IMG/VR virus record: IMGVR_UViG_3300033146_004475
Location: 1-64,000 of that record
DNA length: 64,000 nucleotides
Direction: 5' to 3' (one strand)
Origin: a virus
A program made the translations under genes and the position numbers. This document shows positions 1 to 64,000 of this stretch, piece by piece. The notes under the pieces were generated by a model. The model worked only from the letters and a program-made list of their open reading frames with translations. It did no database searches and was not told the origin of the DNA. Every line of letters begins with the position of its first letter. Position 1 is the stretch's first letter.

Positions 1-876
1 AAAGGTTGTCCTAAATGTGTTGGAAAAGTTTCAAAAGAAGAAATGGAACTTGTTGATTTTCTTAAGTCATTAAATATAAAGGTTTTAACGTCAAATAGAA
101 CCCTAATTGCACCAAAAGAATTAGATATTGTCTTACCAGACCACAAAATAGCAATTGAATATAATGGATTATATTGGCACTCCTCTGCTATAAAAGGGTT
201 TAATAAAAATGCAATGAAAGACAAGTATGAAGCTTGTAAGAAGATTGGGTATAGGCTTATTCATATTTTTAGTGATGATTGGAGATTTAAACGAGAAATT
301 ATTAAATCAATTTTACGTGCTTCTTTAGGGAAAACAAATAATAAAGTTTTTGCAAGAAAGTGTAATTGTGAACAAATTCCAAAATATAAAGCCAAATTAT
401 TTTTAGATAAACACCATATTCAGGGATCAGTAAATAATTCTATAGCAGTTGGATTATTTCACAAACAAGAGCTATTACAGGTTATGTTGTTTAAGAAAGA
501 TAATAAATCTTTTAATCTTGTGAGATTTGTTACAAAAAGAAATTTAATTGTTGTAGGTGGCGCAAGTAAATTATTTAACTATTTTTGTAAAAATAATAAA
601 TTTAAGTCAATTTATACTTTTGCGGATTTATCCACATTTTCTGGAAAATTATATACTATTTTAGGATTTAAAAAAGACAAAGAAATTTCAATAGACTATA
701 AGTATATTTATAAGGGCATACGAAAACATAAGTTTGGATTTCGTAGAAATAAATTACAAAAAATATTTACAAATTTTGATGTAAATAAGTCAGAATTATG
801 GAATACAAGAAATAATGGAATTTATAGAATTTATGATTGTGGAAAAATAAAATATATATTCCAAAATAGTAGTTGA
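1..876 (+). CDS. Vsr/Hef-like homing endonuclease, 5' end outside window
   Basis: The frame is open from base 1, so the true start lies left of the window; an internal ATG is at 43. The visible N-terminus carries GCPKC, half of the small zinc knuckle that usually precedes this nuclease type. It is followed by a PD-(D/E)xK-like core: ELDIVLPDHKIAIEYNG, then YWHSS, then a Vsr-like RLIHIFSDDW strand. A second, DNA-binding-like half follows (FARKCNC, HHIQGS). Free-standing nucleases of this family sit between phage virion genes and act as selfish homing elements. It lies directly upstream of the coat gene, and its stop codon overlaps the coat promoter. Family assignment is good; cleavage specificity is unknown. 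Confidence 0.75.
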   Translation, partial: KGCPKCVGKVSKEEMELVDFLKSLNIKVLTSNRTLIAPKELDIVLPDHKIAIEYNGLYWHSSAIKGFNKNAMKDKYEACKKIGYRLIHIFSDDWRFKREIIKSILRASLGKTNNKVFARKCNCEQIPKYKAKLFLDKHHIQGSVNNSIAVGLFHKQELLQVMLFKKDNKSFNLVRFVTKRNLIVVGGASKLFNYFCKNNKFKSIYTFADLSTFSGKLYTILGFKKDKEISIDYKYIYKGIRKHKFGFRRNKLQKIFTNFDVNKSELWNTRNNGIYRIYDCGKIKYIFQNSS

Positions 877-901
877 CAGACTATTATTTATATTATAGGA
901 T
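873..901 (+). promoter_or_regulatory. Sigma70-like promoter for the coat operon
   Basis: A perfect -35 hexamer TTGACA (873-878) is followed by a 17-bp spacer and TAGGAT (896-901, four of six consensus bases). The -35 overlaps the TGA stop of the endonuclease gene. The predicted start near 908 would leave a leader of roughly 125 nt before the coat start codon. Inferred from sequence only. Confidence 0.6.
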
Positions 902-945
902 ATTATTATTATAAAAGTGTTCTTGAGGGATACTGAAGTTTTTAT

Positions 946-1002
946 CCTAGCCTTGGGGGCTGGAAAACAAATTGTTTTTTAGCTCCTTTCTTTTTAAGGA
1001 GC
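946..1002 (+). promoter_or_regulatory. Two leader hairpins upstream of the coat gene
   Basis: Two inverted repeats lie in the predicted coat leader. One spans 947-963 (a 6-bp stem including a G-T pair). The other pairs GCTCCTT (982-988) with AAGGAGC (996-1002) around a 7-nt loop. Neither is followed by a T-run on the plus strand, so they look more like mRNA-stabilising or processing structures than terminators. Confidence 0.4.
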
Positions 1003-1032
1003 GTATATTAATTCTTAAAGAGGAGAAAGAAA

Positions 1033-2193
1033 ATGGCAAATATTTGGAAACACCCCTCAATAATCGCAATGGAAGCGTTGACACATCTCGAAGACGCACT
1101 AATTATCGCCCCACTCTGTGCAAAAGATAAAACAAGTGATTTTACCAACAAAGCAAACGGCTGGAAAGTAGGAGATACTGTTTCTTTTAGGACCCATGGT
1201 GAATATGCTGTGGATGAATTTGCTGGAGCTATTAACACACAGTCTATCGGAACTTCTACTCGTCCCATGGCAATTGAAAAACATTTTGATATTTCTGTTG
1301 AAGTTGGTGCAAGAGAAGCAGCAATGGATCTTGATTCTTTTATTGATCAAGTTATTCGTCCTGCAACTTATAAACTTGCAGAAAGTGTTGATGCTTATGT
1401 TGGAGAAAAAATCCTTCAGGCTGCTGGTGCTTATTACAGTACAGCCCTGTTTGAAACTGCTGCTGATATTGCAATGGCAAGAAAAACAGCTATTTTGCAA
1501 CAGTTAGCAATGAATCGTTTCTGTCTTGTTGATCTTGATTTGGAAGCTACTCTGCTTGGTCAGACTTGGTTTAATCAGTCTAACTCCAGGGGTTCTGATG
1601 CTGAAACCACATTGAGAAATGCAGATATGGGTAGAGTAATGGGAATGGATTTCTCTTCCAGTATTGCATTTCCTACTGAAGCTGCTGCATATACAGTTGG
1701 TACTCTTGTTACTACTACTGATAATGCTGCCGGAACAAAAAATCTCATCGGTAAGAAAGTTCTTACCATCGACGCTGCTGGTTCTGCATTAACTGTTGTT
1801 GCTGGTGATCGTATTAAAATTGCTGGTGTTAGACGTCCTCTGATTGCTCTGGATGCTGTTGCTGATGCAACTTCCACTACTTCCCTTACTTTGGTAGATC
1901 CCATTACTGAAATTATTCCTGATGCTGCTAGTGTTACAATAGTTGGTTCTGGAAAAGATGTTCAGCATCACGGAGCTATTTTTGATGATAGATCCCTTGC
2001 AGTTGCTTTCCCAATGCTTGATCTTCCTGAAGATCGTGTGGCTGCTACTGCTTACAATAACGGAGTTAGTATTCGTATTGTTAAGGGTTATGATCTTTCT
2101 GCAAAGAAAACTACAATGTCCCTTGATCTCCTTGCTGGTGCTTTTTGTCTTGATCCTCGTCGTATTACATTGGTTGGAGACAAATCAGCTTAA
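1033..2193 (+). CDS. Major capsid protein, P22 coat-like
   Basis: 386 residues with an AGAGGAG site eight bases upstream. The N-terminal pattern is the P22-type coat signature: NIWKHPSIIAMEALTHLEDAL, then KVGDTVSFRTHGEY. It is followed by IEKHFDISVEVGAREAAMDLDSF and VIRPATYKLAESVDAYV, matching the family's conserved pairing of a strand and the long spine helix. The middle (about 215-310) is rich in A, T, V and D and probably is the inserted beta domain. It builds the icosahedral shell. It is the first gene after a strong promoter, as expected for the most abundant virion protein. Scaffold and portal are not seen here. Confidence 0.85.
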   Translation: MANIWKHPSIIAMEALTHLEDALIIAPLCAKDKTSDFTNKANGWKVGDTVSFRTHGEYAVDEFAGAINTQSIGTSTRPMAIEKHFDISVEVGAREAAMDLDSFIDQVIRPATYKLAESVDAYVGEKILQAAGAYYSTALFETAADIAMARKTAILQQLAMNRFCLVDLDLEATLLGQTWFNQSNSRGSDAETTLRNADMGRVMGMDFSSSIAFPTEAAAYTVGTLVTTTDNAAGTKNLIGKKVLTIDAAGSALTVVAGDRIKIAGVRRPLIALDAVADATSTTSLTLVDPITEIIPDAASVTIVGSGKDVQHHGAIFDDRSLAVAFPMLDLPEDRVAATAYNNGVSIRIVKGYDLSAKKTTMSLDLLAGAFCLDPRRITLVGDKSA

Positions 2194-2230
2194 TCATTCC
2201 TAATTAATTTTAGGTAAAAAGGAGAATAAA

Positions 2231-2458
2231 ATGAAGCTTTATAAAGATAAGAAAGTTATGCTTTTCGTAGACAAAGATCAAGTTGATATTTGTTTGGAAG
2301 CAGGTTGGTCTAAAGAAAAACCTGTAAAAAAAGCAAAAAAAGCAGAAGTAGAAATTACTGAAGGGAAGGAAGCAGAGGAAGTTCCTAAAAAGGAAAAACC
2401 TGTAAAAAAAGCAGAAGTAGAAATTACTGAAGGGAAGGAAGCAGAGGATAGTTATTAA
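2231..2458 (+). CDS. Small Lys/Glu-rich protein with internal duplication
   Basis: 75 residues behind a good AAGGAG site. The first 25 residues form a small compact segment (KVMLFVDKDQVDICLEAGW). The rest is two copies of a charged stretch containing KKAEVEITEGKEAE. The DNA copies are identical over 39 bp, so the duplication is recent. Short proteins like this commonly sit between coat and head-completion genes. No family is recognised; a minor virion or decoration role is only a guess from position. Confidence 0.6.
   Translation: MKLYKDKKVMLFVDKDQVDICLEAGWSKEKPVKKAKKAEVEITEGKEAEEVPKKEKPVKKAEVEITEGKEAEDSY
2341..2448 (+). repeat. 39-bp direct repeat inside the Lys/Glu-rich gene
   Basis: Bases 2341-2379 and 2410-2448 are identical over 39 bp and lie in the same reading frame, so the repeat duplicates a protein segment without breaking the gene. 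It is a site where copy number could change by recombination. Confidence 0.85.
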
Positions 2459-2496
2459 TAAGAAAAAAATAAAAACCAAGAAGTAGGAGGTAACTG

Positions 2497-3000
2497 ATGG
2501 CTTTAAATGCAGATTTAGGAGCCTCTAATGCAAACAGTTACGTGACCTTAATAGAGGCGGACACATACTTTGAAGATCGTATGCACTCCGCCTCTTGGTT
2601 AGAGTTAGATGATCCCACCAAATCCAATTTGTTGGTATCATCTTCTCAAATGCTTGATTGGTATATTCATTGGAAAGGTGTAAAAACCACAGAAACACAA
2701 TCAATGGATTGGCCCCGAACAGGTGTAATTAGACCTTCAGGGGTTGAAATAGATTCGGATGCTTTGCCTCCTGAAGTTAAAATTGCTGTATACGAACAAG
2801 CTATGGCAAATATTGCTTCTGATAGATTAGAAGATGATCCATTAGCTGGAATAGGAGAATTAAAAGCAGGTTCTCTTATGATAAAAGCAGGGGCATCAAA
2901 ACCAAATCAAACTAATCGAAAACCAGTTCCACCACAAGTATTTAGTATTGTTTCTGATTTATACAATCAGGGTGGAGTGGTAAGATTATTAAGGGCTTAA
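2497..3000 (+). CDS. Head-tail connector (DnaT-like/neck) protein
   Basis: 167 residues with an AGGAGG site. The N-terminus NANSYVTLIEADTYFEDR, followed by W-x-E and SSQMLDWYIHWKG, matches the phage family usually labelled 'DnaT-like ssDNA-binding', which in structural operons is really a head-completion protein. The continuation MDWPRTGV and LPPEVKIAVYEQAM is typical. It probably sits under the portal as the first connector ring. Its place just after the coat gene and before the tail-completion genes supports this. Confidence 0.7.
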   Translation: MALNADLGASNANSYVTLIEADTYFEDRMHSASWLELDDPTKSNLLVSSSQMLDWYIHWKGVKTTETQSMDWPRTGVIRPSGVEIDSDALPPEVKIAVYEQAMANIASDRLEDDPLAGIGELKAGSLMIKAGASKPNQTNRKPVPPQVFSIVSDLYNQGGVVRLLRA

Positions 3001-3003
3001 AAA

Positions 3004-3363
3004 ATGGGACTTAGAACTATATTCATAAAAGGCGTAGAAACTATTTTCAATGTTTTCGATGATGCCGTAAAACAGGGAATTTATTCTGTTGTTTTTGATG
3101 ATGGGTTTGGAACTGAGTCCACTACAAATGATATGGTTAGATGTATTTTTGAAACTTTCACTGAAGAAGATGTGAATACTTTATCTTTTGCTGGATTAAT
3201 TCAGCCACAAGATATTAAAGGGTTAATTCCTTTTGTTGATATTGTAAATAGTCCCATGACTGCACAAGGAAAAGTTATGTTTGAGTCTGATGTGTATTCT
3301 ATTGAAGGCTATGAACTTGATCCAATGTCTGTTATTTTTACACTACTTCTTAGGAAGGTATGA
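3004..3363 (+). CDS. Putative head-closure protein
   Basis: 119 residues, three bases after the connector gene. It is a small beta-rich protein (KQGIYSVVFDDGF, TFTEEDVNTLSF, GKVMFESDVYSIEGYELD). Size and position between the connector and an HK97 gp10-like protein fit a head-closure or stopper ring. Sequence alone does not place it in a family, so the call rests on gene order. Its stop overlaps an alternative ATG of the next gene. Confidence 0.5.
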   Translation: MGLRTIFIKGVETIFNVFDDAVKQGIYSVVFDDGFGTESTTNDMVRCIFETFTEEDVNTLSFAGLIQPQDIKGLIPFVDIVNSPMTAQGKVMFESDVYSIEGYELDPMSVIFTLLLRKV

Positions 3364-3365
3364 TT

Positions 3366-3845
3366 ATGAAAATTAAAGATTTCATAAGAAAATTAAAAAT
3401 AGCATTTACTTTTGGAGCAAAAGATAGTTCAAAAAAGCTTTTACAAAAAGAAGAAAGTAAAATAATAAGACTATTAAAAGAGCATTCAGCAAAAGATACT
3501 GGAGAATTTAGATCAAATTGGAAAGTAAAAAGAGGCAGATTCAATGCCAAAAATACTTTAGCAGGAATAAGTATTACCAATGACACTCCAAAATATGGAC
3601 AGTTCGTTGCTTTTGGTGCAGAACCAAGAGAAGCTCCATGGTATTATCCACATAGAGATGCAAAAACAGGACGTTTCAAAAAAGGAACAGGAAAACTAAA
3701 AACTGTTGAGGGAAAAGTATGGGCAGGGGGATTGAATCCCGGCCATGATAAAACAGTAGGAGGACCTATTGCAATTGTTTTATCAAAGTATACTGAAAAT
3801 TTTACAGAAGAGTTTGCGGATGGGTTTGTTAAGGGGTTTATATGA
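3366..3845 (+). CDS. HK97 gp10-like tail completion protein
   Basis: 159 residues from ATG 3366, chosen because AGGAAGG lies seven bases upstream; the ATG at 3360 is too close to it. The pattern of a long helix, then KDTGEFRSNWKVKRG, then ISITNDTPKYGQFVAFG and APWYYPHRDAKTGRF is typical of the gp10/neck family, in which the conserved 'Y...VEYG' strand appears here as YGQFVAFG. It joins tail to head. The stop overlaps the next start (ATGA), giving translational coupling. Confidence 0.7.
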   Translation: MKIKDFIRKLKIAFTFGAKDSSKKLLQKEESKIIRLLKEHSAKDTGEFRSNWKVKRGRFNAKNTLAGISITNDTPKYGQFVAFGAEPREAPWYYPHRDAKTGRFKKGTGKLKTVEGKVWAGGLNPGHDKTVGGPIAIVLSKYTENFTEEFADGFVKGFI

Positions 3846-4303
3846 GTAGTTTAAATAATAGAGAAGAAGCTTTACTTGAACTATATGAGCGCATTAAGGT
3901 GAATAGAGTAGAATTGGGCCTTGCTACATTTAAAAGAACCCCTACTGAACCTATAAACGATTCTGATATGCCCTGTATTATAATGATTGAAGGGTCAGAT
4001 TCTATTCTTGTCCCTAATAGTAGAAACACATCAGGATATCCTGTAAGACGACTCTTAGAAGTGACTTTAGAATTAATTACAACTAGTGTCACTGATATAA
4101 AGAAAACATTAAGAGATTTACGGAGAATTGTCTTTACTGAAAGAGATACTGATCCTCCGATTTTTAATGCACGATTACTTCCCGATGGAAGAACTGGACT
4201 AATTCAAGAAAATAGAACTGAAGGTCCTACAGGATATGGATTACCTGATGTTTTGGGAATGAGTTTAGTTTTAGATTTAGTTTACAATGACGATGTGATG
4301 TAA
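3842..4303 (+). CDS. Tail terminator-like protein
   Basis: 153 residues, coupled to the previous gene by ATGA with AAGGGG five bases before the start. The N-terminal helix REEALLELYERIKV, the central LLEVTLELITTS strand with helix TDIKKTLRDLRRIVF, and the C-terminal VLGMSLVLDLVYNDD strand match the fold order of lambda gpU-like tail terminators. It would cap the tail tube and bind the neck. The call rests on order and size; pairwise similarity is weak. Confidence 0.55.
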   Translation: MSSLNNREEALLELYERIKVNRVELGLATFKRTPTEPINDSDMPCIIMIEGSDSILVPNSRNTSGYPVRRLLEVTLELITTSVTDIKKTLRDLRRIVFTERDTDPPIFNARLLPDGRTGLIQENRTEGPTGYGLPDVLGMSLVLDLVYNDDVM

Positions 4304-4356
4304 TCAAGCTTTATAGAGAAAGATAAATAAACATAAACTTTTAGGAGGACTTAAAA

Positions 4357-5142
4357 ATGGCAATTTCACCAAACACAGACAATTATACTTTAGGAAAAGG
4401 CGTAGTTTTTTTTGATCAGCTTGTTGACGGTGTTTTTCAAGGAGAACGTGATCTTGGTAATGCTCCAGCATTTACTTTTAACATTGCACTTGAAACATTG
4501 GAACACTTTAGTTCCCGTGGTGGTTTGAAGGCAAAAGATAAGGAAATAATTTCTCAGATTACTCCTGGTCTTGCTTTTACCCTTGATGAAGTGAATAAAG
4601 AGAATTTAGCTTTGCTTACTTTGGGTGATACCACTTTGGTAACACAAACTTCTGGTAGTGCCGTAGCAGAAGAAGTTGTAGCACATCTTGACCTTAGATC
4701 TGATCTTGCTTATAGAGGTGTGTCAAATGTTGTTGTAAAAGACGAGACCGATACAACTACGTATGTTCTCGATACTGATTATAAGATTGATACAACCTTA
4801 AGTGATGACAAGATTGGTAGAATTTTTATTATGTCTTCTGGATCAATTACAGAAGGGGATACTCTTCATATTGATTATGATTATGCAGGTTTGACATATA
4901 CAAATATTTCAGCATTTGCAAATACTCAAATTACTGGAAAGTTGAGATTTGTTTCAGACAATCCTGCCGGACAACAGCAAGAACTTGAAGTCTGGACAGT
5001 TTCTCTTGTACCAGCAGGGGACACTGCATTGATTGGAGATGATTGGTCTACTTTAGGTTTCACAGGTGAAATTCTGAAGGATGAGACGAACCATCCCTTG
5101 TCCCCCTATATGAATATTATAATGGACCAAGTAGCGACTTAA
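4357..5142 (+). CDS. Major tail (tube) protein
   Basis: 261 residues with a TAGGAGG site. The opening YTLGKGVVFFDQLVDGVFQGERDLGNAPAFTFNI, EHFSSRGGLKAKDKEI and the closing WSTLGFTGEILKD are characteristic of the tube proteins of siphophages and myophages. The middle, about 100-190, looks like an added beta domain. It is followed by a strong terminator, so its transcript may be produced in excess. It polymerises around the tape measure to form the tail tube. Confidence 0.75.
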   Translation: MAISPNTDNYTLGKGVVFFDQLVDGVFQGERDLGNAPAFTFNIALETLEHFSSRGGLKAKDKEIISQITPGLAFTLDEVNKENLALLTLGDTTLVTQTSGSAVAEEVVAHLDLRSDLAYRGVSNVVVKDETDTTTYVLDTDYKIDTTLSDDKIGRIFIMSSGSITEGDTLHIDYDYAGLTYTNISAFANTQITGKLRFVSDNPAGQQQELEVWTVSLVPAGDTALIGDDWSTLGFTGEILKDETNHPLSPYMNIIMDQVAT

Positions 5143-5163
5143 TTTATTGATTTTAAAATTACC

Positions 5164-5209
5164 AAAGTCCAGTGAATGATTGAACAAAGAAAAAAGTTCA
5201 CTGGACTTT
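5164..5209 (+). terminator. Intrinsic terminator after the tail tube gene
   Basis: A perfect 13-bp inverted repeat (AAAGTCCAGTGAA at 5164-5176, its complement at 5197-5209) encloses a 20-nt loop. The downstream TTTAATC is only weakly T-rich. It separates the abundant tube gene from the chaperone genes. Confidence 0.75.
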
Positions 5210-5237
5210 AATCAATATTAAAAAGAAGGAAAGAAAA

Positions 5238-5669
5238 ATGAAAAGACAAACCCTATCTCTCGATATTGAAGCTCTGTTTCCAGGTTCTACTATAAAAATT
5301 GGAAACCAAGCAATAATTATTCGTCCTTTAAATATCACTCAAATTGCAGAAATTTCAAAAAAGTTAACAGGAGTAGGAATGATTCTGAGTAATAAAGATA
5401 TTACTTGGGAAAATTTTAATCTTCCGAAAAATCTGTTTAGTATTACTACTCTTATTTTAGAGAATGTTCCTGAAGTATTAGAAGAAGCTTCTAATATAGC
5501 CTTAAGTGATTTACAACAATTACCACTTGAAATGATTGTTGTTATTGTTAATGCAGTTATAGAAGAAAATTTAAAGTCAAAGGAAGTATTGGAAAAAAAC
5601 TTCAAGAGCTTGACCGAGAAATTTCTTCCGGAACAACCAAAAAAGAAGAAAACCAAGGGAAAGAAGTAA
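5238..5669 (+). CDS. Tail assembly chaperone, short form (gpG-like)
   Basis: 143 residues with AAGGAAAG upstream. It is an acidic helical protein ending in a Lys-rich tail (PKKKKTKGKK). It sits between tail tube and tape measure, the position of lambda G and its analogues, which hold the tape measure during tube assembly. A canonical A AAA AAC slip site lies in frame at 5594-5600, allowing a minority of ribosomes to make the longer form described separately. Confidence 0.75.
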   Translation: MKRQTLSLDIEALFPGSTIKIGNQAIIIRPLNITQIAEISKKLTGVGMILSNKDITWENFNLPKNLFSITTLILENVPEVLEEASNIALSDLQQLPLEMIVVIVNAVIEENLKSKEVLEKNFKSLTEKFLPEQPKKKKTKGKK

Positions 5670-5971
5670 ATTCAGATATTGCTTTTGCTGTCCAAACTTT
5701 AATAAGCAGTGGGCATGCTTGGTCAAGCATTAAAAAATATACTTTATCGGAAATAGGAGCTTTTTTTAAAACGGTTATTGTGATAGAAAGAGATAAAAAG
5801 GCGCAAAATCTTTCAGATATGTGGCAAGGGAATAACTTAACGTTTGAAGGATTAAAACAAGTTTTACAAGGGTTAGGAGTAAAAACAGAAGATAGAGGTA
5901 AATTATCAGTAGAAGAAGTAAATAAAGATTGGAGTAAATTAGCAAACTTTATGGCTAAGCATCAAGGATAA
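5238..5971 (+). CDS. Tail assembly chaperone, -1 frameshift product (gpGT-like)
   Basis: Join of 5238-5600 and 5600-5971. Reading A AAA AAC at 5594-5600 and slipping back one base gives a 244-residue protein: 121 residues of the short form, then 123 in the new frame with no stop. The second part looks coding (VQTLISSGHAWSSIKKYTLS, FFKTVIVIERDKKAQNL) and continues into the otherwise orphan 5780-5971 reading frame, which has only a GTG start. This is the arrangement of lambda G/GT and many other siphophages. Slip efficiency cannot be read from sequence. Confidence 0.8.
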
Positions 5972-5989
5972 TAAGCAAAGGAAAAAATA

Positions 5990-8900
5990 ATGGCTTCAGA
6001 TGTCAAAAAAACAGTAGAAATTGCTTTAAAAATTGTTGGTGTTGATTTAGATAAATTAAAAACAATATCTACTGCTTTTGAAAATATTCAAAAGGCTGCG
6101 GATAATGCTACTAAGTCTTTAAAGAAGTTCAATGATGAATTTAAGAAAATAAAGACTCCTATTGGATTAGGAAAAGTCATAACTTCTTTAACGGAATTAA
6201 GTAAGTTAAAGATGCCTAATTTAAACAATATAGCTATTGGATTTAAAAAATTAGGAGAAATGAAATCAGTTCCTGATTTAAGTAAGTTTGTTCCAGAGCT
6301 TAAAAAATTAGAAGGCATAGATATTCCAAAAGTAAATTCTCTTGCTACAGGCTTGAAGAATTTAATGGCTATAAATTTTAGTGGATTTTCTAAGAAGATT
6401 GCAACAATTGAAAAAGGGCTAAGGAAATTAGCTGATATAAATTTAGATAAACTTACGGAAACTTTAAAACACCTTAATACTTTAAATTTAAAAAAAGCTG
6501 CTGCTGAATTACGAAGTTTAAACGAAGCAATGAAGAAAACAGGCACCACTGCCCAAACTACAGGGTTACGTTTAAGGACTTTTTCTGATAAAGTTAAGAC
6601 TGTTTTAGAGTTTAGACTTATATCAGATGCCTTGGTTGCTTTAAAAAGATTAATTATTAATGGAATTGGTGCAATAATTGATTATAGTCAATCTTTAAAA
6701 GATCTACAAGCTATTACGGGGGCAACCACTCTTGAAGTTGCCCAAATGGGAAGTAAGATACTTGAGGTTGCTTCCACAACAAAGTTCTCTGCTTCTGAAG
6801 TTGCTCAAGGAATGCGAGTTATTGGACAGGCTGGTTTTACTGCAACAGAAGCAGTTGAAACAATGCAATCAGTAGCCAACCTTGCTACTGGAACTCTGTC
6901 TTCAATGGCAACTACAGTTGATCTTGTTACAACAGCAATGAGAGTTTTCCAAATAGATGCTTCTCGATCAACTGAAGTTTCTGATGTTTTCGCTAATGCA
7001 GTAAATAGATCAAAACTCACCATTGATAAATTAAGAACAGCAATGAATTATGTTGGTCCTATTGCAAGAGATTCTGGTGTTTCTTTTAAGGAACTTGCAG
7101 CTTCAATGGGAACATTAGCTAATTCAGGTTTAAGGGCCAGTACAATTGGTACAGGACTTAGAAGAGTTTTTGCTGAACTTGTTGATCCATCTAAAAAATT
7201 AAAAGCAGCAATAAAAGATTCAGGAGTAGCAATTGAAGAACTTGACCCCAGGGCAAATAGTTTATCTTCTGTATTAAGTAATTTAAGTATTGTGGTAGAT
7301 GATGCTGCAATTGCTTTTGATGTTTTTGGAAAAAGAGGGGCATCTGCTGTTTTAGCTCTTACCAATGAACAATCAGGATTTGATTCTATGTTAGCAACTG
7401 TTTCCGAATCAGGAACAGCAGCGTGGCAAGCATCAATACAAATGGAAGGTCTTGGTGTTTCTTTTAAGAATATGCGAGATAAGGCTGGAATTTTAGCTAT
7501 TGCGATTGGAGAATCAGGGCTAAATAAGGCAATGAAATTATTTGTTGACACTGTCCGGTTGATGATTGATGGCCTTACCTATTTTGTAAATACAACAGTA
7601 GGGCAAGTTGTAACAGGATTTGGATTAATAACAGCAGCAGTATTACCTTTAGTTGGAGCTTTTGTGAAATTAAAAATAGCTGCTGTATTTTCCAGTATTG
7701 TTGCTAGTGTACAATTGATGGCAGCCGAATTTGCATCATTTGCTATTTTAGCAGAAACCACAATAGTAGGGTTAGCTGCAACTATCGGGGCAGTTTTGGC
7801 TCCAATTGCAGCAGTTATAGCTGGAATTTCATTACTGGTTTGGTGGTTAGGTAAAGCTAAAAAAGCAGCCGAAGAAACTGCAAAACTATCTGATCAATAT
7901 CAATCTCTATCAAAATCTATGCAGGATTACTCTGTAAAGGTAGCTTCAATAGCAAAAAATACAAAAGAGTTCACAGACGCAAATAAAGCACTTAGAACAA
8001 GTCTTTTGCAGACGGCTGATGCTTATTCTGATGTTTCTACTGAAGCTTTGGCAGCAGCTTTAAGTATTGACCCTTTAACCGGAAAAATTAAAGAGGGAAG
8101 TACAGCAATTGATCTATACAATAAAAAATTAGAGGAAGTTGCTAAAAATAAATTGGTAATGGCTGCAAATGCAGCAAATGATAGTTTTGATCAATTACGA
8201 TTGCCACTGGCAGAGTTAGATGAATTTGGAGTAGCTGCTGATTCAGTTGGTGCACAATTTAAATTAATGAAAACTTACGTAGCCCATTTGGATGAAAAAC
8301 TCGGGAATTTAAGTAGGAATGATCAAAAAATTATTTTAGAATTTCATGCAATGGAAGAAATGGCAGGAAAAGTTCTTGTAAACATGCAAAAACTTGGGAA
8401 AGTTAATCTTGATGATACTGTACAAAATTTTACAAGACTTGCAAAAGCAGAAGGGTATTCTGGAGAAGTATTAGGAGCTATTATTGATCAGTTTAAGGAG
8501 TTAAAAGAGATAAATAGCAAAACACCTAAAAATTTAATTGAAAAATGGTCAGAAGATGGGACTGATTCTTTATCTGAATTATTTAAAGAATATGAAAATT
8601 TGTCTAATGAGTTTGGTGAAGGAAAAGGAATATTTGGAGTCGATGAACAAGGAGTAAGTGAAAAATCAATAATTATACAAACAGAAGCAGCTAAGAAAAG
8701 TTTAAAAATAAAATATGATGCTTTGAATGCTGAAACAGCAGCGTTAATTGCTAATGGAAAAGATGAGGAAGCTATGTGGAGAAGGCATCAAGAAAAAATG
8801 AACATTCTTGATGCAGAAGCAGCCGATATTCGTATTACATTATCAAAAAATGTAGCATATCAGAATTTAGTTATTTTGGCTTCTGAAAAAGAAAAATTGA

Positions 8901-11146
8901 AAAAGAAATTAGATGAAAATGCTATTTTATATAAAAATAATGCAAAAGAACGGGTTAGGATAGAAGATGAAGCAAATGCCGCTTTTGCTCGTTCAAGAGA
9001 ACAACTTAGAGTTGGATCTCCAATAGATATTGATGCCCAAGAATCACAGTATAAGTCTTTGTTGGATTCAATGAAAGTTGATTTACAAAAACATTTACAT
9101 GAAGTTGCATTAGCTGAAGCTCAAGGAGTAATAACATCTGAGCAAGCACAAGCTCAAAAAGCCCAAATTGAATTAAAATATTATAAAGATAGGGAAGTAA
9201 GTGCTAAGGAGTATTTTAATCTTATTGCTAATGTTGAAAAAGCAGGGGAAGAAAATTACGATAAACGGTTGAAATTAGTCAAAGATGCAGAAGCAAAAAA
9301 TTATAAAGAGAGAGCAGACAATCTTGTGGAGTTTAATAAGGCAATTACTTCTGCCAATGATGATTTATCAAAATTAGATAAAGATTATGCAAATGAAAAA
9401 CAAAAACATGCTCAAAAACTGGAAGAAATTGAAAATAAAACAACAAAAAAGTTAGAAAAAATAAATTTTGATTATTCTATAAAACGAACAAATATTGAGA
9501 AAAAATTACAAGATAAATTAGAGGCTTTACGTAAAAATAGATTACAAAATGAAAAAGATGATATTCAAACTCGTTATGATTTAGAAAAAAGTTCCGAAGA
9601 TGCTATTCGTGGTATACGAGAAAAGGGCATGTCAGAAGAAGCTGCACAAGCTTCTAAACAGGCAGCAGCACTTCAGAAACTAACAGAAGGAAGAAGATTA
9701 TTAAATGAATACTATTTGTGGGGGGATCCAGCAGATTTAGCAAATGGAAAGAAATTATTAGACCAGTCTTTAGGAATGGTGGATGCTTTTAATGATCAAA
9801 CTTCTGCAATTAAATTAGTAAATGATGCCACTGAATTACTAAAAAAAGCTTCAGGGTATGATAAAGAATTAAAAGATTTAGAAGTTCTTAAAAAAGAAAA
9901 AGAAGCACAAGCAAAAGCAGATAATGAACGAATTGCAGCTAAAAAATTATATGATGAAAAATTAAAAAATGCAGTAACTGTAATAAATGAAATAGCCAAA
10001 AAGGAAGATATTAGACATAAAAAAGAAATGCAAAATCAGTTGGATGAATTACAGCTTTACAAATTGAAAGTTGCTGAAGCTGAAAAATTAGTAAGGTTGT
10101 CTGGAGGAACAGTTTCCTCGTCTACTTCCTCCTCTAATTTATTACAAGCTGAAAAAGAAGAAACAGTCTTGTTACTTAAAAAATTATCATTATTAGGCAA
10201 GATTAAAAATGTAAAAGAGGAAACAGATAAGATAGATAGAACTATTGTTGAAAGTGAAGATGTAAATGGAGTAAAAACATTTACTGAAACATTACTAAGA
10301 GCTAATAAAGAAACAGAGGATAGTTATACTAAATTAAAAGAAAGTGGAGTGGATGCATTTGTTCAAATTTCACAAGAAGTTTCTAAAACAGCAGATTCAA
10401 TAGATGAAAGTTTAGATGAAAATAATGTTAAAACCTTTACTGATTTGGGCAAGAAAGTGGCGGAATCTTTTGAACAAATAGAAGAGCCATTGACTAATTT
10501 ACAAGAAGTAACTAATTTAACTTTTCAAGAAATGAGTAATTCTATACGTGGAACTTCTGATGCTTTGTTGGAATTAGCTCAGGTTAATGATACAGATTTA
10601 TCTGGATATGAAAAAGTAATAAATAAAATTAGTAAATTAAAAGATGAATTATTGTCTATAATTGCAATTAATAAAATATTTGATATAGTTGCCAAAGTGA
10701 TTGGATATGAGGATGTTGTTGATTTACAAAAGGCTATTGATAAATTGAAAGATAAAACTATTACCATCACAACCAGATATACATCACAAGGTAGCAGTCC
10801 ATCTGGATATGCAAGTGGAGGTAGACTTCCTGGATTTGGTGGAGGAGATAGAAGACCGATTCTTGCAGAAGATGGTGAATGGATAATTAATAAATTTGCT
10901 GTTAGAAAATTTGGAGATAGTTTTCTTTCCAGTATAAATAATATGACTTTGCCTAAATTTCAAAATGGTGGAAAAGTAGCATTGTCAAATGTAGCAACAA
11001 CTGGAACATCTATTTTGAATAGTTTAGCTAATTTTGGTACTGTTAGTTTAGACACAGGAACAGCACAAATACCGGCAATTGTTCAAAGGGATGTTATTAC
11101 AGAATTAACAACACATCTTCAAACTTTAAGAAGGTTTCAAACATAA
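5990..11146 (+). CDS. Tail tape measure protein, TP901 type
   Basis: 1718 residues, AAAGGAA upstream. The N-terminal 200 residues are heptad-like coils. Residues about 238-410 form the TP901 core (LQAITGATTLEVAQMGSKIL, GFTATEAVETMQSVANLAT, LRRVFAELVDPSKKL). A hydrophobic stretch at about 530-620 ending in WWLG is the probable membrane-insertion segment. Residues about 880-1350 are charged coiled coil. The C-terminus has a Gly-rich SGGRLPGFGGG motif seen in many tape measures. Length sets tail length; at about 0.15 nm per residue, a family rule of thumb, the tail would be about 250 nm. Confidence 0.92.
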   Translation: MASDVKKTVEIALKIVGVDLDKLKTISTAFENIQKAADNATKSLKKFNDEFKKIKTPIGLGKVITSLTELSKLKMPNLNNIAIGFKKLGEMKSVPDLSKFVPELKKLEGIDIPKVNSLATGLKNLMAINFSGFSKKIATIEKGLRKLADINLDKLTETLKHLNTLNLKKAAAELRSLNEAMKKTGTTAQTTGLRLRTFSDKVKTVLEFRLISDALVALKRLIINGIGAIIDYSQSLKDLQAITGATTLEVAQMGSKILEVASTTKFSASEVAQGMRVIGQAGFTATEAVETMQSVANLATGTLSSMATTVDLVTTAMRVFQIDASRSTEVSDVFANAVNRSKLTIDKLRTAMNYVGPIARDSGVSFKELAASMGTLANSGLRASTIGTGLRRVFAELVDPSKKLKAAIKDSGVAIEELDPRANSLSSVLSNLSIVVDDAAIAFDVFGKRGASAVLALTNEQSGFDSMLATVSESGTAAWQASIQMEGLGVSFKNMRDKAGILAIAIGESGLNKAMKLFVDTVRLMIDGLTYFVNTTVGQVVTGFGLITAAVLPLVGAFVKLKIAAVFSSIVASVQLMAAEFASFAILAETTIVGLAATIGAVLAPIAAVIAGISLLVWWLGKAKKAAEETAKLSDQYQSLSKSMQDYSVKVASIAKNTKEFTDANKALRTSLLQTADAYSDVSTEALAAALSIDPLTGKIKEGSTAIDLYNKKLEEVAKNKLVMAANAANDSFDQLRLPLAELDEFGVAADSVGAQFKLMKTYVAHLDEKLGNLSRNDQKIILEFHAMEEMAGKVLVNMQKLGKVNLDDTVQNFTRLAKAEGYSGEVLGAIIDQFKELKEINSKTPKNLIEKWSEDGTDSLSELFKEYENLSNEFGEGKGIFGVDEQGVSEKSIIIQTEAAKKSLKIKYDALNAETAALIANGKDEEAMWRRHQEKMNILDAEAADIRITLSKNVAYQNLVILASEKEKLKKKLDENAILYKNNAKERVRIEDEANAAFARSREQLRVGSPIDIDAQESQYKSLLDSMKVDLQKHLHEVALAEAQGVITSEQAQAQKAQIELKYYKDREVSAKEYFNLIANVEKAGEENYDKRLKLVKDAEAKNYKERADNLVEFNKAITSANDDLSKLDKDYANEKQKHAQKLEEIENKTTKKLEKINFDYSIKRTNIEKKLQDKLEALRKNRLQNEKDDIQTRYDLEKSSEDAIRGIREKGMSEEAAQASKQAAALQKLTEGRRLLNEYYLWGDPADLANGKKLLDQSLGMVDAFNDQTSAIKLVNDATELLKKASGYDKELKDLEVLKKEKEAQAKADNERIAAKKLYDEKLKNAVTVINEIAKKEDIRHKKEMQNQLDELQLYKLKVAEAEKLVRLSGGTVSSSTSSSNLLQAEKEETVLLLKKLSLLGKIKNVKEETDKIDRTIVESEDVNGVKTFTETLLRANKETEDSYTKLKESGVDAFVQISQEVSKTADSIDESLDENNVKTFTDLGKKVAESFEQIEEPLTNLQEVTNLTFQEMSNSIRGTSDALLELAQVNDTDLSGYEKVINKISKLKDELLSIIAINKIFDIVAKVIGYEDVVDLQKAIDKLKDKTITITTRYTSQGSSPSGYASGGRLPGFGGGDRRPILAEDGEWIINKFAVRKFGDSFLSSINNMTLPKFQNGGKVALSNVATTGTSILNSLANFGTVSLDTGTAQIPAIVQRDVITELTTHLQTLRRFQT

Positions 11147-11195
11147 ACATGAAAAATTTAACACACGAGGGATTGTTTAGACAAGAGGTACTGAT

Positions 11196-11576
11196 ATGAT
11201 TTCATTAAATGGTGTTACATTAAGTGAAGATTTGATTTGGGAAAATGAATTTGATAATCCAGCTATTTCTCAAAATATACAAAGAACTTTATTAGGATCT
11301 TTGGTAATTCAATCAATGCCCTTGGTAAACGGCAGGTCTATAAATTTAGTGGCTGTATCTGATGGAACATCTTATTTTGGGTTTTTTACAAGAGAGCAGG
11401 TTATTGAATTTAAAAGAATTGAACAAAGTGGATCAACAGTTGTGTTTCATTATGAAGGAACTAATTATAATGTAAAAATTAGATCCAGTGGTGTTCAAGT
11501 TTCACCTTTAATTGCTCGTCCAAATCAAGTTGATTCAGATTTATACATAGGAACTTTAAATCTTATAGAAGTGTAA
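11196..11576 (+). CDS. Putative distal tail/baseplate protein
   Basis: 126 residues, RBS AAGAGGT. It is beta-rich and starts MISLNGVTLSEDLIWENEF. Its size and location right after the tape measure fit the small adaptor protein found at the distal end of siphophage tails. No catalytic motif is visible. Function rests on gene order. Confidence 0.5.
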   Translation: MISLNGVTLSEDLIWENEFDNPAISQNIQRTLLGSLVIQSMPLVNGRSINLVAVSDGTSYFGFFTREQVIEFKRIEQSGSTVVFHYEGTNYNVKIRSSGVQVSPLIARPNQVDSDLYIGTLNLIEV

Positions 11577-11599
11577 TTTTTAGATAAAGGAGAACTAAA

Positions 11600-12637
11600 A
11601 TGACAATCGTGGATAGTGAATTAGTAATGTTAAAAAGTAAAGAGGTTAGTGACGATTCCACTAATGGTGGATTAATGGATAACAATGCAGTCGTAACTTC
11701 TGGAGTTGTCAATAATGTTTGGCCTTCTGTTTTTAAAGCGGAAAGATTATCTGGTTCCACTAAATACAGAAAAACCTTTCTAAAAGTTGCCAATGATGCT
11801 GATGAAACATTGTTTAATACTCAGGTATGGATGGATATAATTACTCCTGCTGATGATTGGGTGACTTTGTTTGCAGGAACACAAACTGATGTTCAAAGTG
11901 GAATAGGTGGATCTGAAGAACATTACGGTTGTGGCACTTTAAAAAGTGATGTTGTATCCGGTGCAGCTTCTTTTGTTGTTACGGTTGAAGATGTTTCTTT
12001 AGTAACAGGAGGAGCAGATGAGATTTTCAGAGATGGGGACACAATTAGGATAACCAATAAAGATACTCCTTCTTCTGGAACTGGCACCGAAGAAATTCAA
12101 GTAATTAGTGGAACTCCTACTGTTGCTGGAAATGATGTAACTATTACTATTGTGGGAACATTGAATAATGATTATAATGTTTTAGACAATACATATGGAA
12201 CAAGAGTTATGTCAGTTTTTGAACCCGGAGATATTTCTGGATCATTTGATAATTTTGTAGAAGCAGTTGCAGGAGATGGAACTTATGATGAATCTACATA
12301 TCCTGTATTACTTGATAATATTGGAACAATTGACCAAACTGTGACATTGACATTCACTGATGCAACTAATTTTACAGCAGCCTCTAATGTTTCAGGAGTT
12401 ACATTATCAGGAGGGTCAACTGGAGCTGATTATTTACCTTCTAATCCTGATGTTTCAAAACCATATTTTACTCTTGAATCTGCTGGTTTTGCAGGAACAT
12501 GGGCATCTGGAGATACAATTGTATTTGATACTATTCCCGCCTCAAAAGCAATATGGCAGAAAAGAGTTGTTCCAGCGGGAGCAGCTTCTTTAACAGGTAA
12601 CAAAGCAATAGTTGTTTTTTCAGGGGAATCTAATTAA
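11600..12637 (+). CDS. Tail structural protein, beta-rich
   Basis: 345 residues with AAAGGAG. The N-terminal 150 residues contain WPSVFKAERLSGSTKYRKTF and NTQVWMDIITPADDW, a pattern of phage structural proteins that list assembled-channel data. The second half is T/G/S/V-rich beta sequence resembling immunoglobulin-like or carbohydrate-binding repeats. No enzymatic residues are seen. A tail-tip or surface-decorating role is inferred from its place in the tail module. Confidence 0.5.
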   Translation: MTIVDSELVMLKSKEVSDDSTNGGLMDNNAVVTSGVVNNVWPSVFKAERLSGSTKYRKTFLKVANDADETLFNTQVWMDIITPADDWVTLFAGTQTDVQSGIGGSEEHYGCGTLKSDVVSGAASFVVTVEDVSLVTGGADEIFRDGDTIRITNKDTPSSGTGTEEIQVISGTPTVAGNDVTITIVGTLNNDYNVLDNTYGTRVMSVFEPGDISGSFDNFVEAVAGDGTYDESTYPVLLDNIGTIDQTVTLTFTDATNFTAASNVSGVTLSGGSTGADYLPSNPDVSKPYFTLESAGFAGTWASGDTIVFDTIPASKAIWQKRVVPAGAASLTGNKAIVVFSGESN

Positions 12638-12675
12638 TAGATGAGTTGTTAAATATAATTAGGAAAGATTTTAAA

Positions 12676-13482
12676 ATGAATACAATTTTTACAGTCAATT
12701 TTGGAGATGAAGTCATATCTAATTTGAGAAATTTACTTACTATTTCTCAAGAAGAATGGGTAAATACTATTGGACGTGTGAAAATGTCAGATTTTTATAA
12801 TTTTTCTTATAATGTTTTATCAAGTGGAAACGTAAATAGTAGTATTGATTGTGGATTAAGTTCAAATGGGTCTTGTAAATCTATTATTTACGCATTTCCA
12901 GCTATACCCGATTTATTATATCAATTACACACCAGTTATGGGAGTCTTTCAAGTAGATCCTCTGCAAATTTTGTTCATTCTGAGTTATTATTATTTAATA
13001 TGAGTAAATCAAATACTTTGACTTATTTTCCAATAGGAAATGTGAGTTATGAATGGATAGGATCAGTTTATGATTTACAGGGAAATGTAAGAAGTAATAG
13101 TGCAGTTGATATAAATGAAGAAGGAGAAATTTTATTACCTGAAAAAGTATATGGCACTCTAAAAGTGAAATATGAAGTAGTCAGGCATAAATACATTCTT
13201 GAAGTTTTTCCCAGAGAAGAGGAAACTGAAGATCTATTTGGGGCAGTTGTTTATGGAATATATGATGAGGGTATTGCTTGGGTTGAATTAAATAATCCTC
13301 CTAATTTAGATGATATTGCTTCTGGTTCAGTTTCATGTGGGGGATTATCTTCTACAAGTTCTGATAATACAGATGATACAGAAGATGGAAGAACTCCTAC
13401 AACAGCTCCAAAAGTTAATAGGAAAATTATTACTGATTACTGTACTCAGGAAGTTTTAAGTGATACAACCACATATGTGTAA
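12676..13482 (+). CDS. Tail protein, paralogue 1 of a three-gene set
   Basis: 268 residues from ATG 12676, preferred because AGGAAAG lies eight bases upstream; an upstream TTG at 12646 has no site. After a beta-rich N-terminal part come SYEWIGSVYDLQGNV and LPEKVYGTLKVKYEVVRHKY. A Ser/Asp/Thr linker (LSSTSSDNTDDTEDG) precedes a short Cys-containing C-terminus. The same layout appears in the two following genes, so the three are probably paralogues building a tail-tip complex. Confidence 0.5.
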   Translation: MNTIFTVNFGDEVISNLRNLLTISQEEWVNTIGRVKMSDFYNFSYNVLSSGNVNSSIDCGLSSNGSCKSIIYAFPAIPDLLYQLHTSYGSLSSRSSANFVHSELLLFNMSKSNTLTYFPIGNVSYEWIGSVYDLQGNVRSNSAVDINEEGEILLPEKVYGTLKVKYEVVRHKYILEVFPREEETEDLFGAVVYGIYDEGIAWVELNNPPNLDDIASGSVSCGGLSSTSSDNTDDTEDGRTPTTAPKVNRKIITDYCTQEVLSDTTTYV

Positions 13483-13572
13483 AATAAAGCGTTTATTTGT
13501 TTATCTAGGGCATAGTATGTAAATTTGTTAAAAATGCTCAAAATAGACTAAAAAGAAGGGTAGAAAGCTAAT

Positions 13573-14466
13573 ATGAGTTTATCACAAACACATAAAGTTA
13601 ATTTTTCAGAAGATTCTCTTGATTTAGATTCTGTTTGGATAAATATGGAACAAGAATATATTTCAGAAACATCTCAAGATGCAAATCTTTTTGATATTTT
13701 TCAGATGATGGGTAGATCAGCATCCGGATTGACTTCTTTTTCATATGAGCCAACGGAATTGAGCTTTTTATCTTTTTCAAGCACATCAATTAAATTAAAT
13801 TTAGATTTTTGGGTCTTTCCTTCAAATTTAGATTTAGCTTATTCTTTACGAATAAATACAGGAAGTATACATTCCAAAGTATATGAAGAAGTTCCAAGAG
13901 TAGGTAATATTGTAATTCCATTACAAAATCAAATAAAGTTACCTTATTTAATTGATCAAAGTTTATCAACTTTTACATGGGAAACTCCAATTTATAATTC
14001 TGTTGGCCAATTATTAAATTCTCAGACAATTAATATTGAAGGTCCTTATCTTTACTTCAATGAAGAAATATTTGGAGTAATAAGAGCAAATGCAGTAGCA
14101 AAGGGGCATAGACACACAGCAACACTTACTTTTCCAAAAAGTACAATAGGAAGGCAAGAAATAGCAGGATTAGTTTCTAACCAACTTAATTTTAATTCAA
14201 TTACGAATACTAAATGTAGTGTTATATGTACTTATATAGATTTGAAGGGAGATGTTCAAGAGGAAATTCTTGAATTAAAAATCCCAAAATCTGTTGTTGA
14301 TTTATTAGCTGAATGTCCAAATGGGAGATTACGTAGTAATCCAAGGTGTGATGCCTCCGAATCAGCATATACATCAAGATTGACTATTTATTATTCTACT
14401 TGTACAGGAGAAATTTTAAATCGTGTACGTTCTGATGTAGGAGGGAATTCCTGTGACAACGAATAG
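13573..14466 (+). CDS. Tail protein, paralogue 2 of a three-gene set
   Basis: 297 residues behind AAGGGT. It begins THKVNFSEDSLDLDSVWINM and contains YNSVGQLLNSQTINIEGPYL and YFNEEIFGVIRANAVAKG, parallel to paralogue 1 (DLQGNV...LPEKVYGTLKVKY). It ends in a Cys-bearing segment (NTKCSVIC, CPNGRLRSNPRCD, STCTGE). No known enzymatic motif. It overlaps the next gene by 14 bases. Confidence 0.5.
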   Translation: MSLSQTHKVNFSEDSLDLDSVWINMEQEYISETSQDANLFDIFQMMGRSASGLTSFSYEPTELSFLSFSSTSIKLNLDFWVFPSNLDLAYSLRINTGSIHSKVYEEVPRVGNIVIPLQNQIKLPYLIDQSLSTFTWETPIYNSVGQLLNSQTINIEGPYLYFNEEIFGVIRANAVAKGHRHTATLTFPKSTIGRQEIAGLVSNQLNFNSITNTKCSVICTYIDLKGDVQEEILELKIPKSVVDLLAECPNGRLRSNPRCDASESAYTSRLTIYYSTCTGEILNRVRSDVGGNSCDNE

Positions 14467-16354
14467 TAAATTACTTGTAAATTTTAATTCAGCTTTACTC
14501 AATATGAAGTTTTGGGCAAGAATTACTCTTGAACCTTATGAGGATGATTTTGTATCTCTCTCTGAAGCAGCCACTGTAATTGATGCTATTTATGATATAG
14601 ATCCTTGTAACAGTGATTCAGCTTTGATTGGAGGAGAACCAGCTATAGAAATTGAACAAGAGTATATTAGCCCTCTTTTGATAAGTTCATTTAGTCAGAT
14701 TCAATACGATCCATGTAGATATGAACGAAATTCATTCAGTTATCAAGCTGTTGTCTATATTTATAGATCACATTTAAGGTTTCCGTATAAATTAGTAATA
14801 AATGATGGGGTTATATTAAGAACAGAACGAATAAGCAAGAGAATTACCACGATTGTTAAATCAGATAATAAAATTATAGAAGTTGATTATCCAATAGTTG
14901 GAAATATAGAATTTTCAGAAACAATTGTTGAAATAAATGGAACACAATTGTTATTAGAACAAGATGTTTTGTTTACTTCTATTTCATATGATACTGAATA
15001 TGATAAAGTTACATTACAAATTAATGGTTCTCAAACTGAAGCAATTGAGGGAACTTGTATTTTATTTTATAAAGGATTAGCTTATTTACAATCTATCAGT
15101 ATTCCTACAGAAGATACAGCAGCTATTGGTATTTTAGGCTGTACATCTTCTTCCTCTTCTTCAGATGATAATATTCAAGATGAAAGAGAAACTGGACCAT
15201 GTTATCAAAGATATATTTTTAATCAAATTTGTAATTGTTCTGGTACAGTAAAAGATACGTATAGCACTGTCGTTGAAGTTACTTGTCCAGATTCTCCAGC
15301 TACTCCACATTCAGATACAGAAGCAGGAGCTTCTAACTTTTGGTGGGAAGCACGACATATTAATAGATATGTTAATTGTCCAGAAGATGAAATTTGGGAT
15401 GGGCATGATAGTGAATTTTATTTAGACAAATGTTGTACAATACCTTCTTTTTCATTACCTTCATGTCAACACAGGACAGCTTCATGGCCAGGGGGAAGAG
15501 GGATAATAAATGGATCCGATTATTACTATAATAATGCTTTACATGGGGAACAAGTAGTATTAGTTCCAGTAGGTCCTGAAGATGGAATATGTGGAGTTAT
15601 AGAACGTATTCAGGAAGTAAATCAAAGAAATTGTTGTGATGATCTTGATTATATTGATATTGTTTATGATGATGAAAATAGTGCAGAAGTAATATCAGAT
15701 AATTCTATCGGTAGTGTTTTTTGGACTGGAGGGAAAGTTCCATTTACAGTAAAACTAAATGGAAGTGGTTTTTATTTAGACAGTCACCACACAAAAACAA
15801 CAATGGAAATTTTTACAAATTCAGCAAGAATATATACGGAAGATGCTTGTGGTAGTTGTTCTATACATATAGAAGATGGATGTTCAGTTGGGTCTGGTGT
15901 TGTTAGGTCTACGGAAGGAAATTGGGTATATAATACAATTTATGATATGTTAATTGAACCAGATGCAGTACAAATTCAACAGGGAGAATATTTTAGCAAC
16001 AATGGAGTTGTAGCTTATCCTGATGGTGGAACACGATTGCATCAAGGAATTTACACCTATTCACACGCATATTCAGTTCTTGGTTCATGTGGACCTGAAT
16101 GTTCACAAAATTATAATAATTATAATTTTAATGTGCATCCATGTGAACGAGGTAATGATTTCGCATGGAATATTTCAGGTCGAATATCATATCATAATCC
16201 TTATGCATTATCGTATGAAGATGATTGTGCATATACTCTTTCAGCTACTTGTTTAGGTGTTACTCCTGAGTGTAATCCTGAGTGTGTTTGTGGTGTGAGA
16301 GTTCAATTTAAAAACTATAGTAATAAAATTTATGAATATAAATGGAGATGTTAG
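14453..16354 (+). CDS. Large Cys-rich tail protein, paralogue 3
   Basis: 633 residues from GTG 14453, with AGGAGGG upstream. The first 240 residues repeat the layout of the two preceding genes. They include ITTIVKSDNKIIEVDYPIVG and a Ser/Asp linker (SSSSSSDDN). The remainder is a Cys-rich module with many pairs (CNCSG, CCTIPS, NCCDD, CGSCS, CECVCG-like end), unusual for a cytoplasmically made tail protein unless the residues bind metal or oxidise after release. It may be the adhesive tip. No family recognised. Confidence 0.5.
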   Translation: MTTNSKLLVNFNSALLNMKFWARITLEPYEDDFVSLSEAATVIDAIYDIDPCNSDSALIGGEPAIEIEQEYISPLLISSFSQIQYDPCRYERNSFSYQAVVYIYRSHLRFPYKLVINDGVILRTERISKRITTIVKSDNKIIEVDYPIVGNIEFSETIVEINGTQLLLEQDVLFTSISYDTEYDKVTLQINGSQTEAIEGTCILFYKGLAYLQSISIPTEDTAAIGILGCTSSSSSSDDNIQDERETGPCYQRYIFNQICNCSGTVKDTYSTVVEVTCPDSPATPHSDTEAGASNFWWEARHINRYVNCPEDEIWDGHDSEFYLDKCCTIPSFSLPSCQHRTASWPGGRGIINGSDYYYNNALHGEQVVLVPVGPEDGICGVIERIQEVNQRNCCDDLDYIDIVYDDENSAEVISDNSIGSVFWTGGKVPFTVKLNGSGFYLDSHHTKTTMEIFTNSARIYTEDACGSCSIHIEDGCSVGSGVVRSTEGNWVYNTIYDMLIEPDAVQIQQGEYFSNNGVVAYPDGGTRLHQGIYTYSHAYSVLGSCGPECSQNYNNYNFNVHPCERGNDFAWNISGRISYHNPYALSYEDDCAYTLSATCLGVTPECNPECVCGVRVQFKNYSNKIYEYKWRC

Positions 16355-16358
16355 TGTT

Positions 16359-16664
16359 ATGAATTTTGAGACTTTTTCATTATCTAATTTACAAACTTTT
16401 AAAGCATTATTAGAAGTATATTTAAATAATGATTTTAAAAGTGTTGTGGATATAAAAAATAATTTAGATACAGTTATTAAAAAAAGAAGTTCTAATTTAA
16501 ATTTTCAAAAACCAAATTCTATAATAAAAGAGGAAAAGAACAGGTTATGTCCGTATTGTGCTAAAGTTTTATTAAGGGTTGTTGTAAATCCTGATGGACT
16601 TAAGATATTAGGTTGTCCAAAATGTAGATATAGTGAAATAAGGGAGGATAAAGATGGCAAATAG
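16359..16664 (+). CDS. Small zinc-ribbon protein
   Basis: 101 residues from ATG 16359 with GGAG eleven bases upstream; an earlier in-frame ATG lies within the previous gene. The N-terminal half is helical; the C-terminal half holds CPYC and CPKC about 27 residues apart, a classic zinc ribbon. Function is unknown. The ribbon could act in assembly or in binding nucleic acid. The stop codon overlaps the start of the next small gene. Confidence 0.6.
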   Translation: MNFETFSLSNLQTFKALLEVYLNNDFKSVVDIKNNLDTVIKKRSSNLNFQKPNSIIKEEKNRLCPYCAKVLLRVVVNPDGLKILGCPKCRYSEIREDKDGK

Positions 16665-16784
16665 ATATTGGGCAGATAGGGACAAAATTTACAAAAGTGT
16701 TGGTGTGTCGGTGTGTCGGTGTGTATTTTGTATGGTGAAATTTCCGATACTACTTATAATGCAATGATGATGAAGAAATTTTAG
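16654..16784 (+). pseudogene. Small gene frameshifted by an 8-bp tandem repeat
   Basis: ATG 16654 follows AGGGAGG at ideal spacing, so translation should start well. As read, it makes 37 residues (MANRYWADRDKIYKSVGV...) and stops at 16765. Removing one 8-bp unit of the repeat at 16702-16724 would give a 40-residue protein ending at 16782-16784 with LYGEISDTTYNAMMMKKF, a more protein-like tail. The gene is therefore either off-phase through slippage, a decayed gene, or affected by an assembly error. The MANRYW opening resembles starts of other phage tail-associated proteins, but no function is claimed. Confidence 0.5.
16702..16724 (+). repeat. 8-bp tandem repeat (GGTGTGTC, 2.9 copies)
   Basis: Units at 16702-16709, 16710-16717 and 16718-16724 (last base different). 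Because 8 is not a multiple of 3, loss of a unit changes the reading frame of the small gene that contains it. Confidence 0.85.
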
Positions 16785-16813
16785 TTTTACTTTAAATTTT
16801 AAAAGGTGCAAAC

Positions 16814-19285
16814 ATGACGACTCCTGCATGGGATCCATTAAAAACCAGCAGCACTTATACATTGTCTAATAATAATTTGACAATGGAAGTTGATGTATCT
16901 GGAACAACAGCGAGTACCATTTCTGATTGGTCAAAAACAAAAGGGAAATGGTATTTTGAAATTAAATTTGATGCCAGAATTACTAGTAGTGCATACCAAA
17001 GTTTTGGTGTATGTAATAGTTCTTTTGGGTCTTCTGATAGAGCAGCATTAAAAATAAATTCAGTAGGTCCTATGGCATCAGGCAGAGTTTATGATGATGT
17101 AGCTGATTCCGGCTACTATTCTACATCTTCTGCTAATTTTTCTATTGGAGATATTATTGGGTGTGCTTTTGATGTTGATTCAGGAGAAGTTTGGTTTTCT
17201 GTTAATGGTGTTTGGATAAAGGACCGTTCAGCAAATGCAGGACAGCCATCAGATGGGTTGTACCCTTCTACTACAGATGGACCAACTGGAGAAGTTTTTG
17301 CTTGCTTATCTGGTAGATATGATGGAGATGTATTTACTGCTCGATTTGCTGAAGTAGATTTAACATATTCGATTCCTACTGGTTTTTCTGCAATTGATTC
17401 TGTTTCGATTGCTGTAACAAGTTTAAACACATTTGAAGAACCTTATAATATAAAGTATTCAGTTTTACAAGCTATGGAAGAATTATATGTATTCAGTAAT
17501 CTTGTAAAAATAGTTGAAGAACCTTATGCATTACAGGATTCTTTAATAAAATTAATAGAAGAGTCTTATGTATTTTCTGATCCATTAGTAAAATTATTTG
17601 AAGAAAAATATAATATTTTATTTGAGGTTGTAAATTCCATTGAAGAACTTTATCCTTTAATGGCCATTGTGATAAATGTAATTGAAGAAATATTTGGGTT
17701 AAAAATTAGTTTAACTTTAACTCAATGGTATGGAGATATTTCAACACCAACTAAAATTATAAACGAATATTATGATGATTCCCAAGGCCCCTTAAATAAC
17801 TTTTCTTTAAGATATGATGATGTCTTACTCCCAAATGTTCAAATAGTTGAAAAATATGACAACGTTCCATTGTTAATAAAATATTTAATTTTGCCCTATA
17901 CTGATAAAAAAGAAGCAATAAATTCAATTTATTTGCCTTATAATGATGGATATGTAGCGGTTAAAAATATAATAGAGTCATATTCAGATTGTATTAAAGC
18001 ATTAAAAGTTAATACAGAATTATATGATTTAGGGAAAGAAGCAGTATTAGTTATGAATGAAAATTGGAGTATTTCTGAAATAGCTTTATCAATTTCTATT
18101 CAAGAATCTTATACTTTAACTGCATTAAATCCACTTGTCTCTACTTTTGAACAAACATACTATATGGTTCCAGAATTATCAATTGAACCTTCAATTTTAG
18201 TATCTATTACTATAAATGGAATTGATATTGACTTTCTTTCTATTGATATTGATGCAGGAATGGATAAGTATTCAATGATAGGAACAATTGAATTAGCTTC
18301 TGAAAGAGATTATGTAAATTCCCCATTATTAGGCAATGCAATTTGTACTATAAATGGAACTGATTTTATTTTGTTTATTGAAACACGAAATAAAAAAAGA
18401 ACAAATAGTGGAGCATCTTGGACAATTGGATTAGTTAGTCCTACAGCTAAACTTGATTTGCCATATTCAAAAACAATGGTAATGAGTTTTGCAAATAATA
18501 TTTATGCTTCTGAGTTAGTGCAACAAATGGCTGATCTTCAAAATATTACAGTTGATTGGCAAACAGTTGATTGGCAAATCCCAAGTTATGCTATTTCAGC
18601 AAATGATGAAACTCCTATTTCAGTAATTAGAAAAGTTGTAAATTCAGTTGGGAGTATTATTCAAACTAAACCAAATGGAGATATGTTAATTATAAGTAAA
18701 TATCCATTATCTCCTACAGTATGGGAAAGTACAGTTCCTTCTATTGTTTTTAGTTCAGAATCCGATATTATTGAGATTGATGAAAACATAGTAATTAATG
18801 AAGGGAAAAATGCGTTTTTAATTACTGATCAGGGTAGTTCAACGGCTGATATTACATTAATGGAAATAAATGAAAATGATACCACTAAAACAATAAGAGG
18901 ATTTAGGATTCCTTTTGAAGATGGTCCTTTTGAATTATTAACTTCAGGAGGTACTGATATTTCAATTGTTAAAGATGTAAATCCAATTGAAGCAAATATT
19001 CCAGTTGATTTTAGTCCAAATGAAGAATGGGAATATGTTGAATTTATAGATTGGGTTGGCACTACACAGTATCCTATATATGAAATTATTGATTGGGAAT
19101 GGGTATCAGATGATATGGGAGCTTTTCAAATTTCAGAGAATGGCACATTGACTGTTATTGCTCAATCTGATACATTGAAGGAGTCTTTATTAAGGATTAA
19201 ATATAAAACCAAATATTGGAAGTGGACTGTTAGAGGCCCAAGTAATTCACACGCTCAAGTTTTTGTTCCTGAATTAGTAGAATAA
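16814..19285 (+). CDS. SPRY-domain tail-tip protein with baseplate-hub-like C-terminus
   Basis: 823 residues. Residues about 1-190 are a SPRY domain: GKWYFEIKFDA, then FGVCNSS, IGCAFDVDSGEVWFSVNGVW and VFACLSGRYDGD. Residues about 200-475 are degenerate 20-residue repeats built on EEPY/EELY followed by a hydrophobic stretch. Residues about 470-823 look like a hub domain (ILVSITINGIDIDFLSIDID, TKPNGDMLIISKYPLSPTVW), as in gpD/gp27-type tail-tip hubs. SPRY domains bind proteins or sugars, so this may combine a hub with host recognition. The hub call is moderate and the SPRY call is strong. Confidence 0.65.
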   Translation: MTTPAWDPLKTSSTYTLSNNNLTMEVDVSGTTASTISDWSKTKGKWYFEIKFDARITSSAYQSFGVCNSSFGSSDRAALKINSVGPMASGRVYDDVADSGYYSTSSANFSIGDIIGCAFDVDSGEVWFSVNGVWIKDRSANAGQPSDGLYPSTTDGPTGEVFACLSGRYDGDVFTARFAEVDLTYSIPTGFSAIDSVSIAVTSLNTFEEPYNIKYSVLQAMEELYVFSNLVKIVEEPYALQDSLIKLIEESYVFSDPLVKLFEEKYNILFEVVNSIEELYPLMAIVINVIEEIFGLKISLTLTQWYGDISTPTKIINEYYDDSQGPLNNFSLRYDDVLLPNVQIVEKYDNVPLLIKYLILPYTDKKEAINSIYLPYNDGYVAVKNIIESYSDCIKALKVNTELYDLGKEAVLVMNENWSISEIALSISIQESYTLTALNPLVSTFEQTYYMVPELSIEPSILVSITINGIDIDFLSIDIDAGMDKYSMIGTIELASERDYVNSPLLGNAICTINGTDFILFIETRNKKRTNSGASWTIGLVSPTAKLDLPYSKTMVMSFANNIYASELVQQMADLQNITVDWQTVDWQIPSYAISANDETPISVIRKVVNSVGSIIQTKPNGDMLIISKYPLSPTVWESTVPSIVFSSESDIIEIDENIVINEGKNAFLITDQGSSTADITLMEINENDTTKTIRGFRIPFEDGPFELLTSGGTDISIVKDVNPIEANIPVDFSPNEEWEYVEFIDWVGTTQYPIYEIIDWEWVSDDMGAFQISENGTLTVIAQSDTLKESLLRIKYKTKYWKWTVRGPSNSHAQVFVPELVE

Positions 19286-19301
19286 AAAAGGAGAAATTAA
19301 A

Positions 19302-19832
19302 ATGGCTGTTGAAGCAAGTATTGTAATATCATTCGGGGATGACTCTTTATCTAATGAAACAGTAATAGTTGAGTTTGATCCGGAACATTCAAATAATTTA
19401 GATTCTGATGGGAATGTAAAAAGTACATTTGATTCAAATGCACCGGATCAGCCTGTTTTTTTATTACATTATTCCAATTCTTTACGTGTGGAAGCTATTG
19501 TGCAAACTGACGGAACAGTTGGAGAAATAGGCGGTCCAATATCTCAACAAAGAAAAAAAGATGTTATTTTTAGTAGAATTGGAGATACTTCTAATGTTTC
19601 TTATCTTTATACTTCTTTAGTTTCACAGCCAGCATGGATAGGAGTTTTATCTGGAGTTGTTGAGGTTGATGGAAGTGCTTTAAAATTAGTTAGTGGTGGT
19701 CCATGCACAGGAGAAGCTACAATTAATGTATTATTTCAAAAACAGTATATGCTTACCCCACCTGGAAATATGGTATTAGATGAAGATGGGAATTACCAAA
19801 TTACAATTTTTATTTTCATGGAGGCTGCATAA
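19302..19832 (+). CDS. Putative tail-tip structural protein
   Basis: 176 residues, AAGGAG site. Beta-rich with DNALD-like acidic loops and no Cys except one GGPCTGE. It contains PVFLLHYSNSLRVEAIVQTDG and WIGVLSGVVEVDGSALKL. The gene shares one base with the next start, and GGAGG inside its last codons serves the next gene, so the two are coupled. Role inferred from the tail operon only. Confidence 0.5.
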   Translation: MAVEASIVISFGDDSLSNETVIVEFDPEHSNNLDSDGNVKSTFDSNAPDQPVFLLHYSNSLRVEAIVQTDGTVGEIGGPISQQRKKDVIFSRIGDTSNVSYLYTSLVSQPAWIGVLSGVVEVDGSALKLVSGGPCTGEATINVLFQKQYMLTPPGNMVLDEDGNYQITIFIFMEAA

Positions 19833-20173
19833 TGATAGGAATTAAAGTATGCAGAGGCGGGTCTTTTCCAGGAGAATGTAGTGAATTAGATCCTAATTTA
19901 AATTGGGGGGATGACATTTCAGATGTTCTTTTGATTAATGAGGGAATAGCCTTGGAACGTGGTAGAGTTGAAATTGACAAAGGATATACTAATCGTATTG
20001 ATTCTTCTGTTTCTATTGCCCCTTTAACTTTCATATCTCCTGGTGATTTAGTTGGGGTAGATGAAAATGGAAGTCTTAAATCTGGAATGTTAAAAAATAT
20101 TAAATTATCTTTGAAAAAAACAGCAGATAGTTTTTCAACATCCGCTGTTTTAGTTATTGAAAGGAATGTCTAA
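19832..20173 (+). CDS. Putative baseplate/tail-tip protein
   Basis: 113 residues, coupled to the previous gene. The segment VEIDKGYTNRIDSSVSIAPLTFISPGDLVGVDE and the C-terminal KLSLKKTADSFSTSAVLVIER resemble baseplate hub accessory domains in which an OB-like strand set follows 'SPGDLV'. This may be the spike or hub-associated part of a split hub. Evidence is limited to pattern and position. Confidence 0.45.
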   Translation: MIGIKVCRGGSFPGECSELDPNLNWGDDISDVLLINEGIALERGRVEIDKGYTNRIDSSVSIAPLTFISPGDLVGVDENGSLKSGMLKNIKLSLKKTADSFSTSAVLVIERNV

Positions 20174-20404
20174 ATGGAATCATTATCAGATTTACTATCA
20201 GTAGAACGAGAAACATCGTCTAAGATAGTGACGATAAAAGCCCAAGTAAGTAGTACAGCTTATTCTGTTGTTGATAAAAAGAATAGACAGTACATTGTAG
20301 AATCAGCAATAATATATTTACCTGGAACTTTAGTAGTTATTAAAAATGGTGTTATAATTGGGAAAACCAAAAGTTCTCAAAATTATAAGGAATACAGTCT
20401 ATGA
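20174..20404 (+). CDS. Small OB-like tail protein
   Basis: 76 residues directly abutting the previous gene, AAAGGAATG site. Alternating strands (SSKIVTIKAQVSSTAYSVVD, YIVESAIIYLPGTLVVIKNG) suggest a small barrel, like the short spike or hub plug proteins of siphophages. The last codons overlap the next start by four bases (ATGA). Confidence 0.45.
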   Translation: MESLSDLLSVERETSSKIVTIKAQVSSTAYSVVDKKNRQYIVESAIIYLPGTLVVIKNGVIIGKTKSSQNYKEYSL

Positions 20405-20838
20405 AAGTTTTAAGAAACATTGACATCCTACATCCATTATTGATTAAAAGTGTTAAAATAATCCAATCAGAAATTATTGATAAACACAATTTTCCTATTA
20501 GATTATTTGAAACAGGCAGAAATCATGATAGGCATGAGTTATTAATTAAAAAAGGAAAAACAAAAGATCCAATTTCAGGTCATTTATATAATTTAGTCCA
20601 CATTCCGCCTTTGTATCCAACTGCTGTTGATTATGTATATTACGATTCTAAATGGTCATGGAATTTAAGAGATTCTACAATAAAATCCTGGTATAATTTG
20701 TTTGGTAATTTAGTTTTGGATTTGTGTCCGGAACTTCAATGGAGTGGTGAAAATAGAAAAGCAGTTAATCTTTGTCATTTTGCACTTAAAAGGGATTCAA
20801 TTATTGCACATTTAGATTATATTCCTTGTGTAGTGTAA
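20401..20838 (+). CDS. M15-like peptidoglycan peptidase, virion-linked candidate
   Basis: 145 residues, ATGA-coupled. The pattern follows M15 (VanY/L-Ala-D-Glu) peptidases: IRLFETGRNHDRHELLIKKG for the 'GxRSxxxQxxL' strand, then VHIPPLYPTAVDYV for the H...D zinc pair (H67, D77), W86, and CHFAL (H126) for the last zinc ligand. Spacing between H67 and D77 is longer than the usual six residues, so activity should be tested. Its place inside the tail operon, away from the lysis cassette, suggests a virion-associated lysin that opens the wall during DNA entry, rather than the endolysin. Confidence 0.55.
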   Translation: MKVLRNIDILHPLLIKSVKIIQSEIIDKHNFPIRLFETGRNHDRHELLIKKGKTKDPISGHLYNLVHIPPLYPTAVDYVYYDSKWSWNLRDSTIKSWYNLFGNLVLDLCPELQWSGENRKAVNLCHFALKRDSIIAHLDYIPCVV

Positions 20839-20853
20839 ATAAAGGGGAATGTT

Positions 20854-21201
20854 ATGAAAGAGATGGTTAAGAGAACAGGTGATTTGTTTAGAGATGGTCT
20901 ATCAGGTGGGTATACTTATAGGGAAGATATTGCTGATGGAGAAATATCTGAAGAAATTTTAATACTTCCTACAGGAAGAGGAACATCAAATGGAACTATT
21001 GTTTTAATTTGTGGGGCTGGAACTGGAAAGGTTCAAACTTCTATTGATACAATGGAAGATATTAATTCTGGTGATGTTACTTGGATTGATTGGGACAAAG
21101 GAGATGTTACCGATACTGTTATGGGAGTTTTTGTTGGGCCTGTTACTGCAATTAGAGCAGTCAGTATTTCAGGTGCAATCACTTTTAAACTTTTGATGTA
21201 G
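20854..21201 (+). CDS. Small beta-rich virion-associated protein
   Basis: 115 residues with AAAGGGG. It contains LILPTGRGTSNGTIVLICG and a C-terminal VMGVFVGPVTAIRAVSISGAITFKLL. This is typical of small phage decoration or tail-fibre base proteins, but no family is recognised. Confidence 0.45.
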   Translation: MKEMVKRTGDLFRDGLSGGYTYREDIADGEISEEILILPTGRGTSNGTIVLICGAGTGKVQTSIDTMEDINSGDVTWIDWDKGDVTDTVMGVFVGPVTAIRAVSISGAITFKLLM

Positions 21202-21231
21202 TCATACTATATATCAAAAAAGGATAAATTC

Positions 21232-21405
21232 ATGCTTATTTCAAATTTAATTACTAATTGGGTAGGGCCATGGATGACAACTTGGGCAAAACCTTCATCA
21301 TATACTCCCTCTTGTGCTGCTCCTGTTGATTTTACTTGTTTGATAGATGGAGTAGAAAATGAGATAACAGACGATAATGGCATATTCATTGTTGTTCCAG
21401 AATAG
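21232..21405 (+). CDS. Short hypothetical tail-region protein
   Basis: 57 residues from ATG 21232 with AAGGATAA upstream. It is rich in W, P and T (LITNWVGPWMTTWAKPSS), has two cysteines, and ends LIDGVENEITDDNGIFIVV. The stop TAG is followed at once by GGAGG of the LamG gene, so the genes are probably co-translated. Function unknown. Confidence 0.55.
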   Translation: MLISNLITNWVGPWMTTWAKPSSYTPSCAAPVDFTCLIDGVENEITDDNGIFIVVPE

Positions 21406-21414
21406 GAGGACAAA

Positions 21415-22755
21415 ATGACAAGGATTCTTTCGGACGTATTAAAAGATGATATGGATATTGATACTACTGACAGTGAGGTATTGAAATTTGGTGGTGTGGA
21501 TGATCATGTTGAAATTAATAAATCAACTGGACATTTCAAATTAAAAGGAGATGCTGCTGTTTTTGATGATATGAGAACAAGCCCTCTGAGTGCAGCAAAC
21601 ACAGGAGCAAGAAGTCCTGCTCTTGAAACAGTAGCTAATGATGGATCAGTTGGAGAAGATTACTGTGTTGATTTTACAGGAGGTCATGGATTAATATCAT
21701 CATACACTAATTTAAATAGCACGGATGAATACACAGTAGAGTTTTGGCTTAATCCAGATAGTGTACAAAATGCAGTATTATTCTGGAGAGATGCGTTTAT
21801 TGAAATCAGTGTTGCTTATAAGGATGTTGTAGTTTCAATAGATAATAGCTGGAATGTAAGAAGTAATGATGGTTTAGTTGCAGGACAAACACAGCACATA
21901 GTTGTTACAATAGATTATGATGGGTCTAGCACAAATATTTATATTTATGTAAACGGGCAAGAAATACATAATGATTCTGTTTGGGGCAAACAGTTAGCTG
22001 CCAGTACAAGTGATGTTTATATTGGGTCAAGACCAAATGGAAATAAGGCTTTAGATGGTAGAATAGATAATCTTATATGTTATAACAAAGCATTAACTCA
22101 AGCACAAGTCACGGAAAGATACAATAATGGGGGAGGCACTACAGTAGTTCCTACTGGGATTGTAGAATCAACTGATGTTGTGATGAGATTTGACTTTGAT
22201 GAGGGTTCAGGTTCAACCGTTGATAATGGCTGTACTCTTGGAGCAGGAGAAGATATGACTTTGAGTAATTCTTACGATTGGGTTGAAGGATTACTTGGTA
22301 CTACAACCGGATCACTTGGTGTCATGGCTTTAGCTTTTGTCCCAAGTGTTATAACAGAGATATTTGGGTCAGTACAATTTAGTCATAAATATAAAGAAGG
22401 CACAATTATATATCCCCATGTTCATTGGGCAAGTCCTGATCTTCTTGTAGGGGATATTGTATGGAAACTTGAGTATTTATGGGTAAATGTAGGAGGTATA
22501 CTGCAAGCAAATACTAGCATGGTTTCCAGAACAGTTGCTAATAATACTGTTACTGCTGGATTGCATAGAATGACAAATATTCCATTAGCTGGAATAGCTG
22601 GAACAGGTATGAAAATTTCAAGTGTTTTGCAGTACAGATTATACAGAGATGGTGCAGATGCTGCCGATACTTATACAGGAAAAGTTTATTTAAGTGAATT
22701 TGATATTCATTTTGAAGTTGATACTATCGGGTCTAATACTGTTGGTGTCAAATAA
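21415..22755 (+). CDS. LamG/concanavalin-like receptor-binding tail protein candidate
   Basis: 446 residues, TAGGAGGAC site. Residues about 60-245 form a LamG-type jelly roll: EYTVEFWLNPDSVQNAVLFW, QTQHIVVTIDYDGSSTNIYI, VYIGSRPNGNKALDGRIDNL, then the family closing motif NKALTQAQVTERYNNG. The remaining 190 residues are a separate beta domain (PHVHWASPDLL, AGLHRMTNIPLAG) seen at the end of phage structural polypeptides. It is the last gene before the terminator, a usual place for receptor-binding proteins. Sugar binding is inferred from fold. Confidence 0.65.
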   Translation: MTRILSDVLKDDMDIDTTDSEVLKFGGVDDHVEINKSTGHFKLKGDAAVFDDMRTSPLSAANTGARSPALETVANDGSVGEDYCVDFTGGHGLISSYTNLNSTDEYTVEFWLNPDSVQNAVLFWRDAFIEISVAYKDVVVSIDNSWNVRSNDGLVAGQTQHIVVTIDYDGSSTNIYIYVNGQEIHNDSVWGKQLAASTSDVYIGSRPNGNKALDGRIDNLICYNKALTQAQVTERYNNGGGTTVVPTGIVESTDVVMRFDFDEGSGSTVDNGCTLGAGEDMTLSNSYDWVEGLLGTTTGSLGVMALAFVPSVITEIFGSVQFSHKYKEGTIIYPHVHWASPDLLVGDIVWKLEYLWVNVGGILQANTSMVSRTVANNTVTAGLHRMTNIPLAGIAGTGMKISSVLQYRLYRDGADAADTYTGKVYLSEFDIHFEVDTIGSNTVGVK

Positions 22756-22765
22756 GAGTAACCAC

Positions 22766-22898
22766 CCTGTAATTTTTATCTCTCCCCTTGAGTCGGCCAA
22801 GGAAAAATTACAGGAATCCAGACAGCAAGAAGTAGACTTCTTGGTATTTTGAGATTTGGCTTCTCAAAATCACTTCTTGTACTGTCTGGTGGTTTTTA
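22766..22898 (+). terminator. Structured terminator RNA at the end of the tail operon
   Basis: Two nested structures follow the LamG gene. First, CCTGTAATTTTT (22766-22777) pairs with 22803-22814, with an inner CCTTG/CAAGG stem. Second, CCAGACAG (22818-22825) pairs with CTGTCTGG (22882-22889), followed by TGGTTTTT. Inside it are two hairpins, 22826-22833 with 22836-22843 and 22847-22853 with 22863-22869. A second copy of ACTTCTTG at 22872-22879 can pair with the same 22826-22833 strand. Termination is likely; a regulatory role is possible. Confidence 0.65.
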
Positions 22899-23003
22899 GT
22901 TTAATGAAATTCTTGCTTTTACTTTCGTTAAATGATAGATTTCAAAATAAAGTAGGACGTTGTTTTATAATTGATGATGTAACTTTAGATTGGACTATTT
23001 ACA

Positions 23004-23270
23004 ATGGATGATAAAATAATTGATCGGGTATTTTCTGAATTAGATAACCATTCCAGTAGATTAGTAGATTTATCTGAAATTGTCCATGCAAATGCTGCAA
23101 TTTTAGGAATGGTATCAAAACTTGTTGTAGCTATAATTTTATTTATAGTTATTACAAGTTTAGGTACTTTTTATAATTACTTTACTAAAGGTCCTGTACT
23201 ATATCATAGACAAATTATACCAATTGAAAAAGGTGTTGTCCCAGGGGACCAATCAAGGGGAGGTTCCTAA
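23004..23270 (+). CDS. Holin-like single-span membrane protein
   Basis: 88 residues. An acidic N-terminal helix is followed by one membrane segment, about residues 35-60 (VSKLVVAIILFIVITSLGTF), and a charged tail. First gene after the operon terminator and at the head of the lysis cassette. No clear ribosome site is seen. A holin or accessory lysis role is inferred from topology and position. Confidence 0.5.
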   Translation: MDDKIIDRVFSELDNHSSRLVDLSEIVHANAAILGMVSKLVVAIILFIVITSLGTFYNYFTKGPVLYHRQIIPIEKGVVPGDQSRGGS

Positions 23271-23271
23271 A

Positions 23272-24006
23272 ATGTCACTTACTTCCGTTCGTAATTTTTT
23301 AATTTCTTTTTTTAATCCTGATATAGCTGCAAGTATTTTAGTAGACGAGATAAAAGAGCAAAGAAACCGAATCAAAAACTTGAAAGAAGAGTACAAATCA
23401 TTATCAAAATGGAATCATCAATATGTATCTACTTTAAGTTTATTAACTGAAGCAATGGAAGCTTTAATATGGAAAAAAGATAAAAATCATAAATATATTT
23501 TAGCTAATCCTTTGCATTGTAAAACTTTTTTTGGGTATGATAAAGCATATGATTGTTTAGATTCTATTGTAGGCAAGACAGATAACGAATTAATTGAATT
23601 AAATTTTGAACAGTTAGGCATACAAAATACATTCGGTAAAGTTTGTTTAATTTCAGATACATTTACAATGTTGAATAAAGGAGCATCTCATTTTTTAGAA
23701 GCAGGAATGGTTGATGGAAAAGAATTTTTATTTTACTCCGTAAAAACTTCACAGTTTACAAGTAAAAATGAGTTTGTTGGATCAATAGGAATGGCTTGGG
23801 ATTTGACAAATCAATCTGATTTTTTAATAAGTCAACTAAATAGATGGATATATGCAAAAAAAGTAACTAAACTATTCCATAAAAAAGATGTATTTTGTTA
23901 TGCAATAACGCCTGAAATTAGAAAATGTAGTGTATTTCACCATCTTTGTCCAGATCCAGAAAGAGGAAAAGTATGTGATGATAATTGTAGTTCTTATTTT
24001 GACTAA
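23272..24006 (+). CDS. PAS-domain protein with Cys-rich tail
   Basis: 244 residues from ATG 23272, chosen for AAGGGGAGG upstream. A short hydrophobic N-terminus (VRNFLISFFNPDIAASIL) is followed by a coil, about 20-45. A PAS fold covers about 46-165: EALIWKKDKNHKYILANPL, then DSIVGKTDNELI, and VGSIGMAWDLTNQ. The last 40 residues hold five or six Cys with two His (CSVFHHLCPDPERGKVCDDNC), suggesting a metal site. PAS domains sense ligands, redox or light in host regulators. In a phage lysis cassette this is unusual. No output domain is present. Confidence 0.65.
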   Translation: MSLTSVRNFLISFFNPDIAASILVDEIKEQRNRIKNLKEEYKSLSKWNHQYVSTLSLLTEAMEALIWKKDKNHKYILANPLHCKTFFGYDKAYDCLDSIVGKTDNELIELNFEQLGIQNTFGKVCLISDTFTMLNKGASHFLEAGMVDGKEFLFYSVKTSQFTSKNEFVGSIGMAWDLTNQSDFLISQLNRWIYAKKVTKLFHKKDVFCYAITPEIRKCSVFHHLCPDPERGKVCDDNCSSYFD

Positions 24007-24017
24007 AAGAGGTTAAA

Positions 24018-24548
24018 ATGATTAATTGGGATTATGTATATAAATTAAAAGCTGCTGAATTTTCTGAAGATCCAAATAAATATGCTGAACCAGAATTAAT
24101 TTATTCTTTAGGAAAATTTAGAAAATTAAATAAATCATGTATGTATCCTTCCCCTGTACGAGGAGCCTTGGCTCGTTTTTCCGGAAGTAAAACATCTCAA
24201 CATTTTGTAGGAAGTGCCATAGTTAGAAAATCAACTGCAAGTGATATTTTTATAGAAAATAGTGCTTTTAAAAATTATACTAATATTCTTAGTTCTGGTC
24301 TTTTTAATGGCATTGGTATTTATTTAGATACAGTAGGACCTGATGGTCTTCCTTGGATTTTATTTCATCTTGATATCAGGCCCAATACATCAAAAACCCC
24401 AACCCCATTAATTTGGATAGTTATTAAAGAATATAGTGAAGTAAGAAAAAAAGTAGTGAACCGATATCTATATCCACAAACTAATTTTAAATACTGGAGT
24501 TTACTTAATGATTCAAGATTCCATTTTAACAAAAAGTTCGGTTCTTGA
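24018..24548 (+). CDS. M15_3-like peptidase, endolysin candidate
   Basis: 176 residues, AGAGGT site. Motifs follow the M15A/M15_3 wall-peptidase pattern: SGSKTSQHFVG gives H62, ASDIF gives D76, GIGIYLD is the family 'GvG.Y' strand, and WILFHLDIRP gives H117 and D119. Zinc-dependent cleavage of peptide crosslinks in peptidoglycan is the known role. It sits between holin-like genes, so it is the best endolysin candidate in the window. Confidence 0.6.
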   Translation: MINWDYVYKLKAAEFSEDPNKYAEPELIYSLGKFRKLNKSCMYPSPVRGALARFSGSKTSQHFVGSAIVRKSTASDIFIENSAFKNYTNILSSGLFNGIGIYLDTVGPDGLPWILFHLDIRPNTSKTPTPLIWIVIKEYSEVRKKVVNRYLYPQTNFKYWSLLNDSRFHFNKKFGS

Positions 24549-24711
24549 GGGACATAAAAAGTTAGTTAAATTGATATCTGAGGAGTCAACATTGCTGGAA
24601 AAAACAACATCCCCTGCAATAATTAAAAGACACACCAGAATATTAGATTTTTTACTTGAATTACAAATACACACATCAAGGGGGTTAATACATGAAGAGA
24701 ATCAATCTTAA
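24508..24711 (+). CDS. Small helical protein of the lysis cassette
   Basis: 67 residues starting inside the end of the peptidase gene (41-bp overlap) with GGAG upstream. Predicted all-helical (EGHKKLVKLISEESTLLEKT). It overlaps the next start by 20 bases. Tight overlaps suggest co-translation. No family recognised. Confidence 0.5.
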   Translation: MIQDSILTKSSVLEGHKKLVKLISEESTLLEKTTSPAIIKRHTRILDFLLELQIHTSRGLIHEENQS

Positions 24712-25225
24712 TTCTTGCTCTAATGAACTTCATTTTCCAATTACACAAGCATTGCCAACTGAAATTGTTACTGGATTTTTTAAAAGAGTTTGGAATTTTT
24801 CAACTTATAAAAGAAAATTTAAAGTAAGAAAAGATTATTGTTTATATGTTCCTTCTATTTCAAAATGGATATTTATTCCCAAATATTTTGTTTTTGATGG
24901 AGCAAGTGTTCCAAAATTCCTTAATTGGTTATATAATCCTACTGGAATGTTATTATTAGGTGCAACTCCACACGACTTTGGATATAGATACAAAGGATTA
25001 ATTCATATTGACCACAAAGGAAAATTAAATTTTGTTTCTTATACCAAAAAGGAACTTGATAAGATATTTGGTAATTTATGTTCTTATGAAAGTGGAATGC
25101 CTACTGCATCTAATGTAGCAACTAAAACTTTGGGATTTGTAGGGTTTATTGGGTGGAAACAAAATAGAAAAATAAACCATGTTTTAGAAAAAGATTTTCC
25201 TGAATTGTTCGTGCCAAATAATTAA
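24692..25225 (+). CDS. DUF1353 family protein
   Basis: 177 residues, AAGGGGG site. The centre is the DUF1353 signature: IPKYFVFDGASVPKFLNWLYNPTG, then GATPHDFGYR, with later KKELDKIFGNLCSYESGM. The HD in PHDFGYR and the D of KELD are the conserved residues of this family. DUF1353 proteins are frequent beside phage lysins. Their function is not known; a role in wall or membrane attack is inferred from context. Confidence 0.7.
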   Translation: MKRINLNSCSNELHFPITQALPTEIVTGFFKRVWNFSTYKRKFKVRKDYCLYVPSISKWIFIPKYFVFDGASVPKFLNWLYNPTGMLLLGATPHDFGYRYKGLIHIDHKGKLNFVSYTKKELDKIFGNLCSYESGMPTASNVATKTLGFVGFIGWKQNRKINHVLEKDFPELFVPNN

Positions 25226-25331
25226 ATGATAGTTATCAGAAACATAAAAAATGATAGAAGAAAGTTTCTTTACACGGCTTATTTTCCAGAAAGAAGAAAA
25301 AAAGAAAGAAGAAAAAAAGAAAGGAGAAAAA

Positions 25332-25583
25332 ATGGAAGAGTTAATTAATCTCATAATATCAGGGCATTATTCTGATTGGTTTTTTGATACATTTTTAACA
25401 CAATTTACCATAGCAATAAAAAATAATTTAGCGTTTCTTTTATTATTTGCTATGGTTTTCAAAAAATTATCCAAACTTACAACGAACAACTTAGATGATA
25501 AAATCATAGATTGGATAATTGTTAAATTAATAGGATTTAAAAATCCAACAAAAGAAGGAGAAAAACATGAACTTGAAAAGTAA
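25332..25583 (+). CDS. Second holin-like membrane protein
   Basis: 83 residues from ATG 25332, selected because AAAGGAG is placed correctly; an upstream frame from 25251 would add only a Lys/Glu-rich low-complexity stretch. One membrane segment lies at about 32-48 (NLAFLLLFAMVF) followed by a charged tail. It overlaps the lipoprotein gene by 17 bases. An antiholin/holin pair with the 23004 gene is possible. Confidence 0.5.
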   Translation: MEELINLIISGHYSDWFFDTFLTQFTIAIKNNLAFLLLFAMVFKKLSKLTTNNLDDKIIDWIIVKLIGFKNPTKEGEKHELEK

Positions 25584-25935
25584 AGCGGTCTTGTATTATC
25601 TATTGATTATTTGTTTGATGGTGGTGCAGGGATGTGTTATGTCGAATAAGAAAAATATAACAACTGCATACAGTGTGTATAATTCTCAATATGCAATGTA
25701 CATGACTGACACAGGGCATGTATTGACTGAGAGAGGGGATTGGGAAAAAGTCACTAACCCTGTTTTATCTACGGAGAAAAAAGAGTTACTTAGGAAAAAG
25801 AAAAATATTCTAAGTCAAATTTATCCATTAATAAAAGTATATGATTCTATGTTAATTGGGACAACTCCTTTTTCTGAAAAAACTGAACGTGATTTATTTA
25901 ATTTAATTGACCAATTAATTTTATTGACTAATTAA
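25567..25935 (+). CDS. Phage lipoprotein, spanin-type candidate
   Basis: 122 residues with GAAGGAG. A signal of the form MNLKSKAVLYYLLIICLM leads to lipobox VVQGC (Cys23). The mature part is helical and charged. A lipoprotein in a lysis cassette of a phage of diderm bacteria is usually an outer-membrane spanin subunit, but the mature part is longer than typical Rz1 and not Pro-rich, so other roles are possible. Confidence 0.55.
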   Translation: MNLKSKAVLYYLLIICLMVVQGCVMSNKKNITTAYSVYNSQYAMYMTDTGHVLTERGDWEKVTNPVLSTEKKELLRKKKNILSQIYPLIKVYDSMLIGTTPFSEKTERDLFNLIDQLILLTN

Positions 25936-25961
25936 TTTTATTGGCCAATTAAGGAGGAAGT

Positions 25962-26120
25962 ATGGGACCAGCAATTGTAGAACTTTTGAAAATGTCCATT
26001 GGGGTTTATTTTTCTTTGGCTAAGTTGCATGGTGCTTCGGAAGCTGAATTAGATGCAATTTATCAAACAGAGAAAGATAAATTCGAGAACAATGATCCAA
26101 GTAAATTAGAAGATGTATAA
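25962..26120 (+). CDS. Short last gene of the lysis cassette
   Basis: 52 residues from ATG 25962 with a perfect AAGGAGG. The N-terminal half is an amphipathic or weakly hydrophobic helix (AIVELLKMSIGVYFSLAKL); the rest is acidic. No family recognised. The bidirectional terminator follows. Confidence 0.55.
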   Translation: MGPAIVELLKMSIGVYFSLAKLHGASEAELDAIYQTEKDKFENNDPSKLEDV

Positions 26121-26162
26121 CGCTTTTAAAGCACTTTTATAGAAAACTGATACTAACATACT

Positions 26163-26210
26163 AAAACACGCTCAATCTCTTTAAAAACATAACAGAATTG
26201 AGCGTGTTTT
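26163..26210. terminator. Bidirectional terminator between convergent halves
   Basis: AAAACACGCTCAAT (26163-26176) and its exact complement (26197-26210) form a 14-bp stem with a 20-nt loop. A-run on the left and T-run on the right allow termination on both strands, exactly where plus-strand late and minus-strand early transcription meet. Confidence 0.9.
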
Positions 26211-26226
26211 GTTATTTTGAACTATT

Positions 26227-26613
26227 TTAAAATTTCTTTTCTACATTTAACTTCTCTTTTGCATTTTCAAACAATTTAAAAGGACGATCATCTAATTCAT
26301 CAGGATTTACTTTTAGAGAATTATACATGGATAAAATACAAAATATTGCAGCACCTAAATGATGCTTTTTTATATTGTGTTTAGTTAATGTCTCCTCATC
26401 ATAATCTTCCCCATGAAAATAAAAAGCTGTCATGTGTCGATCTAAAGCATCTTTCATATCAGAGAGTTTGAATCCTATTCTCCAAGATTCTCTGAAATAC
26501 TTTATAAGACCTTCACGATAAGCAGGTTCCAATATTTCAATAAGCAAATCCATTGGCAAAAGACTTGGCTGTGGTTTCCCTTCTTCTATATTATTTTTGG
26601 GGGCTGTTATCAT
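26227..26613 (-). CDS. DUF5664-type dATP/dGTP pyrophosphohydrolase-like protein
   Basis: 128 residues. The sequence order SLLPMDLLIEIL, then YFRESWRIGFKL, then MKDALDRHMTAFYFHGEDYDEET and HHLGAAIFCIL follows the all-alpha NTP-pyrophosphatase family seen in phages as DUF5664. The E/D-rich helix carries the metal ligands. Expected role: hydrolyse dATP or dGTP-like nucleotides to shape the phage pool. It is the last gene of the long minus-strand operon. No PurZ is seen, so it should not be read as a sign of 2-aminoadenine DNA. Confidence 0.6.
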   Translation of the reverse strand: MITAPKNNIEEGKPQPSLLPMDLLIEILEPAYREGLIKYFRESWRIGFKLSDMKDALDRHMTAFYFHGEDYDEETLTKHNIKKHHLGAAIFCILSMYNSLKVNPDELDDRPFKLFENAKEKLNVEKKF

Positions 26614-27038
26614 TTTTTGATCCTTTTTTTCTTGGCTTCCCTATCAAACTTAGCAAAGACTTTATGAGGGATAAGAAGTTTATCTTCTTTATCTACAAAA
26701 ACATAACATCCATCAGCAATAGTATCAGTTTTTGTAAGTTTCCTTTTGAACTTTAAAATGATCTTCTTAGGACTTATGCTCTGCATTTCAAAAACATGCC
26801 TTTTAAGAACAATAAACTCATGCAATTTATCAAATTTGGGTAAAGCACTGAATTTAAGGTTTATGTCTTTTTTATTTTTTTGTTTTTTAATAATTTCATC
26901 GGCCATAACTTCAACATCTTTAAGAATCGAATCATCAATTGGATTATAAAATTCACAATGAATACTACAGTGTTCTTCTGTGATAAAATTTATACAGTCT
27001 CCATCAAATTTACATGGTACAGGAGTTTGGTCTGACAT
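26610..27038 (-). CDS. Hypothetical protein with N-terminal Cys cluster
   Basis: 142 residues. The first 30 residues carry four Cys and a His (PCKFDGDC, EEHCSIHCEFY), likely one zinc site. The rest is an acidic helix and a beta C-terminus ending in KKKRIKK. It overlaps the following gene by four bases. No family recognised. Confidence 0.5.
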   Translation of the reverse strand: MSDQTPVPCKFDGDCINFITEEHCSIHCEFYNPIDDSILKDVEVMADEIIKKQKNKKDINLKFSALPKFDKLHEFIVLKRHVFEMQSISPKKIILKFKRKLTKTDTIADGCYVFVDKEDKLLIPHKVFAKFDREAKKKRIKK

Positions 27039-27040
27039 TT

Positions 27041-27475
27041 TTATTCCCCTTTATTTAAAAAATTAAGTGCAACTAAATATTTGTCATTTCTGATTAAATC
27101 TCTTTTGGATATTTCTTTTAGTCGGGATAAATCCATATTGTCTTTAAGATCTGCTATTTTTACTTGTTTTGCGATATTATGGTTTTTTAGATTTTTTATA
27201 TATTCCATATAATCAACATTTGGATTCTTTGTTAGTAATATTACCGCATCAATTATTTCAGTGCAAAATCTTTCACTTATTAAATCTTTCACTTCCCAAT
27301 TTGAATCTTCTAACACATCATGCAACAAAGCTGTTATTTTTTCATTTACACCTTTGACATTGTTCATAACAGATATAGGATGAAAACAATAAGGCATTCC
27401 ACCTTTGTCACACTGGTGTTTGTGTGCATCAACACAAATACGCAAAGCCTGGACTAATTCATTGTTTTTATTCAT
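27041..27475 (-). CDS. SpoT/MESH1-like HD hydrolase
   Basis: 144 residues. The order ALRICVDAHKHQCDKGGMPY, then CFHPISVM, then ITALLHDVLEDSNW, then a long helix pair and VKIADLKDNMD matches the single-domain SpoT-type HD fold (Mn-dependent ppGpp hydrolases). H18, H32 and the HD of LLHDVLED are in place. No synthetase domain is present. In phage this could remove ppGpp or a related nucleotide. Activity is inferred from family. Confidence 0.7.
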   Translation of the reverse strand: MNKNNELVQALRICVDAHKHQCDKGGMPYCFHPISVMNNVKGVNEKITALLHDVLEDSNWEVKDLISERFCTEIIDAVILLTKNPNVDYMEYIKNLKNHNIAKQVKIADLKDNMDLSRLKEISKRDLIRNDKYLVALNFLNKGE

Positions 27476-27478
27476 TGT

Positions 27479-27952
27479 TTAGATTTCCTTTTTAATAAAA
27501 TCATTAGTGGTAAATACTCTTGCTAAAGAAGTCATTGACCCTAATTTGTGTAATTCTTCCGGCACACTTTCCAATTCAACCAGTCCAAGCACAATTTTAT
27601 CAATTAATCTTTTTCCTTCAAGAGTTACTTCCTGCATAAGCTCTTCTGTTTTGTTTTTAATACGATCATTATAGGTTATTTTTTCAACCTGTGTTGTTGT
27701 TTTGGGATATTTAAAACACATAAGCAATGCTTCAAAACAGTTATTATATGCGTATTTAGATATACCTAGTAATTCGTGTTCTGATAAAATTGTTGCTTTC
27801 CCTTCACAAATTAAATTATATTTTTTAGTATTAGTTAACCCTGTTCCTTTTTGGAGACGATTTAATTTTGTAGCAATTTCTCCATTAGTGCATTTAACTA
27901 TGTTCTCAACTCTGTTTTTGATATGCTCTAATTCCCCTTTGTTTAATTTCAT
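27479..27952 (-). CDS. Hypothetical helical protein
   Basis: 157 residues, AAGGAG upstream of ATG. Mostly helical with a lysine-rich N-terminal half (GELEHIKNRVENIVKC). No domain recognised. Lies between a zinc protein and the HD hydrolase in one operon with spacing of 3-17 bases. Confidence 0.5.
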   Translation of the reverse strand: MKLNKGELEHIKNRVENIVKCTNGEIATKLNRLQKGTGLTNTKKYNLICEGKATILSEHELLGISKYAYNNCFEALLMCFKYPKTTTQVEKITYNDRIKNKTEELMQEVTLEGKRLIDKIVLGLVELESVPEELHKLGSMTSLARVFTTNDFIKKEI

Positions 27953-27969
27953 TTTTTAATCTCCTTTAA

Positions 27970-28179
27970 TTAGTTAAGTTCAAGCCATCCTCGCCATCTG
28001 ATTTGGATAGGAATTTGTAATTTATAAAAACCAACTTTTCCATTAGCACCTAATTTCCATCCTTTCTTTTTATAAAATCCTACTTGATCAGCACATTCTC
28101 CACAAAGTCTATCATTTCCATATAATCGAATGGGGTTTATTTTCCCGCAATTGTCACATTTTCTTATCCATTTTTTCAT
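27970..28179 (-). CDS. Small treble-clef-like zinc protein
   Basis: 69 residues. The motifs CDNCGKI and LCGECADQ give two Cys pairs 19 residues apart, as in short zinc-finger proteins of phages. The rest is basic and aromatic (FYKKKGWKLGANGKVGFYK). Possibly binds nucleic acid or a host protein. Confidence 0.55.
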   Translation of the reverse strand: MKKWIRKCDNCGKINPIRLYGNDRLCGECADQVGFYKKKGWKLGANGKVGFYKLQIPIQIRWRGWLELN

Positions 28180-28181
28180 TT

Positions 28182-28349
28182 TTATCCCCCTATTCTTAAT
28201 TTGGCCAATTCTTCAACATAACCATAAATATGGAGTCCTTTGCTACTTGCACAAATTGGACCAGATTTGACTCCTATTTCGTCAGCCATCGTTTTTTGAA
28301 GAACAGCAATTCCCGCCAAGTTTGCAGGAAAACCATTAGGATAAATCAT
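28182..28349 (-). pseudogene. 55-residue ThyA-like C-terminal remnant
   Basis: An ATG at 28349, inside the end of thyX, opens a 55-residue frame: YPNGFPANLAGIAVLQKTM, then ADEIGVKSGPICASSKGLHIY and GYVEELAKL. This matches the last 50 residues of ThyA-family enzymes (thymidylate synthase or dCMP hydroxymethylase), where 'AN..G...LQ..A..IGV..G....S...H.Y' is conserved. The catalytic Cys-containing region is absent, so it cannot be an active enzyme. It is either a remnant of a replaced ThyA or a retained small domain with a new use. Confidence 0.55.
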
Positions 28350-28962
28350 CAAACACCACCGGCAATTGTTGTTTTAATTTTATAAGTAAAGGCTCCATTA
28401 GTTTTCTTATTTGAGGATGAGCAGCTTTTGAGGTTCTGAGTTTGAAAATGTGCCTCCATTCTCTAATGTTAGCCTTAACAACTATTTCAGTTTTAAGTGA
28501 ATTAGGTAAAACTTCTCGTGCTTGTTCTGGTCTCCATCCTTTATTTATAAGATTAATATAATGACGTTCTGCTGATTCCATAGCATGAATCCATTCTAAT
28601 TCAGGAGATTCTATCTGTGGAGTAGTGTTGATTTCGTCGGTAAAATTGCCCCAAACAGGCTTGATAAATTCAACTCCCTTTTTATAATTTACATAACGAG
28701 TAGATTCTTGTCCGAAACTGCATAATCTATGACGGACAAGTTCATGTGTAACTCCTCTATTGGTGATAAATTTAACTATTATATCCCCAAATTCTATCAT
28801 TGCATGATGCCCTCTATTTATTAACATTTGGGTAAATTTTGAGGATGAGTTTGTTGTTATCTTATTTTCGGATTTGTAACAAGTTCTTCCAACGATTTCA
28901 ATGGTTTCTAATACATCATTAGGTAAACTAATAATTTTATGGCTTTGATTGATTATTTTCAT
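28336..28962 (-). CDS. thyX: Flavin-dependent thymidylate synthase
   Basis: 208 residues. The ThyX motif RHRxxSxxxxSxRY is present as RHRLCSFGQESTRY (77-90). H52/H53 and a C-terminal REWRHIFKLR segment also match the family. It makes dTMP from dUMP using FAD and methylenetetrahydrofolate. It overlaps a ThyA-like remnant by 14 bases. The UDG-like polymerase domain and dCMP deaminase elsewhere suggest that the phage manages uracil and thymine pools actively. Confidence 0.9.
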   Translation of the reverse strand: MKIINQSHKIISLPNDVLETIEIVGRTCYKSENKITTNSSSKFTQMLINRGHHAMIEFGDIIVKFITNRGVTHELVRHRLCSFGQESTRYVNYKKGVEFIKPVWGNFTDEINTTPQIESPELEWIHAMESAERHYINLINKGWRPEQAREVLPNSLKTEIVVKANIREWRHIFKLRTSKAAHPQIRKLMEPLLIKLKQQLPVVFDDLS

Positions 28963-29014
28963 TTTTTTCTCCTTTAAATGTGTTTCTGTATATTTCTATG
29001 AATAATGTAACACT

Positions 29015-29233
29015 TTATTCCAAAAACGCTTCATCTCCTAACTCCTTTCTGATTGTTTCCCGGTTAAATTTACGCCTTTTCTGTTTTACTTTTTTTCCTG
29101 ATTTAACTCCTTTTATTTTAAATGTTTTTTTCCAATTATGTTTACTTTCTTCATATGAACCCCAAGTTGGATGTTTGCCTTTTTTAGAAGCAAATGTTGG
29201 ATTCATTTTTTCCCTATTTTGGTTTTTATTCAT
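29015..29233 (-). CDS. Small basic hypothetical protein
   Basis: 72 residues, about a third Lys/Arg (KKTFKIKGVKSGKKVKQKRRK). Contains HPTWGSYEESKHNWKK. Its charge suggests nucleic-acid binding. No family recognised. Confidence 0.45.
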   Translation of the reverse strand: MNKNQNREKMNPTFASKKGKHPTWGSYEESKHNWKKTFKIKGVKSGKKVKQKRRKFNRETIRKELGDEAFLE

Positions 29234-29244
29234 AATCTTCGTTC

Positions 29245-29592
29245 CTATTTAAGCATAAAAAATATCAATCCTAATAATCCGAAAAACATTAAAAGTAAAC
29301 AAGAAACTACGATTTTATTAGTTAAATGAATAACTTGTCTATTTCTCATACGAGTATTCCAGTCATTCATTTGTGATTCTTGTGTAAATTTCTTCTGAAA
29401 TTCTTTTAATTCTCGAACAAAAACTAATGATTCATTGCTAAAAGCAGAATAAACAACTACTTGATTATATCCTCTGTGATTTATTGCATCATAAGCAATA
29501 ATGATTATTTTATAATTCATGTTATTTTTTTTATTTTTCCAGATGGTGTCCTTGTATTTTATATTTAGTGTCCTGATACTTTGATGATTCAT
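29245..29592 (-). CDS. Hypothetical protein with C-terminal membrane anchor
   Basis: 115 residues from ATG 29592, preferred because AAGGAG precedes it; a longer frame to 29745 would overlap the upstream gene heavily. The final 25 residues are a membrane span (IVVSCLLLMFFGLLGLIFFML) with no residues after it, as in tail-anchored proteins. The soluble part begins after KIIIIAYDAINHRGYNQ. Function unknown. Confidence 0.5.
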   Translation of the reverse strand: MNHQSIRTLNIKYKDTIWKNKKNNMNYKIIIIAYDAINHRGYNQVVVYSAFSNESLVFVRELKEFQKKFTQESQMNDWNTRMRNRQVIHLTNKIVVSCLLLMFFGLLGLIFFMLK

Positions 29593-29602
29593 TTTTAACT
29601 CC

Positions 29603-30016
29603 TTAAAAAATATATTGTATCTTTTCTTTATCACAAAACATGATTGCTTCTCTTTGTGTTTTAAAGGAATTAAGCCAAAATCCATCAAAATCAGATACAG
29701 AATATTGCCATATACCTGTTTCATTATTATGATAAATTTCAACATTTTGATTAGTGGATCTAATTCTTTTAATTCTTTCCTCTATTTCAAACTCTAAAGA
29801 GTATCCTTGTATATCTTCATAATCTTTATTGGTTGTATCAAATGAGCAATAGTTAAGGTCAATGAGAGTTAAAATAACATTTTCTAAATGTTCCTGGCCA
29901 ATGGTTCCAAATTCTTGAGTAGCAGCACATTTTTTCTGTATCATTTCTAATTCAGAATAATCCACTTGCCATTCTTTTTTATTTCCAAATGTGTCCGCTT
30001 TTTTAAATTTTTTCAT
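29603..30016 (-). CDS. Hypothetical protein
   Basis: 137 residues. Mixed alpha/beta with a helical middle (EIEERIKRIRSTNQNVEIY) and a C-terminal WQYSVSDFDGFWLNSFKTQREA segment typical of small phage proteins of unknown role. Overlaps the upstream gene by 14 bases. Confidence 0.5.
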   Translation of the reverse strand: MKKFKKADTFGNKKEWQVDYSELEMIQKKCAATQEFGTIGQEHLENVILTLIDLNYCSFDTTNKDYEDIQGYSLEFEIEERIKRIRSTNQNVEIYHNNETGIWQYSVSDFDGFWLNSFKTQREAIMFCDKEKIQYIF

Positions 30017-30341
30017 CGTTTTTCCTTTTTGATTCTTTGAATCGTTTAATTAGTTCAGGTACATAAAATCTCCAAATAGCATCATTATAGCTTTTTGCTA
30101 TTTCATATTTTCCAAGTTTGTGTTTCCCAATTTGATTTAATGAATACTCCATACATTTGAGAAAAGCATCATCATCCAATAATTCTTGCAAAAGGCGTTG
30201 TTCATAGCTATTTATCCTAAGTAAACTATATTCTGAATCAGTCATAGGGTGCCCCTTTTCAACTCTTTCTATTACCCAGGAACGAACATGCTTCATAAAT
30301 TCAGTTTTTCGTTTTTCTTGTAATTTTTTTAAAAAATTCAT
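30003..30341 (-). CDS. Hypothetical helical protein
   Basis: 112 residues, all-helical, basic ends (LKKLQEKRKTEF; FKESKRKNDEK). The stop overlaps the downstream gene start region and its start overlaps the upstream stop by four bases. No family recognised. Confidence 0.5.
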   Translation of the reverse strand: MNFLKKLQEKRKTEFMKHVRSWVIERVEKGHPMTDSEYSLLRINSYEQRLLQELLDDDAFLKCMEYSLNQIGKHKLGKYEIAKSYNDAIWRFYVPELIKRFKESKRKNDEKI

Positions 30342-30565
30342 TTTTCCTCCTTAAAATAATAACATGAAAAATTAGCAGTAAAATGTAAATAATGTATTTT
30401 GTTTTTGGTTGTTCTTATATAGTTTATGTATTTTACACACTCTCCTTTTAAAGGGGAGCTTACATAAGGAGATAAGTACAAATTGTTTTTAAGTTTTTGT
30501 TTTTGGACTTCTTTTTTATCCCCTAACCAATATTGGCAATTTAAACAAATCTTAGGTTTTCTCAT
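30338..30565 (-). CDS. Small Cys-containing hypothetical protein
   Basis: 75 residues. CLNCQYW at the N-terminus, a further Cys in GECVKYI and one near the end (FSCYYF) may form a four-Cys metal site. Similar 'C..C.yW' starts occur in short phage and host proteins of unknown role. Confidence 0.5.
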   Translation of the reverse strand: MRKPKICLNCQYWLGDKKEVQKQKLKNNLYLSPYVSSPLKGECVKYINYIRTTKNKIHYLHFTANFSCYYFKEEK

Positions 30566-30821
30566 ATATTCTTCTTTGTCCTCGTTTAAAACCAGAATTA
30601 GCTATTGGTTGTTTGATATGATATTTACTGGTTACTTTCTTATTTATTTTCTTTATTGTTGTTTTTTTGATAGTGTCCATTTTTGGGAAATCTATTTCGT
30701 TTTTAAAAAATAACCATTTAATGTTGAAATTGTTGTATGAAGGGCAATACATATTTCCATCTCCTGGTGTAGCAGTATCAGATTTAGGTGGATAATTGGT
30801 CATTGTTGATGAAGAATCCAT
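30552..30821 (-). CDS. Hypothetical protein
   Basis: 89 residues; N-terminal low-complexity S/T/P part, C-terminal basic part (KKTTIKKINKKVTSK). Overlaps the next gene by 14 bases. Nothing more can be said. Confidence 0.4.
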   Translation of the reverse strand: MDSSSTMTNYPPKSDTATPGDGNMYCPSYNNFNIKWLFFKNEIDFPKMDTIKKTTIKKINKKVTSKYHIKQPIANSGFKRGQRRIYEKT

Positions 30822-30823
30822 AA

Positions 30824-31168
30824 TTAGGTTTGTCTATCAGAAGTAATCAAAGCTTTTGCTATCCACTCAATTGCTTGTTCCCTACAAATATGAAAAACTC
30901 CTTCAGCATCTCTTGGATCTATTGCCCATAATCGAATGTGGATTAATTCATGGACTAAATCTAATTCTGGATCATTCTCTGCCGAATCCGATTTTTGTCG
31001 ATCATTTAAAGCTTTTATTCTGATATCTGCCATCTGAACTTGATTTTGTAAATATGTACTTCCTAAATTATCATTCATATTTCTTGCAGTGTCGAATTTA
31101 ATAGTAATATTCCAATCAGAAAGTCCCAATCTTGATTGCCATTTTTTTAACATTTTTTCAAGATCCAT
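30824..31168 (-). CDS. Small HExxH metallopeptidase-like protein
   Basis: 114 residues. A gluzincin-type motif LVHELIHIRL (H80, E81, H84) follows a short beta N-terminus (WNITIKFD) and is followed by a helix carrying EQAIEWIAKAL, with a Glu suited to be the third ligand. This is the compact layout of SprT-like and other phage minimal metallopeptidases. Substrate unknown. Catalysis is inferred from the motif only. Confidence 0.55.
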   Translation of the reverse strand: MDLEKMLKKWQSRLGLSDWNITIKFDTARNMNDNLGSTYLQNQVQMADIRIKALNDRQKSDSAENDPELDLVHELIHIRLWAIDPRDAEGVFHICREQAIEWIAKALITSDRQT

Positions 31169-31387
31169 TTATTTGTCCTTTTTAATAGATGTAACGGTTT
31201 TTGAAATTTCGTTTGAAATCATCATCTGTAAAGAAAGAATATTCCCTGCAATTATAGTTTTTCGGTTTAAAACCTCATTATACTCTTTCCTTTTTTGTTT
31301 TTTTATTTCAAGTAATTCTTCTTCTGTTTTCAAAAGCAAATCTTGATAAGTGTAAATTATTGGAGCATTAACTGATTTTATCGACAC
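31169..31387 (-). CDS. Small coiled-coil protein next to the Rad50 tail gene
   Basis: 72 residues, mainly a helix (LLKTEEELLEIKKQKRKEYNE). Its start overlaps the stop of the split-Rad50 C-terminal gene by 20 bases, so it is co-translated with the recombination module. Function unknown. Confidence 0.45.
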   Translation of the reverse strand: MSIKSVNAPIIYTYQDLLLKTEEELLEIKKQKRKEYNEVLNRKTIIAGNILSLQMMISNEISKTVTSIKKDK

Positions 31388-31973
31388 GACTAATTCCTCC
31401 TTGTTTTGTTACTTTAAATTTTTTATCAGCATACATTGCCATATTTACAGAATGAGTTACAATTAAAAATTGAATGCCCTTTCCAACTTTACTTAACTCT
31501 TTAATCATCATGGAAGCTCTTTCGTGTTTTGCAAGGGACAAGGCACGGGTTGGTTCATCCAAAATAAGTACATTTCTTGAATCACTCTCCATTTTCCAGT
31601 AAGCAACTCTTAAAGCTAATGAAGTTATATCAGCTACTCCGTATCCACAAGAGTTTAAAGGTGATAGTTTATTGCCATTTTTTTCAAAAAAAAGATCACA
31701 TTCAGTTGAATTTCTCCTTTGTACAAAATCAACTACAAATTTATAAGGATCATCAAAAACAGCAGCTAAAGCACTGGAAACAATTGATTCTACTTTATTT
31801 GATAATTGGGATTGTGTTACTTGTGCTGCCTTTTGCACAATAACACGAGCTTCTTCCAAGTTTTCAAGTTCTGAAAGGTTTTTTTCTAATTCATTTGTGG
31901 TCTTTTTGATCATTTTAGAAATTACTTTCCTATCTTGAATACACTCATTAAGTTTTTCTAATAAATTTTTCAT
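31368..31973 (-). CDS. Rad50/SbcC C-terminal half (split gene)
   Basis: 201 residues. A coil (1-55) leads into the C-terminal ABC lobe: signature helix CGYGVADITSLALRVAYW, Walker B NVLILDEPT with D-loop ALS, and switch IVTHS. The Walker A lobe is missing here and is found in the gene at 33299-34378. The two gene products must pair to make one ATPase head of the Mre11/Rad50 (T4 gp47/gp46-like) nuclease used in end processing and recombination. The start is ATGA-coupled to the small gene upstream. Confidence 0.8.
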   Translation of the reverse strand: MKNLLEKLNECIQDRKVISKMIKKTTNELEKNLSELENLEEARVIVQKAAQVTQSQLSNKVESIVSSALAAVFDDPYKFVVDFVQRRNSTECDLFFEKNGNKLSPLNSCGYGVADITSLALRVAYWKMESDSRNVLILDEPTRALSLAKHERASMMIKELSKVGKGIQFLIVTHSVNMAMYADKKFKVTKQGGISRVDKIS

Positions 31974-32146
31974 ATTGGAAGATATATATACATATAATTA
32001 TACATTGTTTTAGCTGCTTTTTTCCTTTTATATTTTTGAACATATTCTTCCATAGCAGCATCGAATATTTGTCTTTCTTTTTTTGTGAGTAAAACACCTA
32101 CATCATGTTTTCCTCCATTTGGACAAGTTAATTCAATTATTTTCAT
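31970..32146 (-). CDS. Small protein coupled to the Rad50 C-terminal gene
   Basis: 58 residues from ATG 32146, AGAGGTGA upstream. Begins MKIIELTCPNGGKHDVGVLL, then a basic helix (EEYVQKYKRKKAAK) and a Tyr-rich end (YNYMYIYLP). The stop overlaps the next ATG. Function unknown; its place inside the split Mre11/Rad50 cluster is notable. Confidence 0.55.
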   Translation of the reverse strand: MKIIELTCPNGGKHDVGVLLTKKERQIFDAAMEEYVQKYKRKKAAKTMYNYMYIYLPI

Positions 32147-32157
32147 AAATCACCTCT

Positions 32158-32385
32158 TTAAAGTAAATGTTCATATTGTTTTTTAAATTTATCAACTCCT
32201 GCATCGTAGTATTTTTCCATTTTCTGCAATTTTAATTTCATTTTCTTTTTTTCTTTTTTAGCAGCTTCAAGAGAATTAAAACCTAACTTTTTAAGACTCT
32301 CAACAAGCATAGATTTTTGGCCTAATAATTGGTTATACTCTTGTTCTGCATCTTGAATTTTCTGTTTAATTTGAATTAAATTCAT
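32158..32385 (-). CDS. Coiled-coil protein, possible detached Rad50 coil
   Basis: 75 residues, a continuous coiled coil (MNLIQIKQKIQDAEQEYNQ, then EAAKKEKKKMKLKLQKMEKYY). It lies between the Mre11 gene and the Rad50 C-terminal gene. It could be the missing returning coil of the split Rad50, or an unrelated helper. No CxxC hook is present in it. Confidence 0.5.
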   Translation of the reverse strand: MNLIQIKQKIQDAEQEYNQLLGQKSMLVESLKKLGFNSLEAAKKEKKKMKLKLQKMEKYYDAGVDKFKKQYEHLL

Positions 32386-33296
32386 TTACTTATCCTTTCC
32401 ATTGTTTGGTTAATTAGTTCTTTAACTGCTTTAGATGGATCTGCTTGTTCTATCACACTGGATAAAATTCGTTTAAAATTAGGTCGTTCTTGATCAGTTT
32501 TTGGCAAAGAGTTAATAAATTTTGATATTTTTGCTTCTGCTTCTTTTTTAGCTTCTTTCTTCATTTCTTCAATGGTAATTTTTGAAAAGTCGAAAACATC
32601 ATCAGGATCTTCAATATGTAAATGTATTCTGTCAAATTTCCAACCCTTTGTATCTATCAAATAAACTCCCGGTTTAAAATCTATTTGATCTTTGCTGGAT
32701 CTCATCATACTTCCACAATTTATTTGATATCTGCCTTCTCCTGTTACGATATGAGGCAAGTGGTTATCTCCACTCACTATTACTTTTGCCCAAGGGTACT
32801 TTCTCATTATTGCAGCAGCAGTGGAGAAATCTTTTTGACCTGGCCATAGTTCTCCTTTATACGTTATCATCCTATGAGTTATCAAAATATCAGCTTCTTC
32901 TTGTGGTTCATCATTCCACCCTGATCCAATAAATGAAATTCCATAATACTTTGTTTTCATTGTACTGGATAAAATTTTTATAACTCCAGCAGCTTGTAAA
33001 ATTCCTAATGGAGTATTGTCTAATCCTCCTACATGGAATAACAAATCGTGCTGCCCTGGAACAACATAGATATCAACATCATACTTTTTAATAATTTCAA
33101 TTATCTTTTTTACAACATAATAAGGAGCTTTTGCTGAATCAAAAAAGTCTCCAGCAACAAATAATAATCCGCTGTTATTTTCTGTTATCTGCAAAATTTC
33201 TCTAAACTTAGTTAATACTTGAGAAAAATAATCACCTTTTCTACTTATTGGATTTTTTGATCGTATATGTAAATCTGCTGCAACAATGATTTTCAT
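32382..33296 (-). CDS. Mre11/SbcD-like nuclease
   Basis: 304 residues from ATG 33296, set by AAAGGATAAAA; a longer frame adds ten residues from the overlap with the upstream gene. Calcineurin-type metal motifs are in order: AADLH (D8, H10), AGDFFD, PGQHD (in place of the common GNHD), ILITHR, and SGDNHLPH. It is the nuclease partner of Rad50, cutting DNA ends with Mn2+. It sits between the two halves of the split rad50. Confidence 0.85.
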   Translation of the reverse strand: MKIIVAADLHIRSKNPISRKGDYFSQVLTKFREILQITENNSGLLFVAGDFFDSAKAPYYVVKKIIEIIKKYDVDIYVVPGQHDLLFHVGGLDNTPLGILQAAGVIKILSSTMKTKYYGISFIGSGWNDEPQEEADILITHRMITYKGELWPGQKDFSTAAAIMRKYPWAKVIVSGDNHLPHIVTGEGRYQINCGSMMRSSKDQIDFKPGVYLIDTKGWKFDRIHLHIEDPDDVFDFSKITIEEMKKEAKKEAEAKISKFINSLPKTDQERPNFKRILSSVIEQADPSKAVKELINQTMERISK

Positions 33297-33298
33297 TT

Positions 33299-34378
33299 TT
33301 ATCCTTTGTGTCCACACACAGGGCATCCTTGTGTTTTCAATACTGTTTTGTATTTTGAGTTTAATTTATTAATTACCTCTTTTTGAGTTTTTATTTTATC
33401 ATCAATGGTCTGAATTGAATCAATCTTGTTATTACAAGTTATAATAAACTTCTCAGTCTCTTTGATTTCATCTCTAAGCTTTATTAGCTCATTTAAAGCT
33501 GTTTTAGCTTTTTTTGAATACCCACTATTAGTTAACATCAAATCAAGCTGTATGAGATCATTAATAATGTTTTTGAGTTGATTTAACTTATTTTTCTTTT
33601 GTTTTATTTTGTTTTGTTCAGTATCTAAACTTTTTAGGTTCTCTTTTGCTTTTTTAATGCCTACAAAAGTATCTAATCTGGCTTGAATCAAAGTTGCACT
33701 TTGTATATGGTCTTTTAATTCAAGAAATATTGATACTTGGCTTTTAATTTTTGATTGAAATTCAGTTAATTTTTTGGCAAATTTTTCAGCTTTCAAAACC
33801 CATTTACTGTCTTTTAATTCAGTTTCTTTTTCCTTTATGTCACGTTGAGCATTTTTTATTGTATTACTACAGAATCTTACTTGTTGATTAATATCAGCAA
33901 TGGCTTTATCCATTATCACCAAGCCAGCTACTTTATTAAACTCTTTTGCTACTTGTCCAGGTTTATCAGCTAAAAGAAAATACTGTTGTGTTGGATGTTG
34001 CCCTTGGATATTGACAGATTTTATTTTTGTAATATTTTGTACTTCTTCAGGTACATCTGTTCTTAACGCTTTTAATGGTTCATTAGTATTTATTTGATAA
34101 TGGTTTATTTTACTATTTCTTGCCCTGGTAACTATTTGATTATCATAATTAACTGATACTTGGGTTTTCTTTAATTTATCTTTTTTGTTTTTAGGATCTA
34201 ATTGATTATTTCTATAACTATCTCCTTGTGGTCTGTTTTTTGTATTCCATTCTAAAGCCCTAACAACACTTGACTTTCCAGAATCAGATTCACCTAAGAG
34301 TACATTAACTCCAGGGTGTAAATCAATTTTGGTACAAATGTGTGTTTCAAAATTTTTAATTTCAATTGAATTAATCAT
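33299..34378 (-). CDS. Rad50/SbcC N-terminal half ending at the zinc hook (split gene)
   Basis: 359 residues. N-terminal ABC lobe with Walker A GESDSGKS (29-36) after IEIKNFETH, then a long coil (170-345) and, at the extreme end, CPVCG (352-356), the zinc-hook motif of Rad50. The protein stops four residues later, so the returning coil and C-terminal lobe are in other genes. The split falls exactly at the hook. It is followed by Mre11 with the start 3 bases after the stop. Confidence 0.85.
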   Translation of the reverse strand: MINSIEIKNFETHICTKIDLHPGVNVLLGESDSGKSSVVRALEWNTKNRPQGDSYRNNQLDPKNKKDKLKKTQVSVNYDNQIVTRARNSKINHYQINTNEPLKALRTDVPEEVQNITKIKSVNIQGQHPTQQYFLLADKPGQVAKEFNKVAGLVIMDKAIADINQQVRFCSNTIKNAQRDIKEKETELKDSKWVLKAEKFAKKLTEFQSKIKSQVSIFLELKDHIQSATLIQARLDTFVGIKKAKENLKSLDTEQNKIKQKKNKLNQLKNIINDLIQLDLMLTNSGYSKKAKTALNELIKLRDEIKETEKFIITCNNKIDSIQTIDDKIKTQKEVINKLNSKYKTVLKTQGCPVCGHKG

Positions 34379-34563
34379 TAGAAGTCAAATAGCCCTTTTG
34401 GTTTTTGTCTGCCTGGGTAAGAAGAAGGATCTCCAACTAAATCACCGAACTCATCCCAAAGACCTGATTCTATTTTATCTTCCAAAGAAGAATCCCTTAA
34501 TTTTTCATACAAGTCCCATTCTATTTCTGCTCTTTCTAATGCTTGGTCTGCTGCATCTCCCAT
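34378..34563 (-). CDS. Small acidic hypothetical protein
   Basis: 61 residues, RBS present. Starts MGDAADQALERAEIEWDLYE, a form frequent in phages, ends GRQKPKGLFDF. The stop overlaps the Rad50 N-half start by one base. Function unknown. Confidence 0.5.
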   Translation of the reverse strand: MGDAADQALERAEIEWDLYEKLRDSSLEDKIESGLWDEFGDLVGDPSSYPGRQKPKGLFDF

Positions 34564-34574
34564 TTTATTTCTCC

Positions 34575-35255
34575 TTAATTTGTTATTTTTTCTCTTAATA
34601 TCATGTAAAAAACATTTCTTGCTAAAGCCCCAAGATCAATGAAATCGGGTTCTAGTTTATTAAGAGCCATTATTTCAGGTATTTTTTCAAAATTATCATC
34701 AGATATAAGATTACTTAATTCCACGTATGTAAATTTCTGTGGTAAAATTATATTTTCAAAGGAGGGGCGGATGAAGTCTCCGAATGCTTTCAATACAGGA
34801 GCTAAATCAATCAACTCTTTATTTGGGTTTTGAGCCGTTACCCAATAAGCCATAGCCCCCAAAAAATAAGAAAAACTAAAATAAAAAGAAGCAAGTTGGT
34901 ATTTATCTGATATGTCTTTATTTGTTAATTTAGGTGGTGTCGTGACTGTTGCTGTTTTGGCTTCTATTTTTTCGCCTTCACAATTTTTGCACTTTTTATG
35001 AAAACCAAAATCAGAATCCGAATCCAGTACATATTTTGTTCCTTTACAGCAAGGGCAGCGATCTTTTTCTATATCTCCATCGTACACAAATCTAATTCTA
35101 TTTGTTGCTAATTGTCCAAATAATTCAGCTACCGTCATTTTTTCTAATTTTGAAAAAGGCTGGAAACTACTTCCGATTCCGCCAGCATCATTTACTGCTT
35201 TAAAAAGAGAATCATACATTGCAATGCCATTTTTAATTACGGTTTTGAAATCCAT
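34575..35255 (-). CDS. Hypothetical protein with DnaJ-like zinc finger
   Basis: 226 residues. CPCCKGTKYV and CKNCEGEK form one DnaJ-type CxxCxGx(G) pair at about 68-98. The rest is helical with aromatic stretches (LASFYFSFSYFLGAMAYWV). It may bind another protein or RNA through the finger. No family assigned. Confidence 0.5.
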   Translation of the reverse strand: MDFKTVIKNGIAMYDSLFKAVNDAGGIGSSFQPFSKLEKMTVAELFGQLATNRIRFVYDGDIEKDRCPCCKGTKYVLDSDSDFGFHKKCKNCEGEKIEAKTATVTTPPKLTNKDISDKYQLASFYFSFSYFLGAMAYWVTAQNPNKELIDLAPVLKAFGDFIRPSFENIILPQKFTYVELSNLISDDNFEKIPEIMALNKLEPDFIDLGALARNVFYMILREKITN

Positions 35256-35454
35256 TATTTTTCTCCTGAATAAAAACTTTAACTACATTAGTGGGTTTTT
35301 TTGTGCCTACCCCAATTCCCTCAAAATCAATCTTGACTCTTGTTTCGGTAAAACCAACAACCTTTCCTATTTTTAATTTGATTCCATGAACATTATCTGC
35401 CGATGCGACTCTTGTTCCTGTATAAATTTTGTTTCCTTCAATATCCAATACCAT
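35233..35454 (-). CDS. Small SH3/KOW-like protein
   Basis: 73 residues in beta strands: GNKIYTGTRVASADN, IKLKIGKVVGFTETRVKIDF. The G-x-V pattern resembles small SH3-like barrels found in phages. Overlaps the downstream gene by 23 bases. Function unknown. Confidence 0.5.
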   Translation of the reverse strand: MVLDIEGNKIYTGTRVASADNVHGIKLKIGKVVGFTETRVKIDFEGIGVGTKKPTNVVKVFIQEKNNGFQNRN

Positions 35455-35472
35455 TTTAACTCTCCTTTTTAT

Positions 35473-35679
35473 TTACCATGAATCTTCTAAATTACAAATT
35501 TCACAAATATAATGATCCTTGTGTGAATCATGTCCATTATTTTTCCAATCATGTTCACAAATGTCCTGCAATGATTCAATGGCTTTTTCTATTTTTTTTA
35601 TTTTACTAAGCAAGATAATTTTTTCATCTAACAAAGGGGGAATAATCCTTTTTATATCTTCATTTATTTCAGTTTGCAT
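35473..35679 (-). CDS. Small zinc-binding protein
   Basis: 68 residues: helical start, then CEHDW, HDSHKDHYICEICNLEDSW. His and Cys residues suit a zinc site. This 'C.H.W...C..C' end is common in phage proteins of unknown role. Overlaps the dCMP deaminase stop by eleven bases. Confidence 0.5.
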   Translation of the reverse strand: MQTEINEDIKRIIPPLLDEKIILLSKIKKIEKAIESLQDICEHDWKNNGHDSHKDHYICEICNLEDSW

Positions 35680-36166
35680 TTAAAACCCCCCAATGATGTA
35701 TTTTTTGATCATTGAATTTATGTAACATTATTCCATATTCTAATACTTCACTCAATAAGTTAAAGGAAGCTTCATCAGGATAATCATGTAAGTAAAAAAT
35801 CCCACTTGGTTGAATACTAATTAACTTTCTGGAACAAAGTATACAAGGTTGATGAGTGCAGTAGATTTCACATCCGTGTAAACTGACTCCATGTATTGCA
35901 GCTTGAATAATTAAATTCTCTTCTGCATGGATTGCCCTGCAAACTTCATGCTGTGTTCCTGATTTAATTTTTAATTGCTCTCTTAAACAACCTCCCCTGT
36001 CAATACAATGATCTATTCCAGTAGGTGCTCCATTATAGCCAGTGGCAATTATCCTTTTATCTTTTACTGCAATGGCCCCTATTTGCCTTCGTAAACAAGA
36101 ACTTCTTTGGGAAACTATTTCAGTTAATGTAAAAAAATAATCAGTCCAACTTAATCTTCTAAACAT
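35669..36166 (-). CDS. dCMP deaminase
   Basis: 165 residues. Zinc cytidine-deaminase motifs HAEEN (H80, E82) and PCILC (C108, C111) are present, with GYNGAPTGIDHC, typical of the deoxycytidylate branch. It converts dCMP to dUMP, the substrate of ThyX in the same operon. Confidence 0.9.
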   Translation of the reverse strand: MFRRLSWTDYFFTLTEIVSQRSSCLRRQIGAIAVKDKRIIATGYNGAPTGIDHCIDRGGCLREQLKIKSGTQHEVCRAIHAEENLIIQAAIHGVSLHGCEIYCTHQPCILCSRKLISIQPSGIFYLHDYPDEASFNLLSEVLEYGIMLHKFNDQKIHHWGVLNAN

Positions 36167-36175
36167 TTGTTCTCC

Positions 36176-36544
36176 TTATTTTTTAGGCATTATTACTTCA
36201 ATAACCATATCAGGAGCATTTGAAATTAATTTTCCTGGAAGCATAAAAAAAGCTTTATACTCTAAATCTTTTGGATAATGTACTAATAATGTTGCTCCTT
36301 TGGGAATTTCAATTTTTCCTTTACCAACAAGATTTATTTTGTCGGGTAACATTCCAGGAAAAGCTTTTAATTGAATTAATTCGTCAATATCATCATTGTC
36401 TAATTCAGAAGGAATTAAATATTCAGCATAATCATCTCCTCTGCCAGCAGAAGTTAAAAACCAATCTATATCATCAATTTCATCTTCCGATACCCAAGAA
36501 CCATCAGGCCAAACAAGTATTTTAGTTTTATCAGGAGTTTTCAT
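36176..36544 (-). CDS. Hypothetical acidic protein
   Basis: 122 residues from ATG 36544 with GAGG upstream, in preference to a start at 36562 inside the upstream gene. Acidic middle (VSEDEIDDIDWFL, IPSELDNDDIDEL) and beta C-terminus (KIEIPKGATLLVHYPKDLEY). No family recognised. Confidence 0.5.
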   Translation of the reverse strand: MKTPDKTKILVWPDGSWVSEDEIDDIDWFLTSAGRGDDYAEYLIPSELDNDDIDELIQLKAFPGMLPDKINLVGKGKIEIPKGATLLVHYPKDLEYKAFFMLPGKLISNAPDMVIEVIMPKK

Positions 36545-36752
36545 TTTTAACCTCATTATCAAAAACTTCTTGAATCAATCCTGATTGTTTTAAAGTTTTG
36601 AAAAGTAAATCAGCATTTGTTTGATTTCGTAAACTGTTACGAAAATTCTCATTTTGGCTGGTAAGCACTTTTAATCTATATTCCAAAACTTCTATTTTAT
36701 CAGTAAAATACTTAAGAGTTTCTTTATTTAATCCTTTGTTAAAAAGCATCAT
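36531..36752 (-). CDS. Small helical hypothetical protein
   Basis: 73 residues, coiled coil (KYFTDKIEVLEYRLKVLTSQ). Start overlaps the previous stop (ATGATG); end overlaps the next gene. Unknown function. Confidence 0.5.
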   Translation of the reverse strand: MMLFNKGLNKETLKYFTDKIEVLEYRLKVLTSQNENFRNSLRNQTNADLLFKTLKQSGLIQEVFDNEVKNENS

Positions 36753-36928
36753 ATAAATCCTTTTGTTTTAGCTAACCATTTAGGTATTAAAAACTTTATC
36801 TCTTTTTTAACTTCTGGTTCATCAATGTAATCAGCTTCCGAATCAGGAACCCATCCCGTGAGTCCATCAACACAAATTAAACAGGCATTTTTGCCTACAA
36901 CTTTAACTTCCCCAACAAACTCTAACAT
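36749..36928 (-). CDS. Small protein, beta-hairpin N-terminus
   Basis: 59 residues from ATG 36928 with GGGGAACAG upstream. LEFVGEVKVVGKNACLICVDGLTGWVPDSEADY suggests a small barrel; the end is basic. Overlaps both neighbours by a few bases, so it is clearly part of the operon. Function unknown. Confidence 0.6.
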   Translation of the reverse strand: MLEFVGEVKVVGKNACLICVDGLTGWVPDSEADYIDEPEVKKEIKFLIPKWLAKTKGFI

Positions 36929-37401
36929 TCTGTTCCCCTTTTATTCTTACTATAATTTTTATGGACAGCATTCCATTCATCATAAAATTTAGTGCCTGTC
37001 CAAAGATCAGAGTAGTTTAAATTTCCTACTCTTTCATAGTAATCTAAAATTTCTTTAAGATTATGTAGCAATTTTGATGAATATTTTGATGGGGTGTCTT
37101 CAATAAAAGAAAGACAAAAAGCAACTATTGAAGCTATATGGATATCCTCTTTGTTTTTTGTAATGTTTAGAATAAAATCAAATGTTTTAAGGTATTCTGT
37201 TAATTGTGGTTTATTTTGAAGGAAAAAATCAGGATTGCTTTTTAAAATAGAAGCTAATTCTGAATCAACCAGTAAAGAAACATTCATAAAAAGCCTTTTC
37301 AATCTTCCTGGTTTTAAAGGTTCTGCTAAGAAAGATTCCATACTTCTTAATATTCCTAATTCAGAAGCTTTAATTAACATTTTATGGTTTGAATAAATCA
37401 T
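36922..37401 (-). CDS. Hypothetical helical protein
   Basis: 159 residues, helical, weakly hydrophobic (IASIVAFCLSFIED), ending in a basic segment. No motifs. Overlaps the next gene by seven bases. Confidence 0.5.
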   Translation of the reverse strand: MIYSNHKMLIKASELGILRSMESFLAEPLKPGRLKRLFMNVSLLVDSELASILKSNPDFFLQNKPQLTEYLKTFDFILNITKNKEDIHIASIVAFCLSFIEDTPSKYSSKLLHNLKEILDYYERVGNLNYSDLWTGTKFYDEWNAVHKNYSKNKRGTEC

Positions 37402-37412
37402 TTTTAATTTCC

Positions 37413-37904
37413 TTATAGATTTGATTTTGTTGTGTAAAGAGCATCGTGATCCCCATTTCCTATTTGATAATCTTTACAATTTTTACAAGGGAGAGCTTCA
37501 TAAGAAATATATTTTTTAAAGCATTCATTTCTATTTTTACAATTCCACCTATTTGGATCAGCTAAATGTTTGTTTTTTGTTTTATCGGGTTCTTTTATAA
37601 TGGCAAATTTTTCTTTATACTCTTTAGAACAATATTTACAAAATTTACTTGCTGATACAGCATTTCCAATTTGTTCAGCACCGCATCCACATTTTTTATA
37701 CCTTGCTACTAAATGAGATTGGTCACATTTAAAACAAGTCCTTTTGCTCATATTGTCTTTTTGGAAATATGTTATTTTTAATGGATCTTCATCAGAGGAA
37801 AAAATGTGGCCACATTCATAAATGGTATACAGTAATCCAGACTTTATTTCTATTTTACTTTTGTTTATTATTTTTTGTACTTCTTCTAATGATAAAAGTT
37901 TCAT
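37413..37904 (-). CDS. Cys-rich zinc-finger protein
   Basis: 163 residues with at least five Cys pairs: ECGH, TCFKCDQSH, KKCGCGAEQ, FCKYCSKEY, CKNRNEC, PCKNCKD. It looks like a chain of zinc ribbons. Roles in nucleic-acid binding or host takeover are possible but unproven. Confidence 0.55.
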   Translation of the reverse strand: MKLLSLEEVQKIINKSKIEIKSGLLYTIYECGHIFSSDEDPLKITYFQKDNMSKRTCFKCDQSHLVARYKKCGCGAEQIGNAVSASKFCKYCSKEYKEKFAIIKEPDKTKNKHLADPNRWNCKNRNECFKKYISYEALPCKNCKDYQIGNGDHDALYTTKSNL

Positions 37905-37906
37905 AG

Positions 37907-38224
37907 TTATATCTCTTCAGAGGCGAGTTCAGTGCCTATATTTTTCACATTGCCAATTTTTATACTTACTTCTTTTACTTCATTTAAAACTGTCAAATAT
38001 TGTTTTTGAAAAGTAGCACAAGTTTCGATTTCATCTTGTTTCAGAATATCAAATAATAATCTATGGATAAGATAATCAAATATTTGATCTAAAGTTGGAA
38101 AATATCTATATTCAGCAAAAACCTTAGACCCTTTATTTTTTCCTTTCTGAACTATGTTTTGAGTCATAACAATGAATTGCCTATTATCTGCCGTTAAATA
38201 AAAATCTTTACAGAGATGTAACAT
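37907..38224 (-). CDS. Hypothetical protein
   Basis: 105 residues; helical C-terminus (VLNEVKEVSIKIGNVKNIG). The N-terminal YLTADNRQFIVMTQNIV looks like a beta hairpin. Overlaps the upstream gene by 17 bases. No family recognised. Confidence 0.45.
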   Translation of the reverse strand: MLHLCKDFYLTADNRQFIVMTQNIVQKGKNKGSKVFAEYRYFPTLDQIFDYLIHRLLFDILKQDEIETCATFQKQYLTVLNEVKEVSIKIGNVKNIGTELASEEI

Positions 38225-38399
38225 TTTTTAATTCCTTTTTTAATAAAGGTCTACATTTTACTTTATGTATTCCTTTTCCTAAAGAACAAGTTATGATTTT
38301 TTTGCACCCATCAGATTGGTGAGGAACACCATGGAAGCATTTGGTAAGACAGTGATTACTTTTTCTTTTATTGTTACAAATGTACAATTGTTGTTTCAT
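38208..38399 (-). CDS. Small Cys-rich basic protein, first gene of the long minus-strand operon
   Basis: 63 residues with six Cys (YICNNKRKSNHCLTKCFHG, DGCKKIITC, VKCRPLL) and high Lys content; probably metal-bound. It is the first gene downstream of the promoter at 38432-38461. Confidence 0.5.
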   Translation of the reverse strand: MKQQLYICNNKRKSNHCLTKCFHGVPHQSDGCKKIITCSLGKGIHKVKCRPLLKKELKNVTSL

Positions 38400-38431
38400 T
38401 TATTTCTCTCTATTTAAGTTGTAGTACAATA

Positions 38432-38461
38432 ATAATACACTAAAAAATAATAAGAAGTCAA
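38432..38461 (-). promoter_or_regulatory. Sigma70-like promoter for the 38.4-26.2 kb operon
   Basis: Read on the minus strand: TTGACT (38461-38456), 18-bp spacer, TATTAT (38437-38432). It follows the HU terminator and precedes about 12 kb of closely packed genes without another clear promoter. Confidence 0.65.
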
Positions 38462-38492
38462 TGATTAATTGAAGATTTTAAAGATTTTTTAA

Positions 38493-38530
38493 TATTTCAC
38501 GGCATCATATCAAAATAATACCGTGAAATA
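38493..38530 (-). terminator. Terminator after the HU gene
   Basis: TATTTCACGG (38493-38502) and CCGTGAAATA (38521-38530) form a 10-bp stem with an 18-nt loop; on the minus strand it is followed by TTAAAAAAT, a modest U-tract. Confidence 0.7.
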
Positions 38531-38545
38531 ATTTTGATTTACTTT

Positions 38546-38818
38546 TTAGGAATTAACAAAATTTTTAAAATCTTTGGCTGGTTTAAACCTCACTTGAGTG
38601 GAAGCTGCAATTTTTAGTGCTTCTCCTGTTGTAGGGTTTCTCCCTATTCTGGCTTTTCTCTCTGAAGTAAAAAACCTACCAAAGTTAAAGAAAGTTACAC
38701 TTTCCTTTACTGCAAGGGTGTCTTTTATCTCTTCCAGAAAAAGAGCAATCACTTCTTTTGTTTTTGCCTGAGAAATTCCTGCTCCATCTGCAACATTAGC
38801 AATAAGTTCCTTACTCAT
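38546..38818 (-). CDS. HU-family DNA-binding protein
   Basis: 90 residues, full length for HU. GRNPTTGE (family GRNPxTGE arm), FFNFGRFFTSERKARIG and VRFKPAKDFKNFVNS are diagnostic. It bends and compacts DNA, and may aid replication origins or packaging. It has its own hairpin upstream and terminator downstream, so it can be expressed as a single-gene unit. Confidence 0.92.
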   Translation of the reverse strand: MSKELIANVADGAGISQAKTKEVIALFLEEIKDTLAVKESVTFFNFGRFFTSERKARIGRNPTTGEALKIAASTQVRFKPAKDFKNFVNS

Positions 38819-38840
38819 AATTTACTTCTCCTTATAATTA

Positions 38841-38858
38841 TGATACATTATTGTATCA
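38841..38858. promoter_or_regulatory. Palindrome upstream of the HU gene
   Basis: TGATACA, a 4-bp centre, then TGTATCA: a perfect 7-bp inverted repeat between ligase and HU genes. It has no T-run and so resembles an operator more than a terminator. Confidence 0.45.
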
Positions 38859-38862
38859 GTTA

Positions 38863-40182
38863 CTACCTATTTTTAATTTCTTTGTATGTATCTGCTGTAT
38901 CTCTGTCTGGTCTTAATTCTAAATTTCTTGGAAGATAAAGAGAATATTTTCCGGGTTTGCTTTTGTCAGTAATAATACTTTCAAATTCAATAGTGGCAAT
39001 TTTTCCAATGTGATTATTCCAATTATCTTCATGTTCTTCATCAGTAAATCCACTTACAGATACATTGATTAATTTATCTTCAGATTCAAGTTGAACAGAA
39101 CCCATCTTATGTTCCCATTTTGTATCTTTTTTACCTTTTCTCCATGATACTATTCTAAGTTCAGCATCTTCTACATTCTTCATTTTAACGGAGTCTGGAC
39201 TAGTATTATTTTTCCAAATACCAAAAGGATTTTTAATTATTGCCCCTTCCTTTTCTTCGTTTCTTAATTGTTTATAAAAAACTTGGGCTTCTTTTAAAGA
39301 ATACAGAACTGTAGAAGGTAATACATCAATAAAACTGTGTCCTATTGCTTGAGTAAGTTTTTTTACCCTGGAAAATCTATATTTATATCTAATACCCGAG
39401 TAACCAGCATAAAAATCTTTAAGTGGTACAGCATCCCATAATTTCATTATTACATGCTTTGCCATATCGTGATCCGCTGCATTTTGCAAACAAGAATTTA
39501 ATATTCCGTTTCCTGTTTTTCTTGGGAGAATTTTACCTTTTACTAAAACAAGAAGTTCTCCCATATAAACTGTTTTTCTGTAATTTTTTGGTGCTTTCTT
39601 GAATAATTTAGTCAAATGATTTAATTGATGGAATACTTTGCCGTTTCGTGATCTAAAAACAACATCTCCATTTTTCTGAATTATTACATTAACAAAAGCT
39701 CCATCAGCTTTTTCTTGCCCCATTGCACCATTTTCAAAATCTATGTTTCCTATTTTACTTTTTTCCGTGCTGCACCTCATGTAAGGCATAAGAAATACTA
39801 AACCTGGCATTGCCTTGTTTATTGTTTTTCCACTGAATCCAGCTTTGGCATCTTTATTAATTATCCTTGTCACAACTTCATAAGTTTCTTTATCAGTGGA
39901 AGCTAATTTTGTTAAGTGCAATTTATCAGAATTATTTGTTCCTGCTTGTTTTGCTAAAATTTCTAAAAATTCAAAAAGATCCATATTGCTGTGATTTTGA
40001 CCAGGTATGAATTTACTGAGTCGATTTACTTTGAAGTGCTTTGTGCTATCATACATTAAAGTAATCACACGCTTGAATACAGCATCTTTTTCGAGCATTT
40101 CAGATAAAAGAGATATCTTATCATTAGTGCCTGGGGTATCACGTATCAGTTGCAAATAAGAGTGTATTTTTTTAAGCGACAT
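38863..40182 (-). CDS. ATP-dependent DNA ligase
   Basis: 439 residues from ATG 40182 (AAAGGAG upstream; a TTG one codon earlier is less likely). Adenylation motif I is EKADGAF with Lys158. Further motifs are GELLVLV (III), EGAIIKNP (IV) and SVKMK (V), followed by an OB-fold C-terminus. Length and order resemble T4-type ligases. It seals nicks during replication and recombination. Confidence 0.9.
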   Translation of the reverse strand: MSLKKIHSYLQLIRDTPGTNDKISLLSEMLEKDAVFKRVITLMYDSTKHFKVNRLSKFIPGQNHSNMDLFEFLEILAKQAGTNNSDKLHLTKLASTDKETYEVVTRIINKDAKAGFSGKTINKAMPGLVFLMPYMRCSTEKSKIGNIDFENGAMGQEKADGAFVNVIIQKNGDVVFRSRNGKVFHQLNHLTKLFKKAPKNYRKTVYMGELLVLVKGKILPRKTGNGILNSCLQNAADHDMAKHVIMKLWDAVPLKDFYAGYSGIRYKYRFSRVKKLTQAIGHSFIDVLPSTVLYSLKEAQVFYKQLRNEEKEGAIIKNPFGIWKNNTSPDSVKMKNVEDAELRIVSWRKGKKDTKWEHKMGSVQLESEDKLINVSVSGFTDEEHEDNWNNHIGKIATIEFESIITDKSKPGKYSLYLPRNLELRPDRDTADTYKEIKNR

Positions 40183-40522
40183 CAAATTCTCCTTTATAAC
40201 TTTGTTTAATGTATTTTAATAAAAGTTTTTTCATGGCTTCTTCATCCAAATTATATCGAACATTCCTTTTATGTGTATATTTTTTAATAATAGGATCTAA
40301 AGTAACTCTGTAAGTTTCTCCTTTAATTTTCCAATAAAAATTGTAACTGTAAAATTTAACAGTTTGTGAATCAGAGTACAAACCAAACATACTGTATTGT
40401 ACTTCAGTTTTTGTTATTGTTGGGGCATCTAAAGAATAAGATACCCAAAAATCATCAACTCCAAAAAATTCACAATATTCATTTTTTATTCTTTGTGCAT
40501 AGCTTTCAGTATTCCAAGTCAT
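40172..40522 (-). CDS. Hypothetical protein
   Basis: 116 residues, alpha/beta, aromatic-rich (YSMFGLYSDSQTVKFYSYNF). Overlaps the ligase start by eleven bases. No family recognised. Confidence 0.5.
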   Translation of the reverse strand: MTWNTESYAQRIKNEYCEFFGVDDFWVSYSLDAPTITKTEVQYSMFGLYSDSQTVKFYSYNFYWKIKGETYRVTLDPIIKKYTHKRNVRYNLDEEAMKKLLLKYIKQSYKGEFDVA

Positions 40523-40526
40523 GATA

Positions 40527-40838
40527 TTATCCTATTCTTATGTACACTTTATCTCCTAATCTTTTGAAATGACAGGACTGAATTTTTAGGACTTTTAACA
40601 ATTCCTTTATTCTATTCAGTATTTCTTTTTTGCCGTATTCATTATGATCAAAAATAGGTATCCATTCATGTGAATGTATGGCATGCTGAATAAAAGCTAA
40701 TGCCAATAAAGTGGTTCTTCCTGATCTTATATTTCCTGGGTTAGTAAGCCATAAGATAGCTTCATAGTAGGAAACTTGCTGAAATGGCATATTTGAAATA
40801 AAGTCTTTTAACTTTTTATTTTCTGTTAAATTTTCCAT
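40527..40838 (-). CDS. P-loop-like small protein
   Basis: 103 residues. GNIRSGRTTLLALAF resembles a degenerate Walker A (the phage form 'RSGRTT'), followed by HEWIPIFDHNEYG, which fits the next strand of a nucleotide-binding fold. The protein is too short for a full ATPase. Function unknown. Confidence 0.45.
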   Translation of the reverse strand: MENLTENKKLKDFISNMPFQQVSYYEAILWLTNPGNIRSGRTTLLALAFIQHAIHSHEWIPIFDHNEYGKKEILNRIKELLKVLKIQSCHFKRLGDKVYIRIG

Positions 40839-40839
40839 T

Positions 40840-41412
40840 TTATTCCTCTCTTAATTTTGGAAACTGTAAACAATCAGCAGTTGATAACATATCCAAAAAA
40901 TGAGTAAACATAACAATTGGAGGGTAGTCAGCAAAATCAAAAGAGTGCATATTTGGAACACTTTTACTCCATCTTCCACTATGATATCTTACTCCATCAA
41001 TAACAGTTTGTGCTTCTTCTTCTGAAAAATGAGACAAAAGGACTTTCTTGTTTTTTTCAAGAAGATCTGCCATTGATTTATCATGGAAATTGTTTGTATG
41101 GGGCATATTCCCTTTTGGACCGTACTTTTGAGCATCGTGAAGAATAATACTCATAAGTATAGCATCATTTTGGGTTGATTTTAATTTTCCCCCAAACATT
41201 CTAATTATTTTACACGCTCCATACAGCATCTCCAAACTATGGTGTGAGATAGAAGGAACTTCACCATTTGCTTTTTTATGATATTTTCCGGTTGATGAGG
41301 ATGGTTTATCCCAAATATCAGGCAACCGTGAATTTATTTTTAAAAGTAAACCAAATCCTTTTTCAGTCATGTTCTTCTCTGCTAATTCAAACATAGCTTT
41401 AGTGTAATCCAT
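40840..41412 (-). CDS. HD-domain phosphohydrolase
   Basis: 190 residues. HHSLEM and ILHDAQKYG supply the HD metal site, with MPHTNNFHDKSM and RYHSGRW as further His ligands. Such phage HD proteins act on nucleotides or nucleic acids; the substrate is unknown. Overlaps the end of the preceding short reading frame, with AGAGGAG upstream of its start. Confidence 0.65.
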   Translation of the reverse strand: MDYTKAMFELAEKNMTEKGFGLLLKINSRLPDIWDKPSSSTGKYHKKANGEVPSISHHSLEMLYGACKIIRMFGGKLKSTQNDAILMSIILHDAQKYGPKGNMPHTNNFHDKSMADLLEKNKKVLLSHFSEEEAQTVIDGVRYHSGRWSKSVPNMHSFDFADYPPIVMFTHFLDMLSTADCLQFPKLREE

Positions 41413-41572
41413 TTTCTCTCCTCTTTTGAATATTTTCTTTTACATACTGATAGGCAGGACTATTTGAATCACATCCTGATCAATCTACACATTGTTCTCC
41501 CGCCAATCTTGCACAAACAGCATTATCAAAATCAAGAATTTTTAATAATTTTTTATGAGTTAATTTTGGCAT
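41399..41572 (-). pseudogene. Small gene interrupted by an in-frame TGA
   Basis: From ATG 41572 the frame codes 30 residues (MPKLTHKKLLKILDFDNAV, then CARLAGEQCVD) and meets TGA at 41482-41480. It then continues as SGCDSNSPAYQYVKENIQK to a TAA at 41399. The whole looks like one 57-residue Cys protein with C[..]D-stop-SGC. Options are a nonsense mutation (TGT/TGC or TGG to TGA), a read-through or selenocysteine codon, or a sequence error. A 5-bp stem (CAGGA/TCCTG) lies just after the TGA, which is far too weak to prove a SECIS. Confidence 0.45.
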
Positions 41573-41781
41573 TTAAATCTCCTTTTCAAAAAAAGAGCAA
41601 GTAGGAACTCTTTGTATTGTTACAAAATCTGTTTTTATGCTTTCGTCCATTTCTAATTTTAAAACATAATCCTTCCACCACCAATTAAATGTTTGTGATA
41701 CAACCATAATGGAGGATTATTATCAGTAAAATATATTGGTGGTGTTTTAAAAAAATTGTGTGTCATACGGAAAGATTTCAT
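41573..41781 (-). pseudogene. Small gene with a probable single-base frameshift
   Basis: ATG 41781 overlaps the upstream stop (ATGA). The first frame gives 40 residues (FFKTPPIYFTDNNPPLWL...) and stops. A different frame from about 41707 to 41573 gives WWWKDYVLKLEMDESIKTDF and FVTIQRVPTCSFFEKEI. Adding one base near 41705 joins them into a coherent 69-residue protein that ends one base before the next ATG. One base is therefore missing in nature or in the sequence. Confidence 0.5.
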
Positions 41782-42347
41782 ACAACCAACCTAAGATTTG
41801 CTTTTAATTGTGAATTTTGCATAACTTCTATCTCTTGTCGCTTTATTAAATCTTTTCTTATTTGCTTCTGTTTTGGTTCTTGTTTGCTTAGTGCCATATT
41901 TAAAATATCTTCCATACTTGCCTGTTTCAGAAAAATCTCATTACTTGGTTTTTCAATTTTTCTAAAATGAGCTAAATCATCCAATGATATATTTTGATAA
42001 ATCCTTTTATTAATTGGTCGAGCATCAATAGGATTAAACAAATCATAATCTACAGGGGACTGGATTTGTAATGTGATATTATTGGCTAATTGACATCTTA
42101 ATGTAGGCATGTGTACAGGATAATTTTGTGATACAACATTTTGATAATAATCCCAATCCACATAATCAGAAATTCCTCTCATGTTTGATTCTTTATGTCT
42201 GAATGAGATTGCCATTTTTCTATATTCAACGGATTCTGCTGCTGAAATTTCCCAACCATATTCCTGTAATCTGTAGGTATTGCTTTCCCATCCATTCCAA
42301 AATAATTTTACAGGATGGGAAAGCATACTATTATTCTTCCAGGTCAT
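41778..42347 (-). CDS. Hypothetical protein
   Basis: 189 residues. N-terminal SHPVKLFWNGWESNTYRLQEYGWEISAAES and later PVDYDLFNPIDARPINKRIY are of a kind found in phages near replication genes, with no assigned role. The C-terminus is a charged helix. Overlaps the upstream gene by 17 bases and the downstream start by four. Confidence 0.5.
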   Translation of the reverse strand: MTWKNNSMLSHPVKLFWNGWESNTYRLQEYGWEISAAESVEYRKMAISFRHKESNMRGISDYVDWDYYQNVVSQNYPVHMPTLRCQLANNITLQIQSPVDYDLFNPIDARPINKRIYQNISLDDLAHFRKIEKPSNEIFLKQASMEDILNMALSKQEPKQKQIRKDLIKRQEIEVMQNSQLKANLRLVV

Positions 42348-42537
42348 GACCTATTTCCAATTTAATTTCCAGTATTTCTCTGTCAATATTTTTGAGCAGT
42401 CTTGTTACTTTGGCCTTTTCTCTTAATATATTTTTTAGTTTTGCTTTGGCAGTTTTAACAATTTCTTCATAAATTTCTTTTTCTGCTTCTTTGATAACAT
42501 TGTTAACAAGTTTGTTCGTGGGTGAAATTTTGTCCAT
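42331..42537 (-). CDS. Small coiled-coil protein
   Basis: 68 residues, continuous charged helix (VIKEAEKEIYEEIVKTAKAK). No family. AGGAGAAGTAAA upstream. Confidence 0.5.
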   Translation of the reverse strand: MDKISPTNKLVNNVIKEAEKEIYEEIVKTAKAKLKNILREKAKVTRLLKNIDREILEIKLEIGHDLEE

Positions 42538-42564
42538 TTTACTTCTCCTTTTAAGGGTTGTTGG

Positions 42565-43104
42565 TTACTTTCTAAATTCTGGTTTTAAATTAAATTCGGC
42601 AAACAATCTCTCTAACTGTTTACCAAGCTTCATGCCTTTTCCTTTTTTCCTCTCTTTGTAAATTGCATATTTAGGATATATTTTATTTGGGTACTTTATC
42701 CTAAATAATTTTAATAGTTTTTTAACACTGTTCTTTTTTAATTTTTTTGGTTTTGCTTTTTCTGATGGATGAACATATTCTAAGTAAGTCATTGGTGGAT
42801 TTTCAATAAAATCAGCTAAAGAGCGTAAAAAATCAGGCAAAGTAATGTCAAATTTATGAAGTCCACAACGAATAAAAGAATTAGTTATTTTCCCTTCCAT
42901 AGTGTTGGCTTGTCTGTGAATAATCCCACGAATCAAGCCAGATTCTTCTGACTTACCTAAATTCTTTGCATTACTGGAGTGAGCATGATCACATACCATA
43001 TCTTCTGCATTGAATTTCATTTTCAAAATAGGACAAATACACCTTTGTTTTCTATGAAAATGTTTTCTGATTTTTTTCAAATCTTTTTGATTTATTTGTT
43101 TCAT
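42565..43104 (-). CDS. Recombination endonuclease VII-like protein
   Basis: 179 residues. The His-Me/T4 gp49-type core is visible: CICPILKMKF, then MVCDHAHSSN, and RGIIHRQANTMEGKI, where DH, H and N are the catalytic residues. The canonical four-Cys zinc frame is partial. It resolves branched DNA before packaging. A basic C-terminal part follows. Confidence 0.8.
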   Translation of the reverse strand: MKQINQKDLKKIRKHFHRKQRCICPILKMKFNAEDMVCDHAHSSNAKNLGKSEESGLIRGIIHRQANTMEGKITNSFIRCGLHKFDITLPDFLRSLADFIENPPMTYLEYVHPSEKAKPKKLKKNSVKKLLKLFRIKYPNKIYPKYAIYKERKKGKGMKLGKQLERLFAEFNLKPEFRK

Positions 43105-43430
43105 TGTTCTGTCAAATCATCTATAATGACTAAATTTTGTTCAGTGGTTGTTAAGTCAGCTAATGCCATTCCTAATATAGAAAACATAGTTTTTCTATCT
43201 TGCATTTTATAGGCATTTGAGAATTTTATCCTTACTTCTTCTGGAAATATTTTTACATCAGAACAACAACTAAAATCCGGGCAACATTCGTTTCTAATTG
43301 GATTATGAATTGATCTTCCCTTTACCCATTGTTCCAGTTGATAATTAATGCTTTGATTAGTAGTCATTCCTTTAAATTCAATATCAGTTTTACTTTTTAC
43401 AATAACTTCTTGCAATGAATGTTTTTTCAT
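43101..43430 (-). CDS. Hypothetical protein with CC motifs
   Basis: 109 residues from ATG 43430 with AAAGGATATT upstream. NECCPDFSCC is a conserved phage motif of unknown role; C-terminal helices follow. Overlaps the endonuclease VII gene by four bases. Confidence 0.5.
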   Translation of the reverse strand: MKKHSLQEVIVKSKTDIEFKGMTTNQSINYQLEQWVKGRSIHNPIRNECCPDFSCCSDVKIFPEEVRIKFSNAYKMQDRKTMFSILGMALADLTTTEQNLVIIDDLTEQ

Positions 43431-43432
43431 TT

Positions 43433-44299
43433 TTAATATCCTTTTAAAGTTAAATACCAATCATCTAAATCAGAACATATTGATGGAAAATTATATTTTT
43501 TGGCCATATTATTTATTTTAATTTTGCTTATTCGATCTTCTGTTATTTTATAATTAGGAGTACCTCTAAAAGGAAGAATAACAAGTGATTTATTTCTATT
43601 TATGATGTCTTTACCTTCCCTGCTTGTTAAAGATTCATATGTTTTGTAATGAGTAGGTAATTCATTTTTTAGAAATTTTAAAGCTGTTTTTTCACCTACC
43701 CCTGAAACTCCTTTAACTTCATCCGAAGTACAACCAGCCATGCTTTTTATACGTTTCCACATCTTTGGCTCAATCCCATATTCTTTTATGAATTTTGCTT
43801 TAGTATAATATGTGTTTGTTGATGGTTTTAAAATACAAACAGTATCAGTTAATAATTGATACATATCTTGATCAGAAGTAACAATAACTATTTCATTGTT
43901 ACGATAAGTTTTACATATCTTGCCGATGATATCATCAGCTTCAAAGCCCTTAGTATTAAAAATGTTTGAATAGCCCATAGAGGGCAATATATCTTGCTCA
44001 ACAAGATCAAATTGAGGCCAGGCCATAGCATCAAGTTTCAATTCTTTTTCAGTTTTTTCTTTAGTGTTTCGTTTTAATTTATAATTAGGATATATTTTTT
44101 TTCGTAAAGAATCTTCTGGCATACTATCTGTTGCAAAAACACAAATATTAGCTTTTGTTTTACGCATAAGTAACTGGAGTTTTAATAGGAAACCAAAAAT
44201 GATATATGTTGATTGGTCCTTCTTTTTAATATTTTTATTTCCATGTTTTATGATATGGAGAACACTGGAAGTATCAAGTAGTAATATGCGTTTTTTCAT
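43433..44299 (-). CDS. 5'-3' exonuclease / flap endonuclease
   Basis: 288 residues. The FEN/PIN acidic residues are present: LLLDTSS, FATDSMPE, FEADDIIGK, VTSDQDMYQL; the helix-hairpin-helix is VSGVGEKTALKFL. It removes RNA primers and 5' flaps, the function missing from the phage DNA polymerase. First gene after a terminator. Confidence 0.88.
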   Translation of the reverse strand: MKKRILLLDTSSVLHIIKHGNKNIKKKDQSTYIIFGFLLKLQLLMRKTKANICVFATDSMPEDSLRKKIYPNYKLKRNTKEKTEKELKLDAMAWPQFDLVEQDILPSMGYSNIFNTKGFEADDIIGKICKTYRNNEIVIVTSDQDMYQLLTDTVCILKPSTNTYYTKAKFIKEYGIEPKMWKRIKSMAGCTSDEVKGVSGVGEKTALKFLKNELPTHYKTYESLTSREGKDIINRNKSLVILPFRGTPNYKITEDRISKIKINNMAKKYNFPSICSDLDDWYLTLKGY

Positions 44300-44315
44300 T
44301 GTTTCCTCGTTTGAA

Positions 44316-44349
44316 AAACACGGGACCCTTTATTTTGAGTCCCGTGTTT
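44316..44349 (-). terminator. Intrinsic terminator between SAP-like and exonuclease genes
   Basis: AAACACGGGAC (44316-44326) and its complement (44339-44349) form an 11-bp stem with 12-nt loop. On the minus strand the stem is followed by a TTTTTC run. Confidence 0.85.
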
Positions 44350-44383
44350 ACTATGTTGAAAAAATTAATTTACGGGGTATTAT

Positions 44384-45217
44384 TTAATCATCTTCCCATT
44401 CACCATCTTCCCATTCACCATCTTCCCATTCATCATTATCTTCTTTGTCGTCCTCATCTTCATCTTCATCTTCAAATAAAGCTTCAATAACAAGAGTTCT
44501 TAATTTTTTTACTGGTTTTGATGTATCAACATCAAGATCCTCCTCGTCACAAAGTTGTTTCAATTCCTTTTTACTCATGGCGTTAATGGTTTCTTCTGAT
44601 AGTTCATCCTCATCTTCATCCTCATCAGAATCTTCATCAGAATCTTCATCAGAATCTTCATCAGAATCTTCATCAGAATCTTCATCAGAATCTTCATCAG
44701 AATCTTCATCAGAATCTTCATCAGAATCTTCATCAGAATCTTCAAATAATGCTTCAATGACAAGCTCTCTTAGTTTTTTTACTGTTTTTGATGTATCAAC
44801 ATCAAGATCCTCATCATCACAAAGTTGTTTCAATTCCTTTTTACTCATTGTATTGATAGTTTCTTCTGATATTTCATCCTCATCTTCATCCTCATCTTCA
44901 TCCTCATCTTCATCCTCATCAGAATCTTCATCTTCATCAGAATCTTCATCAGAATCTTCATCCTCATCAGAATCTTCATCTTCATCAGAATCATCATCAA
45001 AATCATCACCAAAAATTTCTTTAAACTTATCAAAGAGTAGTTCAGATAATTCTTCTGTGGTTGTTTCAATAAATTTAAGTTTGTCAACATCATCTCCTAT
45101 TGTTTCAGTAAGTCCAAACTCAATCTTTCCTTTACTGAACTCAAGGGCTTTACTCACATTTACGGTAATTCTACGATCTGCAACAATGAGTACGTCCATT
45201 TTCTTTTTCTTAGCCAT
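44384..45217 (-). CDS. Acidic repeat protein with two SAP/HeH-like modules
   Basis: 277 residues from ATG 45217 (GGAGG six bases upstream; an ATG at 45229 overlaps recA). After a 70-residue beta domain (MDVLIVADRRITVNVSKAL) come acidic tracts (DEDSDEDED), then a module INTMSKKELKQLCDDEDLDV + KKLRELVIEALF. A run of ten SDED units follows, then a near copy of the module (INAMSKKELKQLCDEEDLDV) and a WEDGEWED tail. The module resembles SAP/HeH nucleic-acid-binding helices. Between RecA and FEN genes; may be an SSB-like partner or a DNA mimic. Confidence 0.55.
   Translation of the reverse strand: MAKKKKMDVLIVADRRITVNVSKALEFSKGKIEFGLTETIGDDVDKLKFIETTTEELSELLFDKFKEIFGDDFDDDSDEDEDSDEDEDSDEDSDEDEDSDEDEDEDEDEDEDEDEISEETINTMSKKELKQLCDDEDLDVDTSKTVKKLRELVIEALFEDSDEDSDEDSDEDSDEDSDEDSDEDSDEDSDEDSDEDSDEDEDEDELSEETINAMSKKELKQLCDEEDLDVDTSKPVKKLRTLVIEALFEDEDEDEDDKEDNDEWEDGEWEDGEWEDD
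44622..44745 (-). repeat. 12-bp tandem repeat encoding SDED units
   Basis: About ten copies of a 12-bp unit (plus-strand CATCAGAATCTT). It stays in frame whatever the copy number, so length variation would change only the acidic linker. Confidence 0.85.
44875..45000 (-). repeat. Imperfect acidic-codon repeat
   Basis: Mixed 6- and 12-bp units (CATCCT/CATCTT/AGAATC) encoding D/E/S tracts in the N-terminal linker of the same protein; more diverged than the neighbouring 12-bp array. Confidence 0.7.
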
Positions 45218-45228
45218 GAAATCCTCCA

Positions 45229-46323
45229 TTATGATTTATATTTTCTTTTTCGTTTTGGTTTTAATTTAGCCAAAACAGCGTTATAGGTTTCTTGACAAAG
45301 TTGAAATAATTCATCCTCTCTGTCATTTTTCTCAATGTTATCAATGATTCCTTTTATTGATGTTTTTTCTGCAATAAATCCTTTTGTATTTATTGCTTTT
45401 GATGTTCCTGTCCAATTTCCTTCATCAATCAAGAAATTAATACAAGATTTTAAATTATCAACGCCATAATCATTTAGAATTGGAAAGTAAACTTCTCCAT
45501 GATTGCCTGTTAATTTGTTTTTGGTTATTTTGGCCTGAACATTTGTGATAACTGTCCTTTTGCCCTTTTTTTCTTTTTTCTGACAAGCTAACCAAATTTC
45601 ATGAAAGGAGTAAAACTTCAATGCCCTTCCACCTGATCTTGTTTTAGGTGTAAACATAGCTCCAAATCCTATATTGTCTCTTGTTTGAGAAATAATAATT
45701 ATAGCTGATTTGTTATCACTTAAATCTTGTATTCTTTGAGAACAAAATTTAGCAAATGCTTTTGGTTTTCCATCACCATAATCCCCTTTAATTTTACCTC
45801 CTTTTTCTCTTGCCTTTCGGTTTTCTTTATCTTTTTCAATTGCAGCTTCAGAAGTTAAAGCATCAAATGAATCCAATATATTTATAAAAGGACGATCATC
45901 TTCCAGGTATCTAGCAACATTATCATTATACTCCTCAATGGTTTTGCTTCTGACTAATTCAATTCTATCAGCACAATCTTTTCCAAATAGATAAACTAAA
46001 TCAAATTCATTAGCTGCTTCCACATCGTCATAAATGAATCGGTATTTGTCAAACCTGGGTTGTAATGCACATTCAGCAAATACTGTAAAGCCAAATATTG
46101 TTTTTCCAGAATGAGAATCACCTATTAAATTTACCATCTTGCCAAGTTTAAATGCTCCTTCAATTCTTCCAGAACATTCAAGATTAAAAGTAGTTGACCC
46201 AGTAGGAATTAAGGAATTAGGATCAAGTCGAGAAGGTTCTTTTTTAACTTCCTTGACCTTTTTTTGAAAGTCTTTTGCAATTTTATCCAAAGGACTTTTT
46301 TTTATTTTAATTCGCTTTGCCAT
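45229..46323 (-). CDS. RecA/UvsX-like recombinase
   Basis: 364 residues. Walker A is GDSHSGKT (68-75), Walker B FINILDSFD, and IIIISQTRDN is the RecA-type sensor strand. A loop with FTPKTRSGGRALKFYS matches L2-region sequence of the phage RecA group. It promotes strand exchange and recombination-dependent replication, next to SSB and clamp loader genes. Confidence 0.9.
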   Translation of the reverse strand: MAKRIKIKKSPLDKIAKDFQKKVKEVKKEPSRLDPNSLIPTGSTTFNLECSGRIEGAFKLGKMVNLIGDSHSGKTIFGFTVFAECALQPRFDKYRFIYDDVEAANEFDLVYLFGKDCADRIELVRSKTIEEYNDNVARYLEDDRPFINILDSFDALTSEAAIEKDKENRKAREKGGKIKGDYGDGKPKAFAKFCSQRIQDLSDNKSAIIIISQTRDNIGFGAMFTPKTRSGGRALKFYSFHEIWLACQKKEKKGKRTVITNVQAKITKNKLTGNHGEVYFPILNDYGVDNLKSCINFLIDEGNWTGTSKAINTKGFIAEKTSIKGIIDNIEKNDREDELFQLCQETYNAVLAKLKPKRKRKYKS

Positions 46324-46329
46324 AATCCC

Positions 46330-47232
46330 TTACTTCCTTGTCCGAATTTTTCTCTTTCTCTTCTTTGGTTTTGGACTTTCTTCTCCTTTTAGTTTTTTCT
46401 TTTTCTTTTTCTTTTTGGATTTAAAGGAAGAATCGTCAATGTCCTTTTCATCAGTATCAAATGGAGCATCATCATTATCAGGTTTATTGTCATCCTTAAA
46501 TGCTTTAGCAATGGCTTCATATGATGGGTGCATGTTGATTACCTGATCAAGAGAAAAAGTAGCATCGAGTATTTTGTCAGGAATTGGAGATTCCCTGTCA
46601 ACAAATCTATGTCCAAGATATGATGTATTTTCACGGCCTGATCCTTTTCTTGTCCAACAGACACTTTTGCCTGTATCTGGATCAGAGAAAACAACGTATC
46701 CACCCCCTCTTGGAAGTTTAGCAATCTCCTCAATTTTCTCTTCCATAAAGAAATGAGCAGCATCAAAAATTTGAATGCCCTTTTTTTCTTCAGTTGGATT
46801 TGTTCTGTTCCAGATAAGATAAATAGAACGTCTTTTAGGTCTAATTTTTGACCACTCTGCTTTTTCCAATCTTTTTGATTTCATATATTCACAGATTGGG
46901 CAGGGCTTGTTGAAATTTTCATACGGACAAACATAAGGTTGATTCATTTTTCCAACATTTTGATGAACAAACAAATCTAAAACATAATCAAAATCTCCTT
47001 TCTCTGTAACAGGTTGATTCTGATCATCAAACGGCATATCTTTTCCAGCTTCCCAGGGAAGAATATCAACAATATGTTGTGCTTCCGTGCATCTAAAAAA
47101 TCCAACCCCTTCTGGTATGTCATTTTTGTTAAAAACAGTTGGAAATCTACCCCCTGTTTGTCGTGGTGCTTGATTGTGTCTTTTCTTTAGTCCACCTCTT
47201 TTTTTCCTCATTCTTGATCTAAAACTACCCAT
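46330..47232 (-). CDS. gp32-like single-stranded DNA-binding protein
   Basis: 300 residues. Basic N-terminus (FRSRMRKKRGGLKKRHNQ) as in gp32 LAST-type cooperativity segments; an OB fold with a CPYENFNKPCPICEY zinc knuckle, near FVHQNVGKMNQPYV; an acidic stretch at about 255-275; and, unusually, a very basic end (KSKKKKKKKKL, KPKKRKRKIRTRK) instead of the usual acidic tail tip. It binds ssDNA at forks and coordinates with RecA. Confidence 0.75.
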   Translation of the reverse strand: MGSFRSRMRKKRGGLKKRHNQAPRQTGGRFPTVFNKNDIPEGVGFFRCTEAQHIVDILPWEAGKDMPFDDQNQPVTEKGDFDYVLDLFVHQNVGKMNQPYVCPYENFNKPCPICEYMKSKRLEKAEWSKIRPKRRSIYLIWNRTNPTEEKKGIQIFDAAHFFMEEKIEEIAKLPRGGGYVVFSDPDTGKSVCWTRKGSGRENTSYLGHRFVDRESPIPDKILDATFSLDQVINMHPSYEAIAKAFKDDNKPDNDDAPFDTDEKDIDDSSFKSKKKKKKKKLKGEESPKPKKRKRKIRTRK

Positions 47233-47292
47233 AACTTCTACTCCTTACATTTTACATTAAATGAAATACGGGACTATGCCCTGAGTTCTATT

Positions 47293-47802
47293 CTACTTTT
47301 TCTTTTTCCTCCTTTTTAGACTTTCGTTTAATTCTCTCTTGTGCTGAGAATGGTTAGTTGCTGATATATGTTTTTGCAAATCTCTTACTTTATTCCTGGG
47401 TTCAGCATAAAATCCAGATATTTGCAATGACACCAAGTTACTCAGAGCATGCTTTTTGTGATCAAATGCGTTTTTAATGCCCTGTAATGAATTAACTCTT
47501 TTAACACATTTGTTATATTTCTTCATGCTATTTAAATATTTTTTATTAGTTTTGATGATGTTTTTTATGGCAGCTTCAGTTGGCTTTGTTGGAAGTTTAT
47601 ATTTTGTTTCCCATTTTTGTCTGATATCTAAATCAATTTGTGCTTCTACCCATTCTAATTTTAATTTAGCATCATCTCTTTTATAAACAGAATCAGCAAA
47701 AGCTTCGGTATAATATGCATAAATTGATGGATGTGTAAGCCATTCTCCTTCTAAATCTTCCTCATTTATTTCTATATCTAAAGCATAATTACGAATTTCC
47801 AT
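47293..47802 (-). CDS. Hypothetical helical protein of the recombination cluster
   Basis: 169 residues: acidic N-terminus (IEINEEDLEGEWLTHPSIYA), long helices, very basic end (LKRRKKKK). It lies between clamp loader and SSB/RecA genes. Position and size recall UvsY-like mediators, but sequence does not show this, so the name is not used. Confidence 0.45.
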   Translation of the reverse strand: MEIRNYALDIEINEEDLEGEWLTHPSIYAYYTEAFADSVYKRDDAKLKLEWVEAQIDLDIRQKWETKYKLPTKPTEAAIKNIIKTNKKYLNSMKKYNKCVKRVNSLQGIKNAFDHKKHALSNLVSLQISGFYAEPRNKVRDLQKHISATNHSQHKRELNESLKRRKKKK

Positions 47803-47805
47803 AAT

Positions 47806-48744
47806 TTATTCCTCTTCAATGAAACAAGCTTTGTAACAAGCTAAGGTCAAACCAGATGATCCACTATCATAAAAATTATTCTTAAATTCATCCATAACCA
47901 TAGCCACTTCCATACCTCCGTTGTTTAATAGAACTTTGTTCAAATAACCGAGAATAGGCCGTCTTGCTGATTCTCCATCAGTGTTCATTTTTTTTAAAAG
48001 GCTTTTTACTCTTGCCCAACGAGAATTTTCATTTATATTAAAATTGATTAAAGCTTGGCAGATTAGTCTCATATCCTCTTCAGTTGTTCCAGCAGCTTTT
48101 AAAGTGGACAATGCTGATTTCTCATCATCCATCATATCAATGACCATATCAAGATATTTTAAAGCAATTCCAGCAGATCCACCAGATAATTCAACTATTT
48201 TGTCAAAAACTTTGATTGAATGTTTCTTTACTTGCTCTTTCTTGAGTATTGACTTCATTAATTTGATCATTTCAGAACTTGTTAATAGCTGTACCTCATA
48301 AATGTGACATCTACGCTTAAATGTTGTCCTAAGAGCTTCAGGATTAGTTGTACATATAATAAAATGTACATGAGAAGGGGGTTCTTCTAAAGCTTTGAGT
48401 AAAGCCTCCTGTGGTGGTTTGAGGAGCATATGAGCCTCATCCAAAAGGATAACTTTTTTGTTTCCTTTTAGTGGTGCATATTTCATAGAAGAAATTATAC
48501 TACGAATAGCTGGCAATGTTCGGTCATTAGCTGTATTTAATTCTTTGAAATCAGATTTAGCACATTTTAATCCTCTTGCAATGATTCTTGCCAAAGTGGT
48601 CTTGCCAGCGCCGGAGGGACCGATAATCATAAAAGAAGAAGGAGGATTATCTCTTTTTAACATTGCTGTTATTGATTTTTTGATTTCTTCATTGCCAGAG
48701 AAATCTTTAAATGTAGATGGCCTGTAATCTGTTTGCAAGCTCAC
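47806..48744 (-). CDS. Clamp loader AAA+ subunit (DnaX/RFC-small-like)
   Basis: 312 residues from GTG 48744. Walker A GPSGAGKT (42-49), Walker B VILLDEAH (98-105), sensor ICTTNPE, and TFKRRCHIYE, the 'SRC'-like segment with RRC. C-terminal collar domain present. It loads the DnaN-like clamp encoded at 52582-53613. One gene only, so a homo-oligomer or use of host subunits is likely. Confidence 0.85.
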   Translation of the reverse strand: MSLQTDYRPSTFKDFSGNEEIKKSITAMLKRDNPPSSFMIIGPSGAGKTTLARIIARGLKCAKSDFKELNTANDRTLPAIRSIISSMKYAPLKGNKKVILLDEAHMLLKPPQEALLKALEEPPSHVHFIICTTNPEALRTTFKRRCHIYEVQLLTSSEMIKLMKSILKKEQVKKHSIKVFDKIVELSGGSAGIALKYLDMVIDMMDDEKSALSTLKAAGTTEEDMRLICQALINFNINENSRWARVKSLLKKMNTDGESARRPILGYLNKVLLNNGGMEVAMVMDEFKNNFYDSGSSGLTLACYKACFIEEE

Positions 48745-48915
48745 TTAATTACCCTCTGGTTGTTTTATATTTGCATTTTCTTTTACTCTGTCAGCTTGCC
48801 ATTGCAAAAGAATATTTCCAATGAATCTTGATCTTGACATTCCAATATCTTTGGCAGCTTCGGCAAGATCAATTTCCAATGGTACTGGAATTGTGATACT
48901 AATTGTTTTTCCCAT
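48745..48915 (-). CDS. Ribbon-helix-helix regulator
   Basis: 56 residues from ATG 48915. The pattern TISITIPVPLEIDLAEAAKDIGMSRSRFIGNIL is a CopG/Arc-type strand followed by two helices. Such small dimers bind operators in phage genomes. It is the second gene after the promoter at 49136-49164 and may control it. The stop precedes the GTG of the clamp loader by one base. Confidence 0.7.
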   Translation of the reverse strand: MGKTISITIPVPLEIDLAEAAKDIGMSRSRFIGNILLQWQADRVKENANIKQPEGN

Positions 48916-48916
48916 T

Positions 48917-49102
48917 TTAATTTACCTCTTTATCTATAAACTCACGAATTTTGTCTAACTCCTTTTTAGTGCCTACTATATTAATTGAATCCTGCATCAC
49001 GCCAAGATCTACTTTGATTTCTTTGCCGTTGACAAAAGTCAAAATAGAACTAATTTTCTTTTGAAAATTATTCCTGTGTAATATTTGTTGATTCACATCC
49101 AT
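48917..49102 (-). CDS. Small hypothetical protein
   Basis: 61 residues, TAAGGAG upstream. Segment GKEIKVDLGVMQDSINIVGTKKELDKIREFIDK is alpha/beta, like a KH-like or ferredoxin-like half. First gene after its promoter. Unknown function. Confidence 0.5.
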   Translation of the reverse strand: MDVNQQILHRNNFQKKISSILTFVNGKEIKVDLGVMQDSINIVGTKKELDKIREFIDKEVN

Positions 49103-49135
49103 AATATTCTCCTTAAATTATTTTTATTTTTAATA

Positions 49136-49164
49136 ATCATAAATCATTGCAATTAAAAAGTCAA
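49136..49164 (-). promoter_or_regulatory. Sigma70-like promoter after the polymerase gene
   Basis: On the minus strand TTGACT (49164-49159), 17-bp spacer, TATGAT (49141-49136). Its -35 overlaps the stem of the terminator next to it. Confidence 0.7.
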
Positions 49165-49180
49165 GACTTTTTTAAGTCTT
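49163..49180 (-). terminator. Short terminator after the polymerase gene
   Basis: AAGACTT (49163-49169) and AAGTCTT (49174-49180) form a 7-bp stem; the minus-strand transcript continues with GACTTTTTAA. It shares bases with the -35 of the next promoter. Confidence 0.6.
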
Positions 49181-49204
49181 TTCTAATACTTTTTTAATAA
49201 GTTC

Positions 49205-51898
49205 CTACGATTCTTTAGGATTACAAATAAAATCTAAATATTTCTTATTGTTTATATCCTTCATTGAAAATTCTCGCATATCAGAAAAATTCCCATTAAC
49301 CTCTTTAAGTCTTGATAATTCTATTTCTACTTCCATTGGAATAATTAACCATTTGAACTTTTTTTGTAAGCCCTGAACAATTTTAGTTACCCCACGTGTA
49401 TAAATTTGAATCTCATTTTTTGGAATACTGGAAATCAAACTATCATGTATTTGTCCAATTAGTTTAGTTTTTAATTTATTTTTATCAATAAATTTTTGAA
49501 CTTCTATCAGGGTGTAAAGTAATAAATGAAAAGAACAGGATTGAATCGGAAAATTAGTACATTGATTTTTTGACATATAACCTGTGAATCTAAAACCAAA
49601 ATGATTTTCAATAAATCCTGTTTCTTGATAATCTTGCACTACTTGTTTTTTCCAAGCAGTGTAAACTGGAAATCTTTCATTCCACATCTTATCTTCAACT
49701 TTTGCACAATGTTCCATGAAACTAAAAGGAGTAGGGCCATTTCTTGTCATTTCACCAAGTTCATAAATTCCTTTTGTTTCTAACCATTTTCTACAAGTCA
49801 TTCCATTTGGCAATTTTAACCCTGCTTCAATAACATTTTCCCAGAATGTTGGAGCGCATGAACCAAACCAATCCCCATAAAACTGAGCAAAAGTCCAATT
49901 ATTTTTTGCAAAAAATCTTAGTTTCTTGACTAATTTCTTTTGTTTTAAATTATAATTTGGATTTTCTAACATATCATGTGGTAATTGCAGCAGGTCAGAG
50001 CATGAGTCACGATGCATGTCCGTTGTTGGGTCAAGAAGATAGTTTATGAATGTTGGATCTTTGTGTTCCGTTGCTGAAACAATAACTTCCGCACCCGAAA
50101 AATCAATTTCCGATAAAACGCTGTTAGTACCAGGAATTATTCCTTTTCGTATAAGAGTTTTAATTTCTTCATCCCGTTTTGGCAAATTTTGCCAGTTGGG
50201 ACGGGAACTACTTGAACGGAAAGAAACAGGTATATTCAGATCAAAAAATGGGTATAATTTATTTCGATATATCTCTCTTGCAAACTGACCTAAATAAGTT
50301 CCTTTTGCTTTTTCATACTTCTTCATTTCAAGCAACTTCTTAACAAAAGGTAAATTTAATCCTTCAAGAGTTGCCTTGTCTGTTTTATACTGACCTTTGT
50401 CAGTATATATTGGATCTTTCCCGAGAACTTCATAAAACAATTTTCCAAGATCTTGGTTTGATGTAATTTTAATTGGTCTTTTGTACTTTTTTTGAAACTT
50501 TCTTGCTTCTCTTCCACTTTCTAAATACTTTTTCCTTTTGTTTATTTTCTTTTCTAATTGTTTTTCAGCTTTTTGGTAATACTTGCTATTCATATTAATT
50601 CCATTTAATTGCAAAGTAGCCATTTGTTTATTGCCTCTTTGGAAAAACATATAAGCTTTAAACAATTTTCTTCTTTTTAGAAAAAATGGATATTGTATCT
50701 TAAATAACATATAAGTAAAGATACAATCTAATCCATTGTATAAAAGCAAATCCTTGAAGGGTGCTTTTTCAACTGTATTAAACTCTCCATCTTTTGATTG
50801 TAAAAAAGGCTTGATATGTTCATCATAAGGACGAACACCAAAATTTACAAAAGTTTGAAATTTCAATCCAGTTGATGCAGAGCGATTATCCATAATATGC
50901 GCTCCCATCATGGTATCCCATATACAATCTGGTCTGCTGTTGAACATAACTGTTGACCAAACTTCCTCATATTTTTGATTAGCAGTTATTTTTTTAATAT
51001 CATTATCTTTTAAAATTATTTTCCATAATTTTTTAATTTCAAGAAATTCAACTTTAGTCCAGTATTGTTTCCATTGATATGGGAATGTAAATGCCTTTTT
51101 TGGAGAAATAGCAACTCCAATTGTTACAATTTTGTGACCTTTTCTGAAAGGCTTTAAACCAGTAGTTTCATAATCATAAGCAATTGTGGGTTTTCTTTTT
51201 ATGATGCGTTTTAAGAATGTTTTTACACGCTTAAAATCTAAAAGAGTAGTAACACGCCCTTCGTAGTCTTTTCGCTTCACAAAAGGCTTATTTAGGCATT
51301 TAATGGCATGTTTTAAATCTCTGTCGAATGTTGATTCTAAATTTTTATCTTTATTGTATTTATTGACATATTTAATATCAAATAATGGAACAATATTGCA
51401 GCCATAAACTTCATCAGGTATACAATAAGTTCTCCATCTGGCCACTTTTCTGTTTGAAAAAGTGTCCCCAAATAAAGAGTTAATAGCAATATTGCCCATT
51501 AATAAGATTAATTTTGGTTTTAGAGTCAATATGAGTTTTTTTAAATGTGGATGACAACTGTGGATTTGTGTTTGTGATGGTACTTTTCCATCAGGTACTT
51601 TACATCTCACAGCATTTATTTTCCAACAATCTTTATTTAAACTGATATTTTGAAATTTCAATTTAGTTTGTAAAATACTGCCAGATTCTCCACTAAAAGC
51701 TGTTCCATACATATCTTCAGTTTCACTTGAAAATTCTCCAATTATTAATATCTTTTTTCTTCCTTCTCCTGAGATATCAATTTTTGGATGGTCTGACTTT
51801 TTATATAATCCACATTTAGTACATTGCGATTCTAATTGATTAATATCCACTATAATTTGGGCTTGTTTGTTTAACTCTGAAGTAGTAAAAAATCCCAT
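49205..51898 (-). CDS. DNA polymerase I with N-terminal UDG-like domain
   Basis: 897 residues. Residues 20-165 match family-4-type uracil-DNA glycosylase: CTKCG (C26, C29), GEFSSETEDMYGTAFSG in place of the usual GEAPG loop, and C100 and C116 as further 4Fe-4S ligands. Next, a 3'-5' exonuclease (IAYDYETTGL, then DTMMGAHIMD). The A-family polymerase has motif A SEIDFSGAEVIV, motif B around KNNWTFAQFYGDWF, and motif C QIHDSLI. Phage SPO1 polymerase has a similar UDG-like head. The altered glycosylase loop suggests uracil recognition, stalling or a structural role rather than excision. Confidence 0.85.
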   Translation of the reverse strand: MGFFTTSELNKQAQIIVDINQLESQCTKCGLYKKSDHPKIDISGEGRKKILIIGEFSSETEDMYGTAFSGESGSILQTKLKFQNISLNKDCWKINAVRCKVPDGKVPSQTQIHSCHPHLKKLILTLKPKLILLMGNIAINSLFGDTFSNRKVARWRTYCIPDEVYGCNIVPLFDIKYVNKYNKDKNLESTFDRDLKHAIKCLNKPFVKRKDYEGRVTTLLDFKRVKTFLKRIIKRKPTIAYDYETTGLKPFRKGHKIVTIGVAISPKKAFTFPYQWKQYWTKVEFLEIKKLWKIILKDNDIKKITANQKYEEVWSTVMFNSRPDCIWDTMMGAHIMDNRSASTGLKFQTFVNFGVRPYDEHIKPFLQSKDGEFNTVEKAPFKDLLLYNGLDCIFTYMLFKIQYPFFLKRRKLFKAYMFFQRGNKQMATLQLNGINMNSKYYQKAEKQLEKKINKRKKYLESGREARKFQKKYKRPIKITSNQDLGKLFYEVLGKDPIYTDKGQYKTDKATLEGLNLPFVKKLLEMKKYEKAKGTYLGQFAREIYRNKLYPFFDLNIPVSFRSSSSRPNWQNLPKRDEEIKTLIRKGIIPGTNSVLSEIDFSGAEVIVSATEHKDPTFINYLLDPTTDMHRDSCSDLLQLPHDMLENPNYNLKQKKLVKKLRFFAKNNWTFAQFYGDWFGSCAPTFWENVIEAGLKLPNGMTCRKWLETKGIYELGEMTRNGPTPFSFMEHCAKVEDKMWNERFPVYTAWKKQVVQDYQETGFIENHFGFRFTGYMSKNQCTNFPIQSCSFHLLLYTLIEVQKFIDKNKLKTKLIGQIHDSLISSIPKNEIQIYTRGVTKIVQGLQKKFKWLIIPMEVEIELSRLKEVNGNFSDMREFSMKDINNKKYLDFICNPKES

Positions 51899-51907
51899 AC
51901 TTACTCC

Positions 51908-52579
51908 TTACTTAATGATATTTTCAATAAACCCAGGAGAATCCAAAAACAATGCGCTGGAAATTGCTTTAATTGTTTTTTCATATTTATACAAAGTAGT
52001 TCCATTTTTCCACTTAGCATCTAATTTGGCCCAATTTATTCCTTTCGTATATAACATTTCATGCATGTCTGCTATTTTTTTGTTTTGTAATTCTTTATGG
52101 GAAAAGTGCGCTCTGGCTAACATCTGTACTGAATTTTTAGCCCAATCTTGTTGTCTCCATAAGAAATAATTATTCACTTCTTCTTTAGGAAGGTTAAATG
52201 CTCTGGCATCAAATATTCCTATTTCGGACCAAAGAATAGAAAAATTAGCAGAGGCCATTCCAGCAGAAACAGAACATATTTTTTGAATATTGTTATCAAA
52301 CCAAGCTTCAGTATTAAAAGTTGCATAATCAGTCAACAACAAGGATATTTCATCGGATTGCACGTAAGCTAATTTACAACCCTGGACTTCTTGTATTAAA
52401 TACAAAGCAGTATATTCCATGACTTGTTGAAAAGAAGTATCAAAGGGTTTTTGACAGTTTTTAGTTAATGTATGAAAAGACTTTCCATCTAACCGTATAA
52501 TTACAGGCATTCTACGTATTAGTTTTGTTCTTGCTCGGTATTCATAATTTTCTTTTATTCGTTGGCCTAATGATTGCAT
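51908..52579 (-). CDS. Thg1-like 3'-5' polymerase / tRNA guanylyltransferase
   Basis: 223 residues. VIIRLDGKSFHTLTK (D31, G32) and AYVQSDEISLLL (D76, E77) are the metal-binding motifs of Thg1/Thg1-like proteins, which add nucleotides 3'-to-5' to tRNA 5' ends. DARAFNLPKEEVNNYFLWRQ is also a family feature. Bacterial and phage members repair truncated tRNAs. A tRNA-Gln gene lies 9 kb upstream. It sits between clamp and polymerase genes. Confidence 0.85.
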   Translation of the reverse strand: MQSLGQRIKENYEYRARTKLIRRMPVIIRLDGKSFHTLTKNCQKPFDTSFQQVMEYTALYLIQEVQGCKLAYVQSDEISLLLTDYATFNTEAWFDNNIQKICSVSAGMASANFSILWSEIGIFDARAFNLPKEEVNNYFLWRQQDWAKNSVQMLARAHFSHKELQNKKIADMHEMLYTKGINWAKLDAKWKNGTTLYKYEKTIKAISSALFLDSPGFIENIIK

Positions 52580-52581
52580 TT

Positions 52582-53613
52582 TTACTCCTCTAATATAGCT
52601 AAGGCAGTTATTAAAGTAAATTTATCAGTATGTAACTTTGCCATTTTTTCATTAACGGTAAGTTTTGTGGAATAGCCTAACATCTCTTTCAAAAAATCAG
52701 GATTCATTAGGAATTGTATTTTTGTTCCTTTATAATCTATTTTTGTTTTGAATTTCAAGGTTCCTGATTCTGTTGATATAGAGACAAGACAAATTTTATT
52801 TTTTATTGTTATTTCCACGGCTCGTTGATCTTCTGTTACAAAAATAGAAGCTAAATCAGTTCCTTCTACTATATTTTTGGGCATTTTTATGGAATTGCCT
52901 TTAAATTTCAAGAAATTTGAAAAATCAGGAAACTCTCCCTGTACTTTTCGTATTGAAAATACACATCCTTCTTTATTTTTAAAATGCAACCATGATTTGG
53001 AAACATAGTATTTTGTTGGATTTATTAAGGCCAGGTTTCCAACCTCTGATGATTTAAGAAACATATCATCCATTTCAGAATCTAATTCCGCATGAGCAAT
53101 TCTTTTATTGTCCGATGCTACACAATAATCTTTGTTTACATGAATGCAAGACAGGGTTAATTCCTCTTCATTTTTTGAGGAGGCAAAAGAACACAAAGAA
53201 ACACATTCCAAAAAATTATCAGGCAAACTTTTCCATTTGGCTTTTTTAATATATTTGGAAACTGTGTGTATTCTACTTACTATTTCATCATCCGAAATTG
53301 TATTCAAACTGGCTTTCATTGATTTGGAATTAATGTGTAAACTTTTTTTATCCGTTTGAATACTTATTTTTTTGGCAGTGACTTTACTTATGATGGTAAA
53401 CAAATCCTTAGCTTTTACAAATAATGAAAAATCGGTTTTAAATGGGTACTGAATGGATACAGTATTATTATAAGTGACTATGTAGTTTTTTGAAAAAAAG
53501 AAATAAGCCATACTTTCAATAGAGTTTTGAGTACCTATTCCAACTTTTACTTGTTTTAAGATGTCCAGAAATTCTGTCTTGTTAATGATTTGTTTTTTAC
53601 TTTCTTTGCTCAT
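52582..53613 (-). CDS. DnaN-like sliding clamp
   Basis: 343 residues from ATG 53613 (AGGAG nine bases upstream; overlaps the stop of a small gene). Three-domain beta-clamp features: an N-terminal helix-strand unit, DNKRIAHAEL, VQGEFPDFSNFLKF (the conserved 'FPD' region) and LMNPDFLKEMLGY. It tethers the phage polymerase to DNA and would be loaded by the AAA+ protein of the 48-kb region. Its first 17 residues are duplicated upstream in a chimeric ORF. Confidence 0.75.
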   Translation of the reverse strand: MSKESKKQIINKTEFLDILKQVKVGIGTQNSIESMAYFFFSKNYIVTYNNTVSIQYPFKTDFSLFVKAKDLFTIISKVTAKKISIQTDKKSLHINSKSMKASLNTISDDEIVSRIHTVSKYIKKAKWKSLPDNFLECVSLCSFASSKNEEELTLSCIHVNKDYCVASDNKRIAHAELDSEMDDMFLKSSEVGNLALINPTKYYVSKSWLHFKNKEGCVFSIRKVQGEFPDFSNFLKFKGNSIKMPKNIVEGTDLASIFVTEDQRAVEITIKNKICLVSISTESGTLKFKTKIDYKGTKIQFLMNPDFLKEMLGYSTKLTVNEKMAKLHTDKFTLITALAILEE

Positions 53614-53711
53614 TTTTTTATTCTCCTGTTGTCCCACATTTTAATATCTTCTTTTGTTAAATAATGTCTTTCTTTTCCTTCTTTTGATTTCAAATAATCA
53701 TCCAATGACAT
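53610..53711 (-). CDS. Small gene before the clamp, copy 1
   Basis: 33 residues from ATG 53711: MSLDDYLKSKEGKERHYLT, then KEDIKMWDNRRIKK. The stop overlaps the clamp start (ATGA). It may be a small peptide or a translational leader. A near-identical copy lies in the other duplication unit. Confidence 0.55.
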   Translation of the reverse strand: MSLDDYLKSKEGKERHYLTKEDIKMWDNRRIKK

Positions 53712-53914
53712 TTTTGAGTTAATTCCGTGCATAAGCCAAAAGTCCAATGAGTTGATTTGTCAAGAGTATCTAATGGACGATAATATTGTGGATAAGGCCG
53801 TATTCCTACACATTCTCTTGTCCTGTAAGTAAAATTAAAACGAACATATGCCATGATTGCATTGTCCAGAAATTCTGTCTTGTTAATGATTTGTTTTTTA
53901 CTTTCTTTACTCAT
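53690..53914 (-). pseudogene. Chimeric ORF: clamp start fused to decayed radical SAM end
   Basis: 74 residues from ATG 53914. The first 17 (MSKESKKQIINKTEFLD) equal the clamp N-terminus; then NAIMAYVRFNFTYRTRECVG and GIRPYPQYYRPLDTLDK copy the radical SAM C-terminus with deletions and a changed end. It was created by the tandem duplication. Ribosome signals are intact, so it may be translated, but no folded function is expected. Confidence 0.75.
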
Positions 53915-54015
53915 TTTTTTATTCTTCCATTGTTGTCCCACATTTTAATATCTTCTTTTGTTAAATAATGTCTTTCTTTTCCTTCTTTTGATTTCAAATA
54001 ATCATCCAATGACAT
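53911..54015 (-). CDS. Small gene before the clamp, copy 2
   Basis: 34 residues from ATG 54015, same as copy 1 except for WDNNGRIKK at the end. Follows the radical SAM gene and precedes the chimeric ORF. Confidence 0.55.
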   Translation of the reverse strand: MSLDDYLKSKEGKERHYLTKEDIKMWDNNGRIKK

Positions 54016-54022
54016 TTTTGAG

Positions 54023-55012
54023 TTAATTCCGTGCATAAGCCAAACAATGTTTACCAATCCATTGAGTTGATTTGTCAAGAGTATCTAATGGACGATAATA
54101 TTGTGGATAAGGCCGTATTCCTAAATTAGCACATTCTCTTGTCCTGTAATCAGCATCTTGTGGCCTGTCAGTAAAATTAAAAAGAACATATGCCATGATT
54201 GCATTAGCCGGAATACCTGCTTTTTTTAACATTTTTACTGCTTTTTGGAATATTCCATCTTCTTCAATTCGGTCAAATGCCAACCTCATTCCACTTCTTA
54301 CATATTTAACTCTTGCTAATTGTTCTGCCATTTCTTCAGTAATATATTTGCAATCAAATCCATTATCAAAAAGAACTTTCTTTTTTGATTTAACAACAAA
54401 GTTAATGACCTCTGTTATGTGTTCAAAAGTAACTGCGGATAAATTATTATCAGAAATCATTATATTTGGACGATTATGGTCAATGTGGTCTTTCCATTTA
54501 TCATTTATCCATCTTTCTTTCTCGATACGCCAAACACTGCAATATTTACAACGATTAACACACCCCCTGGAAGTAAATACATACGAGAAAGTGTCCCATG
54601 GGTCGTCTACCGTGTTCATCAAATCCTTATGTGGTATGCACTGATCCAGTATTTTTGAATACCCTTTAAAAACATAAACATTTTTAAACTTTTTAAATTG
54701 CTCAGGCATTAATGAAGCGAACACGCCACCTACTAAAATTTTAGTGTTTTGATTAAACAAACCTCTATCATTCAGAACATCAAAAACATGCTTAGAATAG
54801 TAGGTAAACAGCGATGTAACACATATTAAATCAAAAGTATCAGGTATAACACTTCTGGCATAATAATTTTTAATATTTCGTTGTTCCAAGAATGTTTTTA
54901 TTTTTGCTAATCCTAAAGGTGGATACTTTCTTAGATATTTAGGTTCGACCAACAATACTTTTGTAGAATTTTCCAACATTTGCAACATCTTAGTTTCATT
55001 TACCATTATCAT
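54023..55012 (-). CDS. Radical SAM protein with cobalamin-binding-like N-terminus
   Basis: 329 residues, AAAGGAA site. Residues 15-130 look like the Rossmann-type N-terminal domain of the B12-binding radical SAM class (KVLLVEPKYLRKYPPLGLA, LICVTSLFTYYS, KILVGGVFAS). Then CVNRCKYC (C151, C155, C158) binds the 4Fe-4S cluster, followed by a partial TIM barrel (IMISDNNL, MRLAFDRIEEDG). It is adjacent to a DNA methyltransferase gene. Substrate unknown; modification of DNA bases or tRNA is conceivable. Confidence 0.75.
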   Translation of the reverse strand: MIMVNETKMLQMLENSTKVLLVEPKYLRKYPPLGLAKIKTFLEQRNIKNYYARSVIPDTFDLICVTSLFTYYSKHVFDVLNDRGLFNQNTKILVGGVFASLMPEQFKKFKNVYVFKGYSKILDQCIPHKDLMNTVDDPWDTFSYVFTSRGCVNRCKYCSVWRIEKERWINDKWKDHIDHNRPNIMISDNNLSAVTFEHITEVINFVVKSKKKVLFDNGFDCKYITEEMAEQLARVKYVRSGMRLAFDRIEEDGIFQKAVKMLKKAGIPANAIMAYVLFNFTDRPQDADYRTRECANLGIRPYPQYYRPLDTLDKSTQWIGKHCLAYARN

Positions 55013-55015
55013 GCT

Positions 55016-55904
55016 TTATTCCTTTAAATAAAGTTTTAATATTGCATAAACACACAAAGGAACTTGACCATTTCCAATTGCATGTATTCTTGCTTTTTGG
55101 TTTTTGACTTTTTTTCTCGGTTTTATCTTTTTTAAATTATGTAAATTCCATTTTGGAATAATTATTTTTTTCAATGGTTTTAAAGATGTCCAGTTCAGAG
55201 GCCATCCCATCATAAATTCAAACAAAACTGGATTTGTTTTTAAACCGTTAGTGATCATTTTTTTGGCTAATTCTTCTCCGTAAACTTTTGACAATTGTTT
55301 TGTAGTAATAGCCCCACCAGTTCTAAATCCACCTGCTGCACTAATTGTTGGCAGAATTATTCTTTTGTCCAAATATCCAGACTCTATCCCTTTTATGGAT
55401 GGCTCCAATATCTTTTGCTGGTAACACAGTCCATCTTGCATTATACCCGATTTGGGCCAGATCCCCGAATATTTCTTGGATGTAGGGAAAAGTGAGTAAT
55501 GTTGATACGTTTTCAAGAAAGAGAAATTTGGGTTGTATGATCCGAATGGTTTCTTTTGTTGTAGGCCACATATTTCTTTCATCTTCTTGAGCTTTACGTA
55601 ATCCCGAATTGGCATAGGGTTGGCAGGGCCAGCCCCCTGTGATGATATCAACCATTCCCTTATATGCTTCGGCGTAACCTTCGGATACGAAAGATTTAAT
55701 ATCTCCAAAGATTGGGCATTTATGCATGAGTCCGTCTTTTTGTCTTTGGATAAGGATTTTTTGACAATCTTCATTAAATTCCACCATTCCTACTGTTTGA
55801 ATTTGCATGAATAAGGCAGTAGCAATAAGACCACCCCCTCCTCCACTAAACAAAGATAATTCTTTTAAGGTTTTCCAATACTCTCTTTGTCTGTTTGATT
55901 TCAT
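55016..55904 (-). pseudogene. DNA (cytosine-5) methyltransferase, frameshifted
   Basis: From ATG 55904 the frame codes motif I LSLFSGGGGGLIA, motif IV GGWPCQPYANSG with the catalytic Cys, motif VI FLFLENV and motif VIII (IHKRDRVWIFG), then stops at 55341. Target-recognition and C-terminal motifs follow in another frame to 55016: LPTISAAGGFRTGG, NPVLFEFMMGWPLNW, and motif X AIGNGQVPLCVYAIL. Removing one base near 55363-55366 (AAAA on the minus strand) would give a normal 295-residue enzyme. As read, it is inactive. Confidence 0.8.
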
Positions 55905-55918
55905 GTGTTTCCTTAATA

Positions 55919-55951
55919 AATATGGGAATGAGCAATACCCATTCCCATATT
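55919..55951 (-). terminator. Intrinsic terminator before the methyltransferase gene
   Basis: A perfect 12-bp stem (AATATGGGAATG at 55919-55930, its complement at 55940-55951) around a 9-nt loop; the minus strand continues TTTATTAAGG. It ends the unit that starts at the 56622-56650 promoter. Confidence 0.75.
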
Positions 55952-55978
55952 ATGTATTATAGCTTACTTATTTTGTTT

Positions 55979-56567
55979 CTACTTTAAAGGTTTAATCCGA
56001 TCTTTGATGGGATTGAGAACACAGGTTACATTTGAAATTGTACTTTTTGAACAAGTGATACCATACTCCTTCTGAACCCAATCAACAATTTCTGAAGGTT
56101 TGGTAATACCCTGGTCAATAAAAGCTTCAATAATGTGATGGACCACCCCTAGTTTCCTTGGTGTTTTTTCTTTCTTGTCTTTCTTGTCTTTCTTGTCTTT
56201 CTTGTCTTTCTTGTCTTTCTTGTCTTTCTTGTCTTTCTTGTCTTTCTTGTCTTTCTTTCTTTGTTTTTTTGGTAGGTTTTACTTCTTCCTCAGTCTCTTC
56301 TTCCTCAGTCTCTTCTTCCTGGTCATCTTCATCAATAAGATAATCATTGTAAAATGAAACAACTGTATTTGGAAGTTTGTCTTCTTTGTTTAATTCTGTT
56401 ACCGAAATGATAGCATCCACGAAACTTTCCACAACCACTGCTTTTTTGATTCCTACATATTTGATCTTGTCAATGCCACCATCAACAAGAAATTCATTCA
56501 GTGCAATGATTGCTTCTTTCATTTCTTTTCCGGGAATTGCTTGTACTACTTCTTTACTAATGTTCAT
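55979..56567 (-). pseudogene. Repeat-containing protein gene with C-terminal winged-helix-like domain in another frame
   Basis: ATG 56567 follows GAAGGAG. The first frame gives 146 residues: an N-terminal alpha/beta domain (NISKEVVQAIPGKEMKEAI), an acidic tract (EEETEEEETEEE), then RQE repeats and a stop at 56127. In a second frame the repeats read DKK and continue into VVHHIIEAFIDQGITKPSEI and VDWVQKEYGITCSKSTISN to a TAG at 55979. Dropping one base in the 7-A run at 56264-56270 makes one 195-residue protein with a DNA-binding-like end. Confidence 0.55.
56171..56251 (-). repeat. 9-bp tandem repeat, nine copies
   Basis: Nine perfect copies of TTTCTTGTC on the plus strand. Nine is a multiple of three, so copy number cannot alter frame. 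It encodes KDK or RQE depending on the frame. Confidence 0.9.
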
Positions 56568-56621
56568 CTTTTTCTCCTTCTTTAGGGTTAACTTCTTTGT
56601 GTTTTTGCAACAATAATTGAC

Positions 56622-56650
56622 ACTATAATTGAATTGCATTGAGAAGTCAA
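56622..56650 (-). promoter_or_regulatory. Sigma70-like promoter for the repeat-protein gene
   Basis: On the minus strand TTGACT (56650-56645), 17-bp spacer, TATAGT (56627-56622). The predicted start leads to a leader of about 50 nt before ATG 56567. Confidence 0.7.
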
Positions 56651-56736
56651 GAGTTTTTTAATAAATTTTTATTAAAATATTATTTTTATTTGTAATGATA
56701 ACAATATGTTATGGACTTTGATATCTTTTAATGGTT

Positions 56737-56925
56737 TTAAAATAAAGGACCTGTTTTAGTTCCTGGTGCTTTGCCACCAAATATTATATTAGATACTTTT
56801 ATACGTGTCTTCATAAATTGTTCTTGTTTGCTTCGTTTCATAACTTCATATACTCTCTTTAAATTAGCTTGCGTTCACTTACGAGCGTTTTTAGTAATTA
56901 TGAGTGCTGTGTATTGTCTTTTATT
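56737..56925 (-). pseudogene. Remnant gene with in-frame TGA
   Basis: A frame without ATG runs from about 56925 (LNKRQYTALIITKNARK), meets TGA at 56877-56875, and continues TQANLKRVYEVMKRSKQEQF through NIIFGGKAPGTKTGPLF to TAA at 56737. An ATG at 56841 would give only the last 34 residues and has a poor ribosome site. The even coding quality on both sides of the TGA suggests a former single gene. Confidence 0.4.
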
Positions 56926-57301
56926 TAAAACTCTTTGTATTGTGAATTAAAGTGAATATGTTTTCAGGTAATATTTTTAATTCTTTCCCCGTTGGTGTAA
57001 CTTTCACTTTTACGTATTTAACCATTTTTTGTTTTTTAAAGAACTTACTTTCAGTATATAGTTTACCATCATAACAAAATCCAAAGCCTGTAATCCAGCC
57101 ATTTCTTTTATGCTTTGACTTAATACCATAGCAATCTTCCCATTTATAATCTATTGCTTTTTCATGTGTACTAAGGGATATATCACTAAAGAAGGCTGTT
57201 TCTAATGTTTCAATTTTATTAACTCGTTCTAAGCCATTTCCTATAAATACACACTTCATTCCAATATAAGTAGCCATGTCTTTTTGTTTTGGGTATTTCA
57301 T
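56921..57301 (-). CDS. Hypothetical protein
   Basis: 126 residues, AAAAGGAG site. Begins MKYPKQKDMATYIGMKCVF; contains NGWITGFGFCYDGKLY, a common fold element in small phage proteins. It sits three bases after the helicase-unit genes. Unknown function. Confidence 0.5.
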   Translation of the reverse strand: MKYPKQKDMATYIGMKCVFIGNGLERVNKIETLETAFFSDISLSTHEKAIDYKWEDCYGIKSKHKRNGWITGFGFCYDGKLYTESKFFKKQKMVKYVKVKVTPTGKELKILPENIFTLIHNTKSFK

Positions 57302-57312
57302 TTAATCTCCTT

Positions 57313-58848
57313 TTAAAAATAAGGATAATATGAATCAAGATAAGCTTGCCCTGTTTTAAAATCCTGTAAAACAGAACATACTTGCCCAGGAATATATTCA
57401 ATGTTTCTTGCTTCTGTTATTCCAAAATTCATAATTCCTTCTTTTTTATCTTTTGGTTCTTGATTAAGTCCTACCATTAAATTCACATGCCGATTCTTAC
57501 CATAAAAACCTCCTTGGTGTTCTGCTGTAAGAGTTTTTGCGGAATGTCCGGCCTTATTTGCCTGGGTTGCTGTAATAACCAAAGTATCCAATTTTCCTGC
57601 TATTTTTGCAAGTAGTTTCCATTTTTCATCATCTTGCCTATAATCATCAAAACGAGAACCTATTTCCAAAATATCAATGTAATCAATTATGATTATATCT
57701 GGATGCCAGTCCTCTCTTTTTTCTAAGGTGTCAACATCTCTCATCATCATATCGTAAGTTAACGAATATTTAGGATGTGTAATTGTTCTACCATATTGAT
57801 TCCACATTTTTTTGTATTTTTTGTGTAATTTTCGGACAGCAAAAATATCATCTTTTTCCCTGTTAATTGAACTTTTGTAAGTAGTTTGTTTGTACTTTTT
57901 CCTTACTTCTATATTTTTATGTCCTTTGCATTTAGTACAAACTACATGACTTGGATCTTTTTCTATTTCTACATCATCGTCATCATCGTCACTTTCCCTA
58001 ACACAAACATTAGATAATCTATCTGCACAATTTCCACTTTGATTATGTATACAATCAAATTCTGGAAAATCATACATGCCACTTTCCATATCAGTCATAG
58101 GATAAAAAGCTTTGTTCAGCCTTGGCAACACTTCCGTATCAGTCATTTCAATGGACCAGAAAAGAGTTCTTTTTTTACTTAACACTCCATGTTTGTAATT
58201 GTTAATTAAAGTCCATGATTTCCCCCGTTTTGCTGGACCATAATAACTTACAACATCTCCTCTTTTTTGATTCCCAAGATATCTGCCCAAATCTCCAGGC
58301 AATTTAAAAAAATTCTTTTCTTCTTCATCCCTTTTTTTATAAATCCTTTCTACTGTTTCAATATCCCCCATGTTGATAATGTGTTGTGAATTTATATCCA
58401 AAGAAACTTTTTGAAATTTTTCAATTTCTTTTTCAGCAGCTTCTAAATCGCCTTTTTCACTTAAAACAGAAATATTGTTCACTGTAATTTCTAATTCCCG
58501 TTTTCTGAAATACTTTTCAGTCATATCTACATAATACATTCCATCATACATACCATCGTAATAATCTTCTCCAAGTTTGCCTAAAATATCTTCAAGAAAT
58601 TCTCTTTCTGTATCATTCATTTTTATTGTTTTGCTGGTTAAAATATCATCTATTGCCTTATTAGGTGCTTTTTTAAAAGCTTCAAAGTAATTATAACACC
58701 AATTGGCAATTACTTTTAAATGCGTACTACAAAAATAATCAGGATTAAATATGTATCTGATATTTTCTATGAATTTTGCACTTGTAATCATTCCAGTTAC
58801 AATTCGTTTTTCTTCTGTGACACGTATTTCTACTCTTGTTAAGGTCAT
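57313..58848 (-). CDS. DnaB-like replicative helicase
   Basis: 511 residues. Walker A is GPAKRGKS (204-211), Walker B IIIIDYIDIL (385-394) and VITATQANKAG follows. An N-terminal helical region is present. An inserted Cys cluster lies at 266-307 (C266, C274, C282, C304, C307) with an acidic DDDDDDVE loop, so there may be a zinc module inside the ATPase domain. It unwinds the fork 5'-3' and pairs with the separate primase gene at 62574-63524. Confidence 0.85.
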   Translation of the reverse strand: MTLTRVEIRVTEEKRIVTGMITSAKFIENIRYIFNPDYFCSTHLKVIANWCYNYFEAFKKAPNKAIDDILTSKTIKMNDTEREFLEDILGKLGEDYYDGMYDGMYYVDMTEKYFRKRELEITVNNISVLSEKGDLEAAEKEIEKFQKVSLDINSQHIINMGDIETVERIYKKRDEEEKNFFKLPGDLGRYLGNQKRGDVVSYYGPAKRGKSWTLINNYKHGVLSKKRTLFWSIEMTDTEVLPRLNKAFYPMTDMESGMYDFPEFDCIHNQSGNCADRLSNVCVRESDDDDDDVEIEKDPSHVVCTKCKGHKNIEVRKKYKQTTYKSSINREKDDIFAVRKLHKKYKKMWNQYGRTITHPKYSLTYDMMMRDVDTLEKREDWHPDIIIIDYIDILEIGSRFDDYRQDDEKWKLLAKIAGKLDTLVITATQANKAGHSAKTLTAEHQGGFYGKNRHVNLMVGLNQEPKDKKEGIMNFGITEARNIEYIPGQVCSVLQDFKTGQAYLDSYYPYF

Positions 58849-58873
58849 AAATGTGTCCTTTAATGTTTATTAT

Positions 58874-60301
58874 TCAATCTGCTTCATTTACCTGATTGTT
58901 TTTTACCCAAGCCTCCTTTTCTTTTATGGTTCTTCTTTTCAACAACATTTCTTTTACTTGTGTTTTGATAAATTCATCAAGTCTTGGATCAAGGTGCATG
59001 TATTTTAAAGCATCTTCTTTTCCTTCTCTTTCTATTTTTTCATTAATATACATTGTAAATTTGTTTTTGATCGAATTACTTCTCCGGCCTATGCTTTTAT
59101 AATCCATATCTTTCTGTTCTAAGAATCTTCCTATTTTAGCAATAGGACCTTTAAATATTTCTTGATTGTATTTTTTCTTGAAATATGGACCGACATTATA
59201 TTTTTTTGATTCTTTAGGAGGGAGATTTTCGTAAGTATTTGCAAGAATTGATAAGTCTTTTTTGTTGTAACCATTTTGACCTTTAAAATCCATAACAACA
59301 AAACGGTTAAAATACATTTTTGAAATATCATTGTTTAAACCCTTTATACCTGCAAACTGTTCAATGCAATCACAGATTTCTTGAACTGTCCATTGTTTTG
59401 TTCGTATTGGGCAATCTTCATCAACAAGCTTTATGTAAGGATTGCTACCAGGCATTAATAATTCTTCAATCATGTTATTGATTAGTCTTGGACCTTTTGT
59501 TGCATTAGCTCTTTTGTGGGCGTTGCCCCCAAATGATTTCCAAACTTCAATGATCTTGAATGCCTCTTTTGTGTAATTGAATGGGTTTGGCAAATCATTT
59601 TTCTTTTTGCAAGATTCTTTGATCTTGGTTTTTGTCTTGATCTTTTTCTTTTTGCGTAATTTTCTTTTTTTAATTCCCTCAACACCACCATGTCCATTAA
59701 TGCAAGATGTTCCACTTGGTGTGTCGAATTGTTCTTGTCCACAAATCTTGCAAACAAGACCGTTAAGATGTTTTTTTAAGGGTTTTTTTGGAAAACCCTC
59801 TTTTACGCTAGTAAAAGTATTTAAACTTGTACTCTTTCTTAATGTACTCTTTCTATATAAAGAACGAGTTAAATTCACTGAACCAGTATCGTGAATTTCA
59901 CTATACTGTAGATCATTGGTTTTTTCAGTATCGTGAATTTCACTATTCTTGTTCTGTAACTCAAGAAAATCGTTAATAAATGATATTGTTTTTGTCCAAC
60001 TTATTTCATAACAAGTCCTTCTTGGGAGTCCTTCTTGTGTAACAATTATAAAAGGCAAATCTCGTATTTTGGGTTTTGCTCCTCTTAATTCATTTTCTGT
60101 TACTCCAGTTTCTTTCATTATATCTTTATCTGTTTTCCAGAATTTGTCATATTTAGAACCCCAATACATTAATTGAGATAAAATTACTCCTGCAACTGTT
60201 GATCCTGTAATATCTTTATATATTCTACGATAAGAAATACTCCTCTTGTGCAATGTTTTAAAAGCCAGAACACCTTTTTGATTTTCTTTAGATATTTCCA
60301 T
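58874..60301 (-). CDS. Replication initiation-like winged-helix protein
   Basis: 475 residues. The N-terminus (ISYRRIYKDITGSTVAGVILSQ, LMYWGSKYDKFWKTDKDIM, TGVTENELRGAKPKIRDL) is the winged-helix found in phage replisome organisers. A Cys site (CKICGQEQFDTPSGTSCINGH) lies at about 190-215, followed by a basic stretch and helices. It would bind the origin and recruit helicase, encoded just downstream. The origin itself is not identified. Confidence 0.65.
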   Translation of the reverse strand: MEISKENQKGVLAFKTLHKRSISYRRIYKDITGSTVAGVILSQLMYWGSKYDKFWKTDKDIMKETGVTENELRGAKPKIRDLPFIIVTQEGLPRRTCYEISWTKTISFINDFLELQNKNSEIHDTEKTNDLQYSEIHDTGSVNLTRSLYRKSTLRKSTSLNTFTSVKEGFPKKPLKKHLNGLVCKICGQEQFDTPSGTSCINGHGGVEGIKKRKLRKKKKIKTKTKIKESCKKKNDLPNPFNYTKEAFKIIEVWKSFGGNAHKRANATKGPRLINNMIEELLMPGSNPYIKLVDEDCPIRTKQWTVQEICDCIEQFAGIKGLNNDISKMYFNRFVVMDFKGQNGYNKKDLSILANTYENLPPKESKKYNVGPYFKKKYNQEIFKGPIAKIGRFLEQKDMDYKSIGRRSNSIKNKFTMYINEKIEREGKEDALKYMHLDPRLDEFIKTQVKEMLLKRRTIKEKEAWVKNNQVNEAD

Positions 60302-60302
60302 T

Positions 60303-60647
60303 TTATTTCTCCTTGTACTTATTACAAAATAGATGTAAAGGCTGTGTACTAAAAGAATAACAAATTACTTTATTGAATTTGGATTTTGTGTTTTTATGTT
60401 TAGTGATTACTTTTTTGTCTATTAAGAGTTTAATAGATTTAGAAATTTTATCTTTTTTATACAGATTTAAGATGCCTTCTATAATTTTATCCATTATATA
60501 TGGTTGAATTGTTTGAGTTTGATACTTCCCAAAAAATGAAATTAAGGCAGCAGCGCAAATATCTCCATCACAAAAGGCGATTTGCCATTTTCGAATAGTT
60601 ATGAATCTGTCTTTGGGGACTTGTGGTAAGCATGTAGTTCTTGACAT
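60303..60647 (-). CDS. Winged-helix replication-linked protein
   Basis: 114 residues. FITIRKWQIAFCDGDICAAALISFFGKY parallels the N-terminal helices of the next gene and of other phage replication proteins. A basic wing follows (KKVITKHKNTKSKFNK). Directly upstream of the organiser by one base. It may regulate or assist it. Confidence 0.5.
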   Translation of the reverse strand: MSRTTCLPQVPKDRFITIRKWQIAFCDGDICAAALISFFGKYQTQTIQPYIMDKIIEGILNLYKKDKISKSIKLLIDKKVITKHKNTKSKFNKVICYSFSTQPLHLFCNKYKEK

Positions 60648-60649
60648 GA

Positions 60650-61006
60650 CTATTTCTCCTTAAACAGACTATCTGTATTGTTAAGTAGTTGTTTTTTATT
60701 ATTTGGAAAATCATTATTTTGAAGAAAATCAGCACATATTTTTAAGTGTTTTTTAAATTTAGGAGTGATAGCTGTGTGTGTTATTGGATCACCACAAAAC
60801 TTTTTGATTTTTGTTTTTATTAATCCAAGACTTTCTGCTTTTGCTTTTACTCCATTTTTTCCTCTAACTTCATCATAAGTTATAAAACATTCAGAAAACC
60901 ATTCTCGGTCGGATTTTGCAATCCAGAATTTAGTTGAATAGGAAGTGTACTCATAGATTTTTTTTAGATATGTAGAAAATAACTGGTTAGGAGATTCATT
61001 GGGCAA
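60650..61006 (-). CDS. Hypothetical protein, start uncertain
   Basis: 118 residues with a TTG at 61006 directly after a TGA and no ribosome site. A possible original start is ATG 61021-region (MVLIA...), which would join the frame if one C of a CCC run were absent. The protein (STKFWIAKSDREWFSECFIT, YDEVRGKNGVKAKAESLGLI) looks real and winged-helix-like. Downstream of the promoter at 61109-61137. Confidence 0.45.
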   Translation of the reverse strand: MPNESPNQLFSTYLKKIYEYTSYSTKFWIAKSDREWFSECFITYDEVRGKNGVKAKAESLGLIKTKIKKFCGDPITHTAITPKFKKHLKICADFLQNNDFPNNKKQLLNNTDSLFKEK

Positions 61007-61086
61007 TCAAGACCATTAGTAAAAGAGTCTTTTAGTACCTTTCAATTAACCCTATTTTAGTATTGCTCAGTAAGTAACCAACTTAC

Positions 61087-61130
61087 ATCAAAGCTAATAT
61101 CAAAATATATAATATAATATTAGCTTTGAT
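61087..61130. promoter_or_regulatory. 14-bp inverted repeat overlapping a promoter (operator candidate)
   Basis: ATCAAAGCTAATAT (61087-61100) and its exact complement (61117-61130) flank the -10 of the minus-strand promoter. One arm fills the spacer, the other lies just past the start site. This is a layout of repressor operators, although the RNA of the left arm alone cannot form the hairpin. Confidence 0.6.
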
Positions 61131-61137
61131 ATGTCAA
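61109..61137 (-). promoter_or_regulatory. Sigma70-like promoter inside an inverted repeat
   Basis: On the minus strand TTGACA (61137-61132), 17-bp spacer, TATTAT (61114-61109). It is the best match to consensus among the minus-strand promoters and drives the replication initiation and helicase genes. Confidence 0.75.
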
Positions 61138-61146
61138 TAAAAAGTT

Positions 61147-61416
61147 TCACAAACGAATAATACTGGCAAAAGACCCAACTCCAAGAATAAAACCAAAGTC
61201 ATACCACCCACCTGTGTTATATACAGCATATATTGAAACACTATTATTAAATAAGGAACAGAACCAAGATATAACAATTATATATCCATGCCAAAGACCG
61301 TGTAAAAATCCTACTGGTTCTATGAATTGATTAACAGTGTAATAAACTGTATCTGCACACCCACTTAATGCCATTGATAATGCTACTAAAAATAAAACAA
61401 AGAATAATTTTTTCAT
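61147..61416 (-). CDS. Lipoprotein with FLHGLWHG motif
   Basis: 89 residues from ATG 61416, AAAAGGGG upstream. Signal sequence and lipobox LSGC (Cys20), then GFLHGLWHGYI, ISWFCSLF, YAVYNTGGWYDFGFILG. This motif set defines a small lipoprotein family widespread in bacteria, of unknown role. In a phage early region it may be a moron gene, for example affecting the envelope or superinfection, which is only a guess. Confidence 0.6.
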   Translation of the reverse strand: MKKLFFVLFLVALSMALSGCADTVYYTVNQFIEPVGFLHGLWHGYIIVISWFCSLFNNSVSIYAVYNTGGWYDFGFILGVGSFASIIRL

Positions 61417-61515
61417 ATTTCCCCTTTTCATATATTTAAGTTATTATTTCGAGTTCCAAGTTTTTCCATTACTTATTTTTTATTTCCTCCTCTAATTCTT
61501 CCTCTATTATGCGTT

Positions 61516-61649
61516 CTATTTCACTACACCTTGATATTGATCAATATGAATACTTCTTATGTAGGAAGTATATGCCGAATCAACATCAATTTGCACTTTA
61601 TGGTCCTGTGGCATTTTTCCAGTCTTTCAATCAGTTCCTTTACTGTCAT
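61516..61649 (-). pseudogene. Small MTVKELIE-type gene with a single-base frameshift
   Basis: ATG 61649, GGAG upstream. The first frame reads MTVKELIERLEK then goes off frame. One extra A in the 5-A run at 61614-61618 gives MPQDHKVQIDVDSAYTSYI and RSIHIDQYQGVVK, the expected continuation for this common phage family. A third frame after it reads SEIERIIEEELEEEIKNK to 61455. Either a homopolymer error, a decayed gene, or -1 frameshifting. Confidence 0.55.
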
Positions 61650-61806
61650 GATTTTCTCCTTTTTGTTTTATAGGTTTCACAAAAGCAGTTAAAACTTCTT
61701 TGATAATACCTACATCACAAGTTCCATTCAATCGAAGATTATTTAATATTCCTATGTGTCCTTCAAACATGCCTGATACAATTTCAACTTTTTCTCCAAC
61801 TTTCAT
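61627..61806 (-). CDS. Small KOW/SH3-like protein
   Basis: 59 residues from ATG 61806 (AAAGGAAAAAT). KVGEKVEIVSGMFEGHIGIL matches the KOW-type strand-turn. A longer frame would run into the tRNA gene and is rejected. May bind RNA or ribosomes; not proven. Confidence 0.55.
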   Translation of the reverse strand: MKVGEKVEIVSGMFEGHIGILNNLRLNGTCDVGIIKEVLTAFVKPIKQKGENHDSKGTD

Positions 61807-61821
61807 ATTTTTCCTTTCTTG

Positions 61822-61895
61822 TGGTAGCCCAATAAGGATTCGAACCTTAATTTCCAGGATCAAAACCTGGAGTCCTGCCGTTGGACGATTGGGCT
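61822..61895 (-). tRNA. tRNA-Gln (anticodon UUG)
   Basis: Complete cloverleaf on the minus strand: acceptor AGCCCAA/TTGGGCT, D stem GTCC/GGAC, anticodon stem CCAGG/CCTGG with loop TTTTGAT (anticodon TTG), T arm TAAGG-TTCGAAT-CCTTA, discriminator A and encoded CCA. The variable region has only four bases. It reads CAA/CAG codons, common in these AT-rich genes. Confidence 0.93.
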
Positions 61896-61903
61896 ATTTT
61901 ATT

Positions 61904-62467
61904 TTAACTTACTCCTTTATTAAAATCTATTGCCATTTGTTTTGCATCTTTCATAGTTTTAGCAGTCCATTCTCCGTTACCTGTTGGAGTTATGTGATGA
62001 CGAACTCCTGAAATAGTGTTTCGGAGTTTTTTGTTTGGTATCTTATCATCATATTCCCATATTATATCAAAAAATTTATCACTGCCTTCTTCTACTATTC
62101 CATTACAGCGAACATTTAGATGCCCTGGATCAGACCAAAATAATATAGCAGCTTCTTCCTGTTCTTTTAATGTTGATCCAATATAATGACAATCTCCTTT
62201 TTTACATATTGATCCTATAGAAAAACCAAAAATTGCCCTATGACTCCAGCCATACCATTTTTCATCTTTTGGACTATACCCAACTCCATGTGTTAACTCT
62301 CCTGTAATATCTCTATCCGCCAGGAATTTTATATCGTTTTCCATTCCTACATGAGTGATATAACTGTCGTCAAATTTGCTTTTGTAGATTTTGGTTAAAG
62401 ATCCATCATCCATAATATCCATTTCTGTAATGTAAGCTACCTTGTCTAAATAATCTTTTACGTTCAT
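61904..62467 (-). CDS. Hypothetical protein
   Basis: 187 residues from ATG 62467 with AAAAGGAG; the upstream frame extension has no site. Contains WYGWSHRAIFGFSIGSICKKGDCHYIG and a C-terminal TISGVRHHITPTGNGEWTAKTMKDAKQMA, a segment seen in several phage proteins of unknown role. Ends nine bases before the tRNA. Confidence 0.5.
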   Translation of the reverse strand: MNVKDYLDKVAYITEMDIMDDGSLTKIYKSKFDDSYITHVGMENDIKFLADRDITGELTHGVGYSPKDEKWYGWSHRAIFGFSIGSICKKGDCHYIGSTLKEQEEAAILFWSDPGHLNVRCNGIVEEGSDKFFDIIWEYDDKIPNKKLRNTISGVRHHITPTGNGEWTAKTMKDAKQMAIDFNKGVS

Positions 62468-62487
62468 GGTTTCTCCTTTTATAAATA

Positions 62488-62569
62488 TTAGGAGAGCAGG
62501 AGCCAATTATATGAATAATTTAAAAACTTAAGAGTTAGTTGCTCCACGCCCTATGCGCTGCCCTCCTAA
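62488..62569. ncRNA. Cloverleaf-like structured element
   Basis: TTAGGAG (62488-62494) pairs with CTCCTAA (62563-62569). Inside, GGAGC/GCTCC (62499-62503, 62541-62545) encloses hairpins AATTA/TAATT and AACT/AGTT, and CGC/GCG (62547-62557) forms another arm. On the minus strand it contains GGAGCAACTAACTCTTAA, close to the D/anticodon region of tRNA-Lys(CUU), but a proper T arm and acceptor pairing are missing. It may be a decayed tRNA. Confidence 0.4.
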
Positions 62570-62573
62570 ACTG

Positions 62574-63524
62574 TTACCATCTTGTTTTAACCATCTGTTT
62601 TAATTCCAAAATATCATCTTTTAGTAAACTGTCAGGATCAAGTCCTTCGTCTAAGACAATTAACTCAGTTTCCGTAAAAGCTGATATATCATTTGCTAAT
62701 TTTTTTCCTGCAATTCTGCCAGCTTTATCTCCATCAAAAACAATTATTACTTTTGAAAATTTTATCATCATTCTTTTTTGTTCTGGTGTTACGATAGTTC
62801 CAAAAGTACATACGGCCCCTGGCCCTATTCTTAACTTATCAAAATAGCCTTCAACAACTATTAATACGTTGCTTGTGCATTGCTCTATGCCGTATAGATG
62901 ATTTTTGCAGTGTATGATACTCTTTTCTTTTGAAAGATGCTTATAACGCAAATAAGAGCTTTCTGCGACATCTACACTAGTAAAAGTAATTAGTTTATTG
63001 TGTTTATATATTGGAACAATAATTCTATTTGCCCATTCTCCATAATCTCCACAATAATGTAAGTCATACATTACATCTAATTTTTTAGGATTAAAGCCTC
63101 TATTTTTTAAGTAATTAATGTGTCTTTTTTTGGGTTTTTTAGAGGCTTCTTCTGGAAGATTTACATACAGAACTGAATTAGATTCCTTTTGTATTTGATT
63201 TAATTTCAATTCTCTTGGAGTATGTTTTTGAATAATTTCAATTGCTTTATTCCAACTTCCAAGTTCTGCTGCTAAATACGTTAAATAGTTTCCTTTAGCC
63301 CCACAATTATAACAAGAAACAACAGGAGAACTTAAATGTAGTCCCATATGGTTAGATTGATCTCCACATCCAGGCATAGGACACAAAACACCAATCCAAC
63401 CATTTGAAACATTTTTCCCTGATTCTGAATAAGGCACATTGATCTCTTCCAAAACAGCTTTGATATCACAAAATTCCAGATTAACTTGATTCTGTTTTTT
63501 TTTCCTTTTATTAACTTGTCTCAT
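62574..63524 (-). CDS. DnaG-like primase (CHC2 + TOPRIM)
   Basis: 316 residues. An N-terminal zinc ribbon (LCPMPGCGD, SCYNCGAKGNYL) is followed by a linker and a TOPRIM core (VVEGYFDKL, then FDGDKAGRIAGKKL). No helicase domain is attached; the helicase is at 57313-58848. It lays RNA primers for lagging-strand synthesis. Confidence 0.85.
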   Translation of the reverse strand: MRQVNKRKKKQNQVNLEFCDIKAVLEEINVPYSESGKNVSNGWIGVLCPMPGCGDQSNHMGLHLSSPVVSCYNCGAKGNYLTYLAAELGSWNKAIEIIQKHTPRELKLNQIQKESNSVLYVNLPEEASKKPKKRHINYLKNRGFNPKKLDVMYDLHYCGDYGEWANRIIVPIYKHNKLITFTSVDVAESSYLRYKHLSKEKSIIHCKNHLYGIEQCTSNVLIVVEGYFDKLRIGPGAVCTFGTIVTPEQKRMMIKFSKVIIVFDGDKAGRIAGKKLANDISAFTETELIVLDEGLDPDSLLKDDILELKQMVKTRW

Positions 63525-63525
63525 T

Positions 63526-63840
63526 TTAAAAGTCTTTGATTATTTTTTGTAGTTTTTTTATCATTTCTTTGGCTTTTTTTATTTGTTCTTTTACAGCATC
63601 ATTAGGATTAGAGAAGTAACTGCACACATCCCAAAAATCATCATCCAGTGTTTGTTTTACAGGTCCACTATCTAAATTAACGTAATAAAATCCAGAGTTT
63701 AGTTTATATATTGTCATGTTTTTTTTAGATATTGAAAAACACCAAACATGTCCATTATGCCATATATTAACTTTCCATCCAGGTGTGTCCATTAATGATA
63801 ATAATTTGTTGCCTTTTTCTTCAGCTTCTTGGCGGGTCAT
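63526..63840 (-). CDS. Hypothetical protein
   Basis: 104 residues: helix, beta core (GWKVNIWHNGHVWCFSISKKN, TIYKLNSGFYYV), then a Lys-rich helix. One base before the primase gene, so co-translated. No family recognised. Confidence 0.5.
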   Translation of the reverse strand: MTRQEAEEKGNKLLSLMDTPGWKVNIWHNGHVWCFSISKKNMTIYKLNSGFYYVNLDSGPVKQTLDDDFWDVCSYFSNPNDAVKEQIKKAKEMIKKLQKIIKDF

Positions 63841-63845
63841 ACTAT

Positions 63846-64000
63846 TTACCTATGAAAAGAATTTCTTGCATTATAAAGAGTTTCATCGTGTAATGCTACA
63901 CATTTCGAAACATCTAAAGTGGTTAAAGCTCTGGTTAATGATACATAAAGTAAATTAATTTCTCCTTGGCTTAACTTTCTTTCTTTTGAAGCAACAGGAA
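63846..64000 (-). CDS. SF1 (UvrD/Dda-like) helicase, C-terminal end only
   Basis: The open frame enters from the right edge and ends at TAA 63848-63846. It reads KLSQGEINLLYVSLTRALTT, the motif VI region of superfamily 1 helicases ('NLLYVALTRA'). The remaining 30 residues are the natural C-terminus. The rest is outside the window. Confidence 0.75.
   Translation of the reverse strand, partial: PVASKERKLSQGEINLLYVSLTRALTTLDVSKCVALHDETLYNARNSFHR

Follow-up and report, generated by a model that had tools for sequence, protein, structure and literature searches.

The closest described systems to the locus analysed here are Rad50/SbcC with Mre11/SbcD, including T4 gp46/gp47, a machinery for repairing DNA breaks. 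Rad50 is viewed as a single polypeptide folded back at the hook, and models in which hook and coil act as a single lever depend on that view. The best structural precedent for a divided Rad50 is 1F2T/1F2U, the engineered catalytic core of P. furiosus Rad50 solved as two polypeptides; its separate A and B chains appeared in the search results. This core gives a laboratory precedent for assembly of the lobes in trans, with N and C as separate chains of one ATPase, as proposed for the split set described below; it is a laboratory construct, whereas the split set is natural and its cut is placed at the hook. No description of a split Rad50 was found in the open-access literature searched, where absence is not proof, and the original prediction had likewise known of no Rad50 of such form. 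Viruses and Bacillota show another kind of rearrangement of the Mre11 and Rad50 genes, namely Mre11/Rad50 fusion proteins in Mimivirus (R555) and others, and one P-loop NTPase segment is missing from the Bacillus phage and Anaerostipes fusions (PMC3175470). Fusion is the opposite of division, and the portions of that article drawn on here describe no split at the hook. Relative to the described one-chain Rad50, a split at the hook appears to be new.

The window (64,000 nucleotides) is part of a viral record of 68,216 bases. Its minus strand carried five ORFs in the coding order N-half, Mre11, coil, 58-aa ORF and C-half, as originally predicted. The Rad50 N-lobe subunit (33299–34378, 359 aa) and C-lobe subunit (31368–31973, 201 aa) were each recognised by profile, fold and motifs. 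Between them lay an Mre11/SbcD-like phosphoesterase (32382–33296, about 304 aa), recognised by profile and motifs, a helical coil subunit (32158–32385, 75 aa) and a small ORF (31970–32146, 58 aa). The gaps were 2–11 nt, and the 4-nt overlaps at Mre11/coil and at small ORF/C made the arrangement resemble a translationally coupled operon. The N and C genes were in different reading frames, each with its own start and its own stop, and the three frames between them contained 44, 36 and 11 stops.

The N subunit had a Walker A motif (GESDSGKS at residue 29), a Q-loop region, descending helices and, at its extreme C-terminus, the zinc-hook motif CPVC (residues 352–355; 33314–33325, minus strand) shortly before the stop codon. 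The C-terminus read CPVCGHKG-stop, and the claim that the gene stops four residues past CPVC was thus confirmed. The N profile matched 1f2t_A and 3aux (E 1.5e-16), and the AlphaFold2 model built from a deep alignment (pLDDT 90.0) retrieved Rad50 and SMC heads in Foldseek, including the Rad50 N chains 9a9j_A/1f2u_A. No SMC-type globular hinge was present in N, whose chain stops at the CxxC instead. The N subunit thus carries the Walker A lobe of Rad50 and, by sequence, the CxxC at the coil apex, where a zinc hook is predicted. Its distal part (residues about 191–340) was made of helical repeats of ~47 residues, and extra copies of this repeat may be present in the bacterial N proteins, which are about 480 aa long.

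The C subunit began with a 70-residue helix, followed by a degenerate signature (NSCGYG), Walker B (LILDEP), a D-loop and an H-loop (VTH), which are the elements of the Rad50 C-lobe. The 201-aa sequence had no Walker A, as had been claimed. The C profile matched 3qkr_B, 1ii8_B and 1f2t_B (E 2e-12); the AlphaFold2 model (deep alignment, pLDDT 95.9) retrieved Rad50 and SMC heads in Foldseek, superposed on 1f2u with a TMt of 0.80–0.82, and had the 1F2T/1F2U chains as its best Rad50 structures. Long C ORFs suggested a coil protein fused to C, but the extensions were stop-to-stop read-back and a separate coil ORF was present. None of the proteins at this locus reached a curated Rad50 cut-off.

The Mre11 protein matched the 1ii7 profile and had the phosphoesterase metal motifs DLH, GDFFD and GQHD and a conserved His between motifs, with GDNH replacing GHxH. 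If its start is MKIIVAADLH, the gene begins two bases past the N stop; an alternative in-frame ATG lies upstream at 33326. The 58-aa ORF had no family match and did not occur at this position in loci L001 and L003; it was rejected as a component on these grounds and is probably an incidental insert. The split set shares with Rad50/SbcC and Mre11/SbcD both lobes, the CxxC hook and an Mre11-type nuclease in the same operon, and the predicted docking of Mre11 on the coil base is a further likeness. It differs in that it has N, C and a probable coil subunit in place of one chain and, in phages, encodes Mre11 between the Rad50 halves.

Several neighbouring genes were identified on the minus strand. 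A 226-aa protein (34575–35255) had CxxC motifs in its N-terminal part, and its C-terminal part matched Pfam Tad5, a type I Thoeris inhibitor, above the cut-off (E 7e-7); judged by this match, the gene beside the split Rad50 is possibly a counter-defence gene. A 114-aa protein with a HELIH motif (30824–31168) gave a weak SprT-like match below the cut-off (E 0.016). Nucleotide-metabolism genes flanked the operon, namely ThyX thymidylate synthase (28336–28962) and dCMP deaminase (35669–36166).

Loci were gathered from viral contigs in seven scans and from genome contigs in one, which gave 353 non-redundant loci with N. Hundreds of phages had the same split set; it was widespread and also bacterial, adjoining recA in many Bacillota, which the original prediction had not recognised. 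The two lobes were on separate ORFs in 353/353 loci, and no ORF among them matched both the N and the C model. Among the intact N genes, 319/325 stopped within 60 residues of the CxxC; the remaining six comprised three with a wider-spaced Cys pair, two broken fragments and one doubtful case (L236). A split by chance is excluded by this conservation. Among the 266 complete sets, 191/193 viral ones had the order N-Mre11-C and 66/73 genomic ones Mre11-N-C; with the coil included, the full order was N-Mre11-coil-C in phages and Mre11-N-coil-C in Bacillota.

Three cultured phages carried the split lobes. In Bacillus phage vB_BboS-125, N, coil and C were gp32, gp34 and gp35 (PHROGs 16465 and 15167), annotated as exonuclease, hypothetical protein and ATPase. 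These are the same genes as in the window, but an AP2-domain gene lies between N and coil, and an unannotated Mre11 lies downstream. This Mre11-like ORF (L005 6809–7924; NC_048735.1 about 22285–23400; 372 aa between stops) sits where the annotation has a gap, after gp36 and before gp37. Microcystis phage Mvi-JY20 had adjacent N, Mre11, a 94-aa ORF and C; the ORF was in the coil position, and the coil model gave no match to it. In Microbacterium phage Magritte (OR553905.1), C lay near 284 (L006 284–934) and N near 93838 (L506 3498–4550), about 93 kb apart. The Magritte N protein had no CxxC, which indicates that the hook is dispensable in some members. AP2/HNH homing-endonuclease-like genes between Rad50 parts were observed in two phages (L002 4324–4866; L005 5107–5679) and may mark insertion hot spots or hint at the origin of the split.

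N and C on one chain were seen only in three Bacillota genomes, in which a single ORF of 684–700 aa encoded Mre11, then the N-lobe, then the C-lobe (L248 2764–4818; L249 3652–5754; L250 4083–6170). These fusions join exactly the three parts that are kept apart in the phage, and they had neither the CxxC hook nor the coil. The L249 fusion adjoined addB.

In the bacterial loci, recA upstream and rny downstream flanked the split set in 57/74 cases, and family models confirmed these neighbours as RecA and RNase Y. The C subunit was found in 65/399 sampled Bacillota genomes and a clear SbcC match in 167; both occurred together in 2/399 genomes, against 27 expected (P=1e-14, a statistic that ignores phylogeny), which suggests that the split set replaces SbcC. 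A TIGR00618 search of 20 split-set genomes detected a full SbcC in Brevibacillus only, which has the phage-type set. A second survey, started from a Thermoactinomyces genome, used the same sample of the phylum and is thus not independent. The split set seems to stand in for the usual SbcCD in many Bacillota.

Covariation between the subunits was analysed by mean-field direct coupling on 255 paired sets (Meff 228), with 18 shuffles of the pairing within source group as control, by which phylogeny is only partly controlled. The strongest couplings included the N–C pairs N20–C170, N181–C22, N128–C111, N18–C186, N14–C194 and N154–C70, and P-loop residues of N coupled with the D-loop of C. In the top L/2, there were 72 inter-protein pairs, while the shuffle maximum was 7. 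Near the head, N and C were in antiparallel register, with 13/20 pairs in one band (shuffle maximum 11), and the coil zone held 18 N–C pairs (shuffle maximum 11). The beta zone held 6 pairs against a shuffle maximum of 5, a narrow margin, and P-loop by D-loop/signature 6 against 2; both zones were picked after the data had been seen, so these two enrichments are weaker. In a three-way model, the top 100 contained 3.7 N–C pairs per 10,000 and 0.4 N–Mre11 pairs (about 9 times fewer), with phylogeny again only partly controlled; this difference in density makes common descent alone an insufficient explanation. Residues 277, 288, 291 and 294 of Mre11 coupled with C 41–53, where Mre11 would be expected to dock at the coil base; this is indirect evidence for C-terminal helices like those by which Mre11/SbcD binds the Rad50 coil base. 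Pairing of the two lobes in trans, which a split had been said to need, was supported by this covariation, which places N and C in one head.

It is highly likely that the locus encodes a multi-subunit Mre11-Rad50 nuclease of SbcCD type, in which Rad50 consists permanently of several chains, each translated separately and assembled in trans. The Rad50 head that works with Mre11 is very probably put together in trans from N and C. In the proposed mechanism, N and C would form a single ABC head on an antiparallel coil base, and ATP would be clamped between two heads of this kind. Mre11 would dock on the coil base as a dimer, using its C-terminal helices; the coil protein would complete the returning coil close to the hook, and one zinc would join the C-termini of two N chains. 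By analogy with T4 gp46/gp47 and SbcCD, opening and closing driven by ATP would give Mre11 access to DNA ends that are to be processed during recombination and replication. Predicted features of this scheme are its stoichiometry, the binding of zinc, the nuclease activity and where exactly the coil subunit sits. The split set would work like SbcCD or gp46/gp47 but without a single Rad50 chain.

In an otherwise identical complex, the coil protein might be a separate regulatory or adaptor subunit and not the returning coil; this is possible but rather unlikely. No homology to the coil that follows the hook in single-chain Rad50 is recognisable in the protein, the lengths do not balance (~190 residues in the N distal helices, ~145 in the C helix plus coil), and the Mre11-N-C fusions have no coil protein, but those fusions are also without coil and hook. 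The coil gene was recognisable in 245/255 sets, usually directly upstream of C, and its couplings with N (K292–E14, 1.38; K245–E14, 1.30) exceeded the maximum of 1.0 in all 16 shuffles and favoured distal N. Residue E14 coupled to N245, N292 and N340, a spacing of about 47 residues that reflects the ~47-residue repeat in N. The suggestion that a third polypeptide supplies the returning coil was partly supported, by the regular presence of the gene and by its coupling to the distal coil of N. With less certainty than the assembly of N and C in trans, the coil protein is a probable contributor to the returning coil, close to the hook.

Other explanations deny the shared head or the division itself. 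Independent action of the lobes, for instance if N were an ATPase that binds DNA and C a regulator, is improbable: each gene is translated alone and Magritte holds the lobes far apart, but neither lobe alone has a full ABC site, the strands and P-loop of N couple with the strands, signature and D-loop of C, both lobes are fused naturally, and 1F2T/1F2U provides a two-chain head. Rejoining of the halves after transcription or translation, by an intron, a programmed frameshift, bypass or a split intein, is very improbable. Rad50 is elsewhere described as one chain, and no result of the analysis favours rejoining; whole genes that vary by lineage (Mre11, AP2/HNH genes, none) separate the halves, the bacterial order differs, the Magritte halves lie about 93 kb apart, and both genes have starts and stops of their own. 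No Rfam intron family matched, and the intron was rejected for want of such a match. A decaying, broken Rad50 gene or a sequencing artefact has a negligible probability. A split gene on a single metagenomic contig could look like this, and no result favours an artefact; this reading was refuted by the conservation of the same split, with the catalytic motifs kept, in 353 loci of phages and bacteria.

With the permanently divided Rad50 preferred, the split set may tentatively be regarded, at somewhat less than even confidence, as a third organisational class of Mre11-Rad50. Its Rad50 would be a stable N + coil + C assembly, serving as a housekeeping DNA-end nuclease that replaces SbcCD in ~1/6 of the sampled Bacillota and exchanged with many phages. 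With chains that end freely at the hook, the ring would be able to open at the apex in a manner impossible for a single-chain Rad50. A natural and widespread cut at the hook raises the question of what purpose an unbroken chain serves there, which is testable with small subunits, and the cultured phages vB_BboS-125, Mvi-JY20 and Magritte offer places to test the split set. Hundreds of phage and bacterial genes annotated as hypothetical gain names, and the split set is a possible reason why many Bacillota are without a recognisable SbcC.
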